Shown: positions 1 through 64,000 of the stretch, piece after piece
Layout of the letters: each line of letters begins with the position of its first letter
Position numbering within the stretch: the stretch's first letter is position 1
NCBI RefSeq assembly: GCF_000154285.1
Contig: NZ_DS483477.1
Coordinates: 310,001-374,000, forward strand
DNA length: 64,000 nt
Reading direction: 5' to 3'
From: Amedibacillus dolichus DSM 3991
Lineage (GTDB): Bacteria; Bacillota_I; Bacilli_A; Erysipelotrichales; Erysipelotrichaceae
Translations under genes and position numbers: made by a program
Notes under the pieces: generated by a model
Told to the model about the DNA's origin: nothing
The model's database searches: none
The model's input: the letters and a program-made list of their open reading frames with translations, nothing else

Positions 1-1
1 T

Positions 2-646
2 TTATCAAAGAAGATTCGCAAGGCACTTGATGGAGCAGGTATGCAGGATTGCTCGATTGTCGTATCAAATTCCTTAGATGAGTATTTAATTACCTCCTTG
101 ATTTCCCAAGGTGCACAGATCAATAGCATGGGAGTCGGAGAAAATCTGGTTTGCAGTAAATCCACTCCTGTTTTCGGTGGTGTCTATAAGCTTTCATCTG
201 TGTTTGAAGGTGAAAAGAATATTCCGAAAATCAAGGTTAGTGAAAATGTTGAAAAGGTAACCAATCCCGGTTATAAGGATTTGTATCGTATTTATGATAA
301 GGAAAGCGGTATGGCACTTGGTGATCTTATGACATTGCATGGGGAAAAAATAGACATTGATCAGGATCTGACGATTTATCATCAAATGAACAGTTGGAAA
401 AATAAGACGATTCTAGGCGGTACCTATGTAATTGAGGACTTATTGCAGCCGATTTTTATAAATGGAAAGCTGGTATATGATGCCCCAAGCTTAGAGGAAA
501 TTCGTGAGCATAGCAAGGAGGCCTTTACGCATATTTGGGACGAAATTCAACGTTTTGAATATCCACAGACCTATTACGTTGATTTAAGTAAAAACTTATT
601 GGATTTGAAGTTATCTATGTTGGAAGAGGTTAAGCATGTCAAATAG
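2..646 (+). CDS. pncB: Nicotinate phosphoribosyltransferase, C-terminal part (5' end outside window)
   Basis: The reading frame is already open at the first bases (LSKKIRKALDGAG...), so this is a 5'-truncated gene; about 214 residues are visible. It would form nicotinate mononucleotide from nicotinate and PRPP in NAD salvage, in the cytoplasm. The visible part carries the C-terminal hallmarks of the family: the SLISQGAQINSMGVGENL stretch, which lines the phosphoribosyl site, followed by the PVFGGVYKL strand and the long C-terminal tail typical of Gram-positive PncB. The stop codon overlaps the start of the next membrane-protein gene by 11 bases, so the two are probably co-transcribed. The assignment rests on remembered family similarity. 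Confidence 0.85.
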   Translation, partial: LSKKIRKALDGAGMQDCSIVVSNSLDEYLITSLISQGAQINSMGVGENLVCSKSTPVFGGVYKLSSVFEGEKNIPKIKVSENVEKVTNPGYKDLYRIYDKESGMALGDLMTLHGEKIDIDQDLTIYHQMNSWKNKTILGGTYVIEDLLQPIFINGKLVYDAPSLEEIREHSKEAFTHIWDEIQRFEYPQTYYVDLSKNLLDLKLSMLEEVKHVK

Positions 647-1298
647 TAAGTATGAACATCGATTAAAAAGAATATTGGCAGTTTGTGCCGCTATTTATGT
701 GATTACATTGGCTTATGCGCTGTATCACAACTTCAGTATTAAAGATTATGGAACTTTAGGCATGAGCTGTGTTGCGATTTTTACGCCATTGATCGTTCCG
801 GTCATTTTTAAATTGTTTCGCTTTCAGCCGGTATATGAAATCTATTTGTTATCTACCGTTTTTATGTACTTTGCGTCCTTGGTAGGAAGCAGCTATCATT
901 GGTATTCCTATGTCGGTTTTGATAAGGTACTTCATTTTTGCAGTGGAATTTTCGGTTTGATGATTGCGGTGATTTTATTTTTTGCGATACGCCATAGCAA
1001 TCAAGTACGAACCAAGGAAGATAAGACCTTATTTTTAATCTTTATCAATGCGGTAAATATGGGGATTGCACTGATCTGGGAGTTTTATGAATATATCTTG
1101 TTGGTATTCTTCAATAATGATGCTATCAATCATTATACCCAGGGAGTGCATGATTCGATAACCGATATGCTGTGTGCTACGGTGGCTGGACTTTTATTAA
1201 CCGTATTGATTGTACGCTATTTAAGAAATGGCAAAGCTAATTTCTTTATCAATGTATATGAAAAGTTTTATACACGAAATATTGAACATAAGCAATAA
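636..1298 (+). CDS. Multi-pass membrane protein, DUF2238/YjdF-like
   Basis: A 220-residue integral membrane protein with about six hydrophobic segments. Conserved-looking polar motifs lie between them: DKVLHFCSG (about residues 96-104), IWEFYEY (about 147-153) and DSITDMLCATVAG (about 175-187). These are the signatures I associate with the DUF2238/YjdF membrane family, whose function is unknown. The start overlaps the end of pncB, so translation may be coupled to it. A strong terminator follows directly, so pncB and this gene close an operon. No substrate can be named from the sequence. Confidence 0.6.
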   Translation: MSNSKYEHRLKRILAVCAAIYVITLAYALYHNFSIKDYGTLGMSCVAIFTPLIVPVIFKLFRFQPVYEIYLLSTVFMYFASLVGSSYHWYSYVGFDKVLHFCSGIFGLMIAVILFFAIRHSNQVRTKEDKTLFLIFINAVNMGIALIWEFYEYILLVFFNNDAINHYTQGVHDSITDMLCATVAGLLLTVLIVRYLRNGKANFFINVYEKFYTRNIEHKQ

Positions 1299-1308
1299 TT
1301 CATAGGAG

Positions 1309-1340
1309 CAGTCTGTTGAAGAACAGGCTGTTTTCTTTTT
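1309..1340 (+). terminator. Rho-independent terminator of the pncB operon
   Basis: A 9-bp stem (CAGTCTGTT pairing with AACAGGCTG, one G-U) with a GAAG loop is followed by a T-rich run. Confidence 0.85.
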
Positions 1341-1439
1341 GAAATATAATAATTTATATAGAAGTGCGAAGATGTTACAATCGTATTTTTAAAGGAAGTT
1401 AAAAGTATAAAGAAAACAGGTTTCAACCTTTGGAAAGGT

Positions 1440-2243
1440 TTATCCCTGTTCGGTTTTCAATGCCTGATATTTTTTTAAAAGTTCGTCCATGATATCTTTT
1501 GATTGTTCGATTGGTTCAGCCTGTAAAATGTGATCATCAAAGAAAAGCTTCATAATTTGATAGCATTCCCAATTTATCGTCTCGTCCATTAACAAGCGAT
1601 GGTGTCCGCCATGTAACAAAATAAGCTTCTTTTGAGAGTGCTTGATTTTGTCAAAAGCATTGATGGAGCTGCGATAGGAAATGACCTCATCTTCATCGCC
1701 ATGCAGCATGAGGATAGGACATGGAACATCTTCGATGAAATGCTTATGATTTTTAACGATTTCCGTAAAGGCGGTATAAAAGCTTTTCGGCATCGGAATT
1801 TCATCTTTTTTTTCATTACCGACGAGCGAAGCATAAGATTTCATGATTGCATCGGTTACGGTGTCTAAGTTAATATATTGAAATGCGGGTGCTAGTAGGA
1901 TCAATTTTTTTATTCTACATACCGTTGCCAAATAACTGGCAATGACACCGCCCATGGAAAAGCCGACCAAATAAATATCACGATTGCTGTTAGCAAAAGC
2001 ATCGATTTGTTGCTTTGCACGGGCAACCCATTTTTTGGGATTGCAGTCATATTCATCGAATAGATCATACATATCGAAGGTAATGACTTCATAACCGTCT
2101 TTTTCACCCCATAGCTTTAAATTATCGAATTCATGCTTGCAGCGTCGTCCATAACCATGAATGGTGATGATAACAGGTGGTTGAATTTCTTTCTTTTCTT
2201 CAATCTGCTTGCGATGAAAAAGTGTTTTTAATTTTTCGAACAT
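1440..2243 (-). CDS. Alpha/beta hydrolase (serine esterase/lysophospholipase-like)
   Basis: A 267-residue cytoplasmic protein without a signal peptide. The N-terminal HGYGRRCKHEFDN follows a beta strand, as an oxyanion loop would. The nucleophile elbow is GFSMGG (about residues 94-99, Ser as nucleophile), an acid lies in HGDEDEVI (about 182-189) and the catalytic His in GGHHRLL (about 212-218). This is a complete Ser-Asp-His arrangement in the family order. An AGGAAG ribosome site precedes the ATG. It is a single-gene unit transcribed toward the end of the pncB operon. Substrate is unknown; carboxylesterase and monoacylglycerol lipase are both possible. Confidence 0.8.
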   Translation of the reverse strand: MFEKLKTLFHRKQIEEKKEIQPPVIITIHGYGRRCKHEFDNLKLWGEKDGYEVITFDMYDLFDEYDCNPKKWVARAKQQIDAFANSNRDIYLVGFSMGGVIASYLATVCRIKKLILLAPAFQYINLDTVTDAIMKSYASLVGNEKKDEIPMPKSFYTAFTEIVKNHKHFIEDVPCPILMLHGDEDEVISYRSSINAFDKIKHSQKKLILLHGGHHRLLMDETINWECYQIMKLFFDDHILQAEPIEQSKDIMDELLKKYQALKTEQG

Positions 2244-2403
2244 AGCTTCACTTCCTTTTTTCTTTTATATTATAGCACAGAATAATTGCTTTTGATTGGG
2301 AGACGGCAAGAGAATGCTTGTAAGAATAGCAATATCTAAGATAAGAAAACGCTTAATTTTTATGAAAAACAAGGAAAGCTATTTCTTTCTTAGCGAAATG
2401 CTT

Positions 2404-2409
2404 TATAAT
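2404..2409 (+). promoter_or_regulatory. Probable -10 box for the amidohydrolase-like gene
   Basis: TATAAT lies 27 bases before the GTG start, with an AAGAAGGAGAAAGG ribosome-binding region between. No convincing -35 was seen. Confidence 0.5.
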
Positions 2410-2435
2410 AAAAAGAAGGAGAAAGGACTTGTGCT

Positions 2436-3179
2436 GTGAAAAAATATGCAACATTACTAATAAAAAACTTAAGGCATATCTATACGATGGAAGAAAAAGA
2501 GGGTAAGCCCTATGTCCTTTCCAAGGGATATATTGCTATTCACCATGATGAAATTTTGGCAATCGGAAGAGGAGGCTATCAGAGCTTTGTGGATAAGGAT
2601 ACCCGTATTGTCGATGCTTGTAATCATATTGCCATACCGGCGTTTATCGAACCAGATGCTCGTTTTGTAATGCAAAAAGGAAGTCATGTCTTGGAATTAC
2701 ATGCGTTTTTGATGCGTTATATGCGCCATGGAACACTGACGATTCAAATGCGGGAAGCGATACCACAACCTTTTTATAAGGACTATCATTTTCATGTATT
2801 AAAGCCGCAAAAAAAAGATTTTCAGCTCCCTGTTTTTTATGCGATTGAACAAATGCATCAGGATAAGTTACAGCTACCTACTTTTCCCTGCTTAAGCTGT
2901 GCTGATGAGAAAGTATCTTTACAAAATCAAATGCTGGCAGCACAAATGTTGGTAATGAAGGAAGAACTAGAGGCTTATGAGCTGTTAAAAATGCTGACGC
3001 TTTATCCGGCGAAGGCTTTAAAGCTAGATCATCTCGGTATGTTGAAAAAGGGAATGTGTGCGAACATTCTTGTGTTATCGGCAAAAAATATCCATGCTTT
3101 TTTCTATTCTTTGGATCAAGATCAAATTGCTCAAATCATACACAAAGGAGTACGCATTTATCCAAGCTTATTGGTATAA
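2436..3179 (+). CDS. Degenerate amidohydrolase / imidazolonepropionase-like protein
   Basis: A 247-residue protein with a GTG start behind a purine-rich ribosome site. The N-terminus (KGYIAIHHDEILAIGRGG, then HIAIPAFIEPDARF) follows the pattern of the amidohydrolase superfamily, where beta-strand 1 normally ends in a PGFIDxHxH metal site. Here both histidines are replaced (IEPDARF). The C-terminus (MLTLYPAKALKLDHLGMLKKGMCANILVLS) matches the end of HutI/dihydroorotase-type enzymes. The central metal-binding barrel is largely missing; the family is usually about 400 residues. It is therefore probably not a metallo-hydrolase and may have a binding or structural role. No neighbour suggests a pathway. 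Confidence 0.6.
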   Translation: MKKYATLLIKNLRHIYTMEEKEGKPYVLSKGYIAIHHDEILAIGRGGYQSFVDKDTRIVDACNHIAIPAFIEPDARFVMQKGSHVLELHAFLMRYMRHGTLTIQMREAIPQPFYKDYHFHVLKPQKKDFQLPVFYAIEQMHQDKLQLPTFPCLSCADEKVSLQNQMLAAQMLVMKEELEAYELLKMLTLYPAKALKLDHLGMLKKGMCANILVLSAKNIHAFFYSLDQDQIAQIIHKGVRIYPSLLV

Positions 3180-3234
3180 AATTCGACAGTATTCGCTTGT
3201 CTTTTCCTATACTATATAGTAAGAGGTGAATACA

Positions 3235-3699
3235 ATGGAAATACTTCAACAAAGTTTTGATCGGACAAATAAGCTGCTAACGCAGGATTATTGTCCCAAT
3301 CCTGCAATGGTGAACGAATTTCAAACGCTTTTTTTTACTTGTAAATTGCTTGATATTGAATTACCGGGGAAGGAACTTGGAGCCTTTATCGTGGAGGAAA
3401 ATGCTCAGTTTTTGGTACTTCATTTGGAAATTACGAACATAACAAACGAGATTTTAACGATGTATAAAGATGATTTTATGATTTCCTTTGATCAGGAGGG
3501 GCCTTTTGCGGCTGAGGATTATTTTGGCTATGCACAGCAATTTACAGATGAATATGCCTTGAAGCCGCAGGAAAAAATCCGAGGCAAGCTTGTTTTTATT
3601 ATTAGCTTTGATGCGAAAAAAATTATGCTTTCTTATACAGAATGCTTTGATGATGAAAGTGAAGGCAAGACCTATAAGTTAAAATATAAGCTGCAATGA
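3235..3699 (+). CDS. Small hypothetical protein (DUF4352-like beta-sandwich)
   Basis: A 154-residue cytoplasmic-looking protein. The ATG at 3235 is preferred over an upstream GTG at 3226 because the AAGAGG ribosome site at 3221-3226 would overlap the GTG. The central part (LGAFIVEENAQFLVLHLEI, then a MYKDDFMISFDQEG strand, then a KIRGKLVFIIS strand) resembles the telokin-like DUF4352 fold, in which an early strand is followed by rules for residue loss under a max-value pattern. Those proteins are usually secreted lipoproteins, but no signal sequence is present here. It lies just upstream of the metN leader without an obvious functional link. Function is unknown. Confidence 0.45.
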   Translation: MEILQQSFDRTNKLLTQDYCPNPAMVNEFQTLFFTCKLLDIELPGKELGAFIVEENAQFLVLHLEITNITNEILTMYKDDFMISFDQEGPFAAEDYFGYAQQFTDEYALKPQEKIRGKLVFIISFDAKKIMLSYTECFDDESEGKTYKLKYKLQ

Positions 3700-3728
3700 T
3701 ATTTTCAAAAATTTTCATAAAAATTTTC

Positions 3729-3757
3729 TTGACTTTACATTTGAACAAGAGTATCAT
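3729..3757 (+). promoter_or_regulatory. SigmaA promoter of the metNIQ T-box operon
   Basis: TTGACT, 17-base spacer, TATCAT. Transcription would begin near 3764, at the start of the T-box leader. Confidence 0.75.
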
Positions 3758-3763
3758 ACACAT

Positions 3764-4040
3764 ATAAACAAAATGGCATGGAAGAGAAGAGTAAACAGAG
3801 AAGCCTTTTAAAGAGAGTTCTTATTTGGTGAAAGAGAACAAAGAAACTGACTGTTGAAAATGGTCTTGGAGCTGCATGGTCGATGAATGGGTAGGCTATG
3901 ACGTGTTCGCTCGTTACAGCGATAGAGTATAACCTGTGATGCAGGCGTACTTGAAGAGGTCGGTTTCGTGAGAAATTGATGAATTTAGGTGGTAACACGA
4001 GCACAAGCTCTCGTCCTAAGGGGTGAGAGCTTTTTTTTGT
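3764..4040 (+). ncRNA. T-box leader (tRNA-Met sensing) of metNIQ
   Basis: The leader ends in the T-box sequence AGGTGGTAACACGA (3987-4000) followed by a terminator: AAGCTCTC (4005-4012) pairs with GAGAGCTT (4025-4032) and a T-run follows. The TGGT of the T-box would pair with an ACCA tRNA end. The specifier can be placed by aligning this leader with the valS leader in the same window. Both contain GTCTTGGAGCT, preceded here by ATG (3860-3862) and in the valS leader by GTA. Uncharged tRNA-Met should therefore stabilise the antiterminator and turn on methionine uptake. Confidence 0.9.
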
Positions 4041-4053
4041 AGGGAGGAACTGT

Positions 4054-5085
4054 ATGATACGTTTGGAAAATATCAGCAAAACATTCAATACCAAAGATGC
4101 AGATGTGCATGCCGTATGCGATGTTACATTGGAAATCCAAGATGGAGAAATTTTCGGGATTATCGGATTTTCCGGTGCCGGAAAATCGACGCTTGTTCGC
4201 TGTATCAATCTTTTGGAAAGACCGACAAAGGGTAGGGTATTTGTCAATGGGGCGGAATTGACGTCTTTAAATGAAAAGGAGCTAAGAAATGAACGAAAGA
4301 AAATCGGTATGATTTTTCAGCATTTCAATTTGATGAGTCAGCGAACTGTTTATCAAAATATCGCCTATCCACTGAAAGGAAGTAAGCTTTCCAAGGAAGA
4401 GCAGGAACAAAAAATATTGTCATTACTGGAGTTGATTGATTTGAAGGATAAAAAAGATGCTTATCCTTCGCAGTTATCCGGTGGGCAGAAGCAGCGAGTA
4501 GCAATCGCACGCGCACTAGCTAATGATCCCAAAGTACTATTATGTGATGAAGCAACCAGTGCACTGGATCCACAGACAACCAAAAGTATTTTGAAGCTAC
4601 TGAAGTCTATCAATGAAAAGACGGGAATTACCATTGTTTTGATTACGCATGAAATGGCTGTTGTTAAGGATATATGTGATAAGGTTGCGGTCATGGAGAA
4701 CGGCTGTGTTGTGGAAGAAGGACCTATTTTGGAGGTATTCTCTCACCCGAAAGCGAAAATAACCAAAAACTTTATCGCGACGACAAGCAGTATCTCTCAT
4801 GTGTATGAATTGGTCGAGGAGCATTCTCCGGTTGTGGATATTCAGAAAGGACAGCGCTTGGTGAAGCTGAATTATGATAGTGTCAGTACATCAAAGGCAT
4901 TGATTTCAGAAGTTTCCCGTAATTTCCATGTGGATACCAACATCGTTTTCGGTAATGTGGAAATCATACAAGGTTCTCCGCTTGGAGATTTGGTAGTTAT
5001 TTTTAGCGGAAAGCATGAGGACATTGACCAAGCGATTGCTTACTTAGAAAAATATGAAGTAGGAGTGGAGGTGATGAAGCAATGA
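4054..5085 (+). CDS. metN: D-methionine ABC transporter ATP-binding protein
   Basis: A 343-residue ATPase of the methionine importer MetNIQ, acting on the cytoplasmic face of the membrane. It has Walker A GFSGAGKST (38-46), signature LSGGQ (141-145), Walker B VLLCDEATSALDP (161-173) and a C-terminal NIL regulatory domain (about 265-340), which in this family binds methionine and inhibits transport. An AGGGAGGA ribosome site precedes the ATG. It is the first gene behind the Met T-box, and its stop overlaps the metI start by four bases (ATGA). Length and domain order are normal for MetN. Confidence 0.95.
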   Translation: MIRLENISKTFNTKDADVHAVCDVTLEIQDGEIFGIIGFSGAGKSTLVRCINLLERPTKGRVFVNGAELTSLNEKELRNERKKIGMIFQHFNLMSQRTVYQNIAYPLKGSKLSKEEQEQKILSLLELIDLKDKKDAYPSQLSGGQKQRVAIARALANDPKVLLCDEATSALDPQTTKSILKLLKSINEKTGITIVLITHEMAVVKDICDKVAVMENGCVVEEGPILEVFSHPKAKITKNFIATTSSISHVYELVEEHSPVVDIQKGQRLVKLNYDSVSTSKALISEVSRNFHVDTNIVFGNVEIIQGSPLGDLVVIFSGKHEDIDQAIAYLEKYEVGVEVMKQ

Positions 5086-5762
5086 TGGAATTTTTAAACT
5101 CATTGATGCCGAATTTGATGGAAAACTTTCCCGAATTTTTAAAAGCAATTCAAGAAACTATGATCATGCTCAGCATTTCGGGAATTGTATCCTTCTTTTT
5201 CGGAACTGCCTTTGGAGTGTTGTTAATCGTAACACGCAGAGGAGGTATTTTGGAAAATAAGCTGATCTACGGTGTTTTTGCCAAGGTCATTGATTTCTTT
5301 CGCTCCATTCCCTTTATTATCTTAGTAGCCTTTATCGACCCTTTAACTCGCATGCTGGCAGGAACAAGTATTGGCGTAAAAGGGGCATTGGTTCCATTGA
5401 TTGTCGGGACGATTCCTTATTTCGCACGTCAAATTGAAAGTGCACTTGCGGAGGTCGATCATGGCTTGATTGAAGCAAGTCAGGCGATGGGAAGCTCGCC
5501 TTGGGAAATTATTACACGCGTTTATTTAAGAGAGAGCATTCCGGCGATTATTCGTGCATCGACGATTACGTTGATTTCCCTATTGGGCTTTATTACCATG
5601 GTCGGAAGCATCGGTGGCGGAGGAATCGGTGATTTTGCGATACGGCGTGGTTATAACAGCTTTAATCATGATATTACCAATGCTTCGGTTATCGTACTTT
5701 TGATTATTACCGTCATTATACAAGGAGTCGGCAATTATTTAATTAAGAAGAAAACCCATTAA
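5082..5762 (+). CDS. metI: Methionine ABC transporter permease
   Basis: A 226-residue inner-membrane permease with about five transmembrane segments. The coupling EAA loop is visible around QAMGSSPWEIITRVYLRES (about residues 135-153), where MetN docks. The GGGGIGDFAIRRGY loop near residue 180 is typical of MetI. The gene starts within the metN stop (ATGA overlap), so the two are translationally coupled. It is normal in length for the family. Regulation is by the Met T-box upstream of metN. Confidence 0.94.
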   Translation: MMEFLNSLMPNLMENFPEFLKAIQETMIMLSISGIVSFFFGTAFGVLLIVTRRGGILENKLIYGVFAKVIDFFRSIPFIILVAFIDPLTRMLAGTSIGVKGALVPLIVGTIPYFARQIESALAEVDHGLIEASQAMGSSPWEIITRVYLRESIPAIIRASTITLISLLGFITMVGSIGGGGIGDFAIRRGYNSFNHDITNASVIVLLIITVIIQGVGNYLIKKKTH

Positions 5763-5763
5763 C

Positions 5764-5802
5764 AAGGTATTTACGTAAAGGATATTTACGAAGGATAAAT
5801 AC
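5764..5802 (+). repeat. Three short imperfect direct repeats before metQ
   Basis: AAGGTATTTACG, AAGGATATTTACG and AAGGATAAATAC lie head to tail between metI and the metQ ribosome site. They contain no hairpin. Their role is unknown. Confidence 0.5.
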
Positions 5803-5830
5803 AGTAAAACAATTGAGAGGAGAACACATT

Positions 5831-6634
5831 ATGAAAAAACTATTAGCAGGCTTATTAGCAGTTGTACTTTTAGCAGGCTGTTCATCAGCTGAGGAAGAGG
5901 ATAAAACCTTAAAGCTTGGTGCCAGTACGACACCGCATGCGGAAATCTTGAAGCAAGTCGTTCCGGCTTTGGAGGAAAAAGGCTATGAGGTAACCATTCA
6001 GGAATTTAATGATTACAATATGCCAAATAAGGCATTGCAAGATGGCGATTTAGATGCTAACTATTTCCAGCATGAGCCATACCTTATTGATTGGGCAGAA
6101 AATGCAGGGGCTGATTTGGTTGCGGCATTTGATGTTCACTTTGAACCCCTTGGGATTTATTCCGTTAATAAGAAAAGCTTAGATGAATTAGAAGACGGCG
6201 ATAAGATTGCCATTCCTAATGATAATACCAATGGTGGACGTGCGCTTCAGCTATTAGCTGCGAACGGCATTATCGAAATCAAAGAAGGCTTGGGTATTAA
6301 GGCAACGGTAAAGGATATCGTATCTTATAAAAAAGATATTGAAATTGTAGAATTACAGGCAGAAACATGTGCTACCAATATCAAAGATGTGGATTATGCG
6401 GTTATTAACGGAAATAATGCCTTGAATGCTAAGCTTTCCGATAAGGTACTTGCTACAGAAGCTAAGGATAGTGAAGCAGCTACTACGTATGCCAATGTAA
6501 TTGCCGTACGTGCAGAGGATAAAGATTCACAGAAAATCAAGGATTTGATTGAGGTATTGAATACTGAAGAAGTGAAAAACTACATTGATGAAACTTATGA
6601 TGGTATCGTGGTACCGCTAGTACCTAGTAAATAA
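5831..6634 (+). CDS. metQ: Methionine-binding lipoprotein of the MetNIQ transporter
   Basis: A 267-residue substrate-binding lipoprotein of the NlpA/MetQ family. The ATG at 5831 is chosen because a GAGAGGAGA ribosome site lies just before it and the signal peptide begins there. The lipobox is LLAGC with Cys17 as the lipidated residue. The mature part starts with KLGASTTPHAEILKQV and contains the characteristic LQDGDLDANYFQHEPYL stretch and AIPNDNTNGGRALQLL, both typical of methionine-binding members. It is the third gene of the T-box-controlled operon, which closes with a terminator immediately downstream. Confidence 0.94.
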   Translation: MKKLLAGLLAVVLLAGCSSAEEEDKTLKLGASTTPHAEILKQVVPALEEKGYEVTIQEFNDYNMPNKALQDGDLDANYFQHEPYLIDWAENAGADLVAAFDVHFEPLGIYSVNKKSLDELEDGDKIAIPNDNTNGGRALQLLAANGIIEIKEGLGIKATVKDIVSYKKDIEIVELQAETCATNIKDVDYAVINGNNALNAKLSDKVLATEAKDSEAATTYANVIAVRAEDKDSQKIKDLIEVLNTEEVKNYIDETYDGIVVPLVPSK

Positions 6635-6643
6635 GACATAGAA

Positions 6644-6670
6644 AAGAGCGCATATCGGCGTTCTTTTTTT
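6644..6670 (+). terminator. Terminator of metNIQ
   Basis: AAGAGCGC pairs with GCGTTCTT (one G-U), followed by a T-run. Confidence 0.85.
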
Positions 6671-6736
6671 ACGTATGGCTGGCATTCTCGTTAAGAACCT
6701 CGTATAATACATATAGATATTGTGGGAGGTCATAGC

Positions 6737-7558
6737 ATGAAAGACTTTATCAAGAAAAATAAGTTTTTTATGACATTGCTAGCAATTATGATCATAATCA
6801 CTGCCGCTTTGGTTGTTTATGATGTGCAGAAATGGTATAAATCAGCTTTGCCAAATGAGGATAATAAGGAAGAAGAGGTACAAAAGCCAAGTGAAGAAAC
6901 AACTGCGATCACAAGCTTTACCGGTGATTATCAACGCTTGCAAAGCGGGAATTTATTATATGTTCAATGGAATTACAGCGAAGCAAAGGATAAGGTGGCA
7001 AGCGTATATCTAACCTTAAATGACGGTAATCCAATCGATGTTACAAACAATCGTTATTATGAGTTTATCCAAAATGTATTTGCTTTTCCAACCGGAAACA
7101 ATGTGTTAAAGCTTAGTTTGAATTTAGAAAGTGGAAAAGTGATAGAAAAGGAAATTACCGTTTTTGTAGATTATCTTATTTCAGCCCAGCAAACAGCTCT
7201 ACGTAAAAATGAAGTGGTGGAGGTAACCTTGGAGTATGTATATGGTGCAAGTAATCCCGTCGAGGTGCCGAAAATCTTAATTACCAGTATGAGCAATTCC
7301 ATAGCTCCGAAGGTTGAATACATGGATACGGTAAAGGAAAATCAAGGTACGTACACCAAAGCAATAACCAAGTATCGCTTTACGTGGGAGAAGGAGGAGC
7401 AGGTTCCGGAAAGTATGAATCTTCGTTGGAAGTTTAATCATATTCAAGATAGCTATGATTTTACATTACAGAAGCCAATCAACAGTCAAGAGGAAGAACA
7501 TAAGGAACAAGCAGATAAGGCAGAAGAAGCTAAGGAAACGCAAAAAGAAAACAGCTAG
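6737..7558 (+). CDS. Membrane-anchored extracytoplasmic protein of unknown function
   Basis: A 273-residue protein starting at the ATG after GGGAGG (6724-6729). Residues about 9-29 (KFFMTLLAIMIIITAALVVYD) form a single N-terminal membrane anchor. The remainder should lie outside the cell: two beta-rich segments resembling Ig-like modules (about 60-145 and 150-245), then a highly charged Glu/Lys tail. No catalytic motif or sorting signal was recognised. The Sir2 gene follows after 12 bases, so the pair is probably one transcript, but no functional link is evident. Confidence 0.55.
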   Translation: MKDFIKKNKFFMTLLAIMIIITAALVVYDVQKWYKSALPNEDNKEEEVQKPSEETTAITSFTGDYQRLQSGNLLYVQWNYSEAKDKVASVYLTLNDGNPIDVTNNRYYEFIQNVFAFPTGNNVLKLSLNLESGKVIEKEITVFVDYLISAQQTALRKNEVVEVTLEYVYGASNPVEVPKILITSMSNSIAPKVEYMDTVKENQGTYTKAITKYRFTWEKEEQVPESMNLRWKFNHIQDSYDFTLQKPINSQEEEHKEQADKAEEAKETQKENS

Positions 7559-7570
7559 GAGGGCAGGGCA

Positions 7571-8296
7571 ATGTATGAAAAGCTAAAGGAAATCATTCAA
7601 GCAAGCAAGACAATTGTATTTTTCGGTGGTGCAGGGGTCAGTACGGAAAGTAATATTCCGGATTTTCGCTCCGCCGATGGTATTTATGAAAAGAAAACGT
7701 ATCCTTATCCGGCAGAATATATGCTGAGCAGTGATTTTTTCTATGCGAATACGGAAGCTTTCTATGACTTTTATTTTCATGAGATGCTTTATCCCAATGC
7801 CCTTCCTAATCCGGCACACACTGCACTTGTGCGTTTGGAGAAGCAAGGAAAACTGCAATCTGTTATTACGCAAAATATTGACGGCTTACATCAGCTTGCC
7901 GGAAGTAAGGAGGTAGTAGAGCTCCATGGCAGTGTGCATCGTAATTACTGCTTGAAATGCCATACCTTTTACAGCTTAGAGGATATTTTAAAACAGCAGC
8001 CGAAGGTTCCAAGATGTCCTAAGTGCGGTGGAATCATTAAGCCCGATGTGGTGTTGTATGGAGAAGGCTTGAAGGAAGAAACGATTCATAAAGCAATTTA
8101 TGATATTGCTCATGCCGATACCTTGATCGTTGGGGGGACTTCTTTAGCCGTTTATCCGGCAGCCGGCTTGCTGCAATATTTTCGTGGTAAACATTTGGTG
8201 CTGATCAATCGTGATGCAACGACAATGGATTTGCGGGCAGAGCTTGTGATTCATGATCCGATTGGTAAGGTGTTGGATTGTGTGGTTGAAAAATAA
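7571..8296 (+). CDS. cobB: Sir2-family NAD-dependent protein deacylase
   Basis: A 241-residue cytoplasmic sirtuin. The NAD-binding GAGVSTESNIPDFRS (20-34), QNIDGLH (101-107), catalytic His119 (ELHGS) and a complete zinc ribbon with Cys127, Cys130, Cys149 and Cys152 are present. The later GGTSLAVYPAAG loop is also in place. All residues needed for NAD-dependent deacylation are there, and length matches bacterial single-domain sirtuins. The ribosome site GGAGGG lies just before the ATG. Which acyl group is removed cannot be read from sequence. Confidence 0.93.
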   Translation: MYEKLKEIIQASKTIVFFGGAGVSTESNIPDFRSADGIYEKKTYPYPAEYMLSSDFFYANTEAFYDFYFHEMLYPNALPNPAHTALVRLEKQGKLQSVITQNIDGLHQLAGSKEVVELHGSVHRNYCLKCHTFYSLEDILKQQPKVPRCPKCGGIIKPDVVLYGEGLKEETIHKAIYDIAHADTLIVGGTSLAVYPAAGLLQYFRGKHLVLINRDATTMDLRAELVIHDPIGKVLDCVVEK

Positions 8297-8376
8297 GAAG
8301 CTGGTAAAGGGTTATAGCTTTCATAAATTGTACATATCAAAGCAGAAATAGCACACACTATTTTTGAGGTGATGGT

Positions 8377-8523
8377 ATGAATAAAAAGACAAAACAAGCA
8401 GCACTTATGAAGGAATGCAAAGGAAAAAACGAAAAAAGTGCCGGTAACAACCAGTGGACCAACAACAATTTAAAGTATTATCCGGATCAGCGAAAGCGCC
8501 AAGATGGTCCGGGAGGAAATTAA
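8377..8523 (+). CDS. Small hydrophilic protein, 48 residues, unknown
   Basis: A short gene starting at ATG 8377 behind a good ribosome site (TTTGAGGTGATGGT). The product is rich in Lys, Asn, Gln and Gly (MNKKTKQAALMKECKGKN... ending KRQDGPGGN), with one Cys, and is predicted soluble and probably disordered. A perfect terminator follows eight bases after the stop, so it is a self-contained cistron, which supports a real gene. It superficially recalls small spore-associated Asn/Gly-rich proteins, but no family is recognised. Confidence 0.6.
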   Translation: MNKKTKQAALMKECKGKNEKSAGNNQWTNNNLKYYPDQRKRQDGPGGN

Positions 8524-8530
8524 ATGTACG

Positions 8531-8556
8531 AGGGCATTGAAAAATGTCCTTTTTTT
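8531..8556 (+). terminator. Terminator after the 48-residue gene
   Basis: AGGGCATT pairs with AATGTCCT around a GAAA loop, followed by seven T. Confidence 0.85.
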
Positions 8557-8586
8557 GTATAGGATAAGAAGGAAAGAGGTGTGCTT

Positions 8587-9141
8587 ATGGAGAAAAAACG
8601 CTGTCGTTGGGCAAGCGATGTGGAAGCGATTTATGTACGCTATCACGATGAGGAATGGGGAGTTGCGGTTCATGAAGATAAAAAGCTTTTTGAAATGCTG
8701 GTTTTAGAATCGTTTCAAGCCGGTTTGTCGTGGCTTACAATTTTAAAAAAGCGAGAAAGCTTTCGTCAAGCCTTTGATGGATTTGATGTGCATAAGGTTG
8801 CCGCCTATGATGAAGTTAAGATACAACAGCTATTAGCCGATAAAAGCATCGTTCGTAATCGACGCAAAATAGAAGCAGCTATTCAAAATGCGAAGGTATT
8901 TTTGCAAATTCAAGCGGAATTTGGAAGCTTTGCTAATTATCTATGGGGATTTAGCAAGCATAGGACTATCTATGAATATGAGGAAGGAAGGACACATAAT
9001 GAGCTTTCCGATCGTATTGCAAAGGATTTGCAGACTCGCGGTATGCGCTTTGTTGGAACGATTATCATGTATTCTTATTTGCAAGCAGTTGGTGTGATTA
9101 ACGATCATGAACCAACCTGCTTTCTACATAAAAAGTCCTAG
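8587..9141 (+). CDS. tag: DNA-3-methyladenine glycosylase I
   Basis: A 184-residue base-excision repair glycosylase that removes 3-methyladenine from alkylated DNA. The zinc ligands of the family are visible: Cys6 (KKRCRW), His20 (RYHDEEWG) and the C-terminal His/Cys pair in NDHEPTCF. The QAGLSWLTILKKRE active-site helix is also conserved. The ATG at 8587 is preferred to an upstream in-frame GTG because AAAGAGG sits seven bases before it. The stop codon falls in the loop of the gene's own terminator. Confidence 0.94.
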   Translation: MEKKRCRWASDVEAIYVRYHDEEWGVAVHEDKKLFEMLVLESFQAGLSWLTILKKRESFRQAFDGFDVHKVAAYDEVKIQQLLADKSIVRNRRKIEAAIQNAKVFLQIQAEFGSFANYLWGFSKHRTIYEYEEGRTHNELSDRIAKDLQTRGMRFVGTIIMYSYLQAVGVINDHEPTCFLHKKS

Positions 9142-9154
9142 TGGACTTTTTTTT
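9130..9154 (+). terminator. Terminator overlapping the tag stop codon
   Basis: AAAAAGTCC pairs with GGACTTTTT and the TAG stop lies in the loop; a T-run follows. Confidence 0.75.
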
Positions 9155-9159
9155 GATAT

Positions 9160-9651
9160 TTATTTATCGTTTTTCCATATTTTAGCAAGCAGTGGATAGG
9201 CACAGCAGGCAATTGCGATACCGATTAGCGCTTGTAAAAGATTGGCAAACATGCCACTAAAGCCCAGCCAAAAACTTTCGTTGATCAAGCTGTCAGCAAG
9301 AAAATATCCCAATATCATGGCAGCTCCTGCAAGAAAATAACTGAGTAGACGCAGAGCTTTGCGTTGCTGGCAAATATAGGCAATTATCCATGCCTCTAGG
9401 CCTTTGATCAATAGGGTAGGTAGCGCATATATGCCATAGCCTCCGACAATATCGGCAAGTGCACTACCGACACCGCCTACAAGAAATGCTTGCCAAGGAT
9501 TTAGAAAGCTGGCAAAAAGCATGAGAAATCCATCACCTAAATTAAAATAACCTTGAATTCCGTTAGGTATTTTTATCAAATAGGTAGCCAAAAATACAAG
9601 TGCCATTCCAAGTGCGCTGATAATCAGTGCGTATGTTTTTGTTTGTTTCAT
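9160..9651 (-). CDS. ECF transporter S component (vitamin uptake, PdxU/HmpT-like)
   Basis: A 163-residue membrane protein with about six hydrophobic helices. The start is taken at 9651 (MKQTKTYALI), with AGGAAG correctly spaced before it; a longer frame exists but lacks a ribosome site. The motifs GYFNLGDGFLMLFASFL and GGVGSALADIVGGYGIYALPTLLIKGLEA are characteristic of the ECF_ribofla_trS-type substrate-binding subunits, which share a common EcfAAT energising module encoded elsewhere. The divergent MocR-type regulator suggests a vitamin-B6-related substrate, but that is inference only. Confidence 0.75.
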   Translation of the reverse strand: MKQTKTYALIISALGMALVFLATYLIKIPNGIQGYFNLGDGFLMLFASFLNPWQAFLVGGVGSALADIVGGYGIYALPTLLIKGLEAWIIAYICQQRKALRLLSYFLAGAAMILGYFLADSLINESFWLGFSGMFANLLQALIGIAIACCAYPLLAKIWKNDK

Positions 9652-9687
9652 TTCATCACTTCCTTTATGCTTGTATTCTAACAAATA

Positions 9688-9711
9688 TCTGTATGTTGAA
9701 AAATATACAGA
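9688..9711. promoter_or_regulatory. Inverted repeat, candidate operator between the S component and MocR genes
   Basis: TCTGTAT (9688-9694) and ATACAGA (9705-9711) form a perfect 7-bp inverted repeat with a 10-base spacer. It lies between the two divergent starts, so one regulator dimer could control both. Confidence 0.5.
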
Positions 9712-9737
9712 ATTTAATAAAAATAGCAGGTCAGATA

Positions 9738-9746
9738 TGCTATACT
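9738..9746 (+). promoter_or_regulatory. Extended -10 promoter of the MocR gene
   Basis: TGCTATACT is an extended -10 element about 16 bases before the likely ATG at 9762, giving a very short leader. Confidence 0.55.
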
Positions 9747-9761
9747 GTGATGGGTGATAAG

Positions 9762-11129
9762 ATGAAGATGAATATAACCAATTTTGAAAAAAAAGCACAT
9801 TCGTATCTTTATCAACAGATTGCAGATCAGTTGGCCATGGATATTCGTTTGGGGTATTTGAAGAAGGGAGATCAGCTGTTAAGTATTCGTAAGGCTGCAC
9901 AATACTATCATGTTTCTAAGACATGTATCGAGCATGCTTATGAACAGCTGCTTGTCGATGGCATCATCACAGCACATGCCAAACGTGGCTATTTTGTGGA
10001 TACCAGCAAGGAGCAGTTGCTTCTGCGCTCAGAAATCTTAGCCGATAAACCGCTTGATAAACCATCTATTCGCTATGATCTATGTTCACAAAGCATTGAT
10101 TTTGAAACCTTTGATACAATGCTTTGGAAACGATATATAAAGGATATATTGGAACAAAGCAGCAGCATTGCTACCTATGGTGATCCACAGGGAGAAAAGC
10201 AGCTGCGTATGGCATTATCACAATATGTTTTTACGATGCGTGCGGCATTGGCACAGCCACAACAAATTGTAGTTGCTTCCAGCTTTCAAGCTCTTTGTTA
10301 CCTGTTGTTTGGGTTGCTTTCAAAGCCTTGTGTGGTTGGAATGTGTGAGCCGATGTTTCTGCCTTTGCAGGGTGTTTGCCAAGACTATGGTATAGAAATC
10401 ATTTCACTTCCAAGTGATGAAGATGGCATTAATCTTGAAGCATTATACCAAAGCCCTGTAAATGTACTGTATGTTCATGCACGTTCTGATGGAGCTAAGT
10501 ATCAGCCGCTTTCGGTTGCTAAACGGAAACAACTGTTGACATGGGCAAAGGATAAAAAAGCTTTTATAATCGAAGATGATCATAATGGGGAATTGCATTA
10601 TGAAACACGTATGGTACCGGCCATGCAAAGCTTTGATGAGGCAGGGAGAGTATTGTATATCGGTTCGTTTTCTCGATTGCTGCTGCCTTCTTTGCGTATC
10701 AGCTATATGATATTGAATAAAGAGCTACTTGCCCGTTATGAAAAGCGTAAGGAATATTATAGTCCAACGGCCTCTAAGGTGGAGCAGCTGGCATTGGCAG
10801 GCTACATCTTAGATGGGCATTTGCAGCGACATATCAAACGGTTAAAAAAGTGTTATCGAGTAAAAAGTGCTGCATTTCAGCATTTCTTGAATATTTATTT
10901 TCCCGATGCAGAGCTAATACTGGAAGAAAGCGCTTTGCAGTATCACATTGTACTTACGGAAGCTTATGATATGGAGGCAGTGGTTCGGCTTTGTAAACAA
11001 AGACAGATTCGTATCAATCAAAGACAAAAAAAGCAGGAGCTGACACTTTCCTTTGCGGCGCTTTCTCTTGAAAATATGGAACAGGCATTGCAGGAAATAA
11101 AGCTTTGTTTACGACAGGCGAAACTGTAA
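9762..11129 (+). CDS. MocR/GntR-family regulator with degenerate aminotransferase domain
   Basis: About 455 residues. The N-terminal winged helix (YLYQQIADQLAMDIR ... LLSIRKAAQYYHVSKTCIEHAYEQL ... AKRGYFV, about 10-80) is a normal GntR DNA-binding domain. The rest has the fold-type-I aminotransferase layout of MocR regulators. However, the PLP-lysine motif, normally GTFSK, reads GSFSRLLLPSLR, so the Schiff-base lysine is Arg. The EDDYDSEF motif reads EDDHNGEL, and the PSHQFPTG loop is lost. It is divergent from an ECF S component, which it probably controls. Start choice among ATG 9750, 9762 and 9768 is uncertain. Confidence 0.8.
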   Translation: MKMNITNFEKKAHSYLYQQIADQLAMDIRLGYLKKGDQLLSIRKAAQYYHVSKTCIEHAYEQLLVDGIITAHAKRGYFVDTSKEQLLLRSEILADKPLDKPSIRYDLCSQSIDFETFDTMLWKRYIKDILEQSSSIATYGDPQGEKQLRMALSQYVFTMRAALAQPQQIVVASSFQALCYLLFGLLSKPCVVGMCEPMFLPLQGVCQDYGIEIISLPSDEDGINLEALYQSPVNVLYVHARSDGAKYQPLSVAKRKQLLTWAKDKKAFIIEDDHNGELHYETRMVPAMQSFDEAGRVLYIGSFSRLLLPSLRISYMILNKELLARYEKRKEYYSPTASKVEQLALAGYILDGHLQRHIKRLKKCYRVKSAAFQHFLNIYFPDAELILEESALQYHIVLTEAYDMEAVVRLCKQRQIRINQRQKKQELTLSFAALSLENMEQALQEIKLCLRQAKL

Positions 11130-11137
11130 GCTAAGCA

Positions 11138-11166
11138 TTGCGTAATATTTTCTAATATTGTATAAT
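11138..11166 (+). promoter_or_regulatory. Promoter of the MATE gene
   Basis: TTGCGT, 17-base spacer, TATAAT. The roughly 70-base leader contains a small hairpin (CTATTTT 11190-11196 with AAAATAG 11205-11211). Confidence 0.55.
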
Positions 11167-11244
11167 CATATCATTCAGCCTTCATTTTTCTATTTTCTGA
11201 TTCTAAAATAGACAAGTGGAGGTTTTTTTAAGGAGTAATGAAGT

Positions 11245-12618
11245 ATGGAAAAAATAACAAAAATGGGGAATGAAAGAGTATTCCCGTTACTTGTAGGTAT
11301 GGCGCTTCCGCCGATGGCAAGCATGCTGGTGCAGTCTTTGTATAATATTGTGGATAGTATGTTTGTAGCAGCTTATTCCAAAGAAGGCTTAACGGCAGTT
11401 TCATTGGCATTTCCGATTCAAACGTTGATTGTTGCTTGTTCGGTTGGAATCGGAGTCGGTGTTAATTCCTATATCGCCCGAAAGATGGGAGAGCGAAATG
11501 TTGAAGAAGCGAAAAGTGCCGTGATGCATGGCTTGTTGTTAGCACTAATAGCATATTTGATCTTTTTCATTGTAGGGATTGTTGCCATTCGTCCGTTTTT
11601 TGCCCTTTATACATCAGATGTCGGTATTTACAATGATGCCTGTATTTATACGTTTATCAATGTGATGTTTAGTTTTGGTTGTTTTTTTCACATTTGCTTG
11701 GAGAAGGTGTTTCAGGCAATCGGAAGCATGAAGGTTCCCATGGCATTACAGGCTTTAGGGTGTGTAGTAAATATTGTTTTAGATCCGCTTTTTATTTTCG
11801 GTTTCAAAGGTATTCCCGGTATGGGGGTTGCCGGTGCAGCCATTGCGACAATCCTGGGACAATTGGTTTCGATGAGTCTTTCCTTTTATTTTCTATTTGT
11901 GAAAACAAAAGAAATTTGCCCCGATGTACGCAAATTTCACTTTTCTTTTCCTACCATTCGTAAGATTTTAAATGTCGGCTTGCCAACCGCTTGTATGAAT
12001 GCATTGGCTAGTCTGCTTGTTGTCGGTTTGAATGGTTTGTTGATTACATTTTCCAACGCTGCGGTATCGGTGTTCGGTATTTATTATAAGCTGCAAACCT
12101 TTGTGTTTATGCCGGTATCCGGACTGACACAGGGGGCTATGCCGATTATGAGCTTTAACTATGGCGCTAAGAAGGTGGAACGCTTAAAAGATGCTTTGAA
12201 ATATAGTCTATGGATTGCTTTTGGAATCATGCTTATAGGAACATTGCTTTTTATGTTAGCACCGAAATGGCTTTTGATGATCTTTCAAGCCGATGCGGCA
12301 ATGCTGAAAATCGGAATTCGAGCTCTGCGCACCATAGCTATCGGATTTATACCGGCAGTTTTAGGCTATATTCTGCCAACCTTATTTCAGTCGATGGGAA
12401 AGGGATTGCCTTCCTTAGCAGTATTTTTATTACGTAACGGACTAACGCTGCCACTAGCTTATATGCTGTCTACATGTTTGGGATTGAATGGTATTTGGAT
12501 AAGCTTTCCACTTGCGGAGGTTGCGGCGGCAGGCTGTGCCACAGGAATTTTTCTTTATATGAATAAACATTATATTCGACCGTTAAAGAAGCTGGAAAAT
12601 GATATTGCCACAATATAG
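11245..12618 (+). CDS. MATE-family multidrug/metabolite exporter
   Basis: A 457-residue integral membrane protein with about twelve helices. The N-terminal PLLVGMALPPMASMLVQSLYNIVDSMFV region is the diagnostic MATE opening, and the two halves repeat it (VGLPTACMNALASLLVV ... GLNGLLI near residue 245). It should exchange a cationic compound for Na+ or H+ across the membrane. It has its own promoter upstream and a terminator overlapping its last codons. The adjacent MocR gene is on the same strand but separated by a promoter. Substrate is unknown. Confidence 0.9.
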   Translation: MEKITKMGNERVFPLLVGMALPPMASMLVQSLYNIVDSMFVAAYSKEGLTAVSLAFPIQTLIVACSVGIGVGVNSYIARKMGERNVEEAKSAVMHGLLLALIAYLIFFIVGIVAIRPFFALYTSDVGIYNDACIYTFINVMFSFGCFFHICLEKVFQAIGSMKVPMALQALGCVVNIVLDPLFIFGFKGIPGMGVAGAAIATILGQLVSMSLSFYFLFVKTKEICPDVRKFHFSFPTIRKILNVGLPTACMNALASLLVVGLNGLLITFSNAAVSVFGIYYKLQTFVFMPVSGLTQGAMPIMSFNYGAKKVERLKDALKYSLWIAFGIMLIGTLLFMLAPKWLLMIFQADAAMLKIGIRALRTIAIGFIPAVLGYILPTLFQSMGKGLPSLAVFLLRNGLTLPLAYMLSTCLGLNGIWISFPLAEVAAAGCATGIFLYMNKHYIRPLKKLENDIATI

Positions 12619-12635
12619 AGTGGTAATATCTTTTT
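12601..12635 (+). terminator. Terminator overlapping the 3' end of the MATE gene
   Basis: GATATTGCCAC (12601-12611) pairs with GTGGTAATATC (12620-12630), then five T. The stop codon lies in the loop. Confidence 0.85.
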
Positions 12636-12738
12636 CATATTCACTTAAATGTATCATAAGCTACACACTGTTATGCTTTTTTAGGGAAAAATCAAAATAC
12701 AAACTTCTTCAATTCTTCGGAAAACGCTTTCCTATAAA

Positions 12739-12747
12739 TGTTATAAT
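12739..12747 (+). promoter_or_regulatory. Extended -10 promoter of glpK
   Basis: TGTTATAAT, an extended -10 element about 90 bases before the glpK start. No matching -35 is clear. Confidence 0.5.
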
Positions 12748-12837
12748 AAATGTAAAGCTGATAATTTCTAAGTATAGGGCTTCTGATTTTGAAAATTATC
12801 AAGCGTTTTGTAAAAGAAAGGCAAAGAGGTAAGTGCT

Positions 12838-14319
12838 ATGCAGAAATATATTTTGGCAATTGATCAGGGAACGACAAGTACACGTGCGATTTTATTTGAT
12901 AAGGATAGCAATATGATCGCAGTAGCGCAAAAGGAATTGGAAAATTATTATCCACAACCGGGCTGGGTAGAACAAAATGCAAATGATATATGGGCAAGTA
13001 CGGTTGGAGTAATGATTGAGGCTGTGGCAAAGGCAGGTATTCGTGAGGAGCAGATTGCAGCTATTGGAATTACCAATCAACGTGAAACAAGTGTGGTTTG
13101 GGATAAACAAAGCGGACAGCCGATTTCTTTTGCGATTGTTTGGCAGTCGCGTCAAAGTGATGCCTATTGCGTGCAATTAAAACAAGAGGGAAAGGAAGCG
13201 TGGATTCGGGAAAAGACCGGTTTGTTGTTAGATCCGTATTTTTCTGCCAGTAAGCTGCGTTTTCTTTTGGATCATGTAGAGGGTGCACAGCAGCGAGCAG
13301 AAAACGGAGAGCTGTTGTTCGGTACGATGGATAGCTGGCTGTTATGGAAGCTTACCAAGGGAAAATGTCATATGACTGATGTATCCAACGCCTCACGGAC
13401 GATGCTTATGAATCTGCATACCCTAGATTATGATGATGAATTATTAAAGCTATGGAATATTCCACGCTGTATGTTGCCGGAAATTCGTGATACGAGTGAA
13501 GTTTACGGTATGTGCAGCGGCTTATTTGATGTGGATATTCCGATTGCTTCTTTGGTTGGTGATCAGCAGGCAGCTTTATTTGGACAAACCTGCTTTGCGG
13601 CAGGTAATGTGAAAAATACTTATGGTACCGGCTGCTTTTTGTTGATGAATACCAAAGAACATATTATTCATTCACAAAACGGCTTGCTTACTTCGGTCGG
13701 TTGGCGAATTGGCAAAAAAACGGATTATGTGCTAGAGGGAAGTGTTTTTGTAGCCGGAGCGGCGATTCAATGGCTGCGTGATGGCTTGCAGATCTTGAAA
13801 AAAAGCAGTGAGAGCGAAGAAAGAGCTCTTGCTGTTGATGATAGTGCAGGTGTATATGTGGTACCGTCCTTTACCGGACTTGGTGCACCCTATTGGAAGC
13901 CAAAAGTAAAGGGAGCCATGTTTGGGTTAACCAGAGGCACCAAGCAGGAGCATATCATTCGTGCAACCTTGGAAGCTCTCGCTTATCAAACCAACGATGT
14001 ATTAAATGCTATGAAGGAGGATAGTGGGCTTGAAATCAAACGCTTGCAGGTCGATGGCGGAGCCAGTCTGAATAATTATCTGTTGCAATTTCAAAGTGAT
14101 ATTACACAAGCAAGTGTGATACGTTCAACGATTAGTGAAACAACTGCTTTAGGTGCTGCTTATTTAGCAGGGCTTGCAGTTGGATATTGGAGGGATCAGG
14201 AAGAGATTTGCAGCCATTTTCAAGCTTCGCATGAATTTGTGCCAAATATGGAAGCAAGCCAGCGTGAAGAATTATTAACAGGCTGGAAACGTGCTATTCA
14301 CGCGGTTATGCAGTTTTGA
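12838..14319 (+). CDS. glpK: Glycerol kinase
   Basis: A 493-residue FGGY-family kinase that phosphorylates glycerol to sn-glycerol 3-phosphate with ATP in the cytoplasm. The N-terminal AIDQGTTSTRAILFD phosphate-binding motif, GITNQRETSVVWD, the catalytic-Asp region SLVGDQQAALFGQTCF and the FGGY-type FTGLGAPYWKPKVKGAMFGLTRGT are all present. It starts at an ATG with AAGAGG before it. Neither a glycerol facilitator nor GlpO/GlpD is adjacent, so it is a monocistronic unit here. Length is normal for the family. Confidence 0.95.
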   Translation: MQKYILAIDQGTTSTRAILFDKDSNMIAVAQKELENYYPQPGWVEQNANDIWASTVGVMIEAVAKAGIREEQIAAIGITNQRETSVVWDKQSGQPISFAIVWQSRQSDAYCVQLKQEGKEAWIREKTGLLLDPYFSASKLRFLLDHVEGAQQRAENGELLFGTMDSWLLWKLTKGKCHMTDVSNASRTMLMNLHTLDYDDELLKLWNIPRCMLPEIRDTSEVYGMCSGLFDVDIPIASLVGDQQAALFGQTCFAAGNVKNTYGTGCFLLMNTKEHIIHSQNGLLTSVGWRIGKKTDYVLEGSVFVAGAAIQWLRDGLQILKKSSESEERALAVDDSAGVYVVPSFTGLGAPYWKPKVKGAMFGLTRGTKQEHIIRATLEALAYQTNDVLNAMKEDSGLEIKRLQVDGGASLNNYLLQFQSDITQASVIRSTISETTALGAAYLAGLAVGYWRDQEEICSHFQASHEFVPNMEASQREELLTGWKRAIHAVMQF

Positions 14320-14320
14320 T

Positions 14321-14350
14321 GTATAAGCTAGGCAGAGAAGCTGCTTATAT
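14321..14350 (+). terminator. Weak hairpin after glpK
   Basis: TATAAGC(T)AG pairs with CTGCTTATA with one bulge. The following sequence is only moderately T-rich, so termination may be partial. Confidence 0.4.
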
Positions 14351-14372
14351 TCTAAAAATATAAACAAATCAT

Positions 14373-14401
14373 TTGACATTTCATGTAACTTACTATACAA
14401 T
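14373..14401 (+). promoter_or_regulatory. SigmaA promoter of the first FMN-binding lipoprotein
   Basis: TTGACA, 17-base spacer, TACAAT, close to consensus and suggesting strong expression. Confidence 0.75.
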
Positions 14402-14438
14402 CTTTTTTGGTAATCAAGATACAGATATGGAGGGTATT

Positions 14439-14861
14439 ATGAAAAAATTATCTGCATTATTATTGATGGCTCTTGTAATCGCTGGTTGCGGTAGCAATGA
14501 TGCAAAAGAAGTTAGCGGTGAAGGAACTGCAGCTGTTGGAGAAAACGGCGACAAAGTAAGTGTATCCCTTACAATGAAGGGTGATGAAGTTGTAGATATC
14601 AGCATTGATGAAACAAAAGAAGGAAAGTCTAAAAAAGAACAGAAATACGACTACAACATGAAGGAAGCTAGTGGTATTCAAAAAGAATGGTTCGAACAGA
14701 TTGAATTCTTAGAAGATTACATCAAGGAAAACGGTATCGATGCAGTAGAACTAGATAAGAAAACAGGTAAGCCAACAGGTGATGATGTTCTAGCAGGTTG
14801 CACAATCAATCTGACAACAATCATGGAAGCTGTAAACAACGCTGCTGAGAACGCTAAGTAA
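14439..14861 (+). CDS. FMN-binding-domain lipoprotein (predicted flavinylation target), copy 1
   Basis: A 140-residue lipoprotein: signal peptide with lipobox VIAGC and lipidated Cys17, a short linker, then one small domain. Near its C-terminus is DDVLAGCTINLTT. This matches the FMN_bind (PF04205) site, normally DxxSGATxT, where ApbE attaches FMN to the Thr; here it is Thr122 in a GCT context. The start is at ATG 14439, with GGAGGG before it. It has a strong promoter and its own terminator. A homolog follows at 14941. It may carry electrons at the cell surface, but that is inference. Confidence 0.65.
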   Translation: MKKLSALLLMALVIAGCGSNDAKEVSGEGTAAVGENGDKVSVSLTMKGDEVVDISIDETKEGKSKKEQKYDYNMKEASGIQKEWFEQIEFLEDYIKENGIDAVELDKKTGKPTGDDVLAGCTINLTTIMEAVNNAAENAK

Positions 14862-14863
14862 GA

Positions 14864-14886
14864 AAGATGCGAAATGCATCTTTTTT
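14864..14886 (+). terminator. Terminator between the two FMN-binding lipoprotein genes
   Basis: AAGATGC pairs with GCATCTT around GAAAT, followed by a T-run. Confidence 0.85.
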
Positions 14887-14940
14887 AGTATATTTAGTAA
14901 ATAATAGGGCATGCTATAACAAACGAAAGGACGGAATAAG

Positions 14941-15369
14941 ATGAAAAAGTTAGTGTTTTTATGTATAGCTGCCTGTTGTTTATTTGGCTGTCAAAATGCG
15001 GAAAAGAAAGCCAAGCAGCATGGTGAAGCCCAAATCGTGCACGAAAACGGAGAAAAGCTGACGGTAGAGGTTGAATTGGTGAATGGAAAGCTTCGCAATG
15101 TCGATATTGATGAAACAGTTGAGGGTAAAAAGCAAACGAAGAAAGAATTGAAAGAGGATTATCAAATGAAGCAAGCAAGTTCTATCGGAAAGGAATGGTA
15201 TGAGCAGGTTGCCTTTTTTGAAAACTATGTAGAGAAAAAGGGAATCAAAGATATTAAGCTTAATGAGGAAGGAAAAGCAACCAATGATGATGTACGAAGC
15301 GGCTGTACGATTGCGATTGATGGGTTTATCAAAGGAATCGAAGAAGCGGTTAAAAACGCTGAGAAATAG
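14941..15369 (+). CDS. FMN-binding-domain lipoprotein (predicted flavinylation target), copy 2
   Basis: A 142-residue paralog of the preceding gene, with a signal peptide and lipobox LFGC (Cys17). The same pattern follows: VENGEKLTV-type strands, a DIDETVEGKKQTKKE loop, a KEWYEQVAFFENYV helix, and the site DDVRSGCTIAID with candidate flavinylated Thr123. The two copies align along their whole length and form a tandem duplication. This copy retains SG before CT, closer to the family SGAT. It sits 79 bases after copy 1, beyond a terminator, and ends before a bidirectional hairpin. Confidence 0.65.
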   Translation: MKKLVFLCIAACCLFGCQNAEKKAKQHGEAQIVHENGEKLTVEVELVNGKLRNVDIDETVEGKKQTKKELKEDYQMKQASSIGKEWYEQVAFFENYVEKKGIKDIKLNEEGKATNDDVRSGCTIAIDGFIKGIEEAVKNAEK

Positions 15370-15422
15370 GAAGAAATGTACTTTATTTGGATTCCTTCAT
15401 GTTTTAGGATAGCTACTAAAAA

Positions 15423-15477
15423 GAGATTTCCATTAAGGCTGTTTCATGCAACCGAATCGGAAATCTCCTATTTTTTT
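15423..15477. terminator. Bidirectional hairpin between convergent genes
   Basis: GAGATTTCC (15423-15431) pairs with GGAAATCTC (15459-15467) across a 27-base loop. T-runs flank it on both strands. It resembles the hairpin at 18139-18186. Confidence 0.75.
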
Positions 15478-15506
15478 ATTCATTATCATGTGGTATTCGA
15501 CGAATG

Positions 15507-16349
15507 TTATTTGTGTTTGTATAGCTTTTGATACGTAGTACATAAAGCATTGAATTTCTCTGCCGCAATATTTTGATAGATTTCTTCTTGGCGATGCTGC
15601 CACATCAGCATTGCCCAAGCACACCATAATAAATTATGGAAGCATTCCCATAGGGTTAGCTGATGGAAAACAGCTTCATTTGGTTCGTCAAAATAATACT
15701 TATAAAAAATATTTCGTAAGTTTTCATCGTGAATGGCATTTTCACTTAAGAAAGACATGACATCAAAGAGCGGGTCATTATCACCGGCATATTCATAATC
15801 AATTAAATAGGTTTGTTCACCATCAAATAAAATATTGCCTCCCACCCAATCGTTATGACAAAGAATTTCTTCGTTGGAAAGCTTTTGAATGTCATTGAGT
15901 ATATTTTCAAAGGGGACAAGGTTGTAAAGTGGGTGCTGTATTTTACTTTTATAAGAATGATAACGGGCAATCGGGTCGAAGCGAACACCGATTTTTTTAT
16001 GTAGGGAGTGAAAATGTTTCATCAGCAAGGCACAGCGCTTTATGGCATCTGGGTTATGATATTCTTCAAAGGTTTTGGCATTTGCGAGATAACGGGTTAC
16101 CTTATAGCCACTGATTTCATCATAGTAAAGAGTTTCTACATCAATACCGCTGTTGGCAATGGCTTCTAGAGCTAAGGTTTCGTGATGGCGGTAAACGATA
16201 TGGGAAGCATCTTCACGAGGAATGCGTAAAACAAATGTTTCCTCACCCATCGTAAGCAGATAATTATGGTTGGTAAGTCCTTTATCAAGGGCTTGGATAT
16301 GAATGGACGAATCGGTTAGCAGTTTATCTAAAAGGCTTAATGAATTCAT
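15507..16349 (-). CDS. LicA-like choline/aminoglycoside-family kinase
   Basis: A 280-residue cytoplasmic kinase of the APH/choline-kinase family. The N-lobe opens with LDKGLTNHNYLL and an FVLRIP strand carrying a nucleotide-contacting position. The Brenner motif CHNDWVGGNILFD gives His165, catalytic Asp167 and Asn172, and metal-binding Asp184 follows in IDYEYAG, then NDPLFDVMSF. All catalytic residues are present. The ATG at 16349 fits the GGTGAT ribosome site. This motif set is typical of LicA choline kinases, but no lic or phosphocholine-transfer genes are adjacent, so the substrate remains open. It is divergent from rdgB. Confidence 0.75.
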   Translation of the reverse strand: MNSLSLLDKLLTDSSIHIQALDKGLTNHNYLLTMGEETFVLRIPREDASHIVYRHHETLALEAIANSGIDVETLYYDEISGYKVTRYLANAKTFEEYHNPDAIKRCALLMKHFHSLHKKIGVRFDPIARYHSYKSKIQHPLYNLVPFENILNDIQKLSNEEILCHNDWVGGNILFDGEQTYLIDYEYAGDNDPLFDVMSFLSENAIHDENLRNIFYKYYFDEPNEAVFHQLTLWECFHNLLWCAWAMLMWQHRQEEIYQNIAAEKFNALCTTYQKLYKHK

Positions 16350-16429
16350 GTAAATCACCAAGCGAATTATAGCATATTTTTTATGAATTTGGTAAAATAG
16401 ATAAGATAAATCATAAAGGAGGAGTCGTT

Positions 16430-17017
16430 GTGAAAAAAATTATGTTGGCGACGAGCAATGCGCATAAGGTGGAAGAATTTTCTGTGATGCTAGCGCCACT
16501 TGGATATGAGGTTATGAGTCTTTTGGATCTAGAAGAGCCTATAGAAATCGAGGAAAACGGTACAAGCTTTGAAGAAAATGCGCTTATTAAAGCAAGGGCC
16601 ATTCATCAGCTTTTGGGAATCGAAGTATTAGCCGATGATAGTGGCTTAGCAGTTAATGCGATGAATGGAGAACCTGGAATTTATTCGGCACGCTTTATGG
16701 GAAAAGACACCTCTTATGCTATTAAAAACCAATATATCATTGATTTTTGTAAAGATAAGGAGGATAAAGGCTGTCAATTTGTCTGTGCCTTGGCTTATGT
16801 TAAAGCTGATGGAAGTGAGGCTGTGTTTAAAGGAGTTGTAGAGGGCTTGGTGGCAGATCATATAGAAGGAGAGCATGGCTTTGGTTATGATCCTTTGTTC
16901 TACTATCCTCCTTATGAAACAACACTTGCCAATGTTGATGAAGAAAAAAAGAATGCAGTATCGCATCGCGGACGTGCAATCAAGGCGCTTATTGCCTATA
17001 TGAAAGAAGGTAACTAA
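16430..17017 (+). CDS. rdgB: Non-canonical purine NTP pyrophosphatase (RdgB/HAM1)
   Basis: A 195-residue house-cleaning enzyme that hydrolyses ITP, dITP and XTP to the monophosphates. Family motifs: MLATSNAHKVEEF at the N-terminus, NGTSFEENALIKA (about 45-57), LADDSGLAV (about 69-77), GEPGIYSARF, GFGYDPLFYY and SHRGRAIKAL near the end. The GTG start is supported by a GGAGGAG ribosome site at the right distance. trmL follows after one base, so they form one operon with the membrane protein after it. Confidence 0.95.
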   Translation: MKKIMLATSNAHKVEEFSVMLAPLGYEVMSLLDLEEPIEIEENGTSFEENALIKARAIHQLLGIEVLADDSGLAVNAMNGEPGIYSARFMGKDTSYAIKNQYIIDFCKDKEDKGCQFVCALAYVKADGSEAVFKGVVEGLVADHIEGEHGFGYDPLFYYPPYETTLANVDEEKKNAVSHRGRAIKALIAYMKEGN

Positions 17018-17018
17018 A

Positions 17019-17528
17019 ATGCTTCATGTTGTATTATATGAACCGGAAATCCCACAGAACACAGGGAATATCATGCGAACCTGCATGGCAAGCAATACGG
17101 TTTTGCATTTGATTGAACCACTTGGTTTTTCCTTAGATGAACAGCATCTGAAAAGAGCAGGTATGGATTATGTTAAGGACTTGGACTATCGTGTGTATAA
17201 AAATTGGGAGGAATTTACAAGCCAAAATCCTAGTGAAAACTATTATTATATGACTCGTTATGGCAAAAAAGCACCAAGCGCTTTTGATTTTACAAGCTGT
17301 GTCGGGGATATTTATTTGATTTTAGGTAAGGAAAGTACGGGAATTCCAAAGGAAATTTTAAAGCATCAGTTGGATCATTGCATGCGCTTGCCAATGGTAG
17401 CAAAGGCACGAAGCTTAAATTTAAGCAATTGTGCCGCAATCATTGTATATGAGGTATTACGTCAGTTGGATTATCCGGGCTTATCCAATGTAGAGGTAAT
17501 CAAAGGAGAGGATTGGCTGGAGGTATGA
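17019..17528 (+). CDS. trmL: tRNA (cytidine/uridine-34-2'-O)-methyltransferase
   Basis: A 169-residue SPOUT methyltransferase that methylates the wobble ribose of certain tRNA-Leu species. Motif 1 EPEIPQNTGNIMRT (8-21), motif 2 LILGKESTGIPKEIL (about 105-119) and motif 3 RLPMVAKARSLNLSNCAAI (about 126-144), which forms the SAM-binding knot, are all intact. Length is normal for TrmL/CspR. It lies in an operon between rdgB and a membrane-protein gene that starts inside its last codons (ATGA overlap). Confidence 0.93.
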   Translation: MLHVVLYEPEIPQNTGNIMRTCMASNTVLHLIEPLGFSLDEQHLKRAGMDYVKDLDYRVYKNWEEFTSQNPSENYYYMTRYGKKAPSAFDFTSCVGDIYLILGKESTGIPKEILKHQLDHCMRLPMVAKARSLNLSNCAAIIVYEVLRQLDYPGLSNVEVIKGEDWLEV

Positions 17529-18109
17529 GTCGCTTTTTCGATTCGCTCATGGATACAAAGGACAAACGATATCATGGTACGTTAATATTGATGCTTGCAG
17601 TGTTTGGAAGCATTGCGATTACATATATAATCTTAGGGGTTTCTTTGTGTATGGTGAAGGATTATGATAATGTTTTTGCACTTTTGGATATGCCGTATAT
17701 CACATGGACATATTTAGCCAGATTGGTATTGGAGGCTATGTCGATGCCATCTCTTACTTTTGGAAATATCGTGATCAGTATGCTTCGCTGCATCGGCTGG
17801 TTGGAATTTGTTGCAGTCTTTTTCGCTGTGATATGTTATCGTACTTTGGAAAGGCATAGAGCAACATTTGCGGGACTTCTCCTATTGGTTATAGAGGTTT
17901 TTGTGTGTGGAGGAGTGAGCTTATCAGCACTATCCTGCACAACGCTTAAGGCACTTATTGTAAGATTGCAGTTCATGGGAATGAGCATTGTTGCAATCAA
18001 CACTATCTTGCTGGTATTGATTGGCTTTTATTGTTACAGACAGGTTAAGCAATATCGCCATGCACTTGCCTATGATGCTGTTGAAATCAAAGAACTGGAG
18101 GAAGAGTAA
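17525..18109 (+). CDS. Four-helix membrane protein, unknown
   Basis: A 194-residue integral membrane protein with about five hydrophobic segments and a hydrophilic, Glu-rich C-terminus (VEIKELEEE). The ATG at 17525 is inside the trmL stop region and follows CTGGAGG, arguing for translational coupling. I recognise no family or catalytic motif. It ends the rdgB-trmL operon, with a long hairpin shared with the convergent DUF3892 gene downstream. Confidence 0.55.
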   Translation: MSRFFDSLMDTKDKRYHGTLILMLAVFGSIAITYIILGVSLCMVKDYDNVFALLDMPYITWTYLARLVLEAMSMPSLTFGNIVISMLRCIGWLEFVAVFFAVICYRTLERHRATFAGLLLLVIEVFVCGGVSLSALSCTTLKALIVRLQFMGMSIVAINTILLVLIGFYCYRQVKQYRHALAYDAVEIKELEEE

Positions 18110-18138
18110 CGATACTTTATAAAATAAAAGCATTAAAA

Positions 18139-18186
18139 AGGGATTTCTTATCGGATTGATCTATGCAATCGTATTAGGAAATCCCT
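18139..18186. terminator. Long hairpin between convergent genes, terminator for the minus-strand gene
   Basis: AGGGATTTC (18139-18147) pairs with GAAATCCCT (18178-18186), with a second inner pairing (GATTG with CAATC). A T-run follows on the minus strand. Sequence and layout resemble 15423-15467. Confidence 0.65.
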
Positions 18187-18238
18187 ATGTTTATTTACTC
18201 ATTGGCGAGTAAGAAGTACATTTGTCTTAGACTCTTTT

Positions 18239-18490
18239 CTAAAACTCTTCAAGATTTTTTAAATTTGTTTTTTCATTTCCGTCATTGACACCGCGGATAT
18301 GACGAGCGCCATCACGTCCGGTAAAGGGAATGGCGTTTTCAATCATGCCGTTTTCAACAGCCTCCAATGCTTGTTCATAGTCATAGGTTTTGCCGTTGTT
18401 GTCTTTAAATTCGCTTAAGGTTCCATCGGAATTTTTGCGAGCTGCGACAAAGCGGCACTTTTCATTGCTTTTACTTTTTGATTTTTTCAT
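18239..18490 (-). CDS. DUF3892-type small protein
   Basis: An 83-residue hydrophilic protein with the layout of DUF3892: a conserved strand CRFVAARKNSDGTLSEFK, then DNNGKTYDYEQALEAVENGMIENA, and a short end GRDGARHIRGVNDGNE. Members are small cytoplasmic proteins of unknown function in Firmicutes. The N-terminus is Lys/Ser-rich (MKKSKSKSNEK). The ATG follows a GGAGGTAAAG ribosome site. It is monocistronic, convergent with the rdgB operon, and shares a hairpin with it. Confidence 0.7.
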   Translation of the reverse strand: MKKSKSKSNEKCRFVAARKNSDGTLSEFKDNNGKTYDYEQALEAVENGMIENAIPFTGRDGARHIRGVNDGNEKTNLKNLEEF

Positions 18491-18598
18491 TTTCTTTACC
18501 TCCTGTTGTTATTGTGAGCGTATGGTAAAAAAATATACCTATCCAAGCAATTGAGAAATTATGGAAAAAAAACAACGAGGTGATTGTTGGCATTGTGA

Positions 18599-18626
18599 TT
18601 GAATTTTAAAAAAAATCGTTTATAAT
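18599..18626 (+). promoter_or_regulatory. Promoter of the CNNM/HlyC gene
   Basis: TTGAAT, 16-base spacer, TATAAT. The leader is about 58 bases. Confidence 0.55.
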
Positions 18627-18690
18627 AATGCTAAGGCGAATACGTCTGCTAGTGATGATTTAGGCAAACGATTAAAGGGAGTGGTTTTAC

Positions 18691-19974
18691 TTGGACGGGT
18701 CGCAAATAGCGTTAATTATTGTATTATTGGTGTTGATTGCTTTATCGGCAATGTTCTCATCAACGGAAACGGCATATTCTTCCGTAAGCATCATTCGCTT
18801 GAAGCAGAAAGCGAAAAGTGGGGATAAAAGAGCGAAAAAAGCATACAGCATATCCAAAAACTTTACTGCTGCGATAACAACAATTTTGATTGGAAATAAC
18901 ATTGTGAATATTCTTGCTACCTCTATTGCGACAGAATTGTTTATGGAATTATTCGGTTCTGCGGGTGTTGCGGTGGCAACCGGTATTATGACAGTTTTAA
19001 TTCTATGCTTTGGAGAAGTAACTCCGAAGATTGTTGCGAAAGCGAAAGCGGACAGTGTTGCACTGCTTATGGCAACTCCTCTATCTGCGCTTGTGTGGCT
19101 ATTTCGACCAATCAGTATCGTCGTTGAGAAAATCGAAGAGCATTTTGAAAAGAAAATGAATGTTGAAAATGTAACAGCAACGGAAGATGAGCTGTTGGAG
19201 ATTGTTTCAACGATCGAACAAGAAGGCGTGCTTGAACAGGAAGAACGTGAACTTATCGAAAGTGTGATCGAATTTGATGATAAAAACGTTCATGATATTA
19301 TGGTTCCGAAAGAACGCGTAGTGTTTTTGTATGACAATGCAACCTTTGAACAATTAAAAATGGTATTGAAGGAGCATAAGCTTTCAAGATTGCCGATTAT
19401 CTCTTATGAAACAACTGAGGTTGTAGGTATTTTACGTGTACGTGATGTACTTGATGCCTTGTTGGAAGATAAAGAAATCGTTATTGCGGATTTGATGCAG
19501 CCTGCGACACGCGTATCACAACGTAAAAAGCTTCCATCGGTATTGGAGGATATTCAAAAAAGTCGTGAGCACATGGCAATTGTTATGGAGAGCAACAATT
19601 CCAATGTGTTTGTGGGGATCGTTACCTTGGAAGATGTGTTGGAGGAGCTTGTCGGTGAAATCTATGATGAATATGATACGCTTCCCAACCATGTTGTAGA
19701 AATCGGGCATCATACCTTTATGATTGATGCTAAGGTATCCTTAAAGGATTTCTTTGATACATATATTGATGATCAGGATTGTCCGAAAACAAATTCACGC
19801 AGCTTTGCGGCATGGGTGTATGAGCTGAACAATTTTCGTAAGGTACGCAAGGGACGTGAAATCGAATTTGAAAATTTTGCGATGAAGGTTTTGGATACCA
19901 AAGAAGGTATGGCGACCAAAATAGAATTGCAGGTATTCTCGCCAAGCGAGGACGAATTGTTAGATATTGATTAG
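18691..19974 (+). CDS. CNNM/CorC-HlyC family membrane protein (putative Mg2+ efflux)
   Basis: A 427-residue protein with a TTG start behind AAAGGGAG. The N-terminal DUF21/CNNM membrane domain (about 1-190) has the typical AMFSSTETAYSSVSIIRLKQKA opening and GEVTPKIVAK turn. Two CBS domains follow (about 205-330, with HDIMVPKERVVFL and VFVGIVTLEDVLEELVGEI), then a C-terminal CorC_HlyC domain (about 345-420, ending in a TKIELQVF strand). Family members are proposed Mg2+/Co2+ exporters, and the CBS pair probably senses Mg-nucleotide. The ridA gene follows after 10 bases, so the two may be co-transcribed. Confidence 0.9.
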   Translation: MDGSQIALIIVLLVLIALSAMFSSTETAYSSVSIIRLKQKAKSGDKRAKKAYSISKNFTAAITTILIGNNIVNILATSIATELFMELFGSAGVAVATGIMTVLILCFGEVTPKIVAKAKADSVALLMATPLSALVWLFRPISIVVEKIEEHFEKKMNVENVTATEDELLEIVSTIEQEGVLEQEERELIESVIEFDDKNVHDIMVPKERVVFLYDNATFEQLKMVLKEHKLSRLPIISYETTEVVGILRVRDVLDALLEDKEIVIADLMQPATRVSQRKKLPSVLEDIQKSREHMAIVMESNNSNVFVGIVTLEDVLEELVGEIYDEYDTLPNHVVEIGHHTFMIDAKVSLKDFFDTYIDDQDCPKTNSRSFAAWVYELNNFRKVRKGREIEFENFAMKVLDTKEGMATKIELQVFSPSEDELLDID

Positions 19975-19984
19975 GAGGTATAAC

Positions 19985-20449
19985 ATGAACGTATTTTTAA
20001 AAGCTATTGAACCAGAGAATGCGCCTAAGGCATTAGGTCCTTATTCACCGGCCGTAAAATTAGGAGACTTTGTTTATCTATCCGGACAAATTCCTTTGGA
20101 TCCGAAAACCGGTGAAATTGTAGGTAGTACGATTGAAGAACAGACACATCAGGTAATGAAAAATATCCAAGCAGTGCTTGCGGATATGGGATTGGGTTTG
20201 CGTCATATTGTAAAAACAACAATCTTTATGAGCGATTTAGCGAATTTCGATAAGCTGAATGAAGTGTATGGTTCTTATTTGGAAGAACCATATCCGGCAA
20301 GAAGCTGTGTGCAGGTGGCGCGTTTACCAAAAGATGTTTTGGTGGAAATCGAGTGTATTGTTATTGATACTTTAGTTTATGAAAAACAGTTGGCTGCACA
20401 AGAGCAAGGCTGCGGTGGCGGCTGCTCAAGCTGTGAAGGCTGCTGCTAA
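19985..20449 (+). CDS. ridA: RidA-family reactive imine deaminase with a Cys-rich tail
   Basis: A 154-residue protein. Residues about 1-128 are a full RidA domain: PKALGPYSPAVKLGDFVYLSGQIP, then NIQAVLADMG, FMSDLANFDKLNEVYGSYL and the active-site Arg in PARSCVQVARLP. Family members hydrolyse 2-aminoacrylate and related imines in the cytoplasm as trimers. Unusually, it extends past the normal end with GCGGGCSSCEGCC, giving five cysteines in the last 13 residues. The ATG at 19985 is chosen for its TAGGAGG ribosome site. It is the second gene after the CNNM protein. Confidence 0.88.
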   Translation: MNVFLKAIEPENAPKALGPYSPAVKLGDFVYLSGQIPLDPKTGEIVGSTIEEQTHQVMKNIQAVLADMGLGLRHIVKTTIFMSDLANFDKLNEVYGSYLEEPYPARSCVQVARLPKDVLVEIECIVIDTLVYEKQLAAQEQGCGGGCSSCEGCC

Positions 20450-20467
20450 GAAAAAGAAAGTTGTATA

Positions 20468-20501
20468 AGAGCAGAGTGAGGGAATCACTTTGTTCTTTTT
20501 T
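20468..20501 (+). terminator. Terminator after ridA
   Basis: GAGCAGAGTGA pairs with TCACTTTGTTC (with G-U pairs), followed by a T-run. Confidence 0.8.
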
Positions 20502-20620
20502 ATCACGGAATTCAATTTACTTTGAATGAAGCCTTAAATACTATCTTTTTTGTTTACTTTTATGAAAAGAGGATCAAAATATGATATAAAGATAGCAAAA
20601 GATAGATAGTAGGGGGTTGT

Positions 20621-21040
20621 ATGATTTATTGGATAAAAAGCAGTGATTATCAAACAAGTACGATAATTATGAAAAAAGAGGGCAGTGTGAAGTTGGAAAA
20701 TATGAGTCCGTTACAATTTCTTGATGCATGGTGTTTGGAATATGGCAGTACCTATGAGGGACGCAAGAGGGCTTTGCAGAAGCATTTACAAATTACGCAA
20801 AAGGTGCCGATTTTGATTTCCGAGCAAACCAAGGACTTTATGTTTCCCACCTGTGCGATTCATTGTGATGGCTGTATTTGGATCAATTATCGCTTTGTGG
20901 AAGAAGTGAAACGAAAAGAGGCAAAAACCTTAGTGCGTTTTTTCGATGATTCTGTGCTTTTGCTTGACACCGATATTCGCTCGATTCGTCGTGAATTGAA
21001 AATCTGTGAGCGTTATCTTGCTTTTTTGCGCTTTGCATAA
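20621..21040 (+). CDS. ComK-family competence transcription factor-like protein
   Basis: A 139-residue cytoplasmic protein. The order of conserved positions follows ComK: a strand-turn start, CLEYGSTYEGRKRALQKHL (Cys and the GR pair), KVPILISEQ, then MFPTCAIHCDGCIWINYRFV, matching the FPTxSPxxxxCxWI block of Bacillus ComK. ComK binds A/T boxes to turn on DNA-uptake genes. Here it is short of the Bacillus length by about 50 residues, mainly at the C-terminus. It has a GGGGG ribosome site and is followed by rmuC. Whether this organism is competent is not shown by the window. Confidence 0.65.
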   Translation: MIYWIKSSDYQTSTIIMKKEGSVKLENMSPLQFLDAWCLEYGSTYEGRKRALQKHLQITQKVPILISEQTKDFMFPTCAIHCDGCIWINYRFVEEVKRKEAKTLVRFFDDSVLLLDTDIRSIRRELKICERYLAFLRFA

Positions 21041-21086
21041 AGGAAGCAGGTAATGGTATTTTGGATAAAAAGTAGGAGTGATAGGA

Positions 21087-22196
21087 ATGGAAATTGTAAT
21101 GCTTGCTTTTATGCTTGTATGTATCGTTATTTTGATTATGGTCGTTTTTATGACGAAATCGAACAAGCAAAACGGAAATATGAAAGAAATGCTTTTAGAA
21201 AGTGAAAAGCGTCAGCAGGAGGCTTTGTTTGAAACGCAGCAAAAGTTACAGGAGGCCATAGTACAGTTTCAGACGACTATGACCAATAGCGTTAAGCAGG
21301 ATTTGGCGCATCTGAATGAAACAACAACTCAGCATTTATATACTATTCAAAAGGGTGTAAATGAAAATTTGAGTGTAGGCTATGATAAAACAAGCAAGGT
21401 ATTTTCACAGGTGTTGGAGCGTATGGGAAAGCTTGATGAAAGCCAAAATAGCCTGAAGGAGCTTTCGATGTCGATTACGCATTTGCAAAGTATCCTTACC
21501 GATAAAAAAACACGTGGAATTTTCGGAGAGATTGAGTTGTATTCCTTATTGGAAACAGCAATGGGAACTGATGAAAAACGGTATGCTAAACAGTATAAAT
21601 TAAGCAATGGCAGCATTGCAGATGCGGTTTTATTTGCCAGTGAGCCTTTGCGTATGATTGCGATTGATTCTAAGTTTCCGCTTGAAAATTATAATCGTAT
21701 CATGCAGGAAGATATTTCGAAGGAAGAGAGGAAACGATTGCAAAACGCTTTTGTTTCCGATGTAAAGAAGCATATCAAAGCGATTGCGGATAAATATATT
21801 ATTGCGCATGAAACGGCAGAATTTGCATATCTTTTTTTACCGGCGGAAGCCGTTTTCTCCTATATTCATGCGAATTGCGATGCACTGGTGCAGTATTCCT
21901 ATGAGCAAAAGGTATATCTTGTTTCTCCGACGACATTGATGGCATATATTACGGCAATCAAGGCTATTTATTTAGGAGTTCAGCGAAATGAAAATGTGGC
22001 GCAAATTCAAGACGCCTTAAAACGTTTACAGGTAGAATTTGACCGCTTTGAGAAACGTTATCAAAGTGTTTCCAATGATTTTGAAAAGGTATATCAGGAT
22101 ATGAAGCTGGTATCTATAACCGCAAATAAGCTATTGACACGTTTTAAAGAAATCGAAGCAGTAGAATTGGATAAAAAGAAGGAAAGCTCAAATTAA
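21087..22196 (+). CDS. rmuC: DNA recombination protein RmuC homolog
   Basis: A 369-residue protein. A single N-terminal membrane anchor (MEIVMLAFMLVCIVILIMVVF, about 1-21) is followed by a long coiled coil (about 30-125) and then the RmuC nuclease-like domain (about 130-330), with KKTRGIFGEIELYSLLE, an AIDSKFPLENYNR metal-site block and SPTTLMAYITAIK. The family limits recombination at DNA inversions; its chemistry is poorly defined. The ATG at 21087 has TAGGAG well placed. It ends convergent with and overlapping the stop of the asparagine synthetase-like gene. Confidence 0.88.
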   Translation: MEIVMLAFMLVCIVILIMVVFMTKSNKQNGNMKEMLLESEKRQQEALFETQQKLQEAIVQFQTTMTNSVKQDLAHLNETTTQHLYTIQKGVNENLSVGYDKTSKVFSQVLERMGKLDESQNSLKELSMSITHLQSILTDKKTRGIFGEIELYSLLETAMGTDEKRYAKQYKLSNGSIADAVLFASEPLRMIAIDSKFPLENYNRIMQEDISKEERKRLQNAFVSDVKKHIKAIADKYIIAHETAEFAYLFLPAEAVFSYIHANCDALVQYSYEQKVYLVSPTTLMAYITAIKAIYLGVQRNENVAQIQDALKRLQVEFDRFEKRYQSVSNDFEKVYQDMKLVSITANKLLTRFKEIEAVELDKKKESSN

Positions 22197-22210
22197 CGGC
22201 TTTCCTTTTT
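22181..22210. terminator. Bidirectional terminator inside the overlapping gene ends
   Basis: GGAAAGC pairs with GCTTTCC, with T-runs on both strands. Both stop codons lie in its loop. Confidence 0.75.
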
Positions 22211-23896
22211 GACAATGATATGATATGTTTGAATCCATTCATGAATTTGATAGATATATGCTAAAAGCTGTGGACCACTCATAAGCTGGCCATAAAATGG
22301 AAGGGAGAATGAGGCTCCTTTGGTTTCGATGAGTTGTTGTAGAGCTGCTTCATCAAACAATTCATGTAATGGACTGCTTGAATCTTCTAAACATTCTTTT
22401 AGCTTAGCGGCGATCAGTTCACTGTATAAAGGATTGTGTGTTTTGGGATAAGGGTTTTTCTTACGATGGGCAATACTATTTGGAAGTTCATTTTCAAAGG
22501 CCTTTCGTAAGATTCCTTTTTCTTCGCCGTTGAGGAATTTCATTGACCAAGGGATATTATAGACATATTCCAAAAGTTTAACATTGGCAAACGGTGCGCG
22601 TATGACGATATTGGCAGCAGCTCCCATAAAGGCTTGCCGAGTGATTAAGGTTTGCATGAACCAATGCAGAACTAGAACACAGTGCTTTCTGTAACGCAGA
22701 TCATCGGCAGTATCACTTGGTAAGGTATCTACAGTATGCAGAGTATTTTCATATTCGCTTTGCAAAGCTTCGAAATAGGAGCTGTCTTGCAAATCTTTAT
22801 GCAAGAGCTGAATTCTTTCCTTACTGCTTCGAAGCCAAGGGAATCCCTCGATATCTCTTAACTCCTCTCGATAAAACCAAGGATAGCCGCCAAATAGTTC
22901 ATCACTGCACTCACCACTTAAAATAATCTTGTCTTTTTGCGCAACTCGTTGGCAAAGCCAAAGCAAAGAAGCATCAACATCGGCCATACCGGGAGCACAT
23001 CTTGCCTGCATGGCTTGGTTTAAGTAGTCCATTAAAGCCGTCTGCGTGATCGTAAGGCTGGTATGTGTGCATGGATAGCGTTGAAGCATAGCATCAATAT
23101 AATCATTATCTAGGGATACTTGGTATAGATTCTTTTTAAAGCTTTCGCTGTTTCCTTCGTAATCTAGGGAATAGGTACGCCACTTTTTTTTGCTTTGAGC
23201 ACATACTGCCGTGATGATGCTGCTGTCTAATCCACCGGATAAAAAACTGGCATGTGCGCCGCGCATTTGTTTTTGAATAGAAGAGGTTACCATATCATGA
23301 ACCTTTTGAATCGTAGTAGTCAGATCATCGGTATGCTTTTTTGCTTTCAAATGGTAAATACGCCCGGTTGTCAGATGGTTCTTTTTGATTTCTAGCATAG
23401 ATCCCATAGGAAGTGTGAAAATACCGTCAATTAAGGTATGTCCTTCTCGTATACCGGGACCAAAGGCAAATAAATCAATAATTCCTTCTTTGGATAGGAT
23501 GTTAGGCTGTTTGCGAATAGCCAACAATAAGGAAAAATGATTTGCGAAAAGGTAGCCTTCACTGGTTTTTGTATAATAGAGCGGGCATAAGCCGAGGGGA
23601 TCGTTTATTGCCAACAGATGATCCATACTTTTTATAAGAAAGCAATAGCTTCCTTCCAAGTGCTTGATTGCTTCTTTTCCCCACAGCAGATAGGCGAATA
23701 AAAAGACATCTTCCTGTTGCATCGGTGTTGGGAAATCATGCTTTAAAAGCTCATACTGAATTTCCTCACGATTGTATAATTCGCCAATCGACCATACATC
23801 AAAGGGAATGCCATGATATACAAGATGACGTTGTTCACTGGTGATGGAAGAATCTAAGCTTCCGTCATTATACATGCTTATAAGCATTGTTTTCAT
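22193..23896 (-). CDS. Asparagine synthetase B-like protein lacking the N-terminal Cys
   Basis: A 567-residue protein of the AsnB class. The N-terminal Ntn-hydrolase fold is recognisable (EGSYCFLIKSMDHLLAINDP, then YLFANHFSLLLA) but begins MKTMLISMYNDGS, so the Cys2 nucleophile that releases ammonia from glutamine is absent. The C-terminal synthetase domain is intact: PP-loop FLSGGLDSSIIT (about 228-239), GECSDELFGGYPWFY, and RAPFANVKLLEYV. The AAAGGAGAA ribosome site confirms this start. It may use free ammonia, make another amide, or depend on a partner glutaminase. Monocistronic, convergent with rmuC. Confidence 0.82.
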   Translation of the reverse strand: MKTMLISMYNDGSLDSSITSEQRHLVYHGIPFDVWSIGELYNREEIQYELLKHDFPTPMQQEDVFLFAYLLWGKEAIKHLEGSYCFLIKSMDHLLAINDPLGLCPLYYTKTSEGYLFANHFSLLLAIRKQPNILSKEGIIDLFAFGPGIREGHTLIDGIFTLPMGSMLEIKKNHLTTGRIYHLKAKKHTDDLTTTIQKVHDMVTSSIQKQMRGAHASFLSGGLDSSIITAVCAQSKKKWRTYSLDYEGNSESFKKNLYQVSLDNDYIDAMLQRYPCTHTSLTITQTALMDYLNQAMQARCAPGMADVDASLLWLCQRVAQKDKIILSGECSDELFGGYPWFYREELRDIEGFPWLRSSKERIQLLHKDLQDSSYFEALQSEYENTLHTVDTLPSDTADDLRYRKHCVLVLHWFMQTLITRQAFMGAAANIVIRAPFANVKLLEYVYNIPWSMKFLNGEEKGILRKAFENELPNSIAHRKKNPYPKTHNPLYSELIAAKLKECLEDSSSPLHELFDEAALQQLIETKGASFSLPFYGQLMSGPQLLAYIYQIHEWIQTYHIIVKKESR

Positions 23897-23969
23897 AATA
23901 TCGTTCTCCTTTACCTTTTATTCTATGTCAAAACTATAGGTGGTATGCTACAAGAGTTTTTTTGATTTA

Positions 23970-23997
23970 TTGCAGTTGTAAAGAAAACGTGTATAAT
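23970..23997 (+). promoter_or_regulatory. Promoter of the YitT gene
   Basis: TTGCAG, 16-base spacer, TATAAT, about 24 bases before the start. Confidence 0.55.
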
Positions 23998-24020
23998 TAA
24001 GTGCATGAAAGGTTGTAGGA

Positions 24021-24884
24021 ATGATGAGAAATTGGGGTAAAAGGGATATTGTATCCATTGCATGTGTTGTACTTGGTTCATTGCTCTTGGCATTGAACAT
24101 TCAATCCTTTGTAGGAACCGGAGGTTTATTTCCCGGCGGCTTTACCGGACTTACGGTGTTAATCCAACGTAGCTTTTTAAAGTTTGGAGGAATAGAAATT
24201 CCATATTCGCTTGTAAACTTTGCATTAAATGCTTTTCCTGCCTATATCGGTTATAAAACAGTAGGGAAAAAGTTTACGATGTATTCGATAGCAGTCATTC
24301 TTTTATCGGGAATGTTTGTGGAAATCATACCGCCGATTACGATTACCGAGGATATTTTGTTGGTAACGGTATTTGGAGGAATTTTACAAGGAATCGCCTT
24401 AGGTGTAACACTTCGGGGGAATGCCAGTACCGGAGGTACGGATTTTATTTCTATGTGGATCTCGCAGAAAACTAAGCAGCCGGCTTGGAATTATATTTTG
24501 GGTATGAATGCGGTGATGCTGGCGGTAGCCGGTTATCTGTTTGGCTGGGAGGCAGCTCTGTATTCGATTATTTTTCAATTTTGTTCAACACAAATTGTAA
24601 ATTATGTGCATGTTCGTTTCAAACGAATGACATTGTTTATTGTTACGCGCAGTCCGGATTTGGTAATTGAAGAAATCCATAGCTCAACTCACCATGGAGT
24701 AACTCGACTTGAAGGAATCGGAACATATTATGGCGAGCCGCGTACCGTTTTATATACGGTTGTGGAAACCGCCAATGTGAAGGGATTGGTAAATCGTATT
24801 CATGAATTGGATCCGACTTGCTTTATCAATGTTTCAAAGTCAGAAGCAATTGAAGGAAGATTTTATCAAAGACCGATTGAATAG
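24021..24884 (+). CDS. YitT-family membrane protein (DUF161 + DUF2179)
   Basis: A 287-residue protein. About five membrane segments (about 8-200) contain the family motifs LLALNIQSFVGTGGLFPGGFTGL and LRGNASTGGTDFI, and a cytosolic DUF2179 domain follows (about 215-285: ELDPTCFINVS near the end). YitT proteins are common in Firmicutes and poorly understood. The ATG (24021 or 24024) follows GTAGGA. The gene lies just upstream of the riboswitch-controlled pflB but ends before a separate promoter, so it is probably transcribed on its own. Confidence 0.85.
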   Translation: MMRNWGKRDIVSIACVVLGSLLLALNIQSFVGTGGLFPGGFTGLTVLIQRSFLKFGGIEIPYSLVNFALNAFPAYIGYKTVGKKFTMYSIAVILLSGMFVEIIPPITITEDILLVTVFGGILQGIALGVTLRGNASTGGTDFISMWISQKTKQPAWNYILGMNAVMLAVAGYLFGWEAALYSIIFQFCSTQIVNYVHVRFKRMTLFIVTRSPDLVIEEIHSSTHHGVTRLEGIGTYYGEPRTVLYTVVETANVKGLVNRIHELDPTCFINVSKSEAIEGRFYQRPIE

Positions 24885-24885
24885 G

Positions 24886-24914
24886 TTGACGCAGAAGTTT
24901 AAAAATGGTACATT
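24886..24914 (+). promoter_or_regulatory. Riboswitch promoter (P1) of pflBA
   Basis: TTGACG, 17-base spacer, TACATT. Transcription would start near 24921, just before the ZTP aptamer. Confidence 0.55.
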
Positions 24915-24925
24915 ATAGATGTTAT

Positions 24926-25026
24926 ATGACTGACGGATAAAGTGGAAATGACCACAGGAAGTATAATGTTGATAAAAGCCGACCGTCTGGGCAGAAAAGT
25001 CCGGTTTAGGTGCGGCTTTTCTTTTT
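24926..25026 (+). ncRNA. ZTP (pfl motif) riboswitch with terminator expression platform
   Basis: The 5' part GACTGACGGATAA, then the GTGG-AAATGA-CCAC hairpin with GGAAG after it, and the 3' part CCGACCGTCTGGGC match the ZTP aptamer consensus (GACTGGCG ... CCGCCTGGGC). The two joint changes ACGG/CCGT keep the pseudoknot pairing. The 3' aptamer half lies inside a terminator: AAAAGCCG (24974-24981) pairs with CGGCTTTT (25013-25020), followed by a T-run. Binding of the folate-starvation signal ZTP should therefore prevent termination and raise pflB transcription. The location directly before pflB is the classic context that named the pfl motif. Confidence 0.92.
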
Positions 25027-25058
25027 ATAAGCAGAAGGTTTGAAATAATGTATAAGCT

Positions 25059-25087
25059 TTGAAAATGCCGGCTGCTTATACTATAAT
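25059..25087 (+). promoter_or_regulatory. Second promoter (P2) of pflBA, downstream of the riboswitch
   Basis: TTGAAA (25059-25064), 17-base spacer, TATAAT (25082-25087). It lies after the riboswitch terminator and just before the GGAGG ribosome site, so it would bypass ZTP control. Confidence 0.65.
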
Positions 25088-25111
25088 AAAATCAAATAAG
25101 GAGGAATTGCA

Positions 25112-27370
25112 ATGACAAGTGTAAATCGCAAAGAGTGGGAAGGCTTTGAAGGTCGTCTTTGGAAGGAAGAAGTCAATGTTCGCGACTTTATCCAAGCCAA
25201 CTACACACCCTACGATGGAGATGAAGCGTTTTTAGCAGAGCCGACAGAAGCAACTAATCAGCTATGGACAGAGTTGCAAAGGCTGCAAAAGCAAGAAAGA
25301 GCAAACAATGGTGTTTTGGATATGGAAACTGAGGTTGTATCTTCTTTAACTTCTTATGGTCCGGGGTATATTTCGGAAGAATTGAAAGATTTGGAAAAGG
25401 TAGTAGGTTTACAAACGGATAAGCCGTTAAAGCGTGCCTTTATGCCATATGGTGGTATTAAGATGAGTGAAGAGGCTTGCACGACCTATGGTTATACACC
25501 AAGTGAAAAACTGCATGAGATTTTCCATGAATACCATAAAACACATAACGATGCGGTATTCCAGTGTTATACTCCTGAGATGCGTTTGGCTCGCCGCAAC
25601 AAAATTGTAACCGGACTTCCGGATACGTATGGTCGTGGACGTATTGTCGGTGATTATCGTCGTGTAGCATTATATGGTATTGACTATTTGGTTGAACAAA
25701 AGCAAAAGGATTTAGCAAATTGTGGTTGTGGCATCATGATGGACGATATCATTCGTCAGCGTGAGGAATTGGCAGAGCAAATCAAAGCCTTGAAGGGCAT
25801 GAAGGAAATGGCACAGATTTACGGCTATGATATTTCCTTACCGGCAAAGAATGCGAAGGAAGCTGTGCAATGGCTGTATTTTGGCTATTTAGCGGCTATT
25901 AAGACACAAAACGGTGCGGCAATGTCTGTTGGTCGTGTATCGACATTCCTTGATATTTATATTGAACGTGATTTGAAAAACGGAACAATCAGTGAAAAAG
26001 AAGCACAGGAATTGATTGATCATATGACAATGAAATTCCGTATGGTGAAATTTGCTCGTATTCCAAGCTATAACCAATTGTTTAGTGGGGATCCGGTTTG
26101 GGCAACCTTGGATTTGGCAGGGCTTGGTATGGACGGACGCCACATGGTTACCAAGAGCGATTATCGTTTCTTGCATACCTTAGAAAATATGGGACCGGCA
26201 CCGGAGCCGAATTTGACAGTGCTATACTCTTCTCATTTACCGGAAAATTTCAAAAAATACGCTGCGCGCATTTCAATTGATACAAGTTCTGTGCAATATG
26301 AAAATGATGATGTAATGCGTCCGGTATGGGGTGATGATTATGCGGTTTGTTGCTGTGTCAGTGCTACGCAAACCGGTAAGGAAATGCAGTTCTTCGGAGC
26401 ACGTGCAAATCTAGCAAAATGCTTGTTGTATGCTATCAACGGTGGTGTTGATGAAAAGACAAAGACACAGGTAGGACCGGAATATGCACCGATTGCATCT
26501 GAGTATTTGGATTTTGATGAAGTAATGCATAAATATGATATCATGATGGATTGGTTATCCGGATTATATGTTAATATTTTAAATCTGATTCAATATATGC
26601 ATGATAAGTATTATTACGAATCTTCATTGATGGCTTTGATTGATACCGATGTACGAAGAACCTTTGCGACCGGTATTGCAGGATTCTCTCATGTAGTGGA
26701 TTCGCTGAGTGCTATTAAATATGCTAAGGTAAAGTGTATTCGTGATGAGGACGGAATTGTAACAGACTTTGAAGTGGAAGGTGATTTCCCACGTTATGGT
26801 AATGATGATGATCGTGCTGATGATTTGGCAGTTTGGCTGTTGAAAACTTTTATCGAAAAGGTTAAGAAGCACCATACTTATCGTGATTCCGAACCAACAA
26901 CCTCTATTTTGACGATTACCAGCAACGTTGTATATGGAAAAGCAACCGGTGCACTTCCCGATGGAAGAAAAGCGGGAGAACCTTTATCACCGGGAGCCAA
27001 TCCTGCGTATGGAGCAGAGCAAAACGGTTTATTGGCAAGCTTAAATTCGGTTGCAAAGCTGCCTTATGAATATGCTTTAGATGGAATCAGCAATACACAA
27101 ACCATCAATCCCGATGCCTTAGGACATGATGAAGCAGAGCGTGTTAATAATCTTGTAAATGTCATGGACGGCTATTTCGATCAAGGGGCTCACCATTTGA
27201 ATGTGAATGTATTTGGTGTCGAAAAATTGAAAGATGCTATGGAACACCCGGAAAAAGAGGAATATGCGAACTTTACGATTCGTGTATCCGGTTATGCGGT
27301 AAAATTTATTGATTTAACCCGTGAGCAGCAACTCGATGTTATTTCAAGAACCTGCCACGCAAGCTTATAA
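25112..27370 (+). CDS. pflB: Formate C-acetyltransferase (pyruvate formate-lyase)
   Basis: A 752-residue glycyl-radical enzyme that converts pyruvate and CoA to formate and acetyl-CoA under anaerobic conditions. The adjacent catalytic cysteines lie in [16 protein letters not shown] (about 413-415), and the glycyl-radical loop [10 protein letters not shown] holds Gly727 near the C-terminus. The activase pflA follows, separated by a hairpin. An AAGGAGG ribosome site precedes the ATG. Length is that of standard PFL. Expression is driven by a ZTP-riboswitch promoter and a second direct promoter. Confidence 0.96.
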
Positions 27371-27377
27371 AACAACG

Positions 27378-27405
27378 AAGTAGGTCTGTTTGCAGGCCTA
27401 CTTTT
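27378..27405 (+). terminator. Intergenic hairpin between pflB and pflA
   Basis: AAGTAGG(T)CTG pairs with CAG(G)CCTACTT, followed by only four T. It may lower pflA expression or stabilise the pflB message. Confidence 0.6.
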
Positions 27406-27422
27406 CGAAAGGAAGGAAAATC

Positions 27423-28172
27423 ATGAGTATTAAAGGAAGTGTACATTCGATTGAAAGCTTTGGTTCGGTAGATGGACCGGGAGTGCGTTTCGTAATTTTT
27501 TTGAATGGTTGTCAAATGCGCTGTAAATATTGTCATAATGTAGATACATGGCAAATGCAGGAAGCAAATATGACAAGTGATGAGCTGTTGAAAAAAGCAT
27601 TGCGTTATCGTAGCTATTGGAAACAGGGAGGAGGTATAACGGTAAGTGGTGGAGAACCGCTACTCCAAATTGATTTTGTTTTGGAGCTTTTTGAAAAAGC
27701 AAAGGCAAAGGGAGTTCATACCGTTTTGGATACCAGTGGAAATCCTTTTACAATAGAGCAGCCTTTTTTTGATAAGTTACAAAAGCTTTTGGCAGTAACG
27801 GATTTGATATTGCTTGATATTAAGCATATAGATGCTTTGGCACATAAGGAGCTAACCGGACAGGATAATGCGAATATCTTAGCTTTTGCAAGGTATTTAA
27901 GCGAAATTCAAAAGCCGGTGTGGATACGTCATGTGCTTGTACCCGGTATTAATGATGATGAAGCGCAGCTAAAACGTCTTTCCGTTTTTATTAAAGAGCT
28001 AAGCAATGTGGAGCGGGTTGAAGTGTTGCCTTATCATAGTCTTGGGGAATTTAAATGGGAAAAATTAGGTATTCCATATACTTTAAAGGGAATTCAAGCA
28101 CCAAGCAAGGAAAGTGTCGAGAAGGCTAAGGAAATCTTATGCTGTGCAAAGTATCAAGGCTTTCGCTCATGA
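27423..28172 (+). CDS. pflA: Pyruvate formate-lyase activating enzyme (radical SAM)
   Basis: A 249-residue radical-SAM activase that generates the glycyl radical on PflB. The 4Fe-4S motif CxxxCxxC is at Cys30, Cys34 and Cys37 (NGCQMRCKYCHN), and the SAM-binding GGGITVSGGEPLLQ follows at about 60-73. The ATG at 27423 is chosen over an upstream in-frame ATG because AAGGAAGGAAAATC lies just before it and the family's GSVHSIESFGSVDGPG opening then begins at residue 5. It is the second gene of the pflBA transcript. Confidence 0.95.
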   Translation: MSIKGSVHSIESFGSVDGPGVRFVIFLNGCQMRCKYCHNVDTWQMQEANMTSDELLKKALRYRSYWKQGGGITVSGGEPLLQIDFVLELFEKAKAKGVHTVLDTSGNPFTIEQPFFDKLQKLLAVTDLILLDIKHIDALAHKELTGQDNANILAFARYLSEIQKPVWIRHVLVPGINDDEAQLKRLSVFIKELSNVERVEVLPYHSLGEFKWEKLGIPYTLKGIQAPSKESVEKAKEILCCAKYQGFRS

Positions 28173-28225
28173 GGCATTTATCATGGTGTAAATTTTTGTA
28201 AAAGCTATAATTCCAAGGAGAAATA

Positions 28226-28234
28226 TGCTATAAT
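28226..28234 (+). promoter_or_regulatory. Extended -10 promoter of the dockerin-glucosaminidase gene
   Basis: TGCTATAAT, about 117 bases before the start codon. The transcript would begin at the foot of the leader hairpin. Confidence 0.6.
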
Positions 28235-28240
28235 TTAGAC

Positions 28241-28338
28241 GCTTTTGGAGGACAGATAGTTGGAAGGCGTTTCCAAAAGGACTCTACGCAAAGGATAGTG
28301 TTGATAAATTCGATATATGTATGAAAAGGTCTAGCAGT
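28241..28338 (+). ncRNA. Structured 5' leader of the dockerin-glucosaminidase gene (unidentified)
   Basis: CTTTTGGA (28242-28249) can pair with TCCAAAAG (28272-28279), with an alternative inner hairpin TTGGAA-GGCGT-TTCCAA (28260-28276) that excludes it. A GACTCTACGCAAAGG stretch follows. The two mutually exclusive stems directly after the start site look like a regulatory RNA. It does not match any riboswitch I know; only a faint likeness to the ACGCAAAG core of c-di-GMP-I aptamers exists. Confidence 0.35.
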
Positions 28339-28351
28339 GAGGAGAAAGTGT

Positions 28352-30229
28352 ATGAAAAAATTAGTTAGTTTTATCTGTATAGTATTTATTGTTATCGTTA
28401 GCTCTGCCTCTGTTATGAATGCACAAGATACGGAAGATATTGATATCGCTAGTATAACTCCTGTCGGACAGCCTGAACAGGACGAATATTTTTATATTTT
28501 AGATGAAAATGGAAATGTTGAATATGTTACGTATGATTCTTATGCGTATGATGAATCCTTAGACGCAAAGGAGCGTTCGGCTTTTCGAAATGCAAAATAT
28601 CAAGTAGCGAAGATTACTGGTTATACAACATATACCGAAGCGGCAACCGGCTTAGCAGGATATACACATGGTAACTCGGCGACCGATGCAGCCTATATTC
28701 AAACCAATAGTAACGGTACCGTTCGTGTGAAGCAGGCCGGTGTGGTAATGGATATACCCAAGGCAAATGTAAGTATTGTAGATTATACCGGCAGCAATGT
28801 TTCTACCTATACAACTAGCAATGGCAAGCTTTACCATAACTTTTTTTACAATCAAACGGCTAAGGCAAGTAATTGGGTAGGGTATCAACAGGGATATATG
28901 GCTTCAAATGCTACCTATTATAGTTATGATGGACATTATTTTTATACAAAATATGAAACCATGATTGATGATTATCGTAACAATACCTATCAGCATGCCA
29001 TCAACCCGAATACTCCGTATTACAGCTACTATCAATTCCTTTCACATCGTAGCAATACTGGCTTTGCGGCAAATATGTTTGACAATCGCATTATTGAGGT
29101 ACAAGGGCAAGGCACAAGTTCTAAGTTAAGAAATGCCGGTAAGGATTTTATTAGTGCTCAAAATACATACGGTGTAAATGCCGGATTGATGTGGGCAGTT
29201 TCGATCAATGAGAGTGGTTGGGGGTTAAGCCAGCTTTCCTTGGAACGTAATAATTTATTCGGTCATAAAGCATACGACAGCAATGTCGGTGCAGCAGAAC
29301 GATATAATAGTGTTTTGGATTGTGTGAATACACATGCGAAAACCTATATTTCTTCCGGTTACTTAGATCCAACAGATTATCGTTATCGCGGACCGCATTT
29401 AGGTGATAAGCAAAGTGGCATTAATGTCAAATATGCGTCTGATCCTTATTGGGGAGAAAAAGCAGCACAGCAGTTATATCTTCTTGCAGAACGAAATAAT
29501 CGTAAAGATTATGGTTCTTATAGTCTTGGCTCTGTTAATGGAAGTGCTAATATTTATAATTCTACCGGATCCTCTAAAAAACTGCTTTATACAACAGGAA
29601 GCGGTGAAAATAGAAACCTGGATAACAATATGGTTATTATTTTAGGAGAGGAAAGAGGTAGTGATGGTGTAGTGTATTATAAAATTCCATCTGATTCAGC
29701 ATTGACAGAAAACAGAGTTGCTATCAATCCTACAGGTATTTATAAGACCGGAAGAGATTATGCGTATATTAGAAAAAGTGATGTGAAGGTAGTAAGTCAA
29801 GGTTCCTCTGTATTAGATCGTTTGGGAATGCGCCAAGAGGGCAGCTATGTATTTGGTTTAAAACCGAATACAAGTGTTCAAGCATTTACACAAAATGTAA
29901 AAGCAATTGATACAAATGCTTTTGTTAATGTGAAAAATGCTTCCGGACAAGTCGTAACCTCGGGAACAATGGGAACCGGAATGACATTTACCTTAAAAGA
30001 AAATGGAGTTCTTACAACTTATACTGTTGTGATTAAAGGAGATGTAGATGGTGATGGACAAATTCGCTCCATTGACTACTCTATTGTAAAAAATGATATT
30101 TTGAATATTCGAAAGCTATCCAAAGCGTATGCGACTGCCGGTGATGTAGATGGAGATGGAAAGATTCGTTCCATTGACTATTCACTCATTAAAAATGATA
30201 TTTTGAATATTAAAGACATCGTACAGTAA
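28352..30229 (+). CDS. Secreted glucosaminidase with C-terminal dockerin
   Basis: A 625-residue exported protein. A signal peptide (about 1-27, ending VMNAQ) is followed by a Tyr/Thr-rich region of unknown fold (to about 240). The glucosaminidase (GH73-like, PF01832) domain comes next, with MWAVSINESGWGLSQLSLERNNLFG around residues 280-305 (catalytic Glu in INESGW). SH3-like repeats follow. The last about 63 residues are two dockerin repeats, each GDVDGDGxIRSIDYSxxKNDILN. It would cleave peptidoglycan glycan strands at the surface. The start is at ATG 28352, after GAGGAGA. A putative anchoring partner is encoded 16 bases downstream. Confidence 0.88.
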   Translation: MKKLVSFICIVFIVIVSSASVMNAQDTEDIDIASITPVGQPEQDEYFYILDENGNVEYVTYDSYAYDESLDAKERSAFRNAKYQVAKITGYTTYTEAATGLAGYTHGNSATDAAYIQTNSNGTVRVKQAGVVMDIPKANVSIVDYTGSNVSTYTTSNGKLYHNFFYNQTAKASNWVGYQQGYMASNATYYSYDGHYFYTKYETMIDDYRNNTYQHAINPNTPYYSYYQFLSHRSNTGFAANMFDNRIIEVQGQGTSSKLRNAGKDFISAQNTYGVNAGLMWAVSINESGWGLSQLSLERNNLFGHKAYDSNVGAAERYNSVLDCVNTHAKTYISSGYLDPTDYRYRGPHLGDKQSGINVKYASDPYWGEKAAQQLYLLAERNNRKDYGSYSLGSVNGSANIYNSTGSSKKLLYTTGSGENRNLDNNMVIILGEERGSDGVVYYKIPSDSALTENRVAINPTGIYKTGRDYAYIRKSDVKVVSQGSSVLDRLGMRQEGSYVFGLKPNTSVQAFTQNVKAIDTNAFVNVKNASGQVVTSGTMGTGMTFTLKENGVLTTYTVVIKGDVDGDGQIRSIDYSIVKNDILNIRKLSKAYATAGDVDGDGKIRSIDYSLIKNDILNIKDIVQ

Positions 30230-30245
30230 AAGAAAGGAAAGTTTT

Positions 30246-31607
30246 ATGAAAAAAAGCAAAATTTTAATAGCTTTGGTTGCGGTAATAACATTAGTTACTC
30301 CAATGCTTATACATGCTGCGATAGCTCCGGGAGCAACATTTACAGCCACGGCGAATTGTGGTATTTATGAAGGGGCAGTTCGTGTCAGCGCCAGCAATGC
30401 CACTGTAACAAGTGCAGATAACTTTTTTTGTGATCGAGGGAAGCAGTTAAGAGCTACGGCGATTGCTGGTAGTGCTGGTACTGCAAGTGTTTCTTTTACT
30501 GTTATAGATGCTACAGATACCAATGCAATGCAACTTGTTGGAAATGTTAATATCGGTGGTACAAGTGTTACAGTTGCTGCTCCATCAAATAATAATGGAG
30601 GAGGTGGGGGAGGTACACAAGTACAACAACCTAGTAAACCACAAACTCCACAAAACCAACAAAATCAACAAAATCAACAGAATCCGCAAGAAGATGTAAA
30701 TGATAAGCGTTCCGATAACAATAATTTGGCAAGCTTAGCAATTTCTTCAGGAAAGCTGACTCCTGCGTTTCATGCCGAAACAACTGAATATCGTGTGGAA
30801 TTAGCAGCTACGGTAACAAGCATCAATATTACTGCGAGTGCCGCAGACGCAAAAGCAAAAGTGAATGGTACCGGTACGAAAGCGTTAGAGCCGGGAGAAA
30901 ATAAGTTTTCCATTACGGTTACAGCAGAAAACGGTGCGGTTAAAACTTATACGATTGTAGCGGTTGTTAATGAAAAACCATTAGTTTATACAAAGTATAA
31001 TGGCAAAGATCTTGGAGTTGTTCGTAATGTGAAAGATATCAAAGCTCCTAAGGATTTTGTTGAAACGACGGTTAAGTTAGATGGTAAGGAAGTTAAAGCA
31101 TGGAAGAATGATGCTATGAAGATTACGCTTGTTTATTTGATTGATGAAAAGACAAGCGAGAAGAATTTTTATATCTATGATACAAAGAAACAAGTGGTTA
31201 CCAATATCTTTAAACCAACTGCAATTTTAGGAAATAATGTTTATCTTGTGGATATTCCTAAGGAATTACAGACAATGGAAGGCTTTCAGTATGGAAAGGT
31301 AAAGGTAGATACTACGGAGCTAATGGGGTGGACCTTTAAAGATAAAGCATTTGATAATTATGTGGTTATCTATGTGATGGACGAAGCCGGTAAGATGCAG
31401 TATTATATGTATGAAAAAACACAAAATACGCTTCAGCTTTATTCGAAAGCAGCTCCGGTTACACAAGAATCTTATGAAAAGCTAGTTAAGGATTTAGAAA
31501 ATACAAATAAGATGCAGGTTATTTGTTTAGGAGTTGCTGCTGTTTTAACAGTCGTAGCTATTGTTGCGGTCGTATTTGCGATAAAATTAAAGAAACAAGT
31601 GAAGTAA
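30246..31607 (+). CDS. Surface protein with cohesin-like and cadherin-like beta-sandwich domains, C-terminal membrane anchor
   Basis: A 453-residue protein. A signal peptide (about 1-25) is followed by a compact beta-rich domain (about 26-110; GIYEGAVRVSASN ... GSAGTASVSFTVIDATD ... GNVNIGGTSVTVA) that resembles a short cohesin-type or Ig-like module. A Gly/Gln/Asn-rich linker follows, then a cadherin-like beta-sandwich (PF12733 type, about 157-242: NLASLAISSGKLTPAF ... YTIVAVV), a further domain, and one C-terminal membrane helix (about 424-446) with a KLKKQVK tail. It is in an operon with the dockerin enzyme, suggesting it is its surface receptor. That pairing is inference. Confidence 0.7.
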   Translation: MKKSKILIALVAVITLVTPMLIHAAIAPGATFTATANCGIYEGAVRVSASNATVTSADNFFCDRGKQLRATAIAGSAGTASVSFTVIDATDTNAMQLVGNVNIGGTSVTVAAPSNNNGGGGGGTQVQQPSKPQTPQNQQNQQNQQNPQEDVNDKRSDNNNLASLAISSGKLTPAFHAETTEYRVELAATVTSINITASAADAKAKVNGTGTKALEPGENKFSITVTAENGAVKTYTIVAVVNEKPLVYTKYNGKDLGVVRNVKDIKAPKDFVETTVKLDGKEVKAWKNDAMKITLVYLIDEKTSEKNFYIYDTKKQVVTNIFKPTAILGNNVYLVDIPKELQTMEGFQYGKVKVDTTELMGWTFKDKAFDNYVVIYVMDEAGKMQYYMYEKTQNTLQLYSKAAPVTQESYEKLVKDLENTNKMQVICLGVAAVLTVVAIVAVVFAIKLKKQVK

Positions 31608-31608
31608 G

Positions 31609-31637
31609 AAAAGGGTGAGCGGATATGCTTGCCTTTT
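31609..31637 (+). terminator. Terminator of the dockerin operon
   Basis: AAAGGGTGAGC pairs with GCTTGCCTTTT (with G-U pairs) around GGATAT, followed by T. Confidence 0.75.
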
Positions 31638-31701
31638 TACTTGTATGCTATATTTTTTCATGCTATTATTGAAATAGATAGGTTATAGAGGGAGATAAGT
31701 T

Positions 31702-32679
31702 ATGCCTAATTTAATCACACATAAGATTTTTGCAGAAGAAGTTTTGAAGCACATTGATAATAGAAAAATTCGTAGAATCATTGAAAATAATCTACAATTA
31801 TATGGGATTGGCAGTAATGGTCCTGATCCTTTATTTTTTTATGATGCTACTCCATGGAATCTTTTTCATGATAATTTTGTATCGCAAATTGGCAACACGT
31901 TGCATTGTGGATACGTAAATGATTTTTATATTGCAAGTTTAAAGGAAATTGATAAACAAACGCATGAATATATCAAAGAGAGAATGTTTGCTTATGTTTT
32001 TGGACATTTATGTCACTGGGCAATGGATAGTACTGCACATCCGTATATTTATTATCGTACAGGTGATTGCGTTGGTATGAGCTTGAATTATCATCATCGC
32101 TTTGAATCTGTCTTAGATGCAACAATACTGAATGTCTATCGTCAACAAACTATCAAGGAATATTATTTTCCTGATATCTGTTTATATAATCAGGAGATGC
32201 TTCAAGCTATTGCACGAATTTATGTACCTGTAGTCAAGAAAATATTTCAAATTAAACTTCCCGTTTATGCTATCCGCAAGGCATTAGATGATTGGCATAA
32301 TGCTCAAAAATGGCTATATGATCCAAAACATAGGAAAATCAATCGTTGGTTATGGTTAGAAAATTTGAAAAATCAAAAATGGCAAATGTCGGGAAATATT
32401 GTTCCTAATAAAGATGAAAATGATTTTGATGTTCTGAACTTACAGATGCAAGCATGGAAATATCCATGCGATGATGCAATCATCAGTAATCAAAGCTTTA
32501 TTGAGATTTTTGAAACAGCGATTGAGAAGGCAGTAAATGCTATTACTTGTGCATATTGTTATGATGGAAGCGATATCTCTGAAGAGCAATTGATGGATAT
32601 TTTACAAGATCGTGCTTATGATACAGGTATGCCAGACTTTCAAGAAATGAAATATTTTAATATTGTATTCGAGAATTAA
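31702..32679 (+). CDS. Zinc-dependent phospholipase C-like protein, copy 1
   Basis: A 325-residue protein of the Zn_dep_PLPC family (PF00882). The metal-ligand pattern is visible: THKIFAEEV at the N-terminus, SNGPDPLFFYD (about 38-48), GHLCHWAMDSTAHPYIYY (about 101-118) and YHHRFESVLDA (about 130-140). There is no signal peptide, so unlike clostridial alpha-toxin it should be cytoplasmic. A close paralog lies at 47089. The gene is more A/T-rich than the earlier metabolic genes. An AGGGAGATAAG ribosome site precedes the ATG. The actual substrate is unknown. Confidence 0.78.
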   Translation: MPNLITHKIFAEEVLKHIDNRKIRRIIENNLQLYGIGSNGPDPLFFYDATPWNLFHDNFVSQIGNTLHCGYVNDFYIASLKEIDKQTHEYIKERMFAYVFGHLCHWAMDSTAHPYIYYRTGDCVGMSLNYHHRFESVLDATILNVYRQQTIKEYYFPDICLYNQEMLQAIARIYVPVVKKIFQIKLPVYAIRKALDDWHNAQKWLYDPKHRKINRWLWLENLKNQKWQMSGNIVPNKDENDFDVLNLQMQAWKYPCDDAIISNQSFIEIFETAIEKAVNAITCAYCYDGSDISEEQLMDILQDRAYDTGMPDFQEMKYFNIVFEN

Positions 32680-32751
32680 AATTTAATATTCAATTAGATA
32701 TATAATCAAAGTAAAACGCTATCATTTTTTTATTTTTTTCACGATAAAGTA

Positions 32752-32779
32752 TTGACAATCCTAAATTTAAATGTAAAAT
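32752..32779 (+). promoter_or_regulatory. SigmaA promoter of the licT operon
   Basis: TTGACA, 16-base spacer, TAAAAT. The transcript enters the first RAT site about 10 bases later. Confidence 0.7.
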
Positions 32780-32795
32780 ATTAGATGTAATACTT

Positions 32796-32878
32796 GGATT
32801 GTTACTGATGAGATCAGGCAAGACCTTTGGATTATATAATGTGATAGTATACATTGTATTGTTCATAGGTCTTTTTTG
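32796..32878 (+). promoter_or_regulatory. RAT antiterminator and overlapping terminator 1 (before licT)
   Basis: GGATTGTTACTGAT ... GATCAGGCAAGACC (32796-32825) is a near-perfect LicT/BglG RNA-binding site. Its 3' end overlaps the terminator stem AGACCT (32821-32826) / AGGTCT (32867-32872) plus a T-run. LicT binding to RAT would block the terminator. Confidence 0.9.
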
Positions 32879-32891
32879 TTGGAGGGATATT

Positions 32892-33737
32892 ATGAAAATT
32901 ATTAAAATTTTCAATAACAATGCAGTGGCCACTATTTCTGATAATAAAAATGATCTTATTTTAACAGGTTCGGGTATTGGTTTTCAGAAGAAAATCGGAG
33001 ATGAGGTTGATGAAAACCGTATTGAGAAACGCTATGTATATGAAGGTGGAGAAAAAGATGCAATGTATCAACTATTCTTACGTACACCTGAGGAATATTT
33101 TAAGCTTTCTCAATCCATTATGGAAAAAGCAATGGAAGAGCTAAATATATCGTTTCAAGATCAAACAATAATAGCCTTAACGGATCATATTTGTTTTGCT
33201 GTTGAACGATACGAAACAGGCACAGAGCTTCCTAATCTTGTTCTTGATGAAATAAAAACCTTGTATAAAGAGGAGTTTAAAATTGGGTTATGGAGTGTTA
33301 AGTACATTAATCAAGAATTGAAGATTGATTTACCGATTGATGAGGCAGGGTATATTGCTATGCATATTATTAACGGTGCGAATAATACCAATTCAAATTC
33401 TACAATGAAAATGATACAGCTAGTTGATGGTTGTGTTTCTGTAATTTCCGATTCATTAGGAATTTATTTTGATAAGGATAGTTTAGACTATACAAGATTG
33501 GTAACACATCTGAAATTTATGGCTCAACGTATTTTTAGTGGAATCCATGAAGAAGAAGGTTTTGGTGATAAGGAAATGATTTCCTTCTTATCCAATAAAG
33601 ATACAAAGATTCTAACTTGCATTACTGCCATTCGCAATTATATTTCTTCAACGTTCTCTTACGAGCTTTCTGAAAAAGAATTATTATACTTGATGATACA
33701 TATTTATAAAATTATTAATTTAATGGATTGTTACTGA
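32892..33737 (+). CDS. licT: BglG/LicT-family transcriptional antiterminator
   Basis: A 281-residue antiterminator. It has an N-terminal RNA-binding CAT domain (about 1-58, beginning MKIIKIFNNNAVATI) and two PTS-regulation domains. PRD1 (about 65-170) has His in LTDHICFAVER and AGYIAMHIIN; PRD2 (about 175-281) has His in LVTHLKFMAQRI and LMIHIYKI. Phosphorylation of these His residues by the PTS controls activity. The start at ATG 32892 follows GGAGGG. RAT sites lie both upstream (autoregulation) and immediately downstream of this gene, overlapping its end, so it controls the EIICB-GH4-EIIA genes as well. Confidence 0.94.
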   Translation: MKIIKIFNNNAVATISDNKNDLILTGSGIGFQKKIGDEVDENRIEKRYVYEGGEKDAMYQLFLRTPEEYFKLSQSIMEKAMEELNISFQDQTIIALTDHICFAVERYETGTELPNLVLDEIKTLYKEEFKIGLWSVKYINQELKIDLPIDEAGYIAMHIINGANNTNSNSTMKMIQLVDGCVSVISDSLGIYFDKDSLDYTRLVTHLKFMAQRIFSGIHEEEGFGDKEMISFLSNKDTKILTCITAIRNYISSTFSYELSEKELLYLMIHIYKIINLMDCY

Positions 33738-33810
33738 TTCGATCAGGCAAGACCTAAATGCAACAGATATTTTCTTTAGAAAAAAACTGTTCTTTTAGGT
33801 CTTTTATTTT
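33725..33810 (+). promoter_or_regulatory. RAT antiterminator and overlapping terminator 2 (before the EIICB gene)
   Basis: GGATTGTTACTGATTCGATC (33725-33744) followed by AGGCAAGACCTAAA is a canonical RAT that overlaps the licT stop codon. The terminator uses GACCTAAA and TTTAGGTC (33794-33801) with a T-run. It gives a second, independent LicT checkpoint. Confidence 0.92.
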
Positions 33811-33827
33811 AAAGAAAGGAAGATTTT

Positions 33828-35426
33828 ATGAAAGAGAAATTTGTCAGCGCAATGCAATCGTTTTCTAAGGCGATAGTTGCGCCAGTGCTTTATTTGCCTG
33901 CAATAGGTTTAATCTTAGTTATTTGTAACTTCATGATCAATCCAAATATTGTTTCTGCTGTTCCATTTTTAGGAAATGAAGTTATACAAACGCTGTTCTC
34001 TGTTATGTATAATGGATTGATGGCTGTGTTTAATAACTTGGGTCCTATCTTTGCGATTGGTGTTGCCTTCGGTTTAGCGAAAAAGAAGAAAGAACATGCC
34101 GCACTTGTTGCATTCCTTTGCTTGTTTATCTTCTGTGCTGCTCAAAGTTCTTTCTTGTCAGCAACTGGAATGATGCATGAAGCAACAGGAAATGGACAAA
34201 GTATGATGTTGGGCTTCCAGATTGTAGATATGGGTGTTTTTCTAGGAATTCTAATAGGTGTTGTGGTTGGATGTCTGCATAATAAATATTGTGATAAAGA
34301 TTTAGGTGAAGTTCTTTCAGTTTATGGTGGTACCAAGTTTGTATTCTTAATTTCAATTCCGATTATGTTAACGATGGCAATTGCTTTTGCTTATTTGTGG
34401 CCACCCGTACAGTCTTGCATCACGGCTATTGCTGAATTCATTTCTACATCAGGAGGTTTAGGTTACTTTACTTTCGGTTTCTTAGAACGTTTATTAATCC
34501 CAACAGGTTTGCATCACTTGATTGGAAGTACTATGTGGTATACTGATCTAGGTGGAGTTGCTACAATAGCTGGAGAAACATATTCAGGTGCTTGGGCAGT
34601 TGCTTTGGCAGAACTAGGTGATCCTAGTGTTACGAAGTTATCTCTAACAACTATTTTTAACAATGTAACTTTGGTAAAAGTATTTGGACTATCTGGTGCA
34701 GGATTAGCAATGTTGCATTGTGCAAAACCAGCATTGAAGAACAAAGCAAAAGCTATATATATTCCAGCAATTCTAACAAGCTGTCTTGCGGCAATCACAG
34801 AGCCGATTGAATTTACTTTCCTATTTGTAAGTCCAATTCTATTCTTGATTCACTCTGTATTGACCGGTATCTTTTTCTATCTATTGTATTTCTTCCAAAT
34901 TACATGTGTTACTGCTGGCGGAATTTTTGAAACATTATTATACAATGTACCGGCAGGTGTTGCAAAAACTGGGTGGCCATGGTTCGTATTGCTTGGTCTA
35001 GTGCAGATGGCAGTGTACTATTTTGTATTCAAATGGTTCATTTTGAAGTTTGATGTTAAAATTCCCGGTAGAGATGATTCTGATGATGTGAAGTTAGTTA
35101 CAAAAAAAGATTATGAAGCTGCGAAAAAGGGTATAGTAGTTGAAACAGGAAATGCGAATGATGATAATACGATAGGTAAAATGATTTATGAAGCCGTAGG
35201 CGGGATTGAAAATATGTGTAATATTGATAATTGCTTTACTCGTTTGCGTATTGTAGTTCGTGATATCACAGTCATTGATGAAGAAAAGTTGAAAGCAACA
35301 GATTCTCGTGGTGTTGTAAAAAGAGGAAATGAAATACAGATTATTTATGGTGTAAATGTAAATAAATTTAGAAAGTATTTGGAAGATTATTTAGAAGCGA
35401 ATGATTTAAAAGTAGGAGGAGAATAA
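33828..35426 (+). CDS. PTS EIICB, alpha-glucoside (MalP/AglA-like)
   Basis: A 532-residue membrane transporter of the glucose-family PTS. The EIIC part (about 1-415) has about ten membrane segments and the substrate-domain signature TEPIEFTFLFVSPILF (about 323-338). The EIIB domain (about 445-532) carries the phosphorylated Cys469 in DNCFTRLRIVV. It would import and phosphorylate a sugar using phosphate from EIIA. The neighbouring GH4 6-phospho-alpha-glucosidase points to maltose or another alpha-glucoside. The gene is transcribed from the licT promoter through the second RAT. Confidence 0.9.
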   Translation: MKEKFVSAMQSFSKAIVAPVLYLPAIGLILVICNFMINPNIVSAVPFLGNEVIQTLFSVMYNGLMAVFNNLGPIFAIGVAFGLAKKKKEHAALVAFLCLFIFCAAQSSFLSATGMMHEATGNGQSMMLGFQIVDMGVFLGILIGVVVGCLHNKYCDKDLGEVLSVYGGTKFVFLISIPIMLTMAIAFAYLWPPVQSCITAIAEFISTSGGLGYFTFGFLERLLIPTGLHHLIGSTMWYTDLGGVATIAGETYSGAWAVALAELGDPSVTKLSLTTIFNNVTLVKVFGLSGAGLAMLHCAKPALKNKAKAIYIPAILTSCLAAITEPIEFTFLFVSPILFLIHSVLTGIFFYLLYFFQITCVTAGGIFETLLYNVPAGVAKTGWPWFVLLGLVQMAVYYFVFKWFILKFDVKIPGRDDSDDVKLVTKKDYEAAKKGIVVETGNANDDNTIGKMIYEAVGGIENMCNIDNCFTRLRIVVRDITVIDEEKLKATDSRGVVKRGNEIQIIYGVNVNKFRKYLEDYLEANDLKVGGE

Positions 35427-35427
35427 G

Positions 35428-36750
35428 ATGAACGCGAAGATTATTACTATTGTTGGTGGAGGGAGTACCTATACACCAGGTGTTGTTAAAGCTATTTTAT
35501 CAAAGAAAGATACATTTCCAGTAAAAGAAATTCGTGCTTACGATATTGATGAAGAACGGCAGAATGATGTAGCAATTATTGTTAATGAAGTTGTAAAGGC
35601 TACTTGTCCTGAATGTAAATTCTTTACAACAACGGATCCAAAAACAGCTTTTGAAAATACAAATTTCGTATTTGCACAGATTCGAGTAGGTAAATATGCA
35701 ATGCGAGAACAAGATGAAAAGATCGCATTGAAACATGGTGCAGTAGGACAGGAAACATGCGGTTGTGGCGGATTAGCGTATGGTTTAAGAACAATTTATC
35801 CAATGGTAGAAATCTTGGATATGGTTGAAAAATATGCTGCTCCTAATCACTGGATCTTAAATTATTCAAACCCGGCGGCAATTGTTGCCTTAGCGCTTAA
35901 AAAGTTACGTCCAAATGCTCGTATCATTAATATTTGTGATATGCCGGTTGCAATTATGAATAGTATGGCAGATATTCTTCATTGCGATCCTCATGATATT
36001 AAACCTGATTACTTTGGTCTAAATCATTTTGGTTGGTTCACTAATATTTGGGTAAATGGTGAAAGCCGTTTTGCAGAATTGAAACAGCATGCTATGCAGC
36101 ATGGTTATCTATGCGATGTACCTGATGAACAACACTGGGAACCTTCATGGGTGCATACATATGGAAACGTAAAACCAATGATGGAACGTTTCCCTGATTA
36201 CCTTCCAAATACATATTTACAGTATTATCTATTAAGTCAGGATATTGTTGATGATTCTAATCCAGATTATACTCGTGCGAATGAAGTTATGGATGGCAGA
36301 GAAAAGACATTGTTTGATGCAATTAAACGCTATAAAGAAACTGGTGCTTATGATGATGGTATGTTTGTAGTTGGTGCTCATGGAACATTCATAGTAGATT
36401 TAGCAGAATCACTATGTAGAGAAAATGGCGGACGTTATTTACTGATTGTTAAAAATGAAGGAGCAATTGCTGATTTACCAGATGATGCAATGGTAGAAAT
36501 TCCTTGTTACGTATCACCAAGAGGGATAGAAAAGATTTCGATTGGTCATATTCCTACTTTCTATAAAGGAATGATTGAACAGCAGTATGCATGCGAAAAA
36601 TGTTTGGTAGAGGGAGCTATGGAAAACTCTTATAATAAAGTATTACAGGCATTTACTTTGAATAAAACAATCAAATCATCAACACAAGCAAAAGCTATTT
36701 TAGATGAAATGATCATAGCTAATAAAGCGTATTGGCCAGAGCTAAAATAA
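35428..36750 (+). CDS. 6-phospho-alpha-glucosidase (GH4)
   Basis: A 440-residue glycosidase of family GH4, which uses NAD+ and a divalent metal in an unusual redox-assisted cleavage. The NAD-binding IVGGGSTYTPG begins at residue 8; metal ligands are the Cys in NICDMP (about 169-174) and His in NHFGWF (about 199-204). The CGCGGLAYGLRT and LNYSNPAA blocks are family typical. The NxCDMP sequence is characteristic of the alpha-specific branch. It should hydrolyse the 6-phosphate product of the upstream EIICB. The ATG is one base after the EIICB stop, with AGGAGGAG as ribosome site. Confidence 0.93.
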   Translation: MNAKIITIVGGGSTYTPGVVKAILSKKDTFPVKEIRAYDIDEERQNDVAIIVNEVVKATCPECKFFTTTDPKTAFENTNFVFAQIRVGKYAMREQDEKIALKHGAVGQETCGCGGLAYGLRTIYPMVEILDMVEKYAAPNHWILNYSNPAAIVALALKKLRPNARIINICDMPVAIMNSMADILHCDPHDIKPDYFGLNHFGWFTNIWVNGESRFAELKQHAMQHGYLCDVPDEQHWEPSWVHTYGNVKPMMERFPDYLPNTYLQYYLLSQDIVDDSNPDYTRANEVMDGREKTLFDAIKRYKETGAYDDGMFVVGAHGTFIVDLAESLCRENGGRYLLIVKNEGAIADLPDDAMVEIPCYVSPRGIEKISIGHIPTFYKGMIEQQYACEKCLVEGAMENSYNKVLQAFTLNKTIKSSTQAKAILDEMIIANKAYWPELK

Positions 36751-36810
36751 ATTTAAAATTAAGACAAGGAGAATGAATATGTGGAACCTACTTAAAAAAA
36801 GAAAAAAGAA

Positions 36811-37245
36811 ATGATTGTATCACCAATACAAGGAAAGCTGATAAATCTATCGATGGTAAAAGATGAAGCTTTCGCTAGCAAGGCGATGGGAGATGGATTT
36901 GCAGTTGAACCTAGTGAAAATAAGATTGTTGCTCCAATCTCTGGGACGATTTGTGCAGTTTTTCCAACGAAGCATGCATTTGGGATTGCAAATGATCATG
37001 CAGAGTTAATTGTACACATTGGTATTGATACAGTTAATCTTAAAGGTGTCGGTTTCCACAGTTTTGTAGAGCAGGGAGAGAAAGTAAAACAAGGTCAAGT
37101 TATTGCAGAAATTGACTTAGATGCTATTACTCAACAAGGCTATGATATTACTACGATGGTTGTTTTTACAGATAATAATGTTCCTAAACTTTTAAAGTTA
37201 AATGAATTTGTTTGTGGGGGTGAAGAAGTTGCAGAACTTGAGTAA
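36811..37245 (+). CDS. PTS EIIA (glucose type), start probably disrupted by a poly-A frameshift
   Basis: A 144-residue Crr-like EIIA. The phosphorylated His pair is visible (VFPTKHAFGI and the active HAELIVHIGIDTVNLKGVGF). The strong ribosome site AAGGAGAATGAAT serves an ATG at 36779, whose frame reads MWNLLKKRKKK then stops at TGA 36812. One added A in the A7 run (36794-36800) would fuse that start with this frame, giving the usual Lys-rich N-terminus before IVSPIQGKL. As written, translation must begin at ATG 36811 with a poor ribosome site, or use slippage. It supplies phosphate to the EIICB. Confidence 0.85.
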   Translation: MIVSPIQGKLINLSMVKDEAFASKAMGDGFAVEPSENKIVAPISGTICAVFPTKHAFGIANDHAELIVHIGIDTVNLKGVGFHSFVEQGEKVKQGQVIAEIDLDAITQQGYDITTMVVFTDNNVPKLLKLNEFVCGGEEVAELE

Positions 37246-37456
37246 ATTAAACTTTCAATCATTTAAGACTATAGTATTAAGTGTTTTATCCTTTGCGATA
37301 AGTTATTTGTCACCTATCATTGGTATTATTATCGTATATTGTGAAAATAAGAAAAAGACAACTTCAAAGTATAAAAAAGCTGCAATAGCGGGTATTGTGC
37401 TTGCCTTACTGTTGTTTACGATTAACTATTTCATCTATAGTTTTACAGTGAAATGA
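37229..37456 (+). CDS. Small two-helix membrane protein
   Basis: About 75 residues, beginning at a TTG at 37229 after GGGGGTG (37216-37222), and overlapping the last codons of the EIIA gene. It has two hydrophobic helices (about VLSVLSFAISYLSPIIGIIIVY and AAIAGIVLALLLFTINYFIY) separated by a Lys-rich loop (CENKKKTTSKYKKA). It is the last gene of the PTS operon, ahead of a strong terminator. The GTG at 37220 is an alternative start. Function is unknown; it resembles DUF4190-like small membrane proteins. Confidence 0.55.
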   Translation: MQNLSKLNFQSFKTIVLSVLSFAISYLSPIIGIIIVYCENKKKTTSKYKKAAIAGIVLALLLFTINYFIYSFTVK

Positions 37457-37476
37457 TAAAAATTTATTAAAAGCTT

Positions 37477-37516
37477 AAAAAGCCTTTCTGATTCTTTATT
37501 TAGAAAGGCTTTTCCT
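37477..37516. terminator. Bidirectional terminator of the PTS operon and the convergent M15/PG-binding gene
   Basis: AAAAGCCTTTCT pairs with AGAAAGGCTTTT, a 12-bp perfect stem; T-rich on the plus strand. Confidence 0.85.
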
Positions 37517-37518
37517 AT

Positions 37519-38199
37519 TCATGGATCGATAACGGTTGGTGTTCTTCCAATTCCGACTGCTTCATCAACGAGACGTGTCCAAGTATTACAACCGGCAATT
37601 CCATCGGCACGCAGGTTGTTGTTGCGTTGAAAAGAAATTAAAGCATTTCGTGTATTGTTTCCAAATGCACCATCAAGTGTGTAGGTGTTATAACCTAATG
37701 CGTTTAAGGCATCTTGAAGAACTAGCACATATACACCACGACTTCCGATGCGTAAAGTTGGGTAGCCTGCTCGACATGCCGGAGGTCCTTGACGTTTGTC
37801 AAAGTGAACCCAGGTAGGCGTCATAGAAATTGGTTCCACATAAGACCAAACATCAAGATTTCTGGCAGTGTTGTAAATGCGATTTCTTTCTTGCTGTGTC
37901 AAGGCTTGTCCTACATCAAAAGAAACTCCGGCATAGTGTTGCGATTGTCTCCCATGTCCTCCTTCCCAAATACGTTTAAATGCGTAACGAAAAGGAATCG
38001 GCGCACCATAACTGCGCCTTGTTGCATTCCATGCTTCCATAGCAGCGGTTGTAGACCATAGGACAGTGGAACGTGAAGAACCTCGAAACTCACCGACTGT
38101 CATTGTCCGACCATATACATAAGGCATAGTGGCACTTTCGTTTAAATGGAAGATTTCCAATGCCTGCGTATCAACGTTATATAGAATGATCTTTGCCAA
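37519..38199 (-). CDS. M15-type peptidase domain with peptidoglycan-binding domain
   Basis: About 226 residues with a TTG start at 38199, supported by AAAGGAG eight bases before. The first about 145 residues form an M15/D-Ala-D-Ala carboxypeptidase-like module: SQHYAGVSFDVGQ (His/Asp zinc ligands) and WVHFDKRQ (third His). The C-terminal about 65 residues are a PG_binding_1 domain (LRIGSRGVYVLVLQDALNALG ... DGAFGNNTRNALISFQRNN ... DGIAGCNTWTRL). No signal peptide is evident, so it may be exported by a non-classical route or be a spore or lysis enzyme. It shares the PG-binding module with the gene at 45016. Confidence 0.78.
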   Translation of the reverse strand: MAKIILYNVDTQALEIFHLNESATMPYVYGRTMTVGEFRGSSRSTVLWSTTAAMEAWNATRRSYGAPIPFRYAFKRIWEGGHGRQSQHYAGVSFDVGQALTQQERNRIYNTARNLDVWSYVEPISMTPTWVHFDKRQGPPACRAGYPTLRIGSRGVYVLVLQDALNALGYNTYTLDGAFGNNTRNALISFQRNNNLRADGIAGCNTWTRLVDEAVGIGRTPTVIDP

Positions 38200-38321
38200 A
38201 ATTTTTTCTCCTTTCAATTTATTTTATGGTTCTTATTTCAAAAAGAATAGGTGTTTGTTGGATATAAAAGCTTTGTGTTGAAAAGCAATCAATATATTTA
38301 TGAAAGTAAAAAATATATATA

Positions 38322-38352
38322 CAAAAAAAGCCTTTTAATAAAGGCCTTATTT
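38322..38352 (-). terminator. Terminator after tRNA-Gly
   Basis: On the minus strand GCCTTT pairs with AAAGGC around ATTA, followed by a T-run. Confidence 0.65.
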
Positions 38353-38358
38353 ATTTAA

Positions 38359-38432
38359 TGGAGCGGGTGATGAGAATCGAACTCACGTAGTCAGCTTGGA
38401 AGGCTGAAGTTCTACCATTGAACTACACCCGC
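38359..38432 (-). tRNA. tRNA-Gly (anticodon TCC)
   Basis: On the minus strand GCGGGTG pairs with CACCCGC. The D arm (TAGTTCAATGG), anticodon loop with TCC in CTTCCAA, and T arm GTTCGATTC are in place. The discriminator is T and the CCA end is encoded. 74 bases. Confidence 0.96.
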
Positions 38433-38459
38433 ATCTTTGTTGCTTAATAAATATACTAC

Positions 38460-38776
38460 ACTTTTATTGATATTTCAATACTTTTTTTGAAAAAAATAAA
38501 AAAATTATGAATCCATAAATATTGTATCTGACATTCATTTACATTTTAATTCATTATTGTTATTTTCTCATATTATTTCTGATTTATGAATCGACTGGTA
38601 ATAGTAACTTTTTTTTATTTCTTTACTGCTTTTACCATATGAATTTATTTATCTTCCTTTTCTATCGTGTTATAATAATATGCGTTCGATAAGAGAGGAA
38701 ATCGTTATGGAATTTGTTGTACTTACTAAAGTTGTACTTACTAAAGAAGAATGCGCTTCCTTTTTCAATTCCTTCC
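38460..38776. other. A/T-rich stretch without a gene, with a 15-base tandem duplication
   Basis: No coding frame with a ribosome site was seen. GTTGTACTTACTAAA is present twice in tandem at about 38716-38745, just before the IS3 remnant. Otherwise only A/T-rich sequence. Confidence 0.5.
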
Positions 38777-38970
38777 ATCTTCAAAATTTTGGACAGTCTG
38801 TGGAATAGATGGTTGAATAAACAAAAAATAACAGACTATAATCATGCTTATAGATTGGTATTTGAATTTTTAGAAGGGTTTTATAATACTGTACGAATTT
38901 ACTTACATTCGACTATCACTCGCCTAATCAATTTGAACAAAACTATTTAAATAACGACGCTTTTTATTAA
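38777..38970 (+). pseudogene. IS3/IS150-family transposase remnant (3' end, frameshifted)
   Basis: In one frame WNRWLNKQKITDYNHAYRLV, then FEFLEGFYNTVRIYLH, follows the end of IS3-type integrase domains (normally FExIExFYNxxRIHSxL). After a one-base shift the frame continues FDYHSPNQFEQNYLNN, matching the conserved YxSPxxFE ending. The frame change and the lack of the upstream DDE domain mark it as a decayed fragment. No inverted repeats were identified. Confidence 0.6.
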
Positions 38971-39052
38971 ATTCTTATCTTTTAGTTGTCCGTAATCTTG
39001 ACATAGTACTAGATATTCCATATCTTGCTTATAAGTGGAGGTGATTGTATTA

Positions 39053-39649
39053 ATGTGTGGAAGATATTATTTTATGTGGAAGAATAACCAAGCTTTTCAT
39101 GAATTACGAAGAAAAGTAGAACAGTATGCTCTATGTGAATATGCCAAGGAAGAGGTATTTCCATCACAGAATGCTTTGGTGTTGATTGAAGAAGGAGATA
39201 GCTATCGCCCTATAATAATGAAATGGGGAATGGGGACTTCAAATAGCCAGCTTGTAATTAACGCTAGAGAGGAAAGTGTTAAGGAACGTGTGATGTTTAG
39301 AAATGATTATAATCACCGTTGTTTGATTCCTTGTAATGGTTTTTATGAATGGGTAAATAGTACTAACGGAAAGCAGAAGATCTTAATTACGAAAAAGGAT
39401 CATGAGCTAATTTATCTTGCTGGATTTTATAACAGACAAAACGAATTTGTCATATTGACTGCAAATTCTGAAAAAGAGATGCGAAGCATTCATGAACGTA
39501 CACCTTTGATTGTTACACAAGATAAAATATCAGCCTTTTTACATAAAAATGTAAACCCAAAGGTTGATAATGATAATTTAAGAATACAGCAAGTTCCAAT
39601 CCAACATAAACAAGAACAATTATCGTTGTTTAAAGATTTTGAGGTGTAA
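39053..39649 (+). CDS. SRAP/HMCES-family abasic-site processing protein (YedK-like)
   Basis: A 198-residue protein of the SOS-response-associated peptidase family, which caps abasic sites in single-stranded DNA through a thiazolidine link to Cys2. The sequence starts MCGRYYF, so Cys2 is in place after Met removal. The conserved INAREES, RCLIPCNGFYEW and IHERTPLIV (catalytic His) blocks are present. The ATG at 39053 is fixed by the Cys2 requirement and the GGAGGTGAT ribosome site. It overlaps closely with the following ABC permease gene; no functional link to that is evident. Confidence 0.93.
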   Translation: MCGRYYFMWKNNQAFHELRRKVEQYALCEYAKEEVFPSQNALVLIEEGDSYRPIIMKWGMGTSNSQLVINAREESVKERVMFRNDYNHRCLIPCNGFYEWVNSTNGKQKILITKKDHELIYLAGFYNRQNEFVILTANSEKEMRSIHERTPLIVTQDKISAFLHKNVNPKVDNDNLRIQQVPIQHKQEQLSLFKDFEV

Positions 39650-39650
39650 T

Positions 39651-40391
39651 ATGAAAAAATATAGGACGATTAGCTCTGTTTTTGTGTTATTTATTTTATG
39701 GCAATTGATTGCATCGCAAATGAATAATGATTTTCTTTTTCCTTATCCTTATGATGTTATAAATCGAATGCTAGAACAATTAGTAGATCCATCATTTTAT
39801 CAAAATGTAGCATTGACGATCATACGCTCCTCGTTAGGTTTGTGTTTTGCTTTTGGTTTAGCGTTTTTATGCGCTTATGCCAGCTATCATTCTACGGTTT
39901 TCTATGATTTGTTTTATCCGATTTTGTTACTTACTCGGAGTGTCCCTAATGTTGCTTATATCATTATTGTACTTGTCTGGTTTGGATCTGAAAAGAGCTC
40001 AGCAATTGTGAGTTTCCTTATTATCTTTCCAACTATTTTTGCCTCTCTGTATCATGGATTACGTTATATGGACGAAAACTTATCTAAGGTTTTGCAGCTT
40101 TATCCGGAAAAAACAAGCTATCGACTATGGAAGGTATATATCCCATTATTAAAAACAGAGATGATTAGTTCCTTTTCAAATGGGCTGTCTTTAACGTTTA
40201 AGGTAGGCGTTATGGCTGAAATTTTAGGACAAGTACAATTTGGAATTGGCAGACAATTAAATCTTTGCCGTATCACAAGTGATATGGTAGGGATTTTTGC
40301 TTGGACCTTATGGATCATTTTAATTTTATTAAGCATTGAATTGTTGGTTCATAGCATATTTTATCTTCATAGAAAAAAGCAGGCAGATTGA
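39651..40391 (+). CDS. ABC transporter permease (SsuC/TauC/ThiX-like), orphan
   Basis: A 246-residue inner-membrane permease with about six helices and the EAA-type loop MAEILGQVQFGIGRQLN (about 183-199). This is the sort of permease used for nitrate, sulfonates, taurine or thiamine precursors. No ATPase or binding protein is encoded next to it, which is unusual as such genes normally occur in three-gene sets. The ATG follows GAGGTG, which overlaps the end of the SRAP gene. The next gene is on the opposite strand. Confidence 0.8.
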   Translation: MKKYRTISSVFVLFILWQLIASQMNNDFLFPYPYDVINRMLEQLVDPSFYQNVALTIIRSSLGLCFAFGLAFLCAYASYHSTVFYDLFYPILLLTRSVPNVAYIIIVLVWFGSEKSSAIVSFLIIFPTIFASLYHGLRYMDENLSKVLQLYPEKTSYRLWKVYIPLLKTEMISSFSNGLSLTFKVGVMAEILGQVQFGIGRQLNLCRITSDMVGIFAWTLWIILILLSIELLVHSIFYLHRKKQAD

Positions 40392-40434
40392 TACAAAATG
40401 CTGTGAAAATTAATATGACGTATAGGATCAATGC

Positions 40435-41238
40435 TTAATCGTTAATGCAACCAATATGCAGAAGTCCTTTGTATATTCCGTCTTGATCGGTAGATGATGT
40501 TACGTAATCAGCCCTTTCTTTGATTTCTGCTACTGCATTACCCATAGCGATCGAATAGCCGGCTGTTTCCATCATACTAATATCATTATAGTTATCACCA
40601 AAACATATAACATCTTCTCTCTTTACGTTCAAATGCTGCATTAACTCACTTAAAGCACTTCCTTTTGTGCAACCTTTTACTGCAACATCAAACCCATCTT
40701 CACAATAACTTGTAAAGCTCATACGGGGGTGTTGAGAAAAGGCAGCTTTAACTATTTTTGGATCTGCATGAATACAGGCGGCTAGCACCTCCTCATCTTT
40801 TAAATGATGGTTTTGTAAAGGGCAATCCACAAAAATTTCTTGTCCGATATCGCTATTCATTTGACCTTCAAGCCAATTGATCTTTTCACTGTGTTGATAT
40901 AAATACATACCATCTTTGAATTTCAAAACCAATCCGGCTTCATGAGCATTTGCGAAATCAACTAGGTCTTGAATATCCTCTTTAGCAAGGACATGTTTTT
41001 TTATGATTTGTTTTTTGTTGTTGGTCAGCACTCCACCGGACATGGAAATAATATAATCAGCAGTTAGCTCATCAAGAGCTTTTCCTAGTCCATAAAAAGC
41101 ACGACCACTGGCAATAACAAAGATATGACCGTTTTCTTTTGCTTTTTTTATCGATGCAATAGCTGAGCTTGGGATTTCATGATGAACCATATCATAAAGT
41201 GTTCCATCTACATCAAAAACTAATACTTTTTGTTGCAT
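40435..41238 (-). CDS. Cof-type HAD-IIB sugar-phosphate phosphatase
   Basis: A 267-residue cytoplasmic HAD hydrolase. Motif I DVDGTLYD (9-16; nucleophile Asp9), motif II at about SGG, and motif III/IV GDNYNDISMMETAGYSIAMGNA (about 216-237) are all present, with the IIB cap between. It belongs to the Cof/YidA group that dephosphorylates sugar phosphates and cofactors such as FMN or PLP; the exact substrate is not readable. The ATG follows GGAGGAAACGT. Convergent with the ABC permease gene. Confidence 0.9.
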   Translation of the reverse strand: MQQKVLVFDVDGTLYDMVHHEIPSSAIASIKKAKENGHIFVIASGRAFYGLGKALDELTADYIISMSGGVLTNNKKQIIKKHVLAKEDIQDLVDFANAHEAGLVLKFKDGMYLYQHSEKINWLEGQMNSDIGQEIFVDCPLQNHHLKDEEVLAACIHADPKIVKAAFSQHPRMSFTSYCEDGFDVAVKGCTKGSALSELMQHLNVKREDVICFGDNYNDISMMETAGYSIAMGNAVAEIKERADYVTSSTDQDGIYKGLLHIGCIND

Positions 41239-41469
41239 ACGTTTCCTCCATATTCCTGCTTTCTATTTTGGATTAAAGCTACTTGACATAAAAGCCTTTA
41301 GTATTTCATGACAGTTGCAGCTCTTTCAGAACCCTAATATAAGCAGTTTGTCTTTTCATAATTGAATTTCCAATCTATTATAACATAACTTATTTTTGAC
41401 GAATCTTAAAATTTGTAAGGTATAAAAAGTATTTTTATACACATAATAAGCTTGACAGGAGGTTGGAAT
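41239..41469. other. Intergenic region between the HAD and lipoprotein genes
   Basis: No gene seen. A TTGACG (41396-41401) with TATAAA (41421-41426) at a long 19-base spacer is the likely promoter of the downstream lipoprotein. Confidence 0.4.
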
Positions 41470-42018
41470 ATGAAAAAAATAATTATTGTATGTGCTAGTT
41501 TGGCTTTGACAGCAGGAATGCTTGGAGGGTGTAGTAATAAAAATGATAAGGCGGTTGAAAATACTGTTAATCGTTCAAGCGACTATGTGAAAAAAGATAT
41601 TGAAAAAAATGCTAGAAAAACAAAAAACGATGTAGAAGAAAGTATTGACCACATGATGAAGTATTTAAAAGATGAAGGTGTTGTGTATGAAAATATGCAG
41701 AATATCGATCAGATCGATTTTGCTGCCCATGAAGGTCGAAGCTTTGAAATTAACGGAAATAAGGTTTACTTATATCGTGTAAAGTCAGAAGATGAAAACA
41801 TGAAGAAGCTCTTACGACAAGCAGAGGAAACAGGACGTGTTAAGGTGCGTATTGATAATAAAGAAAAAGAATATATGGCACAGGTAAATGGCACGTATCT
41901 GATGCTATATGATCAAAATGTGAAGGCAGATGATCTTCAGCGTGTTTTCCCTAATTATTCACAAGGAAATCTACAAGAAACAAATCCTTATCAAGACCAA
42001 AGTATGAAGGACGAATAG
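41470..42018 (+). CDS. Lipoprotein of unknown function
   Basis: A 182-residue lipoprotein: signal peptide with lipobox LGGC (about Cys19) followed by a Lys/Asn-rich linker (SNKNDKAVENTVN). The mature part has a helical region (DIEKNARKTKNDVEESIDHMMK) and then a beta-rich region (FEINGNKVYLYRVKSEDENMKKLL ... YMAQVNGTYLMLYD). I recognise no family. The ATG at 41470 follows AGGAGGTTGG. A terminator follows closely, so it is monocistronic. It would be anchored in the outer leaflet. Confidence 0.6.
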   Translation: MKKIIIVCASLALTAGMLGGCSNKNDKAVENTVNRSSDYVKKDIEKNARKTKNDVEESIDHMMKYLKDEGVVYENMQNIDQIDFAAHEGRSFEINGNKVYLYRVKSEDENMKKLLRQAEETGRVKVRIDNKEKEYMAQVNGTYLMLYDQNVKADDLQRVFPNYSQGNLQETNPYQDQSMKDE

Positions 42019-42042
42019 CCAGATGTATATCTGGTTTTTCTT
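42017..42042 (+). terminator. Terminator of the lipoprotein gene
   Basis: GCCAGAT pairs with ATCTGGT around GTAT, followed by T-rich sequence. Confidence 0.8.
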
Positions 42043-42142
42043 TACTTTTTACAAATAAAATGCCATAATTTTCTTAATGTTACGTATATTTGTAACATTA
42101 AGGTTTATTATATGCTTACAAAGAAACTGGAGGTAAGTATAT

Positions 42143-42481
42143 ATGACGAAAGAACATGTTTTAGCGAAACAGCTTTTAAATGCAGTATGGAATGAAGATG
42201 TGGAATTAGCTGGGATTGTACTAGATGCCGGTGCAGATGCCAATTGGTATTTTAATGGATATCCAATCTTATTACATGCAGTATTTACACGCAATGAGGA
42301 AATGGTTATGCTACTATTGGAGTATGGGGCACAGCAGGCATCGGAAGCCTTGGGATTTGCATTGGATCGCGGTATCGGAGAAATGGTTCGTCCACTGGCT
42401 TTCTTGGGAATAGTTCCAAAAAAGGAACACGTTTTAAAAAAATACGGTGAATTTCCGCAACGCTACGCACCAATTATATAG
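42143..42481 (+). CDS. Small ankyrin-repeat protein
   Basis: A 112-residue cytoplasmic protein with about three ankyrin-like repeats: ELAGIVLDAGADANWYFNGYPILLHAV, then EMVMLLLEYGAQQASEALGFALDRG, then a less regular last unit. The GADANW and LLEYGA turns are the ankyrin hallmarks. Such proteins mediate protein-protein contacts; partner unknown. The ATG follows AACTGGAGG. The WYL regulator gene starts 21 bases downstream with its own ribosome site, so they may form an operon. Confidence 0.68.
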   Translation: MTKEHVLAKQLLNAVWNEDVELAGIVLDAGADANWYFNGYPILLHAVFTRNEEMVMLLLEYGAQQASEALGFALDRGIGEMVRPLAFLGIVPKKEHVLKKYGEFPQRYAPII

Positions 42482-42502
42482 TATTGAAAATAAAGGAGAA
42501 CT

Positions 42503-43450
42503 ATGGCACGCTTAAAAAATTGTATTCGCATGCTGCAGCTGTTAAAGGCTCGAGGAATGATGAGCAGAACCCAACTTGCAGCGGAGCTTGGTTGTAATAA
42601 GCGACAGATTTTGGATTATAAAAGAGAATTAGAGGAAGCCGGCTATTTAATAGAAAGTGTACGCGGAGCGCATGGAGGCTATGTTTTGAGATCCTTTGAC
42701 ATTGTACCATCAAATGGGTTTACAACATCACAGATGCATGCATTGAAAGAAGCTCGCTCCTATATGACTACACATAAAGATTTTCTATTCTATCAAGATT
42801 ACATGGCAGCAATGGATAAACTTTTGTTTTCTCTTTCTTATAAAGATGGTGAAAACGGTGTTTATATAGCATCAGATGTTGCCGGTTTATCCTCCAAAAT
42901 GGCAGAGGCGATACAACTTTGTGAATGGGCGAGAGATCAGCATCGTTGTATGGAGATAGCATATCGTTCTATGAAATCCGATGTCTATGAGCCTATACGC
43001 ATACAGCCCTATGAGATATTACATTATAAGGACGGGTATTATTGCTTAGCATATTCCTTAAAAGCTAAGGATTATCGTATTTATAAATTCAGTGAGGAAC
43101 GTATGCGGCAATGCGTCTTGTGCGAACAAAGCTTTACTAGAGCTTCTGACTTTCGCTTGCTTGATCATATCGGTAGAAACGGTCTTGTACGTGATGAAGT
43201 GTATGAATTGGAATTGATGGTATATGGTACGAGTGCACGTTTTTTAGCAGAGAAAAAAATTGGCATCAATGAGAAAAAAGAGTGGATCGATAAAGATTGT
43301 TTGCACGTTAGTGTTGTGATGGAAGGAAAGCTTGAGGCATTGCACTTTTTAATGTCATTACAACATGAATGTAAATTGTTAGCGCCACAGGAGTTAAAAA
43401 AGGAGATGCTGAAAATAATCGAAGATATGAATAAGGCATATTCTTCCTAA
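42503..43450 (+). CDS. WYL-domain transcriptional regulator
   Basis: A 315-residue protein. An N-terminal winged helix (about 1-60: RMLQLLKARGMMSRTQLAAELGCNKRQILDYKRELEEAGY) is followed by a helical region and a WYL domain (about 140-230: MEIAYRSMKSDVYEPIRIQPYEILHYKDGYYCLAYS), then a C-terminal extension. WYL domains usually bind nucleic acid or nucleotides and control DNA-damage or defence genes. AAAGGAG precedes the ATG. The next gene is a DUF2779 nuclease-like protein; co-regulation of the two is possible. Confidence 0.86.
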   Translation: MARLKNCIRMLQLLKARGMMSRTQLAAELGCNKRQILDYKRELEEAGYLIESVRGAHGGYVLRSFDIVPSNGFTTSQMHALKEARSYMTTHKDFLFYQDYMAAMDKLLFSLSYKDGENGVYIASDVAGLSSKMAEAIQLCEWARDQHRCMEIAYRSMKSDVYEPIRIQPYEILHYKDGYYCLAYSLKAKDYRIYKFSEERMRQCVLCEQSFTRASDFRLLDHIGRNGLVRDEVYELELMVYGTSARFLAEKKIGINEKKEWIDKDCLHVSVVMEGKLEALHFLMSLQHECKLLAPQELKKEMLKIIEDMNKAYSS

Positions 43451-43468
43451 TCGAGGTGTGATATAATC

Positions 43469-44953
43469 ATGGGGAAAGTGAAGTGGGTAAATATGTTACA
43501 TCTTTCGGATATACGGAAATGGGAACGTTGCGAGCGTTGCTTTTGGCTTTCTACAAGAAAACCGAAGGCATTTACGCCATTTGTCAATGTAAATGAGAAT
43601 ATTTACGAATTGGTAAAGCAGTATTTTGGTTTAACCGATGCTTTTGAAGGAGAAGCGAATGATGACGCAGACAAAGCACTTAACGCATTGGAAACAAAGA
43701 ATGCTTTGTTGAATGCACGTTTTTCTTATCGTGATTTACGAATTAAGGTTCCTTTATTATTGAAGGAAAAAGACGGTTTTGCGATGATCATGATTTATCG
43801 TTTAAGTTTTCCAAAAGAGAAGGAAGCACAAGCGATTGCCGATATGCTCTATGTATTACAAAAATGTGGAGTGCCTATTGTGAAAGTGTCGGCTTTGCAC
43901 TTAAATGGAAGCTATACGCGCATGGGAAGCTTAAATGTAAAAGAGCTCTTTGTAGAAAGTGATTGTTTATACAATTCTAAAAATAAAGCACATAAGACAA
44001 TTGCAGAATTGGTGAAGGATTGTTATCGTGATCTGGATCCGATTCTTGATGAACTGCATGGTATTGTTCAAAAGGGCGAGATTCCACCGAAACGAAAAGC
44101 AGCCTGTACGCGAGGTGGTAAATGCCTTTTTTATGAGGATTGTTTTCAAGAAAAGGTAGATGATGATTCACTTTTACATTTAATGCAGTCTGCACACAAG
44201 CTATCAATGCTGTCAGAAGGCAAAGAAACAATGCAGGAAGTTGATATCGAGCGTTTGGAGGGTACGCGTCAGCAATATGCTCAAGTAATGGCAGCAAGAC
44301 TTCATGGCTGTTATGTAGATAAGCCTCAATTGCGTCTTTGGTTGCGCACGCATATTCAATATCCGATTTCTTATCTTGATTTTGAATGGGAAACCTTTGT
44401 TTTTCCACCTTATGATAAGATGAAACCATTTGATGTTTTAGCTTTTCAATATAGTTTGCACATTGAACAACAAGATGGAACACTTACCCATACCGGCTTT
44501 ATCGGAGAAAAGGATTGCCGCGAGGAGTTTATTCTTTCCTTGCTTGCGAATATACCGAAAAACGGTACGATATTAGTATTTAATATGGAGGGAGCGGAAA
44601 AGCTTCGCTTGATCCAGTTGGCAAATCAGTTTCCGCAATACGAAGAATCCTTGCGACAAATTTGGGAGCGTATGGTGGATTTATCGCTGCCTTTTGCAAG
44701 TGGCACAATTTACGATTTGCGACAACGAGGCGGTTATTCGTTAAAAACATTGGTATCCATTTTTTCCGATTACCATTATGCAGATTTGGATATTTCTATC
44801 GGTATGGACGCGGTGGAAAAATGGCGGAGATACAGCATGAGTGAAGATGCAGGGGAAAGAGCTGAAATCTATCATCAGTTAGAGGAATATTGTGCAATGG
44901 ATACGTATGCCGAATATATTGTTTATCATGCATTGCGAAATATAGTTACATGA
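43469..44953 (+). CDS. DUF2779 protein (PD-(D/E)XK nuclease-like, Fe-S)
   Basis: A 494-residue cytoplasmic protein of DUF2779. The N-terminal block LSDIRKWERCERCFWLSTRKP resembles CRISPR-Cas4/AddB-like nuclease openings, and a cysteine set (CERC near the start, then CTRGGKCLFYEDCF at about 211-224) could hold an Fe-S cluster. The C-terminal half (ISYLDFEWETFVFPPY, then GTILVFNMEGAEKLRL, and YSLKTLVSIFSDYHYAD) is exonuclease-like (DEDD-type). It therefore looks like a two-nuclease-fold protein. The start may be ATG 43469 or a later ATG at 43493. It follows the WYL regulator. Confidence 0.72.
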   Translation: MGKVKWVNMLHLSDIRKWERCERCFWLSTRKPKAFTPFVNVNENIYELVKQYFGLTDAFEGEANDDADKALNALETKNALLNARFSYRDLRIKVPLLLKEKDGFAMIMIYRLSFPKEKEAQAIADMLYVLQKCGVPIVKVSALHLNGSYTRMGSLNVKELFVESDCLYNSKNKAHKTIAELVKDCYRDLDPILDELHGIVQKGEIPPKRKAACTRGGKCLFYEDCFQEKVDDDSLLHLMQSAHKLSMLSEGKETMQEVDIERLEGTRQQYAQVMAARLHGCYVDKPQLRLWLRTHIQYPISYLDFEWETFVFPPYDKMKPFDVLAFQYSLHIEQQDGTLTHTGFIGEKDCREEFILSLLANIPKNGTILVFNMEGAEKLRLIQLANQFPQYEESLRQIWERMVDLSLPFASGTIYDLRQRGGYSLKTLVSIFSDYHYADLDISIGMDAVEKWRRYSMSEDAGERAEIYHQLEEYCAMDTYAEYIVYHALRNIVT

Positions 44954-44968
44954 TGAAATATGAAAATA

Positions 44969-45014
44969 TATGCACCTAGTACAGCTTTGACTGACTAAGT
45001 GCATGTTTTTTTTT
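44969..45014 (+). terminator. Terminator after the DUF2779 gene
   Basis: ATGCAC(C)TAGT pairs with ACTA(A)GTGCAT across a 13-base loop, followed by a run of T. Confidence 0.75.
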
Positions 45015-45015
45015 G

Positions 45016-46941
45016 TTAAGAGCTTAATTCATGAAAACAGGAATCTAATACATCAATGGTAAGTGCATCAGTGCCTTCCTTAAGTGGCAATCCCATGAGG
45101 GTTTGAAAGTCGGTTAGTGAGGCTTGTGTAGCTTCATCGAAAACTCCGCTTACAGGAACACTATCAACACTAGGATAATATTTGGCAATCATATTCAGCT
45201 GATGCTGAAGAATGGCGGTATCGGCAGTATTTGCCTGAAGCTGTGCGGCAATAGAAAATAATAATTCCCATGTTTTCACTCCGACAATTCCATCTGCCGT
45301 TAAATCGAATAGGCTTTGAAAATTACGAATGGCATTACGTGTTGCTGCCCCAAAGATGCCATCGACATTCACGCTAGGAATATCCGTATATTGCTTTGCA
45401 AGTTTATTGATGGCATTTTGAACTGCCTCTACAGCATCTCCACTGGTACCTAATTGAAGTGGGATACCAGGATAAGGTAAAGGAGCATTGGTTGGTGGAA
45501 GCTGATTGGAAATTGAGGTATAAACTTGATAGATACGATCCCAAGTAGCTTGTCCTACCAAGCCATCGGCAGTTAAACCAAAGCGTTTTTGAAAAGCGAG
45601 GATCGCATTGTATGTTCCGGCTCCAAAGCGTCCGTCAATGCTTACCTCGGGGATTTCCGGATAAAACAAGCGAATAGAGGAAAGATAATATTGCATAAGT
45701 TGTGTTTCCACACTGCGATCACCTTGGCGCAATACACGTTGTTGCCAAACTCCGCTATATAATGTAGAAAGATAGCCAAGTGAGCCTAGTTCTGCTAACT
45801 TTCGAACAGCGACAAAAATAAAGCTGATACGATACCAGGTCGTACGTCCGACAATTCCATCGACGGTGAGATTGAATTGGCGTTGGAAGGTACGGACAGC
45901 GGATTGAGTGGCTGTTTCAAATTCCCCGTTTACTGGAAAAATCGGACGAATAGCGGGATAGTTGATAGCAATTGCATTTAAAAAGGCTTGCAGCATTGCG
46001 ACATCTTTTCCGACACTTCCAAGCTGTAAGGGGGTGCCGGGATAAGAGGGACGGATATCTTGTATGGTATCACTGGAAACAATTCGAATGGTATCTCCGT
46101 AATAGTATTGTAAAATGGATAAGGCATCATATCCGCGAGTTGCCAGATCCTGTGTACCCCATTGCTTCATTCCGGGGCATTGAGCAATCTTTCCATCGCA
46201 ATATTCTGCATAAAAGGGCTCGGTGAAGTTCTTTTTCTGAATATACTCTTGAAATACCTCCTCTACAATTTCGGCAACATTATCGTAGATTACACGATTT
46301 TTTACAAAAGCCTGATCGTAGGCGGTGCTGTTGGTAATATCAAAATTATAGCCTTGGCTACGATACCACTCGGTAAAGACACGATTCAGTGCCAATGACA
46401 TTTGCGCCCATACATTAGCTTTTATAGCTTCGCGTGGCCAGGTTGGATAAATTTCCGAACTAGCAACATTTTTTAAATAGTAAAGGAAGGGAACGGTTAG
46501 ATTTTCTCCATCACGATTGGGCCTTCCTAAATGAACGGTAATGGAAGTAGGTATGATTACTTCTTGCAGCATTGCATCAATCCCTCCTTTTGGATCAATT
46601 GCTACTTCATGGCTTTTAGAAGAAAAGTGGGGTTCTTTTAATGAAATCGAAAGTATCGCTTCGTCTTTACGGTAAGGAGGAAGCAGCATTGATAAGATAG
46701 CTGTTACGTTTGCAAATATCGCAATGTTTTGGATAATGAGCTTAGCATGGCCCTTTTTCGATATTTCTACTTGATACAGCAGGTAAGGTGAAGCTTCTTT
46801 TTCTTGTGCGGTTTCTGTATATAGTGGAATTTTAATACTTTTTCCATAATGGTCGGTGATGAAAAAATCTTCATACACAAGCAAATGATCAGCTGTGCGA
46901 GTAATTCGAATATAGGCATCGCAGATGGGAGTTTCCAACAT
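45016..46941 (-). CDS. SpoIID-like protein with four peptidoglycan-binding domains
   Basis: At least 641 residues. An N-terminal beta-rich domain is followed by a SpoIID/LytB-like part (about 160-310: YPTWPREAIKANVWAQMSLALN ... PFYAEYCDGKIAQCPGMKQWG ... GYDALSILQYYYG). Four PG_binding_1-type repeats follow (about 315-640), each with a DGxFGxxTxxAxxxFQ core and linker residues IPxVxV. It probably binds cell wall or cortex and may cleave glycan strands. The ATG at 46941 lacks a ribosome site; a good GGAGGTGAG (46984-46992) lies before an in-frame ATC at 46980, giving the family-like N-terminus ATGFLQIELYKT. No signal peptide. Confidence 0.75.
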   Translation of the reverse strand: MLETPICDAYIRITRTADHLLVYEDFFITDHYGKSIKIPLYTETAQEKEASPYLLYQVEISKKGHAKLIIQNIAIFANVTAILSMLLPPYRKDEAILSISLKEPHFSSKSHEVAIDPKGGIDAMLQEVIIPTSITVHLGRPNRDGENLTVPFLYYLKNVASSEIYPTWPREAIKANVWAQMSLALNRVFTEWYRSQGYNFDITNSTAYDQAFVKNRVIYDNVAEIVEEVFQEYIQKKNFTEPFYAEYCDGKIAQCPGMKQWGTQDLATRGYDALSILQYYYGDTIRIVSSDTIQDIRPSYPGTPLQLGSVGKDVAMLQAFLNAIAINYPAIRPIFPVNGEFETATQSAVRTFQRQFNLTVDGIVGRTTWYRISFIFVAVRKLAELGSLGYLSTLYSGVWQQRVLRQGDRSVETQLMQYYLSSIRLFYPEIPEVSIDGRFGAGTYNAILAFQKRFGLTADGLVGQATWDRIYQVYTSISNQLPPTNAPLPYPGIPLQLGTSGDAVEAVQNAINKLAKQYTDIPSVNVDGIFGAATRNAIRNFQSLFDLTADGIVGVKTWELLFSIAAQLQANTADTAILQHQLNMIAKYYPSVDSVPVSGVFDEATQASLTDFQTLMGLPLKEGTDALTIDVLDSCFHELSS

Positions 46942-46977
46942 CGTTTTATAGAGCTCTATCTGTAAAAAACCGGTTGC

Positions 46978-46992
46978 GATAGTCTCACCTCC
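46978..46992 (-). promoter_or_regulatory. Ribosome-binding site pointing at a candidate ATC start codon
   Basis: GGAGG (46988-46992 on the minus strand) lies seven bases from ATC (46980-46978), in frame with the SpoIID-like gene. No ATG, GTG or TTG in that frame lies at proper distance. Confidence 0.5.
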
Positions 46993-47055
46993 TAATCTAC
47001 CTTATGTGTCTTAGGTAAAAAGGCATGGTATGAATGCCTATTTTGCGCATGTTTA

Positions 47056-47064
47056 TGATATAAT
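47056..47064 (+). promoter_or_regulatory. Extended -10 promoter of Zn-PLC copy 2
   Basis: TGATATAAT, about 25 bases before the ATG. Confidence 0.55.
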
Positions 47065-47088
47065 AAACACAAAAGTGAGGAAATGTGT

Positions 47089-48087
47089 ATGCCGAATATT
47101 ATTACCCATAAGATTTTTGCGGAAGAAGTCGCAAAACAAATTCATCACCCGAAGATTTTAGAACTTATTTACCAGCATGAGCAGCTTTTCTATATCGGAA
47201 GCAATGGTCCGGATTTTTTATTTTTTCATCATGCACTTCCATGGGAGGCATATAAGGATCAAACGCTAAGTCGGCTTGGAAATCGTATGCATAGCAGCGG
47301 AACGAATACTTTTTACTCCATTGCGCTGACACAGATCAAACGTCAAAAAAAACCTGCTGTTAAGGAGGCAATGATGGGATATTTGTTTGGTCATTTATGC
47401 CATTGGGCGTTGGATCGAACAACACACCCTTATATTTTTTATCGTACGGGACATGGAAAGCTGATCAACTGCAGCTATCATCATCGTTTTGAGTCTATGA
47501 TTGATACAGTGATGCTAAAGAAGTTTAAGCATACGGATATTCGAAAGTTTCAAAGCAGTAGGATCTGTGAGTTTGATGATGATATGCTGAAAGCAATCGC
47601 ACGTATTTACGTTCCATGTGCGAAAGAAGGCTTTGCGACAAAGCTTACCGTACATGAAATTCGTGAATCCATTACCGCATGGGGAAAGGTACAAAAACTT
47701 TTGTACGATCCCAAATATATTAAATTTAATATATTGCAAGGTTTGGAAAGCATGGTCAATAAGCCATGGCTATTATCAGGAAATATTGTTTTATGTGATG
47801 AGGATAAGCAATATGATGTTTTAAACGAAGAACATCGTTATTGGCAACACCCTTGCGATGATCATATTTCAAGCAATGCCTCCTTCCTAGATTTATTTTG
47901 GCAAGCCACTTATCTTGCATGTGAGGTCATCATGAAGGCATACGATTGTATTGCTTACGATGCCGATGAGAATATATTGTTAGATGTGTTGAAAAACGAA
48001 AGCTATGACACCGGCTTAAGTGAGCAACAGGAAATGAAATATTTTGATATTATTTATGAACATGAGGAAACAAAGAACATACAATAA
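47089..48087 (+). CDS. Zinc-dependent phospholipase C-like protein, copy 2
   Basis: A 332-residue paralog of the protein at 31702, with the same opening (MPNIITHKIFAEEV), SNGPDFLFFHHA, GHLCHWALDRTTHPYIFYRTG and YHHRFESMIDTVML. Both end with a conserved YDTGxxxxQEMKYFxIxxE tail. No signal peptide, so again probably cytoplasmic. The ATG at 47089 is chosen because GTGAGG lies eight bases before. The M19 dipeptidase gene follows after 18 bases, suggesting co-transcription. This copy has codon use more like the surrounding genes than copy 1. Confidence 0.78.
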   Translation: MPNIITHKIFAEEVAKQIHHPKILELIYQHEQLFYIGSNGPDFLFFHHALPWEAYKDQTLSRLGNRMHSSGTNTFYSIALTQIKRQKKPAVKEAMMGYLFGHLCHWALDRTTHPYIFYRTGHGKLINCSYHHRFESMIDTVMLKKFKHTDIRKFQSSRICEFDDDMLKAIARIYVPCAKEGFATKLTVHEIRESITAWGKVQKLLYDPKYIKFNILQGLESMVNKPWLLSGNIVLCDEDKQYDVLNEEHRYWQHPCDDHISSNASFLDLFWQATYLACEVIMKAYDCIAYDADENILLDVLKNESYDTGLSEQQEMKYFDIIYEHEETKNIQ

Positions 48088-48105
48088 AAATAGGAGCTGA
48101 GCATA

Positions 48106-49062
48106 GTGGAATTTTTTGATTTGCATGCAGACATCGGTTATGATGTTATACAGAAACGAAGAAAAGAAGAAACGCATATTATAGAAAAATATCATTTGAA
48201 AAAGTTCCGTGAGGGTGAGATTTCTTTTGTATGTATGGCGTGTAATTTTGAGGGAACAGAGTCATGGTGGGATATGCAGGAAATGGTGCTTGCTTTAAAA
48301 GAGGAAATTGCCCTTTGTGATGAAGTGGATCTTGTTTTAACAAAAGATGATTTGTTGGAAAACAATTCGCATATCAAAGCTTTACTGACAGTGGAAGGTA
48401 TGTGCGGTATTAAAGATCATGTAGCGGAAAAGATAACATGGCTTTATCAACAGGGAGTGCGTATTGCATCTCTGTGTTGGAATGATGAAAATGAACTAGC
48501 AACCGGGGTGAAAGGAAATCCACTGCATGGCTTAAAAACCAAGGGCAAAGAGGCTATTGAAACCATGATGAAGTTGAATATGGTGCTAGATGTATCTCAC
48601 GCCAATGAAAAAACCTTTTGGGATATTATGGAGTATCCTATCCAAGTTATGGCTACGCATTCCAATGCACGTGCATTGTGCAATCACCCAAGAAATCTAT
48701 ATGATGATGCCATTTTGGCAATCAAGCAGCATCACGGTTTTATCGGGGTTGTCAGTGCTCCAAGCTTTGTGAATACAGAAAACGATAAACAGGATATAGT
48801 GCATATATTGGAGCATGTAGAACATATACAGGCTTTGATAGGAATAGATCGTGTGGGATTTGGATTGGATTATATGGATTTTTATGAAGGTTGTGAAGAT
48901 TTTCATACGAAGGATTTAGAGAATGCCGCTAAGACGCAGAATTTGGTATGTGTAATGAAGGAAAGAGGATATACTGAACAAAAAACAGCGATGCTATGTT
49001 GTGGGAATGCTTTGCGTTATTTGACGGAAATATATGAAAAAACACATCATGGTAAAGTGTAG
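48106..49062 (+). CDS. M19-family (renal-type) dipeptidase
   Basis: A 318-residue zinc peptidase of the membrane dipeptidase family, here without a signal peptide. The N-terminal DLHADIGYD has the HxD metal pair, KALLTVEGMCGI the bridging Glu, VLDVSHANEKTFWDIM a third ligand and ATHSNARAL the fourth; GIDRVGFGLDYMDF follows, normal for the family. It would hydrolyse dipeptides, perhaps D-amino-acid-containing ones. The GTG start at 48106 has a TAGGAGC ribosome site. It probably shares a transcript with the Zn-PLC copy 2 gene. Confidence 0.88.
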   Translation: MEFFDLHADIGYDVIQKRRKEETHIIEKYHLKKFREGEISFVCMACNFEGTESWWDMQEMVLALKEEIALCDEVDLVLTKDDLLENNSHIKALLTVEGMCGIKDHVAEKITWLYQQGVRIASLCWNDENELATGVKGNPLHGLKTKGKEAIETMMKLNMVLDVSHANEKTFWDIMEYPIQVMATHSNARALCNHPRNLYDDAILAIKQHHGFIGVVSAPSFVNTENDKQDIVHILEHVEHIQALIGIDRVGFGLDYMDFYEGCEDFHTKDLENAAKTQNLVCVMKERGYTEQKTAMLCCGNALRYLTEIYEKTHHGKV

Positions 49063-49167
49063 GATAATTCACTTGAAAATAAAATAAAAAGGCTTTTCCA
49101 GCCCTCTGACTTTAGTTTATCACAAACATATAGAAAATGATAGACTGTTATATTAGTTTTTTTAGGA

Positions 49168-49173
49168 TATAAT
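49168..49173 (+). promoter_or_regulatory. -10 box of hpf
   Basis: TATAAT, 28 bases before the start codon; -35 unclear. Confidence 0.45.
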
Positions 49174-49200
49174 AAAAGTATAAATAAGGAGGGATTATTA

Positions 49201-49734
49201 ATGAAAGTTAATATCTATGGAAAAAACATTACGGTTACCCCTGCTCTTTCCGAAAAGATCGAAAAGAAATTAAATCATTTGGAAAAATATTTCATGATTG
49301 ATGATTCTGTGGTAGCGAATGTTGTTGTTCGTGTCTATCCGAACAAGCAAAAAATCGAGGTGACGATCCCTACCAAATATGCAGTACTTCGTACCGAAGT
49401 CGTACATGATGACTTATATGCTGCTATTGATCTTGCTATTGATAAGCTGGAAGATCAAATTCGTCGACAAAAAACTCGTTTAACAAGAAAAAACAAGGAA
49501 AAATTGGCGTATGCCTTTATCGAAGAAATGGACTTTGAAGATTCGTATGAGGATAATGATGAGCTTGTGCGTACAAAGACTGTTACAGTAGATACGATGG
49601 AGCTTGATGAAGCCATTATGCGTATGGAAATGCTAGGGCATAGTTTCTTCATTTATCGTGATAATGAAACAAATGAAATCGCTGTTGTTTATAAACGTCA
49701 TGATGGCGGATATGGTTTATTGGAAACAGAGTAA
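49201..49734 (+). CDS. hpf: Ribosome hibernation promoting factor, long form
   Basis: A 177-residue long-form HPF, which in Firmicutes dimerises ribosomes into inactive 100S particles on entry to stationary phase. The N-terminal S30AE domain (about 1-100: MKVNIYGKNITVTPALSEKIEKKLNHLEKYF ... DDLYAAIDLAIDKLEDQIRRQK) binds the decoding region of the 30S subunit. The linker is followed by the dimerisation domain (about 118-177: MELDEAIMRMEMLGHSFFIYRDNET). A GGAGGGA ribosome site precedes the ATG. It is monocistronic with its own terminator. Confidence 0.95.
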   Translation: MKVNIYGKNITVTPALSEKIEKKLNHLEKYFMIDDSVVANVVVRVYPNKQKIEVTIPTKYAVLRTEVVHDDLYAAIDLAIDKLEDQIRRQKTRLTRKNKEKLAYAFIEEMDFEDSYEDNDELVRTKTVTVDTMELDEAIMRMEMLGHSFFIYRDNETNEIAVVYKRHDGGYGLLETE

Positions 49735-49749
49735 GGATTTGTCAAGAAA

Positions 49750-49779
49750 GGTTCGGCTGAAGATTGCCGACCTTTTTTT
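49750..49779 (+). terminator. Terminator of hpf
   Basis: GGT(T)CGGC pairs with GCCGACC around TGAAGATT, followed by seven T. Confidence 0.85.
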
Positions 49780-49808
49780 GCGGTTTTTATGATAAATGAA
49801 AAAAACGG

Positions 49809-49837
49809 TTGAAATATGGATAAAAATTTGGTATCAT
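49809..49837 (+). promoter_or_regulatory. Promoter of tRNA-Arg
   Basis: TTGAAA, 17-base spacer, TATCAT, ending 17 bases before the tRNA. Confidence 0.7.
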
Positions 49838-49854
49838 AATTAAGCAATTAAGAT

Positions 49855-49931
49855 GTCTACATAGCTCAGCTGGATAGAGCACACGCCTTCTAAGCGTGCG
49901 GTCGAAGGTTCGAATCCTTCTGTGGACGCCA
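49855..49931 (+). tRNA. tRNA-Arg (anticodon TCT)
   Basis: GTCTACA pairs with TGTGGAC (one G-U). The anticodon loop CTTCTAA carries TCT, the T arm GTTCGAATC is present, and the CCA end is encoded after discriminator G. 77 bases. Confidence 0.97.
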
Positions 49932-49941
49932 TTTAAGAGAT

Positions 49942-49965
49942 AAGCACACTGCGGTGTGCTTTTTT
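49942..49965 (+). terminator. Terminator after tRNA-Arg
   Basis: AGCACAC pairs with GTGTGCT around a short loop, followed by a T-run. Confidence 0.85.
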
Positions 49966-50029
49966 CGTTGCGATTTTACCTAATCTATGATATATTTATG
50001 GAGGTTTAATCGTTAATGAAGGTGAATTC

Positions 50030-50761
50030 ATGGATAGTTATTATGATGAGATTCTAAAAAAAATCAAAGATCTTATGGACGAAGGTAAGTATGCAGAGGC
50101 AAATAAGCTTTTGGAAGAAGAGCTTGCAATGCCTTATATTCCTTTTAATGTAGAGGAAGAATTGATTCAATGCTATAATGAATGTCGTAGTGAGCTGCGT
50201 GCCCATACACAGAAAGCTTATAGCGAAGATGATATAGAAGCTATGCTTGCCGGAGAACTGGACGAACAATTCTTAGCGATTGAGCAGTTGAAAAAAAGTA
50301 ATATTCGTAACTATGTAGATGTAATTCAGAATTTCCTTTCACAAAAGAATGTACATACGCTTGTTCGCTCATTGCTGATTGAAGCGATGATGGATCAAAA
50401 TATCACAGATGAGTTTACATGTGAGATCAATGGCTTAGAGGTTTGCTTTTCACCTTGTGCGATTGATTCGGTTATGGAAAGTGAAGGCGTAAATAAGGCT
50501 GTGATGTATTTGCGGAAATGGTTCGAGAATGACAATCCGACCTTTGCCATGATGTGTGTGGAATCCTTGATCAAGGAAGCTTACCTTCGCTTGCCCTTTA
50601 CTATTGAGGAGGACGAAGGAGAAGCACTTGCGGCTGCTATTGCACATTATGTTTTTGTTGCTCATGAGGAGTATGAGGCATGGCAAAGCTTTTATAAGGA
50701 AAAAAACCTTGCACAATACAATGGTTATGAATTATTATTAAATACGTATGATAGCTTGTAA
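50030..50761 (+). CDS. DUF3196-like helical (TPR-type) protein
   Basis: A 243-residue, acidic, all-helical cytoplasmic protein. The N-terminal helices (YYDEILKKIKDLMDEGKYAEANKLLEEELAMPYIP) are TPR-like, and the overall pattern agrees with DUF3196, known to me from Mycoplasma and related Firmicutes. Function is unknown. It precedes tig by 39 bases, an association that fits a role in protein folding, but this is only context. Start choice is ATG 50030; the ribosome site before it (AAGGTGAAT) is modest. Confidence 0.55.
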   Translation: MDSYYDEILKKIKDLMDEGKYAEANKLLEEELAMPYIPFNVEEELIQCYNECRSELRAHTQKAYSEDDIEAMLAGELDEQFLAIEQLKKSNIRNYVDVIQNFLSQKNVHTLVRSLLIEAMMDQNITDEFTCEINGLEVCFSPCAIDSVMESEGVNKAVMYLRKWFENDNPTFAMMCVESLIKEAYLRLPFTIEEDEGEALAAAIAHYVFVAHEEYEAWQSFYKEKNLAQYNGYELLLNTYDSL

Positions 50762-50800
50762 AAGTAAAATGCTCATTCGTAAATATTAGGAGGAATTAAC

Positions 50801-52072
50801 ATGAGTAATTGGGAATTAAAAGAAAAATCAACAGGTGAATTGATTACAACCGTTGAAGGTGAAGCTTGGAAAACAGCACAGAAAAAAGCATTCAACAGAC
50901 TTGCGAAAAAAGTAAACCTACCGGGCTTTCGTCCGGGAACTGCACCGGCAGCTTTGGTCAAAAAACAAATCAGTACACAAAATGTATTGATGGAAGCTAT
51001 TGATGATGTTGCAGGTGAAGCATTGAGTGCTGCTATCAAAGAGCATGACCTATGGGTTGTAACTCGTCCTTCCTTAGATATTGAAAGTATTGATGAAGAA
51101 AAAGTAACCTTTAAGTTTATCGTTACTGTAAAACCAGAGGTTAAGCTTGGTGATTATAAAGGATTGGATATCCATAAAGAAGAAGTAAATGTGGAAGCTG
51201 CTGATGTAGATGCAGAGATTACTCGTTTACAGGAACGCTTTGCTGATTTGGTATTGAAAGAAGAAGGCAAAGTAGAAAATGGCAATACTGCTGTTATCGA
51301 CTTTGAAGGCTTCAAGGACGATGTTCCATTTGAAGGCGGTAAGGGAGAAAGCTATCCTCTTGTAATTGGCAGTGGTACATTTATTCCGGGATTTGAAGAA
51401 CAGTTAATTGGTATGGGTGTTGAAGAAACAAAAGATATCAATGTAACATTCCCTGAAGAATACCAGGTAGCTGAGCTTGCCGGGCAGCCGGTGGTATTTA
51501 AGGTTACCGTACATGAAATCAAAGAAAAGGTATTGCCGGAAGTAAATGATGAATTGGTAAAACAGGCAAAGGTTGAAAATGTTGAAACTGTAGATGCTTA
51601 TAGAGAATTTGCTCATAAAAATTTAGAAGAAACAAAAACACGCGAAGCAAATCAGAAGTTTGAAAACGAAGTATTAACGGCTATTGTAGAAGCTGCTGAG
51701 GTTGAAATTCCTGATGTAATGGTAGAAGAAGAAACCGATAATTTGGTACGCGACTTTGAACAGCGTCTTCAGGCACAAGGCTTTGGCTTGGATCAGTTCT
51801 TGCAGATTACCGGAAATACCAAAGAAGGTATTCGTGAAGAAATGTCCAAAGATGCTTACAATAAGGTGAAAGTACGTTTAGTATTAGAAGCAATTGCTGC
51901 TGCCGAAAGCTTGGAAGTAAGTGAAGAAGATATTGAAAAAGAGCTTAACAATATTGCGGAAATGTATGCGATGCCTCTTGATCAGGTAAAAGCTGCAATC
52001 TCTGCTGATGCTATTTCTTATGACCTGCGTATTCGCAAAGCACTTGAATTTGTCAAAGAAAACGTTAAGTAA
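50801..52072 (+). CDS. tig: Trigger factor, ribosome-associated chaperone
   Basis: A 423-residue chaperone that binds nascent chains at the ribosomal exit. The N-terminal ribosome-docking domain has the signature loop GFRPGTAPAALV (about 46-57). A central FKBP-type prolyl isomerase domain (about 150-245: GNTAVIDFEGF ... GSGTFIPGFEEQLIGM) and a C-terminal helical domain follow. AGGAGG precedes the ATG. Its position upstream of lon matches the Bacillus tig-clpX-lon order, though clpX and lonB are missing here. The terminator after it separates it from lon. Confidence 0.96.
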   Translation: MSNWELKEKSTGELITTVEGEAWKTAQKKAFNRLAKKVNLPGFRPGTAPAALVKKQISTQNVLMEAIDDVAGEALSAAIKEHDLWVVTRPSLDIESIDEEKVTFKFIVTVKPEVKLGDYKGLDIHKEEVNVEAADVDAEITRLQERFADLVLKEEGKVENGNTAVIDFEGFKDDVPFEGGKGESYPLVIGSGTFIPGFEEQLIGMGVEETKDINVTFPEEYQVAELAGQPVVFKVTVHEIKEKVLPEVNDELVKQAKVENVETVDAYREFAHKNLEETKTREANQKFENEVLTAIVEAAEVEIPDVMVEEETDNLVRDFEQRLQAQGFGLDQFLQITGNTKEGIREEMSKDAYNKVKVRLVLEAIAAAESLEVSEEDIEKELNNIAEMYAMPLDQVKAAISADAISYDLRIRKALEFVKENVK

Positions 52073-52079
52073 TGAAAAC

Positions 52080-52107
52080 AAGGACGCTGCTGCTTGCGTC
52101 CTTTTTT
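52080..52107 (+). terminator. Terminator of tig
   Basis: AAGGACGC pairs with GCGTCCTT, then T. Confidence 0.9.
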
Positions 52108-52120
52108 ATGTAAGGTACTT

Positions 52121-52147
52121 TTAGCACTAAAAGCTTGACAGTGCTAA
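52121..52147. promoter_or_regulatory. CIRCE-like HrcA operator at the lon promoter
   Basis: TTAGCACT (52121-52128), 11 bases, AGTGCTAA (52140-52147). CIRCE is TTAGCACTC-N9-GAGTGCTAA, so eight of nine positions match in each arm and the centre spacing agrees. It overlaps the -35 box. Confidence 0.78.
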
Positions 52148-52163
52148 GGGAATATTTTATACT
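52135..52163 (+). promoter_or_regulatory. SigmaA promoter of lon
   Basis: TTGACA, 17-base spacer, TATACT, close to consensus, and covered at its -35 by the CIRCE-like operator. The leader to the lon start is about 145 bases. Confidence 0.85.
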
Positions 52164-52313
52164 ATTAGCAGACCTTAGTTATGAGTGCTAGTGTTTTTGC
52201 AGGCAAAGGACTGGCAATGGTAAGGTGGAGTATGCTATAAATGGACAAGAAATAATATGATGTATAGAATGGAGTAGACTATAAGTAGTAGTTGCTCGGA
52301 AAGGAGAATTGCC

Positions 52314-54638
52314 ATGAATGAATTAGAAGTACAAACGGTAATTTCACTTCCTTTGGTATGTACTAGAGGAGTTATAGTTTTTCCCTCACAGGATATTATT
52401 ATTGATGTAGGACGGGAAAAATCAATACAAGCTATTGAAGAAGCGCAGCAGCATCATGACGGTAATGTCGTTTTGGTTGCTCAGCGTGATTTAAGTATGG
52501 AGGAACCAAAGGTAAACGAACTGTATTCTTTTGGAAGCCTATGTAAAATTAAGCATATTCGTCGTATGGACGGCTTTTTGCGTGTGAAATTTCACGGGCT
52601 TGAACGTGTGGAAATCACTGAATTTGCTGATGATGATACGATGATGAGCGTGCGTGCGGTGATTTGTGAGGACATTGAACAGGATACTATGGAGGAAATG
52701 GCTCTTATTCGTAAGCTGGCAAAACAGTTTGAACAGATTGAGGCTATTTCTCAAGCTATTCCAAAAGAAATGATCAATGAATTGGCAAAAGGAATGTCCG
52801 CAAAGCAGTTATGCGATCAGATTGCGCAAATTTTCCCTTTTAGCCTAGAAAAACGTCAAGAGTTGTTAGAAACCCTAGGAATCAACGATCGTTTATATTT
52901 GATTTTACAGGAAATTGAAAGTGAGCGTGAGCTAAGTGAAATCGAAAATATGATCAATGAGAAGGTGAAAACACGTATTGAGGAAGGACAGAAAGAGTAT
53001 TATTTACGTGAAAAGCTACGAGCTATTAAGGAAGAACTCGGAGATGTTTCAGATAGCGACAAAGATGCAGATGCTATTCGTAAGCGTTTGGAGGAAAATC
53101 CATATCCGCAGGCGATTAAAAATAAAGTGCTAGATGAGCTTTCACGTTATGAAATGCTTCCGGCGGCAAGTGGAGAAACCGGTGTTATTAAAACGTATAT
53201 TGATTGGTTGATGGATCTTCCTTGGTGGCAGGAGTCTAAAGATAATGAAGATTTGAATCGTGCCAGTGAAGTTTTGAATGAGGATCATTATGGCTTAGAA
53301 AAAGTAAAAGAAAGAATTTTAGAATACTTGGCAGTTAAGCAAATGACCAAATCTTTAAAGGCACCGATTATTTGCTTAGTAGGTCCTCCGGGAGTGGGAA
53401 AAACCTCGTTAGCAAAATCGGTTGCGAAAGCTTTGGAACGTAAATTTGTAAAAATCTCTTTAGGTGGTGTCAAGGACGAGTCGGAAATTCGTGGGCATCG
53501 TAGAACATATCTTGGCAGTATGCCGGGACGTTTTATTCAGTCTATGAAAAAAGCCGGCACGATCAATCCGGTATTCTTGATTGATGAAATTGATAAAATG
53601 GCAAGTGATTATAAAGGCGATCCGGCAAGTGCTATGCTAGAGGTTTTAGATCCTGAGCAGAATGCCATGTTCTCCGATCACTATATCGAAGAAAACTATG
53701 ATTTGAGTAAGGTTTTGTTTATCGCAACAGCAAATTATTTGGAAAATATCCCTAATGCATTACGTGATCGTTTGGAGATTATCGAACTTTCCAGTTACAC
53801 CGAACTTGAAAAGTTGGAAATCGCAAAACGTCATTTAGTACCGAAACAGCTGAGTGAGAACGGTTTAAAAGCCAGTCAGCTGAAAATCGGTGATGATATG
53901 CTTACGTATTTGGTACGCTATTACACTAGAGAATCGGGTGTTCGCCAGCTTGAACGTGTAATCGCAACCATTTGCCGCAAGAGTGTGCTTGCTATTTTAA
54001 AGGATAATAAGCGCAGTATCAAGGTAACGAAGAAATTGATCAATGAATGGCTTGGACATGAAAAGGTAGATTATGGTAAACGCGAAACTAAGGATCAGGT
54101 AGGAACGGTTACCGGACTTGCCTATACTTCATTTGGCGGTGATGTATTGCAGGTTGAAGTAAATCACTTTGAAGGTAAGGGGAAGCTGGTAATTACCGGA
54201 CAGCTTGGCGATGTTATGAAGGAAAGTGCATCAATCGCCTTTGATTATGTACGTGCCAATGCCAAAAAATATAAAATCAATCCGGAAATTTTTGAAAAAA
54301 GTGATATCCATATTCATGTTCCGGAAGGAGCGGTTCCTAAAGATGGACCAAGTGCCGGTGTTACATTAACGACTGCGCTTGTTTCCAGCCTAAGCAATAT
54401 CCCGGTAAAAGCGGATTTGGCAATGACCGGTGAAGTTACTTTGCGTGGGCATGTCTTACCAATTGGTGGCTTGAAGGAAAAATCAATGGCAGCACATCGC
54501 TGTGGAATTACAAAGATTGTCATTCCGAAAGCAAATGTGAAGGATTTGGACGATATTCCGGAAACGGTGAAGGAAAACGTAACTTTTATTCCGGTAGAAA
54601 AAGTGTCGCAGGTTTTAGACGCTGCCTTGGTAAAATAA
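52314..54638 (+). CDS. lon: ATP-dependent protease Lon
   Basis: A 774-residue protease, normal for LonA. It has an N-terminal substrate-binding domain (about 10-200), a long helical linker, an AAA+ module with Walker A GPPGVGKTS (about 358-366) and Walker B VFLIDEIDKM, and a serine protease domain with catalytic Ser in KDGPSAGVT (about 679) and Lys in KEKSMAAHR (about 722). It degrades misfolded and regulatory proteins in the cytoplasm. The CIRCE-like site implies heat-shock control by HrcA. GGAGAATTGCC precedes the ATG. The ysxC gene follows after one base. Confidence 0.97.
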   Translation: MNELEVQTVISLPLVCTRGVIVFPSQDIIIDVGREKSIQAIEEAQQHHDGNVVLVAQRDLSMEEPKVNELYSFGSLCKIKHIRRMDGFLRVKFHGLERVEITEFADDDTMMSVRAVICEDIEQDTMEEMALIRKLAKQFEQIEAISQAIPKEMINELAKGMSAKQLCDQIAQIFPFSLEKRQELLETLGINDRLYLILQEIESERELSEIENMINEKVKTRIEEGQKEYYLREKLRAIKEELGDVSDSDKDADAIRKRLEENPYPQAIKNKVLDELSRYEMLPAASGETGVIKTYIDWLMDLPWWQESKDNEDLNRASEVLNEDHYGLEKVKERILEYLAVKQMTKSLKAPIICLVGPPGVGKTSLAKSVAKALERKFVKISLGGVKDESEIRGHRRTYLGSMPGRFIQSMKKAGTINPVFLIDEIDKMASDYKGDPASAMLEVLDPEQNAMFSDHYIEENYDLSKVLFIATANYLENIPNALRDRLEIIELSSYTELEKLEIAKRHLVPKQLSENGLKASQLKIGDDMLTYLVRYYTRESGVRQLERVIATICRKSVLAILKDNKRSIKVTKKLINEWLGHEKVDYGKRETKDQVGTVTGLAYTSFGGDVLQVEVNHFEGKGKLVITGQLGDVMKESASIAFDYVRANAKKYKINPEIFEKSDIHIHVPEGAVPKDGPSAGVTLTTALVSSLSNIPVKADLAMTGEVTLRGHVLPIGGLKEKSMAAHRCGITKIVIPKANVKDLDDIPETVKENVTFIPVEKVSQVLDAALVK

Positions 54639-54639
54639 G

Positions 54640-55230
54640 ATGATGAATTTTCAAAAGGCGGAACTTGTTATTTCGGCTCCGGATAAAAAGTCTTGGCCGG
54701 ACAGCGACTTGCCGGAAATTGTTTTGGCAGGACGTTCAAATGTAGGGAAAAGCAGCTTTATCAATGCTATGTGCAATCGGAAGAAGCTTGCCTATGTGGG
54801 AAATTCACCGGGTAAGACACGATTGTTGAATTTCTTTAATTTAGATGATAAATATATGTTTGTCGATGTTCCCGGTTATGGCTATGCTAAAATATCAAAA
54901 GCACAGCTGATTAAATTCGGGCAAATGATGGAAGATTATTTCAGTGAGCGTTCTCAGAAAAAAGGTCTTGTTTTGATTGTGGATGCACGTCATAAACCGA
55001 CCGATGACGATATTACTATGATTGAGTTCGCCCGCTATTATGAAATTCCCGTTTGTGTTGTCGCAACAAAAATGGATAAATTAAAATCTTCTCAACGTCA
55101 TAAGCAATTGAAGCTCATTCGTCAGACCTTAGAGCTTTCAGAAGATGAAAAGCTGTTTCCGTTTTCAAGTGAAACAAAGCAGGGAATTGACGAGGTGTGG
55201 GAGTATTTAATTCCTATCTTTGAATCTTAA
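54640..55230 (+). CDS. ysxC: Ribosome biogenesis GTPase YsxC/EngB
   Basis: A 196-residue GTPase needed for maturation of the 50S ribosomal subunit. G1 GRSNVGKSSF (about 31-40), G2/G3 GKTRLLNFF and DVPGYGYA (about 77-84), G4 TKMDK (about 147-151) and G5 FSSET are present. It starts one base after the lon stop, as in Bacillus, so it shares the CIRCE-controlled transcript. ATGATG offers two starts. Length is normal for the family. Confidence 0.95.
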   Translation: MMNFQKAELVISAPDKKSWPDSDLPEIVLAGRSNVGKSSFINAMCNRKKLAYVGNSPGKTRLLNFFNLDDKYMFVDVPGYGYAKISKAQLIKFGQMMEDYFSERSQKKGLVLIVDARHKPTDDDITMIEFARYYEIPVCVVATKMDKLKSSQRHKQLKLIRQTLELSEDEKLFPFSSETKQGIDEVWEYLIPIFES

Positions 55231-55236
55231 TAGGTA

Positions 55237-55267
55237 TATAAAAAGCAGATTTTGTCTGCTTTTTATA
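55237..55267. terminator. Bidirectional terminator between ysxC and the convergent ThyX-like gene
   Basis: TATAAAAAGCAGA pairs with TCTGCTTTTTATA around TTTTG, a 13-bp perfect stem. Confidence 0.88.
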
Positions 55268-55298
55268 TGCTTTAAACTTTTGAAAAATAATAAGTGAT

Positions 55299-55934
55299 TT
55301 ATTCAGCAGGTTTTTTTTCGACTGCTAAAATCAATTCCTTTGCATAAGGCAAGGAAGCAATCCAATCACATACATCATGCCATTCTTGTAGCTTATGTGT
55401 ACGTCTGGCATAATATATATTCATCAGGGTTTCATAATTCAGTGTGCAAGTACGCATTTGATGGTAGTTACTAGGCAATAGCTGAATCATGGAATACCAA
55501 ATCGTTTTATCCTTTGTTTCCAAGTACTCTTGACGCAATTCTTCTAATACGTCAATTGTAGCTTTTAGTGAAGCTAATGCTTTTTCATTCATGTGGTCAT
55601 AAGAGAAGTCCTCTAGCTCAAAAGGCTTGCTGGCAATTTTATGCATAGTAGATGTAGAATTGGCAACAGTGGCTACTTTATAGGTGTCATATTCTTTCCA
55701 CCAGTAAAGCGGAGCAGTGAAATCAACAGACACAAAAATCTGACGAATGAATTTGCGATGATCGCTTCCTGCACGTGCTAATCGTTGAGCAAGGTTTAGG
55801 TCATTAGGTCCCATGATAAAATTTCCTTTTCCATCATAGTAGGAATCCATACGATTCCAACTGTTCATAGGATTTCTAGCGCCTCGAATGGCATTTTCAA
55901 AATTCATTACGCTTGTGCGTTCAATCTTAATCAT
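55299..55934 (-). CDS. ThyX-superfamily-like protein lacking the RHR motif
   Basis: A 211-residue cytoplasmic protein. The opening KIERTSVMNFENAIRG and LAQRLARAGSDHRKFIRQIFVSVDFTAP follow the beginning of ThyX (flavin-dependent thymidylate synthase), whose next block is RHRxxSxNExSxRY. Here that block reads WWKEYDTYKVATVANSTST, so the FAD/dUMP-binding residues are missing. It is thus unlikely to make dTMP by the usual route. The ATG follows GAGG at a fair distance. It is convergent with ysxC. This variant occurs in other Firmicutes to my recollection; its role is unknown. Confidence 0.5.
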   Translation of the reverse strand: MIKIERTSVMNFENAIRGARNPMNSWNRMDSYYDGKGNFIMGPNDLNLAQRLARAGSDHRKFIRQIFVSVDFTAPLYWWKEYDTYKVATVANSTSTMHKIASKPFELEDFSYDHMNEKALASLKATIDVLEELRQEYLETKDKTIWYSMIQLLPSNYHQMRTCTLNYETLMNIYYARRTHKLQEWHDVCDWIASLPYAKELILAVEKKPAE

Positions 55935-56078
55935 TTTCTATACCTCATTTCGTATACGTATATATATTACCATATTATTTATAAATACGATGCTTATTTG
56001 CCTGTTTATTCATATTTTGTTTTGCTCTTTGCATAAAGTGCTGCGCTTTTTCATACATAAAGGATAGGAGGTTTTATC

Positions 56079-56687
56079 ATGAAAACAATGACGATAGAGA
56101 AAAAGTTGCTTTTTGATGAAGCGATTACGGCGGTTAAGGAGGTTCATGCAAGACACGAGTTGGTATATGAGCAAGAAGCAGATGGCAGTATTCGTGCATG
56201 CGGTCCTTTATATTTAGAGGGCATCATGGTAAATGCGTTTGGTCGTGATGAAAGATTCAAGGAAATATTGGATATGGATATTTTAGCTCCTTATCATAAA
56301 TTGACATCGGAGCCATTTTCGATTGAGGTACGAGATGTGGAGCATCATGTAGAAGATGATGGAATCGCACTTGTTATTCATATGGATATCTTAGGCCTAT
56401 GCCAAGAAAAAAAAGAGCTTTCAGCAAGCGTCAGCATTGAAGAAGATGTACCTCTTCCAGAAACAAAGAAGGAAATAGAAAGCGAAAAAACGGATCTTGC
56501 AGAGGAATTTGAAGATTTATTTGAAGATGAAGAAACAACCTATACCTCCTATTGCTTAGTAGTGGCACAAAATGATGATTCTTATGCCAGTATTGCGGCT
56601 CGCTATCAAGTAGAGGAAGGTAAGTTACGTCAAATAAACCGTGAGAAAGAACTTTGTGCTAAAGCACTTGTTGTATTACCTTTTTAG
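56079..56687 (+). CDS. SPOCS/LysM protein, SpoVID-like
   Basis: A 202-residue protein. The N-terminal about 115 residues look like a SPOCS domain (GPLYLEGIMVNAFGRDERF ... DDGIALVIHMDILGLC). An acidic linker (KKEIESEKTDLAEEFEDLFEDEE) is followed by a C-terminal LysM-like module (SYCLVVAQNDDSYASIAARYQVEEGKLRQINR). This combination and the location between ysxC and valS match SpoVID, the Bacillus spore-coat encasement protein (about 575 residues), but the linker is much shorter here. AGGAGG precedes the ATG. It may be a reduced spore protein or repurposed. Confidence 0.62.
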   Translation: MKTMTIEKKLLFDEAITAVKEVHARHELVYEQEADGSIRACGPLYLEGIMVNAFGRDERFKEILDMDILAPYHKLTSEPFSIEVRDVEHHVEDDGIALVIHMDILGLCQEKKELSASVSIEEDVPLPETKKEIESEKTDLAEEFEDLFEDEETTYTSYCLVVAQNDDSYASIAARYQVEEGKLRQINREKELCAKALVVLPF

Positions 56688-56838
56688 TATTGCTTTAAGC
56701 TATTCGCTCGTTTAATGTTTTTTGTATGGATACGTTTAAAATTGGAACGATAAATTACAACAGCAAATGAAATCTGTAAAAGTGCACAAGATATTTTACC
56801 TATCAGCAAGAAATATCGAAACTCAAAAGAATTGTGTA

Positions 56839-56867
56839 TTGAAACTTTATCAAGTTTTGTTTATAAT
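56839..56867 (+). promoter_or_regulatory. SigmaA promoter of the valS T-box operon
   Basis: TTGAAA, 17-base spacer, TATAAT. The start would be near 56874. Confidence 0.8.
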
Positions 56868-56873
56868 GGTAAC

Positions 56874-57090
56874 ATATAGCGAGGAAGAGAAGGAGTACAC
56901 AATCCCTTTCTTGACAGAGAGCTTTTGGTTGGTGAAAAAAAGCAGAAGGATTTGTGGAAGGTAGTCTTGGAGCTTTCATTTTGAAAAGAGCAGTAGGAAT
57001 GAACGTATACACGGCGTTATCGTGTTGAGGCACAGACATGTGTGAAGTAAGGTGGTACCACGCGACAGCGTCCTTTAGGGGCGCTTTTTT
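56874..57090 (+). ncRNA. T-box leader (tRNA-Val sensing) of the GNAT-valS operon
   Basis: The leader contains the T-box AGGTGGTACCACGCG (57050-57064) followed by a terminator AGCGTCC / GGGGCGCT (57067-57084) and a T-run. Aligned on the shared GTCTTGGAGCT with the metN leader, the specifier position is GTA (56961-56963), a Val codon. The TGGT in the T-box would pair with the tRNA ACCA end. Uncharged tRNA-Val should thus promote read-through into the GNAT gene and valS. Confidence 0.92.
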
Positions 57091-57108
57091 ATTTACGGAG
57101 GAAAAGGA

Positions 57109-57654
57109 ATGGACTTTACATTCTCAGAGATTTATACAAAGCGCTTATATCTTCGACCATTGGAGGAAGGAGATGCGATTGATATGTATCATTATATGAT
57201 GGATATTGAGACGCTTCGCTATCTTAGCTATACTCCGCATAAGAGTGTGGAAGAAACCTTAAATTTTTTAAAAACTGAGCTGTTATGCTACGAGCAACAT
57301 CAGGATTTTATGCCAATGGCAATTCTATTGGAAGAAAAGGATTGTTTGATTGGACATATCCAACTGCATACATATCGAGAAAACAGTGCACAGCTGTGCT
57401 ATTTGTTGCATAAAGATGCTTGGCATAAGGGATATGCAAGAGAAGCGTTAGAAGCTATGCTGGATAGGGCATTGTATGAAAAACATCTGCTTTATGTTGA
57501 TGCTGTTTACGATGTTGAAAATTTGGCGAGTGAGCGCTTGCTTACAGCGTGTGGCTTTCATAAGCAGAAACAGATGGAACGATATTTCCAAAAGTTTGGT
57601 TTGTATCGTGATGTTATACTCGCTAGGAAATATAAAGGAGAAGAGACGATATGA
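57109..57654 (+). CDS. GNAT-family (RimJ/RimL-like) N-acetyltransferase
   Basis: A 181-residue acetyltransferase of the RimJ/RimL type. It starts with TKRLYLRPLEEGDAIDMYHYM, the family opening, and has the acetyl-CoA binding region LLHKDAWHKGYAREALEAM (about 102-120) and a later ENLASERLLTACGFHKQK block. It should transfer acetyl to an amine, often a protein N-terminus. The ATG follows GGAGG. Its stop overlaps the valS start by four bases (ATGA), so it is translationally coupled to valS and controlled by the Val T-box, which is an unusual arrangement for such an enzyme. Confidence 0.88.
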   Translation: MDFTFSEIYTKRLYLRPLEEGDAIDMYHYMMDIETLRYLSYTPHKSVEETLNFLKTELLCYEQHQDFMPMAILLEEKDCLIGHIQLHTYRENSAQLCYLLHKDAWHKGYAREALEAMLDRALYEKHLLYVDAVYDVENLASERLLTACGFHKQKQMERYFQKFGLYRDVILARKYKGEETI

Positions 57655-60275
57655 GAAAAGAACTGAATCAAAAATACGATCATGCTCTTGTGGAAAAGGA
57701 GCATTATCAAACATGGCTGGAGAAAGGCTATTTTACCGCAGGGGATAAAAGCAAGGATCCTTTCTGTGTTGTCATTCCACCACCAAATGTTACCGGAAAG
57801 CTGCATTTGGGACATGCTTGGGATACGACTCTGCAAGATATTGTAGCACGTTATAAGCGCATGCGAGGATTTGATATGCTTTGGTTGCCGGGAATGGATC
57901 ATGCCGGAATCGCTACGCAGGCAAAAGTCGATGAGCGTTTGAAAAACGAAGGCATTTCTCGTTATGATATCGGGCGTGAAAACTTTTTGAAGCGTGCATG
58001 GGAATGGAAGGAGGAATATGCTTCTACTATTCGTAAGCAATGGGCAAAAATGGGGCTATCCTTAGATTACAGCAGAGAACGTTTTACTTTAGATGAAGGC
58101 TTATCTCAAGCAGTTCGCAAGGTCTTTGTAGATTTGTATAACGAAGGCTTGATTTATCAGGGAGAACGTATCATTAACTGGGACCCGCAAGCAAAAACAG
58201 CACTTTCCAATATCGAGGTTATCCATAAGGAAGTTGAAGGAGCTATGTACTACTTCAAATATAAGATCGTGGAAAACGGAGCGGAGCTTGTAATTGCCAC
58301 AACACGTCCGGAAACGATGTTTGCGGATCAGGCAATCTTTGTTCACCCAGATGATGAACGCTATAAGGATATTGTCGGAATGCATGCAATCAATCCTGCC
58401 AATGGAGAAGAACTACCGATTATGGCAGATGATTATATTGATATGAGCTTTGGTACGGCAGTTATGAAATGTACGCCAGCACATGATCCAAACGATTTTA
58501 TGCTAGCTAAAAAATATAACCTTCCGATGCCGATTTGTATGCACCCAGATGGAACTATGAATGAAATGTGTCATAAATATGAAGGCATGGATCGTTTCGC
58601 ATGTCGTAAGGCGCTTGTAGCGGATTTTGAAAAAGCCGGTGTGGTCGATCATATCGAAACACATTTACATCAGGTAGGACATAGTGAACGTACTGGTGTC
58701 ATTGTTGAACCATATCTATCAAAGCAATGGTTTGTAAAAATGAAACCTTTGGCAGATGAGGTTTTGCAGGCACAGGGAAACGAGGAGGAACGCATTAACT
58801 TCTATCCAAAGCGTTTTGAAAAAACCTTCCAACAATGGCTTGAAAATATTGAGGATTGGTGTATTTCCCGTCAGCTGTGGTGGGGACATCGTATTCCGGC
58901 ATGGTATCATAAGGACAGCAACGAAATCTATGTAGGTATGGAGGAACCAAAGGATATTGAAAATTGGGTACAAGATGAAGATGTTTTAGATACTTGGTTC
59001 TCAAGTGCTCTATGGCCGTTTTCAACACTTGGCTGGCCAGAACAAACAGCAGACTTGGAGCGTTATTTTCCAAATGATGTACTTGTAACAGGATATGATA
59101 TTATTTTCTTCTGGGTAGCACGTATGGCATTCCAAACACGTTACTGTATGAAGTCTCGTCCGTTTAAAGATGTCTTGATTCATGGCTTAGTGCGTGATAG
59201 TCAAGGACGAAAGATGAGCAAGTCCTTAGGAAATGGAGTAGACCCGATGGACGTTATTGCGAAATCAGGAGTGGATTCTTTACGCTTCTTTTTAACAACC
59301 AATTCCACACCGGGACAGGATCTTCGTTATAGTGAGGAAAAGGTAGAGGCAAGTGCTAACTTTATCAATAAGATATGGAATGCCGCACGCTTTGTGTTGA
59401 TGCATACCAAGGAAGATATGTGCATGAGTGATGTAGACTTAACACATGCTTCAATGATTGATAAATGGATCTTACGTCGTTTTAATGAAGTATTGGAAAA
59501 TGTAACGGCAAATATGGAAAAATATGAATATGCCCTTGTCGGAAACGAACTATACAGCTTTGTATGGGACGATTTTTGCAGCTGGTATATCGAACTTTCA
59601 AAGGCCGGTTTGTTTAGTGATGATGAAACTACACGTCATGCCAGTGTTTCTACCTTAGTAACGGTATTAAGTGGTATTCTACGTATGCTGCACCCATTCA
59701 TGCCGTTTGTTACAGAGGAGATTTATTTGGCGATTCCACATGATTATGAAAGCATCAATTTAGAGGTATGGCCTAGTAAGGTTGAAGTAGCGATGAGTGA
59801 TGCGGAAATGACTTCCATTCGTCAGCTGCTTACCATGATTGAAGCTGTACGTGGTATTAAGGCAGATTATCAGTTGAAGCCTTCCTTTGAAATTGATGTT
59901 ATCATTAAAGATGATAAAGGAAAGATCGTTGAAGGAAATGTAGCTATTCAAGCCATTTTAGCAAAAATGTGTCATGCGACATGGGTAAGTATGGACAGCG
60001 ATGAAGAAATGCTGACACGTACGATTTTAAACGGAACACTTAGTGTGCCGCTAGCGTCTATTGTTAATGTAGAGGAAGAAATCGAAAAACTTACGAAGGA
60101 ATTGGAACGCTTACGAAAAGAAATCGCACGTGGAGAAGGTATGTTGAGCAATGAGAAATTCGTTGCCAAAGCTCCACAGGCAAAGGTAGCTGCCGAAAAA
60201 GAGAAGCTGGAGGCATATAAAGCACAATATGCATTGAGCGAAAAGCAGCTAGAAGCATATAAAAACAAGAAATAG
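57651..60275 (+). CDS. valS: Valyl-tRNA synthetase
   Basis: An 874-residue class I synthetase that charges tRNA-Val. The HIGH motif is PPPNVTGKLHLGHAW (about 42-56), the KMSKS motif is GRKMSKSLGN (about 519-528), with a CP1 editing domain between (about 200-390; TTRPETMFADQA). The C-terminal coiled coil (about 800-874, EEEIEKLTKELERLRKEI) contacts the tRNA corner. All blocks are present and length is normal. It lies in a T-box-controlled operon behind a GNAT gene. A strong terminator follows. Confidence 0.97.
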   Translation: MRKELNQKYDHALVEKEHYQTWLEKGYFTAGDKSKDPFCVVIPPPNVTGKLHLGHAWDTTLQDIVARYKRMRGFDMLWLPGMDHAGIATQAKVDERLKNEGISRYDIGRENFLKRAWEWKEEYASTIRKQWAKMGLSLDYSRERFTLDEGLSQAVRKVFVDLYNEGLIYQGERIINWDPQAKTALSNIEVIHKEVEGAMYYFKYKIVENGAELVIATTRPETMFADQAIFVHPDDERYKDIVGMHAINPANGEELPIMADDYIDMSFGTAVMKCTPAHDPNDFMLAKKYNLPMPICMHPDGTMNEMCHKYEGMDRFACRKALVADFEKAGVVDHIETHLHQVGHSERTGVIVEPYLSKQWFVKMKPLADEVLQAQGNEEERINFYPKRFEKTFQQWLENIEDWCISRQLWWGHRIPAWYHKDSNEIYVGMEEPKDIENWVQDEDVLDTWFSSALWPFSTLGWPEQTADLERYFPNDVLVTGYDIIFFWVARMAFQTRYCMKSRPFKDVLIHGLVRDSQGRKMSKSLGNGVDPMDVIAKSGVDSLRFFLTTNSTPGQDLRYSEEKVEASANFINKIWNAARFVLMHTKEDMCMSDVDLTHASMIDKWILRRFNEVLENVTANMEKYEYALVGNELYSFVWDDFCSWYIELSKAGLFSDDETTRHASVSTLVTVLSGILRMLHPFMPFVTEEIYLAIPHDYESINLEVWPSKVEVAMSDAEMTSIRQLLTMIEAVRGIKADYQLKPSFEIDVIIKDDKGKIVEGNVAIQAILAKMCHATWVSMDSDEEMLTRTILNGTLSVPLASIVNVEEEIEKLTKELERLRKEIARGEGMLSNEKFVAKAPQAKVAAEKEKLEAYKAQYALSEKQLEAYKNKK

Positions 60276-60313
60276 TAGGGATTGTTAAAAAACTATAGTT
60301 AGCATTCTTTGTT

Positions 60314-60348
60314 AGCCACCACGTTATTATAACGCTGGTGGCTTTTTT
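60314..60348 (+). terminator. Terminator of the valS operon
   Basis: AGCCACCA plus GTTA pairs with TAAC plus TGGTGGCT (one bulge), followed by T. Confidence 0.9.
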
Positions 60349-60356
60349 ATGTGCTT

Positions 60357-60680
60357 AAAATAAGCAAAGGCTGATCTTTTGAAGTGAACTCAAGATTCTT
60401 TATGAAATTTGATAGGTTATCTGCTTATAGTGTTGTCTGTTTTTTTAGTGGTTGATAGTACAATCTATAGTGTTAAAAATGTATTTCGCTTATATTGTAA
60501 ATACCAATTTGCTATGATATAGTTAAAATAGAAGGGAAGGATTAGAATAAAGGCAGGTGAAAAATGTTTTATAATTTTTAACTAACAGGGATTGGTTTTA
60601 GCTTTTTGTAATAAGCCTAGTCAATATTGTATGCAAATGAATAACGGTATCATAATTTATGAACATAAGAGGAGAAAGAC
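60357..60680. other. Intergenic stretch without a recognised gene
   Basis: About 320 bases, A/T-rich. The ninemer TATAGTGTT occurs twice (near 60425 and 60467). A GCAGGTG ribosome-like site precedes only a five-codon frame near 60564. I see no RNA motif I can name. Confidence 0.4.
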
Positions 60681-60830
60681 ATGACATTTTCACATATTTT
60701 TTTGTTTTTTATAGCACTTATCGTTAGATATAGTCCTGTTTTAATTGCTTTATATTTTATATGGTCCAACCTGAGTAAGCGAATAAAGGTATTAGAAGAA
60801 GAAAATGCGTGGTTGAAGAAAAAAAGGTAG
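60681..60830 (+). CDS. Small membrane protein with coiled-coil tail, 49 residues
   Basis: A short gene with an excellent ribosome site (AAGAGGAGAAAGAC) before the ATG. The product has one hydrophobic helix (HIFLFFIALIVRYSPVLIAL, about 5-24) followed by a charged heptad-like segment (LSKRIKVLEEENAWLKKKR). This single-helix plus coiled-coil shape suggests a membrane micro-protein that binds a partner. No family is recognised. It sits alone between valS and apbE; too short for most gene callers. Confidence 0.6.
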   Translation: MTFSHIFLFFIALIVRYSPVLIALYFIWSNLSKRIKVLEEENAWLKKKR

Positions 60831-60923
60831 TTATCAATAGGTAATAGGAAGCTGTAAGTATCATTACAATAGAGAAGAATAGGGATAAAGTTATCTTTAA
60901 GCTTTAGAAAATGAGAGAATAAA

Positions 60924-60970
60924 AAAAGTGAAGGTAAAACAGTATAAGCTACTGTTGCCTTCACTTTTCT
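60924..60970. terminator. Bidirectional terminator before apbE
   Basis: AAAAGTGAAGG, AACAGTA pairs with TACTGTT, CCTTCACTTTT, a long stem with one mismatch. T-runs flank it on both strands. Confidence 0.85.
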
Positions 60971-60996
60971 AATCTAAGTGAGTATTTATTTTTGCA

Positions 60997-62094
60997 TCAT
61001 TTAACAATGCGATCTTTTAATCCATCACTAACTACGACATCATAGCCCATAATAGACATTGCTTCTACATTTTCATCTTTTGGTTGTGTTTTATCGTAAA
61101 CCCAAAGTGCATCAGCTTGAATGCCTTGTTCCTTTAAGGTATTCAATAATGTGATTCCGTCTTGATAAGACATCGTAAATAAGGTAGTAGACAGCATATC
61201 GGCAATACCGGAATCCTTTGTAATTACTGTAACGGCACGTGCGTAGCGAGCAGGCATTAGGGTAATTGGATCAATGATATGATGCATCAGCTGATCGTTA
61301 TACATGTAATAGCGTTGATAATCGCCGCTTGTAACGATAGACATGGAATCATCAATTTTAATAGAAAGCAGGGAATCGGTTGAGAAGCTTTCAAGGTTAG
61401 GAATCTGGATACCAACCTGCCAAGTTTCTTCCTCTGGCTTAGAGCCGATCATACGCACATTGCCGCCAGCATTGATAATCGCATGCTCCAACCCTTTATC
61501 TTCAAGCTTTTGAGCGATTTTTTCAACAGCAAAGCCTTTTGCACTAGCACCGACATCAAGGGATACAGCTTTGTCATCTATATATACGGTACTGTCTTCC
61601 TTATTGATAGTAACATGCTGCCAGCCGGTATGCTTCTTTGCTTCCTCTAAAGATGAAGCAGAAGGTATCGTAGGATTTGGATTGTTGTTAGCGGCTTCTC
61701 TAGTTTCATGCCATAATTCAAGAACAGACCCCATGGTAATATCAAATTGATGGTTGCTGAGGGTATTGTATGTTTGACACTGTTCCAGTAGCTCGATAAT
61801 TTCTTTATCAACCTTTACAGGCTTGATACCTGCATTGTCATTGATGGTTTTGATATTGTTGATTCCTTTATGAGTATCATATTTATCAAATAATACATCA
61901 TAGCGTTTAAATTCTTTTTTAAGAAAGCTGCTATATTCTTCAAATTGGGCTTCGTTTTTTGTGTATGCTACAAAGCTGACAATGGTATCAAAGCCGGTAT
62001 CGGTTGCCGTCATACTGTATTTTTCTAAGCTAGTCGAGCAAGCACTTACAATAAGTAAGAGAGCACTTGTAAAGAGTAATTTTAATTTTTTCAT
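60997..62094 (-). CDS. apbE: FAD:protein FMN transferase, lipoprotein type
   Basis: A 365-residue lipoprotein (lipobox IVSAC, Cys19) that transfers FMN from FAD to a Thr/Ser of extracytoplasmic FMN_bind proteins. Family features: MTATDTGFDTIVSFV near the N-terminus, FDITMGSVLELW (about 115-126), SLDVGASAKGFAVEKI (about 178-193), HAIINAGGNVRMIG (about 203-216) and the Mg2+-binding TSGDYQRYYMYND ... HHIIDPITLMPA. All key blocks are intact. It is monocistronic in this window. The likely acceptors are the two lipoproteins at 14439 and 14941. Confidence 0.94.
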   Translation of the reverse strand: MKKLKLLFTSALLLIVSACSTSLEKYSMTATDTGFDTIVSFVAYTKNEAQFEEYSSFLKKEFKRYDVLFDKYDTHKGINNIKTINDNAGIKPVKVDKEIIELLEQCQTYNTLSNHQFDITMGSVLELWHETREAANNNPNPTIPSASSLEEAKKHTGWQHVTINKEDSTVYIDDKAVSLDVGASAKGFAVEKIAQKLEDKGLEHAIINAGGNVRMIGSKPEEETWQVGIQIPNLESFSTDSLLSIKIDDSMSIVTSGDYQRYYMYNDQLMHHIIDPITLMPARYARAVTVITKDSGIADMLSTTLFTMSYQDGITLLNTLKEQGIQADALWVYDKTQPKDENVEAMSIMGYDVVVSDGLKDRIVK

Positions 62095-62364
62095 TTCATC
62101 ACCAAACTGTATTATATCATGCCTGCTTTAAAAAGAAACAAGAAATGATAGGAATATTTTTAGAAAAATAGAAACTAATACTTGTTAAGTGAACATGATT
62201 TTGTCCTAAAAGAAGTTAAACATTAGCACCAATCTTTTACCGATGCTTTTGTTTTGTTAGATATTTTTCTATAGCTATCGAAGATGAGGCTATAAAATGC
62301 TCCAATTCTCTAGTATTTAAAGATCTTTTAGAGGTTTAGATAATTCGTTTATCCTTCAAGTAGT

Positions 62365-62712
62365 TATCGTAATTGTTGCTCACTGATTTTTCTTATTTCG
62401 CTTTCGTTTCTTGACCATTGATACTTTCCGTTTTCCAATCTCTTATATAATAGTGTAAAATTATCTTCTTTCCAATATAGGACTTTGAGATGATCATTTT
62501 TTTCCACAAAACAGAAATAAAGCTTCAGACATAGAATCTAGTTTAAAGTACTGTTGTACAATGGAGGCAAAGACTTCTATGGATTTTTTCATATCTGTGA
62601 ATCCAACCGCTAGATAAACATCAATGTTTCTTTCAAATTCATTAAGAATCATAAGCTGTTCAATATGGTTGTAAGCATTTCTTTTGGTACGAAATTTGAT
62701 AATTCTATTCAT
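62365..62712 (-). pseudogene. IS66-family TnpB (Orf2), frameshifted
   Basis: The frame from 62712 gives IDVYLAVGFTDMKKSIEVFA, typical of IS66 Orf2, and stops after FLFCGKK in an A7 run (about 62500). In the next frame the protein continues NDHLKVLYWKEDNFTLLYKR then LENGKYQW, down to about 62370. One base removed from the A7 run restores a full-length TnpB. It is therefore a decayed gene. tnpC is not present downstream. Confidence 0.82.
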
Positions 62713-62964
62713 ACATCATTCTTTACTAAAACAGCGACAGTGAAATAATATGCTTCTTTTGTGAATACAGAATCGTTGTTTTCTACTATTAGAGGCGCGA
62801 AGGAAATATCTTCGTCTTGAGATATCGTTTCACAAAGTTCATTTCTAATTCTTTTGACACTATTTCTTTACAGGTACTCCACTCAACCTACATTGTTGGA
62901 TTCTTTCTATCCATTCCTGTTTCCTGACATGCATACTAGGTTCATTTATATTTATGGTTTTCAC
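62713..62964 (-). pseudogene. IS66-family TnpA (Orf1) remnant
   Basis: The start region translates as KTININEPSMHVRKQEWIER and IQQCRLSGVPVKK, typical of IS66 Orf1, then a stop. Further pieces in other frames (LCETISQDEDISFAPLIVEN) fit its C-terminal part. At least two frameshifts are needed, so the gene is dead. Confidence 0.65.
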
Positions 62965-63419
62965 ACTCCTTAGATACTTAAGTTAGAGTATTTTAACTTT
63001 AATCTAAGTATGTATTTTTTGTATGGATTGTTCAATCCACTTTTCATTTGATGCTTACTTTTATTATAAAACGAATTTTAATAAAGTGCAGATTTCAAAA
63101 AGTATCTTGTATAAGGGTTAAACTTAAAACATTAAAAAAATAAAAAAGTGTTTTTGGGAGAATATCCATAAAACACTTAGTTTATCTATTTTTACATAGC
63201 TTTGAATATTTGAGCTGCTTTACATAGTATAACTTTTCAAGAAAAGAAATTTAATTCCTATATTTGTATGTATACCGGGAGTTTAACAGCATATAATTAA
63301 CACAAAGTATAGAAAAGCCTTTTATATAATGTTTTTTTGTGCTTTTTTTGTCAATTTTCCTGTTTATAACTATCGTAATATATCGTAATATGTAATATAA
63401 TATATACAGGTGATGATAT
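62965..63419. other. A/T-rich intergenic stretch upstream of the IS1634-type transposase
   Basis: No gene seen. It holds a hairpin (AAGTGTTTT at 63147-63155 with AAAACACTT at 63170-63178) that could terminate or mark an element end. TATCGTAATA is repeated in tandem near 63372-63391, followed by an A/T-rich run that may be the transposase promoter. Confidence 0.45.
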
Positions 63420-64000
63420 ATGCGTGTTACAACTAGCAAATCAAAGAATTCTGAATCTTTTTACATCAATTATGCATACATAGGAAAAAATGGAAAAAAT
63501 ACCTCAAAAGTTTTTAAAAAACTTGGTACACTCAAGGAACTTTCTGAAAAATTAAACACAGATCGAGATGGTGTTATGGCTTGGGCAAAAGAACAAGCTA
63601 GGATTGAAACTGAAAAGCACAAATTAGAAAGTGAGAATGTATCCGTTGATTTTCATCCGAATCGTTTAATCAATTCTAATGAGCAAAGATCATTTAATTG
63701 CGGATATTTATTTCTACAATCTATTTGTAAGAGTCTTCGTTTCGATAATATTTGTCGAAATATAAAAACAAGACATAATTATGAATATAATCTTCAATCC
63801 ATTCTTCAAGATTTAATTTACGCTCGAATTTTGTCCCCTTCTAGTAAGAAATCCTCTTTTGAATTTGCGGAAAATTTATTAGAACAACCAAAATATGAGC
63901 TTCACGATGTTTATAGAGCGTTAAGCACATTATCTGTTGAATCTGACTTTATCCAAGCTGAACTATATAAAAATAGTCACTTCATTCATAATCGTAATAC
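63420..64000 (+). mobile_element. IS1634-family transposase, 5' part (3' end outside window)
   Basis: An open frame from ATG 63420 (AGGTGATG ribosome site) to the window edge, 193 residues visible. The start MRVTTSKSKNSESFYINYAY is the typical N-terminus of IS1634-type (DDE) transposases, with KNTSKVFKKLGTLKEL following, and later a helical region (NLQSILQDLIYARILSPSSKKSSFEFAENLLEQPKYELHDVYRALS cut into two parts). The catalytic DDE residues lie beyond the window. The frame is intact as far as visible, so the element may be complete. Confidence 0.78.

Follow-up and report, generated by a model that had tools for sequence, protein, structure and literature searches.

A PdxR-lineage regulator with arginine at the Schiff-base lysine position, encoded divergently from an HmpT-like ECF S component

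A MocR-type regulator gene and a divergent S component gene

The window analysed here is a stretch of 64,000 nucleotides from Amedibacillus dolichus DSM 3991, within which an earlier sequence-only reading had drawn attention to the range 9160-11129. This range comprises two genes, a regulator plus an S component. The regulator gene (9762..11129, + strand) encodes a protein of 455 aa. Its most likely start is the ATG at 9762 (protein MKMNITNFE...), from which the residue numbers of the regulator are counted; the ORF itself is open from the GTG at 9627. Pfam analysis of the protein revealed GntR (38.7 bits) and Aminotran_1_2 (50.3 bits) matches and, together with the structure match, demonstrated the MocR architecture, in which a GntR winged helix is joined to an aminotransferase-like domain of fold type I. 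AlphaFold2 modelling (mean pLDDT 90.5) gave a structure best matched by GabR (4n0b, Z 43.2 over 433 residues) and PdxR (7pq9, Z 41.0), and the modelled fold looks intact. The protein scored 345.2 bits with the NCBIfam PdxR equivalog NF052282, above the cut-off of 320; two other arginine-type relatives (see below) scored under this cut-off, with 283.8 and 287.0 bits.

The second gene (9160..9651, - strand, running from 9651 to 9160) encodes an ECF transporter S component of 163 aa that is B6/HmpT-like. It matched PF07155 with 102.4 bits (cut-off 26.7), and the sole related chain in the PDB was 4hzu_S (E 1.4e-7). This chain is HmpT, alias PdxU2, and pyridoxamine was extracted from HmpT (PMC4860826). 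The sequence-only reading had described the regulator as divergent from an ECF S component, and this arrangement recurs: a PF07155 partner lay within the tested distance in 17 of 20 arginine-type loci. Elsewhere in the window, two T-box leaders (3770-4021 and 56873-57078, both + strand) and a ZMP/ZTP riboswitch (24916-24999, + strand) were observed.

Arginine occupies the Schiff-base position throughout a sub-group of relatives

The motif GTFSK of MocR regulators reads GSFSR in the window protein, and the sequence-only reading had concluded that the PLP lysine is gone. The alignment to MocR/PdxR families that it had proposed as a check was run and placed Arg305 (codon CGA, 10674-10676, + strand) in the lysine column, opposite Lys312 of GabR (HMMER) and opposite the PdxR lysine (HMMER and MAFFT).

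Relatives were collected in two sets. Within the same family, 145 genomes were searched, and 40 of them yielded 43 matches with an E value of 1e-20 or better. Of these matches, 30 became loci (that of the window included) and the 13 others were left out of the lysine reading. In the 30 loci, the Schiff-base position held Arg 18 times, Lys 10 times and Ile twice. The second set consisted of the best 80 of 207 relatives from named genomes, sought with patterns from the clade itself, and the resulting counts of lysine-bearing and arginine-type proteins are therefore not a census. Besides the window, alignment A1 held 19 of the other 29 loci, omitting L017, L025, L028, L031 and L033-L038. After duplicate removal, the full alignment, including the best 80 of 207, contained 93 rows, 73 with Lys and 20 with Arg. 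Two of the 73 were canonical PdxR outgroups, leaving 71 lysine-bearing members of the clade. The K-to-R change thus defines a sub-group of 20 among the 93 aligned rows (best 80 of 207 included).

Arginine stood at the Schiff-base column in 20 of the 20 arginine-type rows of this alignment (best 80 of 207 included), and no alternative lysine in that column was found by alignment in any of the 20. Arginine is unable to form an internal aldimine. The earlier claim that the protein cannot form this bond is upheld by the chemistry of the residue together with the lack of a lysine in the column of all arginine-type proteins. The arginine codons of the 19 fetched loci were AGA (9), CGT (3), CGA (3), CGC (2), AGG (1) and CGG (1), so that all six codons are in use; the window uses CGA. 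Because the residue is invariant while all six codons are used, arginine appears to have been selected rather than reached by decay, and a switch between AGR and CGN codons in which arginine is never given up would be a mark of such selection. Decay of the pocket was ruled out on the same grounds. A functionless degenerate copy, or a misread codon in the sequencing, would draw a little support from the fact that the K-to-R column is a single codon. It is already contradicted by the open frame of 455 codons, the arginine shared by sequences from many genomes, the retained operator (see below) and the confidently modelled fold, and its probability is practically negligible.

In the tree, a starred group of 22 comprised the arginine rows and two lysine rows (L039 and L042 in the printed tree), and at least two changes between Lys and Arg were required (2-3 in the bootstrap). 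Long branches and an uneven composition were flagged by the program for this tree, which fits either a single loss followed by a return to lysine in L039, or separate losses.

The Schiff-base lysine and the aspartate that contacts the pyridine nitrogen are stated in PMC6677901 to be conserved across all MocR clusters. The clade-wide, apparently selected replacement of the lysine by arginine departs from this description, and no lysine-less MocR proteins were found in the open-licence literature searched.

A second loss of the same lysine was found in another PdxR lineage of the same order, in which 28 of 30 loci carried Lys and two loci of one genus, L182 and L183, carried Ile. Both face an S component, and so does the lysine-bearing L190 of that genus; the protein P0003 (L038/L182) scored 494.3 bits as PdxR. 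The Ile-type genes, L037:1465-2850 (+, = L183) and L038:1354-2760 (-, = L182), are divergent from the ECF S component gene, and their products have near-canonical EDDYDSE and HxYPTG motifs, the sister L190 keeping its Lys. Short PdxR-like ORFs of about 350-370 aa were also observed, with matches ending near residue 365 of 468 (for example G001:C3:13117-14187, G057:C189:3721-4758 and many in genus g32). They seem to be without the C-terminal small subdomain, and some lie near a PF08543 match (G057:C189:5051-5599, G124:C1:2540209-2540889).

Other pocket residues are shared with lysine-bearing relatives or retained

Two further changes named by the sequence-only reading proved real: EDDYDSEF of PdxR reads EDDHNGEL (10572..10595, + strand), and the PSHQFPTG loop is absent, HARSDGAK (10476..10499, + strand) standing in its place. 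As marks of PLP loss, both were rejected, since both also occur in lysine-bearing relatives. The residues N275-G276-E277 that follow EDDx were present in 20/20 Arg rows as well as in 71/71 clade Lys rows (best 80 of 207 included), from which it follows that NGE predates the loss of the lysine, and the loop varies in lysine-bearing relatives too. On this sequence comparison, EDDxNGEL and the loss of the loop characterize a larger clade, most of the remaining members of which have retained the lysine, and of the three changes listed earlier the lysine change alone appears to be specific.

Comparison with GabR of Bacillus subtilis revealed an alike fold. Three pocket residues, Asp272, Ser302 and Arg312 (corresponding to Asp279, Thr309 and Arg319 in GabR), were kept in 20/20 arginine-type proteins; a Ser or Thr thus precedes the lysine position in all of them. 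The role of Thr309 is presumably that of the equivalent residue in aspartate aminotransferase. Asp279, which contacts the pyridine nitrogen, and Arg319 have their roles given in Table 2 of PMC6917764. In contrast, Lys312, Arg207 and Phe250 of GabR are lost, His274 stands at the position of GabR Tyr281, and the neighbouring gene is other than gabTD. The ring-stacking position (GabR Tyr205) was aromatic in 8/20 arginine-type against 71/71 lysine-bearing proteins, the latter including the best 80 of 207 (Fisher p 4e-10, for rows that are not phylogenetically independent). It is thus relaxed in 12/20 arginine-type proteins, while the window protein retains Phe199. Thr181 of the phosphate loop is lost. 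Because stacking is relaxed and Thr181 is gone, PLP binding may be weaker or lost in part of the clade.

A covalent bond to PLP could in principle be formed by another lysine, such as Lys339, which was conserved in 19/20 arginine-type proteins and is Ser in GabR. The same lysine is as conserved in lysine-bearing relatives (68/71, best 80 of 207 included) and has therefore not arisen as a replacement. By alignment, Lys339 would be no substitute for Lys312, and this explanation is highly improbable.

Taken by its architecture, the regulator is a MocR; with Asp272 present and Arg305 in place of the lysine, it is not a PLP-lysine MocR.

The S component pocket and vitamin B6 genes of the host genomes

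The six pocket positions occupied by E, H, Q, Y, N and Q in HmpT read D, K, E, Y, N and Q in 17/17 partners of arginine-type regulators. Three are thus identical (Tyr116, Asn137 and Gln140 in the window protein, corresponding to Tyr120, Asn140 and Gln143 in HmpT), one is a conservative change (Glu41 to Asp40) and two are changed (His84 to Lys83 and Gln87 to Glu86). Accordingly, the S component is described here as HmpT-like and not filed as HmpT. The sequence relationship suggests vitamin B6 as its substrate, which may differ from that of HmpT in view of the His84 and Gln87 replacements. In the partners of lysine-bearing regulators the pocket reads D, K, M (18/19) or E (1/19), Y, N, Q (best 80 of 207 included). 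Lys83 was observed in each of the 36 aligned S components of type A (17 + 19, best 80 of 207 included) and could contact the phosphate or the aldehyde of the vitamer.

Among the 71 clade members with lysine (best 80 of 207 included), 19 had a type-A partner, 24 a type-B partner and 28 none within the tested distance. A strict pairing, with the lysine-less regulator always beside one S type and the lysine form beside another, was rejected: L039 combines Lys with the same S type, as do Clostridia members with lysine. In L041, a tandem pair of S component genes (G043:C3:151407-151874 and 151925-152389) lies ahead of one arginine-type regulator gene.

In the window genome, no match to PF01680 (PdxS) and no match to PF08543 (PdxK/ThiD kinase family) was found. 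PF01680 was matched in 11/145 genomes and in 0/18 of those with an arginine-type regulator; judged by their gene content, all 18 look auxotrophic for vitamin B6 by the PdxS route. PF08543 matches in the 18 genomes were strong in eight (best E 1e-20 or better) and weaker in nine, and the window genome gave no match; sugar kinases probably account for the weaker matches. No work joining Erysipelotrichaceae, vitamin B6 and PdxR was found in the open-licence literature searched.

These data bear on the possibility that the regulator senses a different small molecule, perhaps a vitamer without phosphate or some other compound imported by the S component. The departure of the S pocket from HmpT at two of six positions in 17/17 partners would fit, and without a PF08543 kinase in the window genome an imported form might escape phosphorylation by a known kinase. 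Against this stand the phosphate- and pyridine-binding residues kept in the regulator, and the presence of Lys83 in 19/19 partners of lysine-bearing regulators as well (best 80 of 207 included). Sensing of a different molecule is thus considered quite unlikely.

A putative three-box operator lies between the two genes

The sequence-only reading had noted a 7-bp inverted repeat between the two starts. This repeat is exact (9688-9694/9705-9711) and proved to be two thirds of a longer element, namely boxes 1 and 2 of a putative 48-bp operator with three boxes (9689..9736, + strand), recognized by its shared register and a position weight matrix (PWM). The boxes are CTGTAT (9689-9694), ATACAG (9705-9710) and TCAGAT (9731-9736), separated by 10 and 20 nucleotides. 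Across the intergenic regions the consensus has the fixed spacing CTGTnn-N10-AnACAn-N20-ACAGTT, and the same register was found in 16/17 arginine-type regions, box 1 being weak in L050. The matrix was trained on 17 sites, 16 of the arginine type plus L039. In a scan of the 64-kb window the operator was the top hit (40.0; next 8.0), the window site being within the training set, and the genome scan gave one exact copy and three sites with two mismatches. The window operator agreed at 15/18 box positions against 13 for the best of 200 shuffles. The corresponding values were 15 against a shuffle maximum of 15 in L053 and 14 against 14 in L041, and L057 scored 11, its chosen start codon having left the region short. 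Because such single-site statistics are modest, the case for the operator is built on the common register and on loci that were not used to train the matrix.

Two such loci are S genes unlinked from the regulator gene in G111 (score 22.5) and G087 (44.8), genomes of the same genus whose arginine-type regulator has no adjoining S gene. Both S genes carry the operator in the orientation of the linked loci; L163 and L164 are from one genus and hence perhaps reflect a single separation event. No operator score above 1.5 was obtained for 12 control S genes from genomes without a clade regulator, one of which, G011, encodes a canonical PdxR opposite pdxST. At the control S genes the top score among 10 shuffles was as high as 13.1, so that only scores well above this value count. 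L172, an S gene product of 31% identity in G014, where the arginine-type regulator has no adjoining S gene, scored an ambiguous 11.4. No operator was found near the regulator gene itself in L040, L052 and L058.

Among the lysine-bearing rows, 39 of 70 scannable upstream regions scored at least 20 (best 80 of 207 included), with a highest shuffle of 8.1; the 70 include L039 from the training set and two canonical PdxR, and three further regions were too short. As the other 31 scored below 20 (best 80 of 207 included), the operator does not extend to the whole clade. Among the 39 are L115 and L137, which face pdxS, and L129 and L131, which face a PF08543 kinase of the pyridoxal-kinase type. Since lysine-bearing relatives face these genes, the same operator appears to serve genes of vitamin B6 synthesis, salvage and uptake. 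At L093:3960-4871 and the related loci L097, L118, L122, L123 and L136, lysine-bearing clade regulators of Thomasclavelia-type genomes were observed to face no B6 gene; the facing gene encodes a PALP-family PLP enzyme (domain tested in L093), and the operator score there was low.

The conserved divergence, the shared operator and its persistence at the separated S gene support a tie between regulator and S component at the sequence level. By descent, operator and target type the regulator is of the PdxR (vitamin B6) lineage, yet it lacks the lysine.

A likely promoter of the S gene (9675..9702, - strand) consists of TTTTCA, 16 nt and TAGAAT with a TG ahead of it, and operator box 1 sits in its spacer. 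The -35 is poor and the promoter consensus scan was weak alone (2 found against 1.5 expected); visual inspection showed TAGAAT in L041 and L043 as well. For the regulator gene, a likely extended -10 (TGCTATACT, 9738..9746, + strand), found by eye and absent from the scan output, directly follows box 3. With box 1 in the S gene spacer and box 3 beside the -10 of the regulator gene, the arrangement fits a PdxR-like protein that activates its target and represses itself, although the regulator may instead repress both promoters directly.

Possible modes of vitamin B6 sensing

The conserved arginine suggests that vitamin B6 status is read without the usual bond, or is no longer read. The reading we prefer, which we hold to be evenly balanced between right and wrong, is that of a PdxR-lineage regulator of a B6-type ECF S component that binds no PLP covalently and reads a B6 phosphate reversibly. 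The regulator would bind the three boxes between the two genes, occupying both promoters, and, by analogy with PdxR, would switch the S gene on when vitamin B6 is short and repress its own gene. A phosphorylated vitamer (PLP, PMP or PNP) would be read by reversible, non-covalent binding in a pocket offering Asp for the pyridine nitrogen and Ser/Arg for the phosphate. Non-covalent reading of a B6 phosphate is favoured because these phosphate and pyridine contacts are kept, even though the invariant Asp272 and Arg312 could be structural.

Alternatively, the regulator may be deaf to PLP and locked in an apo-like state, with the B6 importer always on and the regulator gene always repressed, Arg305 shutting the empty pocket, for example in a pair with Asp272. 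In the PdxRs studied, the apo form is an activator and PLP an anti-activator (PMC5320631), and the EnuR variant Lys302His is without PLP binding and acts as a constitutive repressor (PMC8739950). EnuR Lys302His and the window protein are both MocR proteins without the PLP lysine, although the former is man-made and carries His (PMC8739950), whereas the latter represents a natural clade with Arg. The relaxed stacking residue in 12/20 proteins, the exchange of the same lysine for Ile in a second lineage and the lack of PdxS matches in the arginine-type genomes point the same way. A constitutive switch, however, needs no regulator, yet Ser302, Arg312 and Asp272 are invariant in 20/20 proteins over long branches, and we regard the locked state as rather unlikely.

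The sequence-only reading had proposed that the protein senses another compound, perhaps the substrate of the S component. The tie to the S component stands, while an unrelated compound is disfavoured, as vitamin B6 itself is indicated by the operator, the lineage and the neighbouring genes. Because the pocket residues are kept in 20/20 proteins, a B6 phosphate read without a covalent bond and a PLP-deaf regulator are each likelier than a wholly new ligand. In a tentative and somewhat doubtful extension of non-covalent reading, the natural change from lysine to arginine would have made a sensor that bound B6 covalently into one that binds it reversibly and reads the incoming vitamer pool in auxotrophs, the Ile-type loss being independent.

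In comparison with PdxR of Bacillus clausii, Listeria, Corynebacterium and Streptococcus (MocR, GntR), the Schiff-base lysine is here a conserved arginine. The arginine clade, whose close sisters share the operator but have kept the lysine, offers a ready-made test of the role of the covalent bond in signalling. It also provides a genomic handle on vitamin B6 uptake in Erysipelotrichaceae without a recognisable PdxS.

Follow-up and report, generated by a model that had tools for sequence, protein, structure and literature searches.

A probable two-gene surface-docking system in Amedibacillus dolichus: a dockerin-tailed glucosaminidase and a membrane anchor with a small putative receptor domain

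The N-terminal beta-sandwich of a membrane-anchored protein of the gut bacterium Amedibacillus dolichus DSM 3991 is very likely (probability about 0.87) the receptor of the dockerin encoded by the adjoining gene, the two genes together forming a surface-docking system. The evidence for this is genetic and model-based, and binding itself remains untested. The gene pair lies in the window analyzed here, a stretch of 64,000 nucleotides (contig NZ_DS483477.1, positions 310,001 to 374,000). The cohesin-dockerin principle itself is already known; what is new is a variant of this attachment.

The two genes are separated by a gap of 16 nt (Table 1). The first encodes an enzyme with a Glucosaminidase domain (PF01832, 1.8e-16), for which the PDB sequence search returned as best match 7pj3 (7.8e-17), a putative endo-beta-N-acetylglucosaminidase of the LytB-type GH73. 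The catalytic glutamate region is present, INESGWG of the enzyme aligning with LESNWG of 7pj3. The C-terminal dockerin matches the whole Dockerin_1 model (PF00404, positions 1-57; 1.3e-13, 51.4 bits against a cut-off of 22.9) and is the sole dockerin over the Pfam cut-off in the 2.19 Mb window genome. Its repeats are 0.88 identical, with both loops following the pattern D-x-D-x-D-G-x-I-x-x-x-D, and the dockerin of a relative matches 1ohz and 2ccl in Foldseek with TMt 0.94-0.95. The residues at loop positions 10-11 are usually common to both dockerin repeats and differ by type. Arg at position 9, as in the window, is found in 3/57 pairs, and marks one dockerin subtype among many rather than a class of its own.

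The second gene encodes the anchor, in which Pfam recognizes a Cadherin-like domain (PF12733, 2.5e-11, 44.3 bits against a cut-off of 24.2). The AlphaFold2 model displays a helix at residues 4-16 corresponding to the signal peptide, a beta-sandwich at residues ~31-110 with pLDDT ~90, a linker at 115-149 with pLDDT <50, followed by two more beta regions and, at 407-452, a C-terminal helix. The N-domain comprises ~86 residues in seven strands, and an unnamed beta domain of ~150 residues separates the Cadherin-like domain from the membrane helix. Comparison of the anchor with the PDB by phmmer gave chance matches only, and Foldseek with the whole anchor was uninformative, matching only strings of beta-sandwiches. 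Sortase attachment was rejected, as no LPXTG motif is present at the C-terminus. This architecture confirms most of an initial annotation made from sequence alone: the secreted dockerin-tailed GH73 enzyme, followed 16 bases later by a gene for a signal peptide, a compact domain, a cadherin-like domain and a membrane helix, held in the ORFs, Pfam and AlphaFold2, and the proposed N-domain size of 75-85 residues compares with ~86 here. The annotation did not include the ~150-residue beta domain. It also read Arg at loop position 9 as a possible mark of a distinct binding type; the observation held, and the type is reduced to one of many subtypes.

Table 1. Features of the gene pair, in window coordinates
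Feature	Position	Strand	Basis or remark
Secreted GH73 glucosaminidase with C-terminal dockerin, CDS	28352..30229	+	ATG 28352 after AGGAG; alternative GTG 28337
Enzyme signal peptide	28352..28423	+	Sequence, by inspection
GH73 / Glucosaminidase domain (PF01832)	29141..29470	+	Pfam; best PDB sequence match 7pj3
Type I dockerin, two near-identical repeats	30035..30205	+	Pfam; 21/24 residues identical
Calcium loop 1, D-V-D-G-D-G-Q-I-R-S-I-D	30041..30076	+	Arg position 9, Ser-Ile 10-11
Calcium loop 2, D-V-D-G-D-G-K-I-R-S-I-D	30143..30178	+	Arg position 9, Ser-Ile 10-11
Stretch matching the exchangeable cassette: dockerin, 16-nt gap, anchor signal peptide, N-domain and linker	30035..30716	+	Exchange seen in relatives, not directly in window genome
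Membrane anchor protein, CDS	30246..31607	+	ORF, family profile, AlphaFold2 model
Anchor signal peptide	30246..30317	+	By inspection; helix in model
N-terminal beta-sandwich, inferred dockerin receptor ('mini-cohesin')	30318..30578	+	Two cysteines, CG-Y-EG ... FFCDRG motif
Flexible linker, Gly/Gln/Asn/Pro-rich	30579..30716	+	pLDDT <50
Cadherin-like beta-sandwich (PF12733)	30729..30959	+	Pfam
Conserved beta-rich C-domain, defines anchor family	30978..31445	+	No Pfam or NCBIfam match
C-terminal membrane helix, then short basic tail	31512..31583	+	No LPXTG motif

The gene pair recurs across the class, and this recurrence, like the single dockerin of the window genome, marks it as more than a chance arrangement. 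Used as a single query against the genome collection, the window anchor retrieved no relative, and no conserved stretch of a broad alignment was usable; a narrower alignment worked. Within the order, 61 anchors carry the N-domain and have readable DNA upstream, and every one of them directly follows a dockerin-bearing gene. In 59 of these the dockerin ORF was found by HMM at -17 to +23 nt; the other two are L100, with its dockerin at a contig edge, and L113, with a degenerate dockerin below the cut-off (Pfam 0.0032). Three anchors without an upstream dockerin (L044, L048, L126) are accounted for by contig ends. In a second, independent set, drawn from a different family of the class, 13/13 anchors stand behind a dockerin gene with gaps of -4 to +30 nt. 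Loss is joint as well: anchors L050, L051 and L127 have neither the N-domain nor an upstream dockerin, and genomes G041 and G042 contain no dockerin at E<=0.001. The genome of L127 retains a normal pair at another locus (L099). The loci are phylogenetically related, and the counts are therefore not independent. The initial annotation had named lack of co-occurrence in relatives as one of two grounds for refutation, and this is clearly not what we observe. Its description of the system as minimal holds for the window genome, which has one pair; some relatives have two pairs or additional dockerin enzymes.

Dockerin and N-domain are also replaced together. Three sets of near-identical operons (L043 vs L045/L084, L107 vs L096, L037 vs L083/L038) share enzyme and anchor bodies at 81-95% amino acid identity, with both the N-domain (0.31-0.43) and the dockerin (0.37-0.49) replaced. 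Between swapped operons, DNA identity drops at the first calcium loop from 0.93 to 0.39 and is back at 0.92 just before the Cadherin-like domain. Among anchors with C-domain identity >=0.75, the 17 pairs with N-domain identity >=0.55 have dockerins at least 0.73 identical, and the 5 pairs with N-domain identity <0.45 have dockerins at no more than 0.49. The cassettes of L045 and L084 are more alike (0.94-0.95) than the flanking enzyme and anchor (0.84-0.86), which indicates a recent cassette transfer. A partial Mantel correlation of N-domain with dockerin, controlling for C-domain, cadherin and enzyme, gives r 0.37 (0/3000 permutations) with global identities and corrected domain ends; earlier local scores gave partial r 0.24, p 0.0004. 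One comparison, L118 vs L115, shows a partly one-sided change, with the N-domain at 0.57 though the dockerin is at 0.90 and the backbone at 0.91.

Adjacency by itself would be expected to cause some joint replacement. A rival explanation holds that dockerin and N-domain do not touch, and that their joint replacement reflects DNA proximity and diversifying selection on a surface-exposed stretch. In its favor, the two are physically adjacent, about 0.6-0.7 kb, and breakpoints in conserved flanks are possibly mechanical. Only three enzymes encoded away from the anchor address adjacency, and in each the dockerin type is that of its own genome's pair. The GH25 dockerin of G040 matches the G040 pair (0.79), and that of G045 matches the G045/G070 type (0.67, vs 0.63 for the G040 pair). 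These two GH25 orthologues have bodies 0.87 identical and dockerins 0.57 identical, the dockerins differing in type just as the pairs of their genomes differ, and no anchor adjoins either. The third, a 978-aa protein of G065, carries a dockerin matching the G065 pair at 0.87, the next best being 0.69. Two of the three are no more than ~5 kb away from the pair, and the weakest match is that of G045. In genus g56, large enzymes contain internal dockerins that resembled extra ligands; these were rejected, being of a different, internal type.

We also folded a read-through fusion of dockerin and N-domain, with the stop codon read as a residue, from the relative L103, in which the gap is in frame; the window's two genes are out of frame. 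With 19 naturally paired rows the model reached mean pLDDT 84.7 and pTM 0.75, with 29 residues disordered. The larger domain alone makes up ~85/184 residues, so a pTM of 0.75 needs confident relative placement of the two domains. The prediction thus places dockerin and N-domain confidently, by our own arithmetic from pTM, without PAE or a mismatched-pair control fold, and for a relative rather than the window pair. Taken with the separately encoded dockerins and the loss of the N-domain where the dockerin is absent, this leaves the no-contact explanation very improbable. Another rival, in which the dockerin has no partner protein and its two repeats associate with each other or pack against the enzyme, is extremely unlikely. 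Such an intramolecular role has been suggested for certain internal dockerins, and these genomes do have dockerin-like modules within large enzymes. However, this leaves unexplained the obligate partner gene, the joint switches and the match of separately encoded dockerins, and the paired dockerins sit at the C-terminus and, in most short-type pairs, have calcium loops intact in both repeats. The annotation's inference that the compact N-domain is a receptor holding the hydrolase at the membrane is therefore supported by co-occurrence, joint loss, joint cassette replacement, separately encoded dockerins and the high-pTM model, in the absence of binding data.

Its description of the domain as cohesin-like has only indirect support. 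The window N-domain has no match to Pfam Cohesin (PF00963) at E<=1, a PDB profile search found no cohesin, and Foldseek with a relative's N-domain returned generic Ig-like sandwiches and no cohesin. Size and fold also differ, the cohesin being a ~140-residue nine-strand jelly-roll. Short-type N-domains do match longer N-domains at the same anchor position in relatives (hhalign 93.9-95.9%; controls <=1.5%), and these long-type domains match cohesins 2y3n/1tyj at 3.7e-7 to 1.9e-6 and Pfam Cohesin at best at 1.4e-5. The short domain is thus linked to cohesins only through this profile match; a direct link is absent. Two Pfam cohesins are present in the window genome, both within large multidomain proteins (G000:C2:91640 and 99262); one of the two immediately follows a dockerin-like stretch of a GH31-like protein. 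Either could possibly bind the dockerin. A further rival builds on these proteins: the dockerin's partner is a canonical cohesin encoded at another locus, the N-domain binds something else, and the genes are merely co-transcribed. Against it, Pfam detects no cohesin at E<=0.01 in 12 relatives that have the pair, loss and replacement affect N-domain and dockerin together, and separately encoded dockerins track the anchor type; we regard it as very unlikely.

Under the docking reading, the first gene's product would be exported and cut peptidoglycan (GH73, NES-W-G glutamate region), and its dockerin, presumably folded with calcium, would bind the small sandwich at the anchor tip. The C-terminal helix would keep the anchor in the membrane, with the flexible linker, cadherin-like and further beta domains carrying the receptor outward. 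The enzyme would stay on the surface of the cell that made it rather than be lost, a benefit that is inferred, as are the physical binding and its calcium dependence. A bolder reading, which we favor by a narrow margin, is that the dockerin and the mini-cohesin make up a specificity cassette, complete in itself, that spans the gene boundary and is spread by recombination in conserved flanks. Many mutually insulated types would then exist among gut Erysipelotrichales, each strain's wall-cutting enzymes docking only on its own cells and solitary dockerin enzymes being retuned to follow; this would also account for dockerins in genomes without a recognizable cohesin. The docking reading itself offers a partner for dockerins in the twelve genomes without an annotated cohesin, and applies cohesin-dockerin logic to peptidoglycan hydrolases on a membrane anchor. 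Co-occurrence and joint exchange suggest a family of small surface-docking systems mostly missed by annotation, with dozens of small pairs that are matched by nature and apparently do not cross-react. Isolates that differ by a natural swap (Massilimicrobiota timonensis An13 vs Massilimicrobiota sp. An134) allow a direct test of the coupling and lend themselves to the study of one-step changes of protein-protein specificity, and the ~86-residue receptor domains are potential compact docking tags.

We found no description of this gene pair in the CC-licensed PMC literature searched, and such absence is weak evidence. The cellulosomal cohesin-dockerin system (C. thermocellum type I; 1ohz/2ccl) is alike in that a secreted enzyme carries a type I dockerin (by Pfam, PDB and Foldseek matches), that the receptor is a beta-sandwich on a surface protein, and that the variable loop residues 10-11 are repeated in both halves, as is the case in known dual-binding dockerins. 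By contrast, each anchor here has one receptor domain rather than a scaffoldin array, the receptor is shorter and not recognized as a cohesin, most cargo proteins are peptidoglycan hydrolases (GH73, GH25, amidase) or have a metallo-beta-lactamase fold, and receptor and ligand are encoded next to each other on either side of a gene boundary and travel together in a single cassette. A cellulosome was rejected for the window genome, which has one receptor, no scaffoldin, and its sole over-cut-off dockerin on a peptidoglycan hydrolase. Non-cellulosomal cohesins and dockerins, in Clostridium perfringens glycosidases and the Limousia mucinolysome (PMC12997984), likewise extend beyond cellulose degradation in gut bacteria, but these are multi-enzyme complexes on large glycosidases, whereas the present system consists of an operon of two dedicated genes, with one receptor anchored in the membrane. 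The same operon logic is followed by proteins that combine a cohesin, cadherin-like domains and a membrane segment and are encoded behind dockerin enzymes, both elsewhere in the order (for example L053) and in MAGs of Lachnospiraceae/Oscillospiraceae (L165, L168, L169). The N-domain of L053 is of the longer, cohesin-like type, and anchors of this kind are larger, with several cadherin-like repeats and a different or absent C-domain. Finally, LytB-type GH73 glucosaminidases (7pj3) share the catalytic domain and carry choline-binding or other wall-binding repeats, whereas the window enzyme would achieve its surface retention through the dockerin.

The exported GH73 glucosaminidase of the window (PF01832, 1.8e-16; nearest solved relative 7pj3) carries a complete type I dockerin at its C-terminal end (PF00404, 1.3e-13), the sole dockerin above the Pfam cut-off across the 2.19 Mb genome. 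The anchor gene begins 16 bases past the glucosaminidase stop, and its product of 453 residues comprises a signal peptide, a beta domain of ~86 residues (the N-domain), a Gly/Gln-rich linker, a cadherin-like domain (PF12733, 2.5e-11), a second beta domain (the C-domain) and a C-terminal membrane helix ending in a basic tail. The initial annotation described this pair accurately, including the Arg that both dockerin repeats carry at loop position 9. The C-domain has no match in Pfam or NCBIfam; its persistence in anchors without the receptor domain makes an independent role probable.

Coordinates of the gene pair and of related features (G, genome, with G000 that of the window; C, contig; L, locus)
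Feature	Location	Remarks
Glucosaminidase gene	window 28352-30229	
C-domain of the anchor	window 30978-31445	~150 residues, beta-rich, conserved; diagnostic of the anchor family both in Erysipelotrichales and in a further family of the class
Next gene after the pair	window 31702-32679	similar to zinc-dependent phospholipase C-like proteins (MPNLITHKIFAEEV...), judged by inspection alone
L002	G000:C2:89906-93091	large GH31-like protein; degenerate internal dockerin-like stretch, then cohesin directly
First Pfam cohesin of the window genome	G000:C2:91640	in a large protein
Second Pfam cohesin of the window genome	G000:C2:99262	in a large protein, within a 2048-residue frame
L130	G283:C7:439166-440528	second pair of that genome; anchor frameshifted, dockerin enzyme intact
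L188	G065:C10	978-residue ORF; large exported protein; its C-terminal dockerin is of the same type as that of the local pair, which lies ~3 kb upstream

The pair very likely interacts as a two-gene surface docking system (probability ~0.87), with binding, calcium dependence and benefit inferred. Such a system would hold a peptidoglycan hydrolase on the surface of its producer, and the compact receptor, unrecognised by annotation, would bind the neighbouring dockerin.

A profile built from 18 anchors was run on 316 genomes of the order and detected anchor relatives in 93 of them; dockerins are present in 130 genomes of the same set. We retrieved ~70 anchor neighbourhoods for comparison, and counted coupling over anchors that have both C- and N-domain and whose upstream DNA is readable (L044, L048 and L126 start at contig ends, and the L130 anchor is broken). 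By HMM, a dockerin-bearing ORF lies immediately upstream of 59 such anchors, within -17 to +23 nt of where the anchor gene begins. Two further dockerins are clear on inspection: at a contig edge in L100, and as a degenerate copy under the Pfam cut-off in L113. An out-of-sample set of 13 anchors from a different family of the class, taken from a phylum-wide draw, has a dockerin gene immediately upstream in 13/13 cases (-4 to +30 nt). The proposed co-occurrence of dockerin-hydrolase and anchor genes in relatives is thus upheld. Anchors of L050, L051 and L127 lack the N-domain, their signal peptide leading straight to the cadherin-like domain, and no dockerin gene is found upstream of any of the three. 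The genomes of L050 and L051 (G041 and G042) have no dockerin at E<=0.001, and that of L127 (G068) has a normal pair elsewhere (L099). The contrast of 74 coupled loci with three jointly lacking both elements gives p ~1e-5 at face value, which ignores the kinship of loci and is therefore only illustrative of the pattern. Gene surroundings vary between genera: by inspection, the L034 and L036 pairs adjoin cell-division-like genes, and others adjoin ptsI/pepT-like genes, so it is the pair itself that is conserved, not its neighbourhood. In Lachnospiraceae and Oscillospiraceae MAGs (L165, L168, L169) a dockerin-bearing gene immediately precedes a cadherin-like membrane protein, and the operon logic therefore reaches beyond the class.

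Most enzymes upstream of anchors are GH73, but GH25 takes that place in L104 and L094 and an amidase in L109 and L113. A metallo-beta-lactamase-fold protein is found there in L085 and L105 and, by inspection, in L042 and L046; it is ComEC-like by inspection in all four loci, with a C-terminal dockerin and the same kind of anchor. One genome (G087) has two anchors with identical N-domains, one for GH73 and the other for an amidase. The constant feature across this varied cargo is the dockerin adjoining the anchor.

N-domain and dockerin identity remain correlated across 57 pairs (partial Mantel r 0.37, controlled for C-domain, cadherin-domain and enzyme identity; 0/3000 permutations as high). 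Three natural swaps (L043 vs L045/L084, L107 vs L096, L037 vs L083/L038) combine enzyme and anchor bodies of 81-95% identity with N-domains of 31-43% and dockerins of 37-49%. Where C-domain identity is >=75%, dockerin identity is >=0.73 in the 17 pairs with N-domain identity >=0.55 and <=0.49 in the five pairs with N-domain identity <0.45, with no pairs in between. The DNA of L043 (Massilimicrobiota timonensis An13) and L045 (Massilimicrobiota sp. An134) is 0.93 identical up to the first calcium loop, where identity drops to 0.39; it recovers to 0.92 immediately ahead of the cadherin-like domain. L045 and L084 (uncultured Massilimicrobiota; the three source names come from L145, L143 and L144) display the opposite pattern: the cassette running from dockerin to linker is 0.94-0.95 identical and the flanks 0.84-0.86, the picture expected had only the cassette been transferred recently. 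A partial exception is L118 vs L115, near-identical operons (backbone 0.91) whose cohesin-like N-domains differ mid-domain (0.57) while the dockerins are 0.90 identical, possibly a one-sided change.

Dockerin and N-domain adjoin each other in the DNA, and joint replacement could conceivably be mere hitchhiking of neighbours. Against this, separately encoded dockerins of three genomes also follow the N-domain type. G040 and G045 each hold an orthologous GH25-like enzyme without its own anchor; the bodies are 87% identical, the dockerins only 57%. The G040 dockerin best matches the G040 pair (0.79), and that of G045 best matches the G045/G070 type (0.67), then the G040 type (0.63). In G065, the dockerin of a 978-residue protein is 87% identical to that of its own genome's pair (next best 69%). 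Dockerins away from the N-domain therefore also follow it, within the limits of a small set, a narrow G045 margin and genes only a few kb apart in G040 and G065.

Type I dockerins recognise their partners through loop positions 10-11, and where these sites are duplicated, two equivalent binding faces are implied. These positions are mostly identical in both repeats and change together by type (PA, SI, SM, TL, GV etc.). In pairs with a long, cohesin-like N-domain the second repeat is degenerate (mean repeat identity 0.39 vs 0.70). Arg occupies position 9 of both repeats in only 3/57 pairs (window, L104, L111), all with CG(I/V)YEG in the N-domain; sister dockerins with SM or SL pair with CGxIEG N-domains. 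As to the suggestion that Arg9 signals a distinct binding type, the observation stands, but the residue marks one dockerin subtype among many and no separate class.

In L103 the two genes share a reading frame interrupted by a single TAG, and read-through joins the dockerin, anchor signal peptide and N-domain. AlphaFold2 modelled this product from 19 naturally paired rows with mean pLDDT 84.7, pTM 0.75 and 29 disordered residues. For independently placed domains, the pTM ceiling would be ~0.46 to 0.64, the residue fraction of the larger domain plus co-moving linker by our arithmetic. The higher value suggests a confident interface, albeit one predicted for a relative's pair without PAE or a mismatched control. 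A cohesin elsewhere in the genome might possibly be the partner of the window dockerin, as two Pfam cohesins are present there. However, 12 relatives with the pair have no Pfam cohesin at E<=0.01, leaving the N-domain as their only visible candidate. The N-domain as a receptor holding the hydrolase at the membrane, as initially inferred, remains the most likely reading given the coupling, joint loss and replacement, and read-through model; binding itself is inferred.

We found no description of dockerin-receptor cassette exchange in the literature searched (openly licensed PMC text only); the system's most unusual feature is that dockerin and receptor are exchanged jointly across a gene boundary. 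Filing the N-domain as a cohesin was rejected: the window domain has no Pfam cohesin match, profile search found no cohesin in PDB, it has only ~86 residues (seven strands in the model), and Foldseek with a relative's N-domain returned generic Ig-like sandwiches. The dockerin half of the same relative found cellulosomal dockerins at once. The corresponding place in the anchors of several genera is occupied by a domain of ~120 residues, with matches to type II cohesins (2y3n 3.7e-7, 1tyj 1.9e-6), and to Pfam Cohesin only below cut-off. Profiles of the short and long domains match each other at 94-96% probability, with cadherin-like and C-domain controls at <=1.5%. By inspection, the out-of-sample set has the same anchor backbone with short or cohesin-like N-domains and different dockerin types. 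The earlier label "cohesin-like" is thus supported only indirectly, through this link and not by direct matches. Descent of the N-domain from a cohesin is possible; that it is a dockerin receptor working like one is very likely, although binding is inferred.
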